From: a bacterium
GTDB taxonomy: Bacteria; JAJVIF01; JAGGVT01
DNA: 7,684 bases
Direction of reading: 5' to 3'
NCBI GenBank assembly: GCA_021157815.1
Contig: JAGGVT010000022.1
Location: forward strand, 1-7,684
Under the pieces are notes generated by a model. It was not told the DNA's origin. It did not search any database and saw only the letters and a program-made list of their open reading frames with translations. This document shows, piece by piece, positions 1 to 7,684 of this stretch (its first letter is position 1; each line of letters opens with the position of its first letter). Position numbers and translations under genes: made by a program.

Positions 1-2
1 CC

Positions 3-1019
3 GCTGATGGTCGAGATTTCCTCATCGATACAGATGATGGAATCGTACTTGATAATTATTCGATGCCTGAATACGCGACCTATCAGACATTCCCGGCAAC
101 TGTAGTTTTAGGATGCGGTCCAATCACCGGATCGATCACATCACCTGCATGCCCGGTTACATCTACAACTAATGGTTCTTTTATTGACTTCGTCGTTACC
201 GCTGCGAGTGATAATGGTGGAGATCCGATCGTGCTTTACGAAGTTGACACCGATTACGATGGATCAGCTTTCACAGCTGATGCTTCAAACACAGACGGAA
301 ACTTCGTTGCAGTCGGTCCGTTCAATAACCCGAATTGCGGAACCCCACCCGAGGATCCCGTAACCTACACAGTTGCATTCAGGGCAACAGACAGTTGCAC
401 ACCTGCAAATGAAACCGTGTTCGCCACATGCGATGTTACGGTTGATATTTGCTGCTCTGATGAGTCATTATTGTATGAATTTACTTCATCAATCGAAGGC
501 TGGGCAGGTGGAGGCTGTGGACTTACAAACAACGACCTTTATGGTTGGGGTCATTTCGCATGGTGTACGAATGCAGCTGGATCCTGCTTTAGTGGTGGAG
601 CATTAACCACTGGTGGAGATAATTACGGTAGCGGTTGTAGTTACCTAACTGACCATTACTCCAATGCGGATTTCAATGTTGTCAGCCCATCAATCAATCT
701 ACCTACTGCTGCTGATACAACCATTGAATTCAATCACTGCAACGCATTCGGTTCCGGTGGACAAGCATACCTTTATATCTCTCTTGCTGGATGCACAGGC
801 CCATGGACTGAAATCTGGACCACAACTACTGCTAGTGAATGTATTTCTGATGAATCAATCGACATCAGTTCATATTCAGGAACAGATGTTATGTTCAGAT
901 TCCAGTATACATGCCCCAATGTTAAATTTGATGGCGGTTCCTGTGGAAACGCTGGAATTGTCATTGATGAAGTGGAAATCTCTGGTTGTTTCACAGGTGG
1001 ATCACTCCACGAAAACTAG
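3..1019 (+). CDS. Partial: C-terminal part of a large cysteine-rich secreted protein with PKD-like and jelly-roll (MAM/choice-of-anchor J-like) domains
   Basis: The reading frame is open at the left edge from base 3, so the ATG at 63 is internal and the true start lies outside the window. From that Met, residues about 25-130 look like an Ig/PKD-type beta domain (ends AFRATDSC...CDVTVD). Residues about 133-312 look like a beta jelly-roll: YEFTSSIEGW opening, a VVSPSINL strand, WTEIW, DISSYSGTDVMFRFQY and the closing VIDEVEI. That order is typical of MAM/choice-of-anchor J domains in secreted adhesins and peptidases. There are 17 Cys in the last 318 residues, which suggests disulfides and an extracellular location. 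No catalytic motif, C-terminal transmembrane anchor or obvious sorting domain is seen; it ends in a short polar tail. The function is unknown; adhesin or accessory region of a secreted enzyme is an inference. A terminator follows 27 bp later. Confidence 0.8.
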   Translation, partial: ADGRDFLIDTDDGIVLDNYSMPEYATYQTFPATVVLGCGPITGSITSPACPVTSTTNGSFIDFVVTAASDNGGDPIVLYEVDTDYDGSAFTADASNTDGNFVAVGPFNNPNCGTPPEDPVTYTVAFRATDSCTPANETVFATCDVTVDICCSDESLLYEFTSSIEGWAGGGCGLTNNDLYGWGHFAWCTNAAGSCFSGGALTTGGDNYGSGCSYLTDHYSNADFNVVSPSINLPTAADTTIEFNHCNAFGSGGQAYLYISLAGCTGPWTEIWTTTTASECISDESIDISSYSGTDVMFRFQYTCPNVKFDGGSCGNAGIVIDEVEISGCFTGGSLHEN

Positions 1020-1046
1020 CGAATACTCATTAAGATAAGAATTACC

Positions 1047-1079
1047 AAGCCCGATCAATTGATCGGGCTTTTTTGTTTT
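1047..1079 (+). terminator. Rho-independent terminator of the secreted-protein gene
   Basis: Bases 1047-1070 are a perfect 24-nt palindrome: arm AAGCCCGATC, loop AATT, then the complementary arm. A T-rich run (TTTTTTGTTTT) follows. It lies 27 bp after the stop at 1017-1019. An A-run does not precede it strongly, so termination is best supported on the plus strand. Confidence 0.9.
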
Positions 1080-1200
1080 GGGTGGCAAGATATGCTTTTC
1101 TCTGCGATTTGTTGAATATCTTCCTGACTTCGCACCCATCCTGGCAGTATGGCAATAACACCTCTATTGTGATTATAGCCGAGATTACCTCTCACTAACG

Positions 1201-1392
1201 AGCCTGTCGGAAAAGGTTTAATAAGCAAGGAAGTAATAATAAAAAATCCGTAATTGTATTCAATGTCATTCCGGGCTTGACCCGGAATCCATCTTCAAAC
1301 CTAAAAGATGTGGATTCTGAATCAAGTTCAGAATGACAATCTGTCATCTTTGAAGAAATCTGGAGTAAAAAAACAACCTTTTCCGACATCCT
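1201..1392. mobile_element. MITE-like element with 18-bp imperfect terminal inverted repeats and 6-bp target duplication
   Basis: The left end at 1201-1218 (AGCCTGTCGGAAAAGGTT) matches the reverse complement of 1375-1392 at 16 of 18 positions, and the inner 14 bases are identical. CTAACG lies immediately outside both ends (1195-1200 and 1393-1398), consistent with a 6-bp target-site duplication. The 192-bp interior codes for no transposase, so it would be non-autonomous. A REP-like palindrome pair is nested in it. It sits 18 bp past the stop of the FHA gene and may act as that operon's terminator. The transposase family is not assigned. Confidence 0.6.
1264..1338. repeat. REP-like double palindrome (BIME-like), two inverted 21-nt hairpin units
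   Basis: Two related units face each other. Unit 1 at 1268-1288 is ATTCCGGG, loop CTTGA, CCCGGAAT. Unit 2 at 1314-1334 is ATTCTGAA, loop TCAAG, TTCAGAAT. The outer flanks TGTC and GACA also pair, so the whole 75 bp can fold as one cruciform. Translations of this repeat (HSELDSES, ILNQVQND) are familiar spurious peptides in many bacterial genomes, which marks it as a widespread dispersed repeat and not a gene. Confidence 0.75.
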
Positions 1393-1410
1393 CTAACGTT
1401 CGAGGCTCGG

Positions 1411-2184
1411 TTACGTTCGGGGTTTCGAGACGAGCGTATATTCCCTGTCAGCGAAGCGAATCTCATCCCCCTCATCCAGTTCGCGCCATTTATATGGCGA
1501 TATAGCGACACCATTCACCAGTGTCTGATTTTTTGAACCCTTGTCCTGCACTTTTACAATTATCAAACCCAGTTTGGATGCATCTTCCCTAAGTTCAATC
1601 ACCGCGTGTTCATGCGCGACATACGCCGCATCATCAATGCGAACATGGCAAAACTCACCGCGTCCAACCAGATTTTCACCAAGGCGAAGCTGATATTCTT
1701 TATCGTCCTGAGCTGCCTTCAAATAATAAACAGACCCCATTTCCTCGCCAGTGCCAATGTCGCTTTTGAATTCGAGCGTATATATATTCGACCCAATTTT
1801 CATTTTGTCTCCCGCCTGAAGAGGAATCTCCTCCTGCGGCGGTATTCGCCTGTCGCCGATGAAAACTCCGTTATGAGAATCCAGGTCTTTAACATGCATC
1901 TGATGTTCCTTATAGACAAACTCGCAATGAAGTCGGCTGAGTTCGAGGTCATCCCTGACAACAATATCACCCATGTCGCGGCCAAGTGTCGTGCTGGCTT
2001 TTTCGATTTTATATTTCTCATGGCTCGACAATGCAAGGAAAATCCGCGCCTCTTCGATTTCCCTGTCTTCAGGCAGTTTTTCCGATGACAGCGGCTCCTG
2101 TTTCAGATACCATCCGCAATGAGGGCAGAAGCCATCATCAGACTCAAATTCTTTTTTGCAATATGGGCATTTGCCTTGAGCCAT
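1411..2184 (-). CDS. Zinc-ribbon protein with two FHA domains
   Basis: A 257-residue protein with no signal peptide or membrane segment, so it is probably cytosolic. Residues 6-23 form a zinc ribbon (C6-P-Y-C9 and C20-P-H-C23). FHA domain 1 spans about 46-140 with the full signature: G68-R69, S83-R84-L85-H86 and H104-N105-G106. FHA domain 2 spans about 150-254 with G174-R175, H193 and N219. There the phosphate-contacting Ser is replaced by A190 and the usual N-G by N219-Q220. FHA domains bind phosphothreonine peptides, so domain 1 should bind and domain 2 may not. The ATG directly abuts the TAG stop of the VWA gene, with a GAGGGGG ribosome site 8 nt upstream, indicating translational coupling. 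It is the last gene of the operon. The partner protein is unknown. Confidence 0.93.
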   Translation of the reverse strand: MAQGKCPYCKKEFESDDGFCPHCGWYLKQEPLSSEKLPEDREIEEARIFLALSSHEKYKIEKASTTLGRDMGDIVVRDDLELSRLHCEFVYKEHQMHVKDLDSHNGVFIGDRRIPPQEEIPLQAGDKMKIGSNIYTLEFKSDIGTGEEMGSVYYLKAAQDDKEYQLRLGENLVGRGEFCHVRIDDAAYVAHEHAVIELREDASKLGLIIVKVQDKGSKNQTLVNGVAISPYKWRELDEGDEIRFADREYTLVSKPRT

Positions 2185-3501
2185 CTAGCCATCCCCCTCG
2201 TTTGAATTGTTGTCGGATTTCCTTTTGGGACGTTTTAAATGCTGCGCGGATTGAGTCAGTCTCTTCGCGGCTTCCTCATCCTCTCCCTTTCCAAAGGAAT
2301 GAATCGCCTCCTGAATATCCATCGCCTCGATTGTCCGCCCACTCATTACAAGCGTTTTCTGGTAATCCTTGAGTTGTTTATATGCCTCATCGCGCGATAT
2401 TGTCTGCGTCTTGATTCCCTGGATTGTGCCTATCAGATGCGACTGGACATTTTTCATTGTCAGCGCGCGGTCAACCCGTTTTGTGTTTGCTTGTTTCAGT
2501 TTATTCGTATCGGATGAAAACTCCTGAATTCCAAAACTCGAATACTTGCTGATTTCATCGTTGCCCTCAGCGCGATACGAGGTCGTGATATCGAACGCCT
2601 TGAATAATCCCTCACCATGCGGTTGCGCATTCAGGCTGAAAAGTATTTCCAACTCCTGCGCTCGTTCCAAATCAGGCAGAGTTACAATATGCTCACCTGA
2701 GAAACCGCGTGAATCGTAATGGTAAATTTCCTGTATCCTGAAATCCGCGGTTGGCTTAATAGTCAGTTCCAATCCTCTTATATGAACGTTTTTCACAATT
2801 CCCATTTCACGCTGAAATAGTTTTTTAACATCACGGGGCCGTGATGAATGGTAGTAAAACCCGCCTCCGGCATCTGTCATTTTAACAAGCAGTTCCTCGT
2901 TGTAATCAAGCCCAAGACCGATTGCGCTCAAACTGATTCCCGATTTGCGAATATCCTCCACCAGCGCGGCAAGTTCATCATCCTCAGTTAGTCCCTTGTT
3001 GGGGTTGCCGTCCGTAAGAAGAATCAGTTTTGAAACATCCCTTCCTCGCCTGAGTTTTCCAAGCGTTGCGGCGCCTTTTTCCAATGCGGCTGAAATGTTC
3101 GTACTGCCTCCCGCGATTATCGCATCTCGAAGATCACGCGCGGTCTCGGGCATTTTATCTGCCCCGACTCCCTCAACAACTTTCTCGACTTCATCATCGA
3201 ATAGAAAGACACTCATACGGTCAGTCCCCGACAGGTTGCGCATCAGCGCAATCGCGCCCTCCGCCGCCTGCAAAAACGGCGTACCCAGCATCGAGTGCGA
3301 CCTGTCAATCAAAATCCCAAGATTGACTGTCAGCTTGCTTAAATCGGCTCCGTGCGCAAGGCTTCGTACGACCATCAGGAAATAATTCTCGACTGTACTT
3401 TTTGCCAGCACTGTATTCCGAAGAGGGAGAATTTCGATTTCAATCTCGCCATCGTGTGATACGAACGGCCCTGCTTTGGGTATGTTATTTTGATCTGTCA
3501 T
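2185..3501 (-). CDS. VWA-domain protein with complete MIDAS, cytosolic
   Basis: 438 residues with no signal peptide or transmembrane helix. The VWA domain covers about 58-235. All metal-ion-dependent adhesion site (MIDAS) residues are present: D66-x-S68-x-S70 in LIDRSHSM, T134 in GGSTNI and D164 in LLTDGNPN. A beta-rich segment follows (about 240-320, after GLELTIKP). The C-terminal part, about 335-425, is charged and predicted helical, and the end is hydrophilic (KRPKRKSDNNSNEGDG). The architecture resembles the soluble bacterial VWA proteins often labelled calcium-activated chloride channel homologues, a label with no functional support. The ATG is preceded by AGGA at 5 nt. It sits between a four-zinc-ribbon gene (56-nt gap) and the FHA gene (0-nt gap), so a shared scaffold or signalling role is likely. 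VWA proteins often work with MoxR ATPases, kinases or PP2C phosphatases; none is in this window. Confidence 0.93.
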   Translation of the reverse strand: MTDQNNIPKAGPFVSHDGEIEIEILPLRNTVLAKSTVENYFLMVVRSLAHGADLSKLTVNLGILIDRSHSMLGTPFLQAAEGAIALMRNLSGTDRMSVFLFDDEVEKVVEGVGADKMPETARDLRDAIIAGGSTNISAALEKGAATLGKLRRGRDVSKLILLTDGNPNKGLTEDDELAALVEDIRKSGISLSAIGLGLDYNEELLVKMTDAGGGFYYHSSRPRDVKKLFQREMGIVKNVHIRGLELTIKPTADFRIQEIYHYDSRGFSGEHIVTLPDLERAQELEILFSLNAQPHGEGLFKAFDITTSYRAEGNDEISKYSSFGIQEFSSDTNKLKQANTKRVDRALTMKNVQSHLIGTIQGIKTQTISRDEAYKQLKDYQKTLVMSGRTIEAMDIQEAIHSFGKGEDEEAAKRLTQSAQHLKRPKRKSDNNSNEGDG

Positions 3502-3514
3502 GATTTTCCTGTAA

Positions 3515-3534
3515 CCCGGTGTCCCTTCGCCGGG
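3515..3534 (-). other. Small hairpin in the 56-nt gap between the zinc-ribbon and VWA genes
   Basis: CCCGGTG at 3515-3521 can pair with CGCCGGG at 3528-3534 (one G-U pair) around a 6-nt loop. No T-run follows on the minus strand, so it is not a normal terminator. It lies 4 nt upstream of the AGGA ribosome site of the VWA gene and could affect processing or translation. That role is inference. Confidence 0.3.
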
Positions 3535-3557
3535 GAAAATGCGGAACTACGGCATTT

Positions 3558-3917
3558 TTACTTTTCATCGCTAAATCTCTCCCCGCAATATATGCAGAAC
3601 CGCCCCGCTTTCTCATTCGTACGTCCACAATGCGAGCATCTTCTCGCCTTTAGCTTCTTTGGCGCCTTATCCTTGAGACGCATACCGCAGATAATGCAGA
3701 ATTTGGCTTTCTCCAAAACCGGTCCCGCGCATCTTGGGCAGACTTTCTTTTCAGCCAGTTTCATTATCGGCATGCCGCATGATGGGCAAAACTCACTGCC
3801 TTGCGCGAGTGGCTCACCGCAGTTGGTGCATTTACGCGGCGTTTCACGCTTGTATCCGCACTCAATGCAGTATGTTGCTCCGTGGGGTATATATGCTCCG
3901 CATTTTTCGCAGTTCAT
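3558..3917 (-). CDS. Small protein of four tandem zinc ribbons
   Basis: 119 residues built from four CxxC...CxxC units: C3/C6 with C17/C20, C30/C33 with C44/C47, C60/C63 with C74/C77, and C94/C97 with C108/C111. That gives 16 cysteines in regular spacing, so four structural zinc sites are expected. The units resemble the double-zinc-ribbon (DZR) family, with repeated CxxCG and FC.xCG motifs. Lys-rich linkers separate the units (for example LKDKAPKKLKARR at 81-93). There is no membrane segment. It is the first gene of the zinc-ribbon/VWA/FHA operon, and the downstream FHA protein carries the same kind of ribbon at its N-terminus. No ribosome site is visible before the ATG, and a promoter sits almost on top of the start, so leaderless translation is possible. 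The function is unknown; an adaptor or scaffold is an inference. Confidence 0.9.
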   Translation of the reverse strand: MNCEKCGAYIPHGATYCIECGYKRETPRKCTNCGEPLAQGSEFCPSCGMPIMKLAEKKVCPRCAGPVLEKAKFCIICGMRLKDKAPKKLKARRCSHCGRTNEKAGRFCIYCGERFSDEK

Positions 3918-3928
3918 TCGCTGTTATT

Positions 3929-3957
3929 AATATACGACACAATCCAACAATTTTCAG
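3929..3957 (-). promoter_or_regulatory. Candidate sigma70-type promoter for the zinc-ribbon/VWA/FHA operon
   Basis: On the minus strand CTGAAA (3957-3952) and TATATT (3934-3929) are separated by 17 nt. The -10 matches 5 of 6 consensus bases and the -35 matches 4 of 6. Transcription would start about 5 nt before the ATG at 3917, which agrees with the missing ribosome site and suggests a leaderless mRNA. Confidence 0.45.
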
Positions 3958-3970
3958 TACTGTTTTGAAA

Positions 3971-3994
3971 TAAAAAATGAATGATTTTTCATTC
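3971..3994 (-). terminator. Candidate weak Rho-independent terminator downstream of the antitoxin gene
   Basis: Read on the minus strand, GAATGA (3994-3989), loop AAAA and TCATTC (3984-3979) form a 6-bp stem followed by ATTTTTTA. The stem is AT-rich, so strength is doubtful. Its position, 119 bp past the antitoxin stop and upstream of the operon promoter, fits a unit boundary. Confidence 0.4.
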
Positions 3995-4017
3995 GATAAG
4001 TTGAGGATGATTTTCCT

Positions 4018-4046
4018 TTGTTGACAAATTGTCTACAATTGTTGAC
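4018..4046. promoter_or_regulatory. Operator-like direct repeats with nested palindromes
   Basis: TTGTTGAC occurs at 4018-4025 and again at 4039-4046, exactly 21 bp apart (two helical turns). Between them sit the palindromes GACAAATTGTC (4023-4033) and ACAATTGT (4035-4042). Same-face spacing plus dyads is typical of a regulator binding site. It lies between the antitoxin gene and the zinc-ribbon operon; the cognate regulator is unknown. Confidence 0.35.
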
Positions 4047-4112
4047 TTTTGGCCTAAAATATTCGAGTCAAATCAAAGTTTCTGCTGGTCAATCCAGAAT
4101 AAACATGAAACA

Positions 4113-4337
4113 CTACCCAAGATTTTTCAATGCGTGAGAATATTTTTTATTTCCTTTTTTTAAGGCTTTTTCAAAATCCTTTTGCCGCTTTTTATCCCTG
4201 ACAGGTGAGATTACCAACACTTCTCCATCAGTGGTTATCTCCAACGGTGTATCAGCATCGATTTTCAACAGTTCCAGTATCGCCTTTTCAATTACCAGAG
4301 CAAGGCTGTTCCCATGTTTTGTCAAACGCTTAATCAT
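4113..4337 (-). CDS. AbrB/MazE/SpoVT-family antitoxin-like DNA-binding protein, no toxin partner visible
   Basis: 74 residues. The N-terminal half (about 1-50) is a swapped-hairpin AbrB/MazE domain: MIKRLTKHGNSLALVIEKAI, then LELLKIDADTPLEIT and VLVISPV. The C-terminal part is a basic, helical tail (RQKDFEKALKKGNKKYSHAL) of the kind that binds a toxin. Such proteins normally dimerise, repress their own operon and neutralise a co-encoded toxin, often of the Doc/Fic or MazF type. Here the 195 bp after the stop contain no toxin gene, only a terminator candidate and operator-like repeats; the first ATG in the expected place gives 5 codons. The ATG at 4337 has a strong AAGGAAG site 6 nt upstream and a well-placed promoter. 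It is either an orphan transcription factor or the survivor of a lost toxin-antitoxin pair. Confidence 0.88.
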   Translation of the reverse strand: MIKRLTKHGNSLALVIEKAILELLKIDADTPLEITTDGEVLVISPVRDKKRQKDFEKALKKGNKKYSHALKNLG

Positions 4338-4371
4338 AATTCACTTCCTTACGTTCTAACATCATATCTAC

Positions 4372-4400
4372 ATTGTATCACCTTTAATTCCTTTGAACAA
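4372..4400 (-). promoter_or_regulatory. Promoter of the AbrB/MazE-type gene
   Basis: On the minus strand an extended -10, TGATACAAT (core TACAAT at 4377-4372), lies 17 nt from TTGTTC (4400-4395). The -10 core matches 5 of 6 bases and the TGn extension compensates for a weak -35. It lies 35 bp upstream of the ATG and just after the murC terminator, so the gene is probably its own unit. Confidence 0.55.
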
Positions 4401-4421
4401 GATGCCCTGAAATTCAAACAT

Positions 4422-4448
4422 AAAAAAAGCCCGACTCCTCGGCCGGGC
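4422..4448 (-). terminator. Rho-independent terminator of murC
   Basis: Read on the minus strand, GCCCGGC (4448-4442), loop CGAGGA and GTCGGGC (4435-4429) form a 7-bp stem with one G-U pair, followed at once by seven T residues (4428-4422). It lies 69 bp after the murC stop. This is a strong, typical intrinsic terminator. Confidence 0.88.
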
Positions 4449-4517
4449 AGTTTTACGCTTAATATATTTTCCGCTACTTCAGTTAAATTTTTTCCTTGCG
4501 GCTTAATCCAACTTAAT

Positions 4518-5891
4518 CTATGCGCCTTTTGCCGCGAGTGTGTGCGCAACTTTCCAAACATCACCGGCGCCCAGCGTTACAACCAAATCGCCTTTCTTCT
4601 GGCGCGATTCGATATAGTCCGGGATATCCTCAATCTTCGGGATGTATTCAACATAACGCTGGTTGTTGCGCTTGAGAGCTTCCAGAACCAAATCGGATGT
4701 CACGAACGGAATCGGAGTTTCACCGGCTGAATAGATATCGGTTACAACAACCTCATCCGCTGAATGGAAACAATTGCCGAACTGCTCAGCCAGATGTTTC
4801 ATGCGGCTGTAGCGATGCGGCTGGAATACGCCGATTATTCTGCTTGAGTGATTCGAGCGAATCGAATCAAGAGTAACTTTTACCTCGGATGGGTGATGCG
4901 CGTAATCGTCAATGACAATCATCTCAGGAGTCTGCTTTAGAATGTCGAATCGACGTTTTACCCCGCTGAATTTCGCCAGTCCTTTTTTTACCGCGGCAAA
5001 CGGCATCCCGACATGAAGCCCAACCGAAATCGCTGCCAGAGCGTTATAGACATTGAAATATCCCGGCTTGTTCAGCTTAACCTCGCCAAGCATTTTGCCT
5101 CGATATAGCACCTCGAACGAAATGCTGAAATCATCCTGATAAATTCCCGTAGCTTTAAGGTCAGCATCGTTTTCGATTCCGTATGTCACAACGTTTCTTG
5201 AGAAGGAATCCTTCATTCCAATCAGAATCGGGTCATCAATCGAAATCGCGACCATACCGTTTGTCGGAACTTTTCGAATAAATTCACGGAATGTCTTGTG
5301 AAGTTTTTCCACCGAGCCGTAGAAATCGATGTGGTCGTTGTCTATGTTGTTTATTACCGCTATTTCAGGATTAAGCTCAAGAAGGCTGCCATCGGACTCA
5401 TCAGCCTCAGCGACAAAGAAATCGCCTGTGCCGAGTTTGGCGTTGCCATTGAATTCATTCGTATATCCGCCAACCATAACAGTCGGATCAAGTCCGCCGG
5501 ATTCAAGCACGGTTGAAACCATCGCGCTCGTGGTGGTTTTTCCGTGCGTACCCGCGATCGCGATTCCCCTGCTGGAATTCATCAGAATCCCAAGCATCTT
5601 CGCGCGTGGAATTACAGGAATATTCATCTTCCTGGCTTTTTGAAGTTCCGGATTATCCTTGCCAATCGCGCTTGAAACGACAACCAAATCGGGATTGCCG
5701 ATATTCGACGGCGCATGGCCGCGATGAATCTCGCATCCCAGCGATGCCAGCTCGCTCACTATCTGCGATGAATTAAGGTCGCTTCCGGTAACAGGGTATT
5801 CCAATTGGGCGGCGATTCGAGCGATTCCGCTCATTCCGATACCGCCTATGCCTATAAAGTGAATACCTATGTCTCGCTTTCTGTCTCTCAT
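4518..5891 (-). CDS. murC: UDP-N-acetylmuramate--L-alanine ligase
   Basis: Cytosolic Mur ligase that uses ATP to join L-alanine to UDP-N-acetylmuramate, the first amino-acid step of the peptidoglycan stem. Numbering from the upstream TTG at 5903, the motifs are GIGGIGMSG (18-26, UDP-substrate domain), the ATP loop GTHGKTTT (118-125), EADESDGS (166-173), DNDHID (188-193), GVKRRF (314-319), DDYAHHPSE (332-340) and FQPHRYSR (360-367). These span all three Mur domains, and the length is normal for MurC. I chose the ATG at 5891 (457 residues), with GGA 7 nt and AAAGG 12 nt upstream. The TTG at 5903 would add four residues (start MDKR), but its AAAGG touches the start codon. No other dcw-cluster gene (murG, ftsW, murB, ddl) is adjacent, so the gene stands alone between a gene-free upstream region and its own terminator. 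Confidence 0.97.
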   Translation of the reverse strand: MRDRKRDIGIHFIGIGGIGMSGIARIAAQLEYPVTGSDLNSSQIVSELASLGCEIHRGHAPSNIGNPDLVVVSSAIGKDNPELQKARKMNIPVIPRAKMLGILMNSSRGIAIAGTHGKTTTSAMVSTVLESGGLDPTVMVGGYTNEFNGNAKLGTGDFFVAEADESDGSLLELNPEIAVINNIDNDHIDFYGSVEKLHKTFREFIRKVPTNGMVAISIDDPILIGMKDSFSRNVVTYGIENDADLKATGIYQDDFSISFEVLYRGKMLGEVKLNKPGYFNVYNALAAISVGLHVGMPFAAVKKGLAKFSGVKRRFDILKQTPEMIVIDDYAHHPSEVKVTLDSIRSNHSSRIIGVFQPHRYSRMKHLAEQFGNCFHSADEVVVTDIYSAGETPIPFVTSDLVLEALKRNNQRYVEYIPKIEDIPDYIESRQKKGDLVVTLGAGDVWKVAHTLAAKGA

Positions 5892-6297
5892 CCTTTTGTC
5901 CAACCTTTGAGAGGATATTTAACCCCGGTATCCTCGTCTGGAACTTATGTCCTGACTCCCATTGGAATCATGCAATTTTCGTTCCAGTTAGTCGCCATTC
6001 ACTCCAGCTAATTAAAGCTAATATTATAGAGATACAACCTTCATGCCAAAAAACTTCTGATTTATATATATTACCGGAGATTTCAGGGAATCCTTTAATC
6101 ATCCACGATTGCCGATGATGAATCCCGAAGAAAATCAACTTTTAAATATGGAAACTCATGATTTCCGCCTGCATGTGTGGAATTTGACACAATTTCATGT
6201 GGCTATCCAACCACAAAGCGCCATTAAGTCGCTTTTAGTTGGGTGGGAGGGAGAGGAGATTTCCCACAGTAAGTTACTTTGTTTTTAGTTTACTCTT
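5892..6297. other. Gene-free interval upstream of murC
   Basis: No intact gene is recognised. It should carry the murC leader and promoter. CTGGAAC (5938-5944) and GTTCCAG (5981-5987) form a 7-bp inverted repeat 36 bp apart in the presumed leader. A larger imperfect hairpin lies at 6207-6242 (CCAAC/GTTGG outer stem, AAAGCG/CGCTTT inner stem, 9-nt loop, no T-run after it). A 57-codon plus-strand frame (ATG 6115 to TAG 6286-6288) lacks a ribosome site and any recognisable sequence. The interval may contain decayed sequence downstream of the SAVED-like remnant. Confidence 0.5.
6023..6051 (-). promoter_or_regulatory. Candidate promoter for murC
   Basis: On the minus strand a perfect TATAAT (6028-6023) is preceded at 17 nt by a poor -35, TTTGGC (6051-6046). 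It would give a leader of about 125 nt that includes the inverted repeat at 5938-5987. It is supported mainly by the exact -10, so confidence is modest. Confidence 0.35.
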
Positions 6298-6474
6298 TTA
6301 GGATTGCTTAATGTAAAAGGCAACGTTAAAGCCACATATTTTCCGATTTTCATCATAGATCCTTAATGCAAGATCAGCTTTTGGCATCCATACACGACCA
6401 ATCTCAAATGCAATTGCAACTGGAACCGCTGGAAAGATATGTAGAATCGAATCATGACCATGAGTAGCTTTTAT
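6298..6474 (-). pseudogene. C-terminal remnant of a SAVED-domain-like protein (CBASS-type sensor/effector)
   Basis: A 58-codon minus-strand frame runs from just after a stop at 6475-6477 to TAA at 6298-6300. It encodes [20 protein letters not shown] followed by [14 protein letters not shown] and a short tail. This matches my recollection of the SAVED domain C-terminus: FPA-x-P, a small-residue helix, GRV-x-MPKAD, then IYD-x-N. SAVED domains sense cyclic oligonucleotides made by CD-NTases in CBASS anti-phage defence and are fused to effectors such as nucleases. An intact protein would be several hundred residues, so everything N-terminal is missing. The frame ends upstream just where a REP-like palindrome (6480-6500) begins, which suggests truncation by mobile DNA. 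There is no suitable start codon or ribosome site. No CD-NTase is in the window. The family assignment is from memory of the motif and needs a profile search. Confidence 0.55.
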
Positions 6475-6479
6475 TTAGT

Positions 6480-6500
6480 AAAAGGGGACGGACACCTTTT
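6480..6500. repeat. REP-like palindrome, variant 1
   Basis: AAAAGG (6480-6485) and CCTTTT (6495-6500) flank GGACGGACA. It shares the AAAGGGGAC core with palindromes at 7371, 7455 and 7550. It sits 3 bp outside the truncated SAVED-like frame, so it may mark the breakpoint. Repeats of this type are commonly mobilised by Y1-family REP-associated tyrosine transposases (RAYTs). Confidence 0.5.
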
Positions 6501-6603
6501 CTATGCCTGATTATATACGCCATCCCGGATGCTCTCCCTATCAATTCAACTAAACACGGAAGTGCCACCTGTATGCTAACTACGATTTGCCAATTATTCG
6601 GAA

Positions 6604-6698
6604 AATAGGGACAGTTACCTGTTTTATGTCGCCGATAAACACAGGCAGTTATGTTTGGCTTAACCATGCGGGTTACAAAATAGGTAACTGTCCCTATT
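6604..6698. repeat. Inverted pair of REP-like units (17-bp perfect arms), about 95 bp
   Basis: AATAGGGACAGTTACCT at 6604-6620 is the exact reverse complement of 6682-6698. Four further bases pair inside after one mismatch. The 61-bp centre codes for nothing recognisable. The sequence is related in pattern (GGGAC...GTCCC) to the other REP-like units of this window but is a separate variant. The right copy lies close to the extended -10 of the lipoprotein gene. It resembles a small mobile palindromic element of the REP/RAYT type; no transposase gene is present. Confidence 0.7.
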
Positions 6699-6725
6699 AA
6701 ACCCCATGGCTAAATCTCTGATAGT

Positions 6726-6807
6726 TGCTATAATAGAGTTACTTCATCAGGATGCTTGTGATAAAATTTCCGGTATGTTGATGAATTTGTAATTTACAGC
6801 GTAACAT
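6726..6807 (+). promoter_or_regulatory. Two candidate promoters of the lipoprotein gene
   Basis: An extended -10, TGCTATAAT, ends at 6734 with an exact TATAAT but no clear -35. A second candidate is TTGATG (6778-6783) and TAACAT (6802-6807) with 18-nt spacing, which gives a leader of about 20 nt. Either would serve the ATG at 6833; neither is proven. Confidence 0.4.
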
Positions 6808-6832
6808 TTTAAAACTACAGGAGAATCAAACA

Positions 6833-7303
6833 ATGAAAACTGAATCAACAAAAGCAATCGGGGCATTACGAACTCTCGCCACAATCGTGTTCAGTCTGGC
6901 ATTAATAACGCTTGTGGCAGGCTGTGCGGCAAGCGGAGCTGCATACCCAAAATCTCCCGAGGCGGTGGTCGTCGCGATGATGAAAGCGTCTGCCGAGGGT
7001 AACATGAAAGATGTTCAAAACTACTGCTGCAAAGATATGCGCGATGGCATGGGCGCGTTCAACAAATATCAATCAATGATGGGTCAGGAGTCACCGCAAG
7101 CGGATCAGGATTTTGATGAATCTGAAGCGTTGGGCAGACTCCAAAGTACGATTAGTGGCAAGAACGCGGATGTTTTCTTTAAAGAAATGCCTTATATGAA
7201 ATTCCTGATGGTTAATGAGAGTGGAAAGTGGAAATTCTCCGGCATTGATTTTGACCAAGAGGAAATGATGAAATCAATGGCGGATATGACGGGAGATAGT
7301 TAG
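6833..7303 (+). CDS. Small lipoprotein with an NTF2-like (DUF4878/SnoaL-like) domain
   Basis: 156 residues. A lipoprotein signal peptide is clear: basic N-region, hydrophobic stretch about 15-28, and lipobox V28-A29-G30-C31, so processing and acylation at C31 are expected. Ala at +2 does not favour inner-membrane retention, so outer-membrane anchoring is likely in a Gram-negative cell. The mature part starts YPKSPEAVVVAMMKASAEGN, the pattern of DUF4878/NTF2-like cone-fold proteins (helix with P-x-x-V, acidic turn, later beta strands around YMKFLMVNESGKWKFSGIDF at about 122-141). Such domains usually bind small ligands or act as structural parts; the role here is unknown. The ATG has AGGAGA 8 nt upstream. 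The neighbours are repeats, so it appears monocistronic. The C-terminus is Met- and Asp-rich (EEMMKSMADMTGDS). Confidence 0.85.
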   Translation: MKTESTKAIGALRTLATIVFSLALITLVAGCAASGAAYPKSPEAVVVAMMKASAEGNMKDVQNYCCKDMRDGMGAFNKYQSMMGQESPQADQDFDESEALGRLQSTISGKNADVFFKEMPYMKFLMVNESGKWKFSGIDFDQEEMMKSMADMTGDS

Positions 7304-7370
7304 AGTCCTTGCGGTCTGGAAACAAGTTCGCAAAAAGATAGCTGTATCGCCCTATTCATGGTCATCTGCA

Positions 7371-7390
7371 AAGGGGACTGTCCCTCTTTT
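7371..7390. repeat. REP-like palindrome, possible terminator of the lipoprotein gene
   Basis: GGGA-CTG-TCCC forms a compact hairpin flanked by AA and a T-rich run (CTTTTT). It is 67 bp after the lipoprotein stop and carries the same GGGGACTGTCCC core as the copies at 7455 and 7550. It may have been co-opted as a plus-strand terminator. It directly abuts the inverted-repeat element that starts at 7393. Confidence 0.5.
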
Positions 7391-7392
7391 TG

Positions 7393-7683
7393 CACTAGTG
7401 TCCGGTTAAGTTAGAGTGAAAATATATAATTCCTGAGAATATTCCACGATGGTAGTAAAAAGGGGACTGTCCCAACCATGTGAATAAATACAGTATAAAA
7501 GAGGGTTTGCAGTATGGTATATTGATAACGTAAGATTTGAAGCCTATGTGGACTGTCCCCTTTTTACGGATAGAACGATTCGGTGTTCACTTTCGGTTCA
7601 TGTCTGAAAATCCCAATAAGCCGGTATATCTTCTATTAATCATCAATCCGGCAATTGGTCAATAACTTAACCGGACACCAGTG
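7393..7683. mobile_element. MITE-like element with 21-bp terminal inverted repeats
   Basis: The left end at 7393-7413 (starts CACTAGTGTCCGGTTAAG) and the reverse complement of the right end at 7663-7683 match at 20 of 21 positions; the difference is at base 7397. The 291-bp interior has no open frame long enough for a transposase, so the element is probably a non-autonomous derivative moved in trans by an IS with the same ends. The IS family is not assigned. A target duplication cannot be tested because only one base lies beyond the right end. A pair of REP-like palindromes is nested inside. Confidence 0.75.
7455..7567. repeat. Inverted pair of REP-like palindromes nested in the MITE-like element
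   Basis: GTAAAAAGGGGACTGTCC at 7455-7472 and the reverse complement of 7550-7567 match at 17 of 18 positions; the single difference is the central T/A of the small palindrome GGACTGTCC. The 77-bp centre is noncoding. The arrangement (two units facing each other about 80 bp apart) repeats that of the pair at 6604-6698, so both are probably products of the same kind of element. Confidence 0.65.
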
Positions 7684-7684
7684 A

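What the first reader, a model, noticed from the sequence alone, without database searches (positions are those of the whole stretch)
1411..3917. Compact zinc-ribbon / VWA / zinc-ribbon-FHA operon without a known partner
Three cytosolic proteins made only of binding modules are encoded in a row: four zinc ribbons, a VWA with intact MIDAS (D66, S68, S70, T134, D164), and a ribbon plus two FHA domains. Sharing of zinc ribbons between the first and last gene, and the abutting TAGATG between VWA and FHA, argue for one physical complex. FHA implies a Thr kinase somewhere, and VWA often pairs with MoxR or PP2C modules, yet none is adjacent. It may be an undescribed phospho-dependent scaffold system.
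Basis: partly seen in the sequence, partly recalled or inferred. Interest (0 to 1): 0.6.

Follow-up and report, generated by a model that had tools for sequence, protein, structure and literature searches.

The report
Bacterial ArnA/ArnB-like phospho-switch operon
Three adjacent genes in an uncultured bacterium encode proteins built like the archaeal ArnA-ArnB pair, whose two partners hold each other loosely or tightly depending on phosphorylation, so the operon probably makes a bacterial signalling switch of a kind studied so far mainly in Sulfolobus.

Summary
On the minus strand lie a four-zinc-ribbon protein (3917-3558), a VWA protein with intact MIDAS (3501-2185) and a ribbon-FHA-FHA protein (2184-1411). 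The VWA-FHA pair is adjacent in all 4 genomes held for this phylum, the full three-gene order in 3 of 4, with ATGA overlaps in two. "Without a known partner" is wrong in substance. The VWA model (pLDDT 86.8) is the tripartite ArnB fold: vWA inserted in a beta-sandwich plus a C-terminal four-helix bundle. ArnB (8s05_A) is Foldseek's top PDB hit (VIA Z 31.5, 374 of 381 residues). ArnA is a ribbon-FHA protein that binds ArnB loosely through the ribbon, and tightly through FHA once the bundle is phosphorylated. Bundle threonines T359 and T365 are present only in the five bacterial VWAs encoded beside a ribbon-FHA-FHA gene, among 34 compared. A second bacterial lineage (G294) and the archaeon Halobellus also pair VWA with ribbon-FHA. 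I read the operon as an ArnAB-like phospho-switch with tandem FHA and an extra four-ribbon protein. It is not a strict ArnAB orthologue: ArnB_C does not match and the tree split is only moderately supported. No kinase, PP2C or MoxR is adjacent; kinases and MoxR lie elsewhere.

The parts
3558..3917 (-). Four-zinc-ribbon protein (119 aa); first gene of the operon; no counterpart in archaeal ArnAB
   Evidence: 8 CxxC pairs, all 16 Cys invariant in G002/G003 orthologues
2185..3501 (-). VWA protein (438 aa), ArnB-like: vWA domain inserted into a beta-sandwich, then a C-terminal four-helix bundle
2791..3330 (-). vWA domain proper (residues 58-237), intact MIDAS D66/S68/S70/T134/D164
3361..3465 (-). 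N-terminal strands of the beta-sandwich (residues 13-47)
2515..2787 (-). C-terminal part of the beta-sandwich (residues 239-329)
2239..2481 (-). C-terminal four-helix bundle (residues 341-421); contains T359, T365, T383, T390, candidate phospho-sites
   Evidence: phosphorylation itself inferred
2182..2187 (-). TAGATG: VWA stop directly followed by FHA start (translational coupling likely)
   Evidence: ATGA overlaps in G002/G003
1411..2184 (-). Ribbon-FHA-FHA protein (257 aa), ArnA-like architecture
2116..2169 (-). N-terminal zinc ribbon (C6-x2-C9-x10-C20-x2-C23; same spacing as the ArnA zinc finger C21/C24/C35/C38 given in PMC12852372)
1765..2046 (-). FHA1 (residues 47-140), pThr-binding motif intact
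1420..1737 (-). FHA2 (residues 150-255), motif Ser replaced by Ala in 3 of 4 orthologues

Best explanation
The operon encodes a bacterial phosphorylation-controlled switch that works like ArnA-ArnB. Shown: the VWA protein has the ArnB tripartite fold (as a predicted model) and lies in an operon with a ribbon-FHA-FHA protein. Inferred by analogy: in the resting state the N-terminal ribbon of the FHA protein docks loosely on the beta-sandwich and helix bundle of the VWA protein. A Hanks-type kinase, of which the kinase-FHA protein encoded elsewhere in the genome is the first candidate, then phosphorylates threonines of the helix bundle (T359, T365, T383, T390). FHA1 then binds them tightly, exposing or hiding surfaces such as the MIDAS and the ribbon for a downstream client. 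The separate four-ribbon protein is inferred to be a further docking subunit or output adaptor. In one family a fourth gene, a ribbon plus membrane-spanning protein, would tie the complex to the membrane. The client and the input signal are unknown.
For: VWA model pLDDT 86.8: strands 13-47, vWA 58-237, strands 239-329, helices 341-364, 370-386, 390-404, 408-421. Foldseek rank 1 is ArnB 8s05_A, E 5e-25; VIA Z 31.5 over 374 of 381 residues, ArnE 5a8j Z 29.3. Profile hit to 8s05_A E 6e-33 over positions 76-412. ArnA FHA 5a8i/8s05_C match the FHA profile at 5e-10 and 1e-9. The ribbon Cys spacing equals that of ArnA. Order conserved in 3 of 4 genomes and the pair in 4 of 4. G294, outside the phylum, has VWA directly followed by ribbon-FHA-FHA. 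T359 and T365 are Thr in 5 of 5 bacterial VWA proteins encoded beside a ribbon-FHA-FHA gene and in none of the other 29 aligned. FHA-linked VWAs (with ArnE) form one side of a branch, 98/93 support in the 36-row tree. ArnA and ArnB are often in one operon (PMC4858521); mechanism from PMC12852372 and PMC6509490.
Against: The tripartite fold is widespread and not specific: Catenulispora 4fx5 scores as high as ArnB (Z 32.6), and PMC12852372 says most proteins of this architecture are not in multi-phosphorylation systems. Pfam ArnB_C does not match in this genome. Identity to ArnB is 18-19%. The FHA domains are generic: ArnA is not in the top 50 of their fold search. Without the two long rows the FHA-linked split has support 65/88 only. 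The Halobellus VWA lacks the bundle threonines. No SIETT-type repeat is present. Phosphorylation and complex formation are not shown.
Confidence: 0.62

Rival explanations
1. The VWA protein is a substrate-binding co-chaperone of a MoxR-type AAA+ ATPase encoded elsewhere, and the FHA and ribbon proteins are client adaptors.
For: 4 matches to the MoxR family in this genome and 4-5 in each relative; intact MIDAS; ArnB-subfamily VWAs in archaea are more often next to MoxR/GvpN (PMC4858521).
Against: No MoxR gene appears among the neighbour ORFs examined in any of the four genomes. The conserved neighbour is the ribbon-FHA-FHA gene.
Confidence: 0.13
2. The operon is a reduced form of the kinase-PP2C-VWA signalling triads of biological-conflict systems (TerY-P type; GAP1-N2/tubulin type of PMC7159879), with kinase and phosphatase lost or acting in trans.
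For: Halobellus rufus has VWA next to kinase-FHA, ribbon-FHA and kinase-FHA, with a PP2C-like and a tubulin-like ORF beyond them read by eye. Kaur et al. describe zinc-ribbon kinase, PP2C and standalone vWA neighbours.
Against: No kinase, PP2C, tubulin-like or Ter gene was recognised in the neighbourhoods of the four genomes. No PP2C_2 match in any of them. No effector domain. The pair is present in all four genomes of the phylum, unlike patchy conflict systems.
Confidence: 0.12
3. The FHA protein is a GarA/OdhI-like regulator of metabolic enzymes, and the VWA protein is only a co-transcribed neighbour.
For: Nonomuraea ribbon-FHA hit at 27% identity with the motif TTSTIS, which I recognise as GarA. 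GarA/OdhI FHA domains are among the PDB matches.
Against: No ETTS-type N-terminal motif in the window protein; a second FHA domain; adjacency to VWA kept in four genomes and in G294.
Confidence: 0.07

Closest known systems
ArnA-ArnB (Saci_1210/Saci_1211) of Sulfolobus acidocaldarius; PDB 8s05, 5a8i
   Same: Tripartite VWA protein plus ribbon-FHA protein; adjacent genes; intact MIDAS; threonines in the C-terminal helix bundle; ribbon spacing CxxC-x10-CxxC; kinase not adjacent
   Different: Bacterial; 18-19% identity; two FHA domains instead of one; extra four-ribbon protein; no ArnB_C profile match; no SIETT repeat; shorter ribbon-FHA linker; no link to archaella shown
ArnE/vWA2 of Sulfolobus (5a8j) and Catenulispora acidiphila Caci_2163 (4fx5)
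   Same: Same tripartite fold, Z 29.3 and 32.6
   Different: ArnE of S. acidocaldarius does not bind ArnA (PMC12852372); the bundle threonines and FHA-gene linkage are the distinguishing features here
Halobellus rufus VWA / kinase-FHA / ribbon-FHA / kinase-FHA cluster (L099)
   Same: VWA gene beside a ribbon-FHA gene
   Different: Two kinases in the cluster, with PP2C-like and tubulin-like ORFs beyond; divergent orientation; bundle threonines not conserved
GarA/OdhI
   Same: Ribbon-FHA architecture in Nonomuraea; FHA homology
   Different: No VWA partner known to me; N-terminal phospho-motif controls self-binding; single FHA
Sec23/Sec24 core of COPII
   Same: Lower tier of fold matches; vWA, beta-sandwich, helical domain, zinc finger (PMC12852372)
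   Different: Eukaryotic vesicle coat; gelsolin domain; no FHA

Membership tests
ArnA-ArnB module | VWA protein with vWA inserted in beta-sandwich plus C-terminal helix bundle | tested here: met
ArnA-ArnB module | Intact MIDAS | tested here: met
ArnA-ArnB module | Pfam ArnB_C (PF18677) match in the helix bundle | tested here: not met
   no match in G000 at E 10; the control rings in S. acidocaldarius
ArnA-ArnB module | Partner with N-terminal zinc finger and FHA domain, encoded next to the VWA gene | tested here: met
   but two FHA domains rather than one
ArnA-ArnB module | Cluster of threonines in the helix bundle | tested here: met
   positions not shown to correspond, and no SIETT repeat
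ArnA-ArnB module | Phosphorylation-dependent FHA-helix bundle complex | not testable with these tools
   needs biochemistry
ArnA-ArnB module | Common descent with ArnB to the exclusion of VWAs without FHA neighbours | tested here: inconclusive
   98/93 with all rows; 65/88 after removing two long branches
Kinase-PP2C-VWA triad (TerY-P / GAP1-N2 type) | Adjacent Ser/Thr kinase and PP2C | tested here: not met
   no PP2C_2 match in four genomes
MoxR-VWA system | Adjacent MoxR AAA+ ATPase | tested here: not met
GarA/OdhI | N-terminal ETTS-type phospho-motif and single FHA | tested here: not met
   sequence; NCBIfam OdhI score 41 against a cut-off of 200

The most novel reading that the evidence does not exclude
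ArnAB is the archaeal branch of an older, cross-domain phospho-switch (tripartite VWA plus ribbon-FHA) that also exists in bacteria, and the phylum studied here has elaborated it into a three- or four-component complex with a dedicated four-ribbon adaptor and a membrane anchor.
Probability: 0.4. Interest if true: 0.65.

Novelty: new variant of a known kind. Interest (0 to 1): 0.47.

Why it matters
ArnAB is studied in Sulfolobales, and the 2026 structure paper (PMC12852372) names plant and fungal WAV3 ligases as its closest structural relatives outside archaea, with Catenulispora and YfbK as bacterial structural orthologues. A bacterial operon with the same VWA/ribbon-FHA pairing suggests the switch is not tied to archaella, offers an independent test of the loose-to-tight phosphorylation model, and shows which VWA threonines go with the FHA partner. 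It also gives a testable mechanism to a gene pair found in every genome held of an uncultured phylum.

Tried and rejected
Plasmid tblastn with the VWA protein finds mainly VWA genes of Deinococcus and cyanobacteria and yfbK-like genes; the three neighbourhoods looked at have MerR beside VWA and no annotated FHA gene. Of 26 genome contigs VWA loci put in the tree, only Halobellus has an FHA gene in the held flank; several flanks are short, so absence there is weak. ArnB_C profile: no match. PP2C_2: none in four genomes; other phosphatase families (PP2A-type metallophosphatases, SpoIIE) were not searched. The ribbon-membrane gene (P0001) is absent from G000 and G001. FHA fold search shows only generic FHA matches in its top 50. 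A complex model could not be run (single-chain prediction only). T6SS threonine-phosphorylation pathway considered; no T6SS gene in the window, not tested genome-wide. Promoter scan not informative. A comparison of kinase-FHA proteins failed on wrong coordinates and was not repeated.

Full report
What is there. The window is a whole 7,684-base contig (G000:C39) of a 3.2 Mb draft genome. On the minus strand three ORFs follow one another: a 119-residue protein with four CxxC...CxxC ribbons (3917-3558), a 438-residue VWA protein (3501-2185), and a 257-residue protein with one ribbon and two FHA domains (2184-1411). The VWA stop and the FHA start abut as TAGATG. None has a transmembrane segment by hydropathy. 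Flanks are a MazE-like antitoxin ORF and murC upstream (murC named from its sequence; MazE), and a convergent ORF downstream. No kinase, PP2C or MoxR gene was recognised in the contig.

Is it conserved. Only four genomes are held for the phylum. All four have the VWA protein (38-50% identity over nearly its full length) directly followed by the ribbon-FHA-FHA gene. The four-ribbon gene precedes it in three of four; in G001 the best ribbon match lies on another contig. In G002 and G003 the gene junctions are 4-base ATGA overlaps, and a fourth gene follows, a ribbon plus multi-pass membrane protein that G000 and G001 lack. So the VWA subfamily looks phylum-specific, within the limits of that scan.

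What the VWA protein is. The AlphaFold2 model from 30 relatives has mean pLDDT 86.8 and shows strands, vWA domain, more strands, then a four-helix bundle. Foldseek's best PDB match is ArnB of Sulfolobus acidocaldarius in the ArnAB complex (8s05, E 5e-25). VIA-align gives 4fx5 Z 32.6, ArnB Z 31.5 with 374 of 381 residues aligned, ArnE Z 29.3; the next entry aligning a comparable length is at Z 24.6 with rmsd 7.4. A profile of the 30 relatives matches 8s05_A at 6e-33 over most of its length. The published description of ArnE/ArnB is the same: vWA inserted in an eight-stranded beta-sandwich, then a helix bundle (PMC6509490).

Why the pair points to ArnAB. ArnA is an N-terminal zinc finger plus FHA protein, and ArnA and ArnB are often encoded in one predicted operon (PMC4858521). 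In the 2026 structure the ArnA zinc finger binds the beta-sandwich and the helix bundle of unphosphorylated ArnB. Kinase ArnC phosphorylates threonines of the bundle, and the FHA domain then binds tightly (PMC12852372). EDTA does not dissolve the complex, so the MIDAS is not needed for it and may serve something else (PMC7472852). The window FHA protein has the same order, ribbon then FHA, and the same cysteine spacing (x2, x10, x2). FHA1 keeps all pThr motif residues; FHA2 has lost the motif serine in three of four.

Independent recurrence. A profile of the ribbon-FHA-FHA protein was run against 385 genomes, 381 of them outside the phylum. In twenty regions then fetched, ribbon-FHA-FHA proteins are present in several lineages. 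In G294 one directly follows a VWA gene whose product matches the A4 profile over nearly its full length (24-30% identity to the phylum proteins). In the haloarchaeon Halobellus rufus the VWA gene lies beside kinase-FHA, ribbon-FHA and kinase-FHA genes; PP2C-like and tubulin-like ORFs lie beyond (read by eye).

Two tests of specificity. First, bundle threonines: positions T359 and T365 are Thr in the four phylum proteins and G294, and in none of the other 29 aligned proteins; T383 is Thr in six of 34 and T390 in seven; the MIDAS is identical in all 34. The five are related sequences, so this is correlation, not five independent events, and the helix alignment of the distant rows is uncertain. 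Second, a VWA-domain tree: the four phylum proteins, G294, Halobellus, ArnB and ArnE fall on one side of a branch with 98/93 support, the 28 others on the other. After removing the two long rows (Halobellus, ArnE) the FHA-linked set is still one side of a branch (1 change against a shuffled mean of 5.6, 0 of 500 shuffles as low) but with support 65/88. ArnB entered the tree as the residues printed and ArnE as those. I call this suggestive.

Partners elsewhere. The genome has 8 Pkinase domain matches and one kinase-FHA protein (G000:C51) besides the operon FHA protein. Each relative likewise has a frame with both kinase and FHA domains. MoxR is present but not adjacent. No PP2C_2 match was found.

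Mechanism, with status. Shown: gene order and its conservation, predicted folds, intact MIDAS, intact FHA1 motif, conserved threonines, kinases in the genome. Inferred: ribbon docking, bundle phosphorylation, FHA1 binding, release of surfaces to a client, the role of the four-ribbon protein, the membrane tether in one family. Unknown: signal, client, phosphatase.

Membership. It works like ArnAB by architecture, but I do not file it as a strict orthologue: ArnB_C was tested and not met, ArnA has one FHA domain where this has two, and common descent is inconclusive. Hence new variant of a known kind.

Noticed in passing
L181:6680-9028; L185:7969-8865; L186:7732-8628: VWA (G294) and ribbon-FHA-FHA proteins of other lineages carry N-terminal repeats such as DPMRTQMG, DPNRTVMGS, DPNKTIMGS, possible pThr docking motifs for FHA domains; absent from the window proteins.
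   Followed up: no
window 4113-4337 (-): MazE-like antitoxin ORF with no toxin gene recognised beside it, between murC and the operon.
   Followed up: no
window 1200-1393: 19-nt inverted repeat (89% complementary, 156 nt between arms) downstream of the operon, enclosing a further GTCATTC...GAATGAC palindromic stretch; looks like a short repeat element.
   Followed up: no
G000-G003: 5-10 Pkinase domain matches per genome but no PP2C_2 match in any of the four; the phosphatase of this phylum is unidentified.
   Followed up: partly
L107:2960-3958 (+), L106:812-1864 (-): Ribbon plus multi-pass membrane protein as fourth operon gene in one family; no Pfam family found for the membrane part.
   Followed up: partly
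L196:5904-8893 (-): In G205 a three-ribbon FHA-FHA gene overlaps a Ser/Thr kinase gene by 4 bases, another pairing of the same kind of FHA protein.
   Followed up: no
window 3-1019 (+): ORF cut by the contig start with a weak choice-of-anchor J domain match; probably a secreted surface protein.
   Followed up: no
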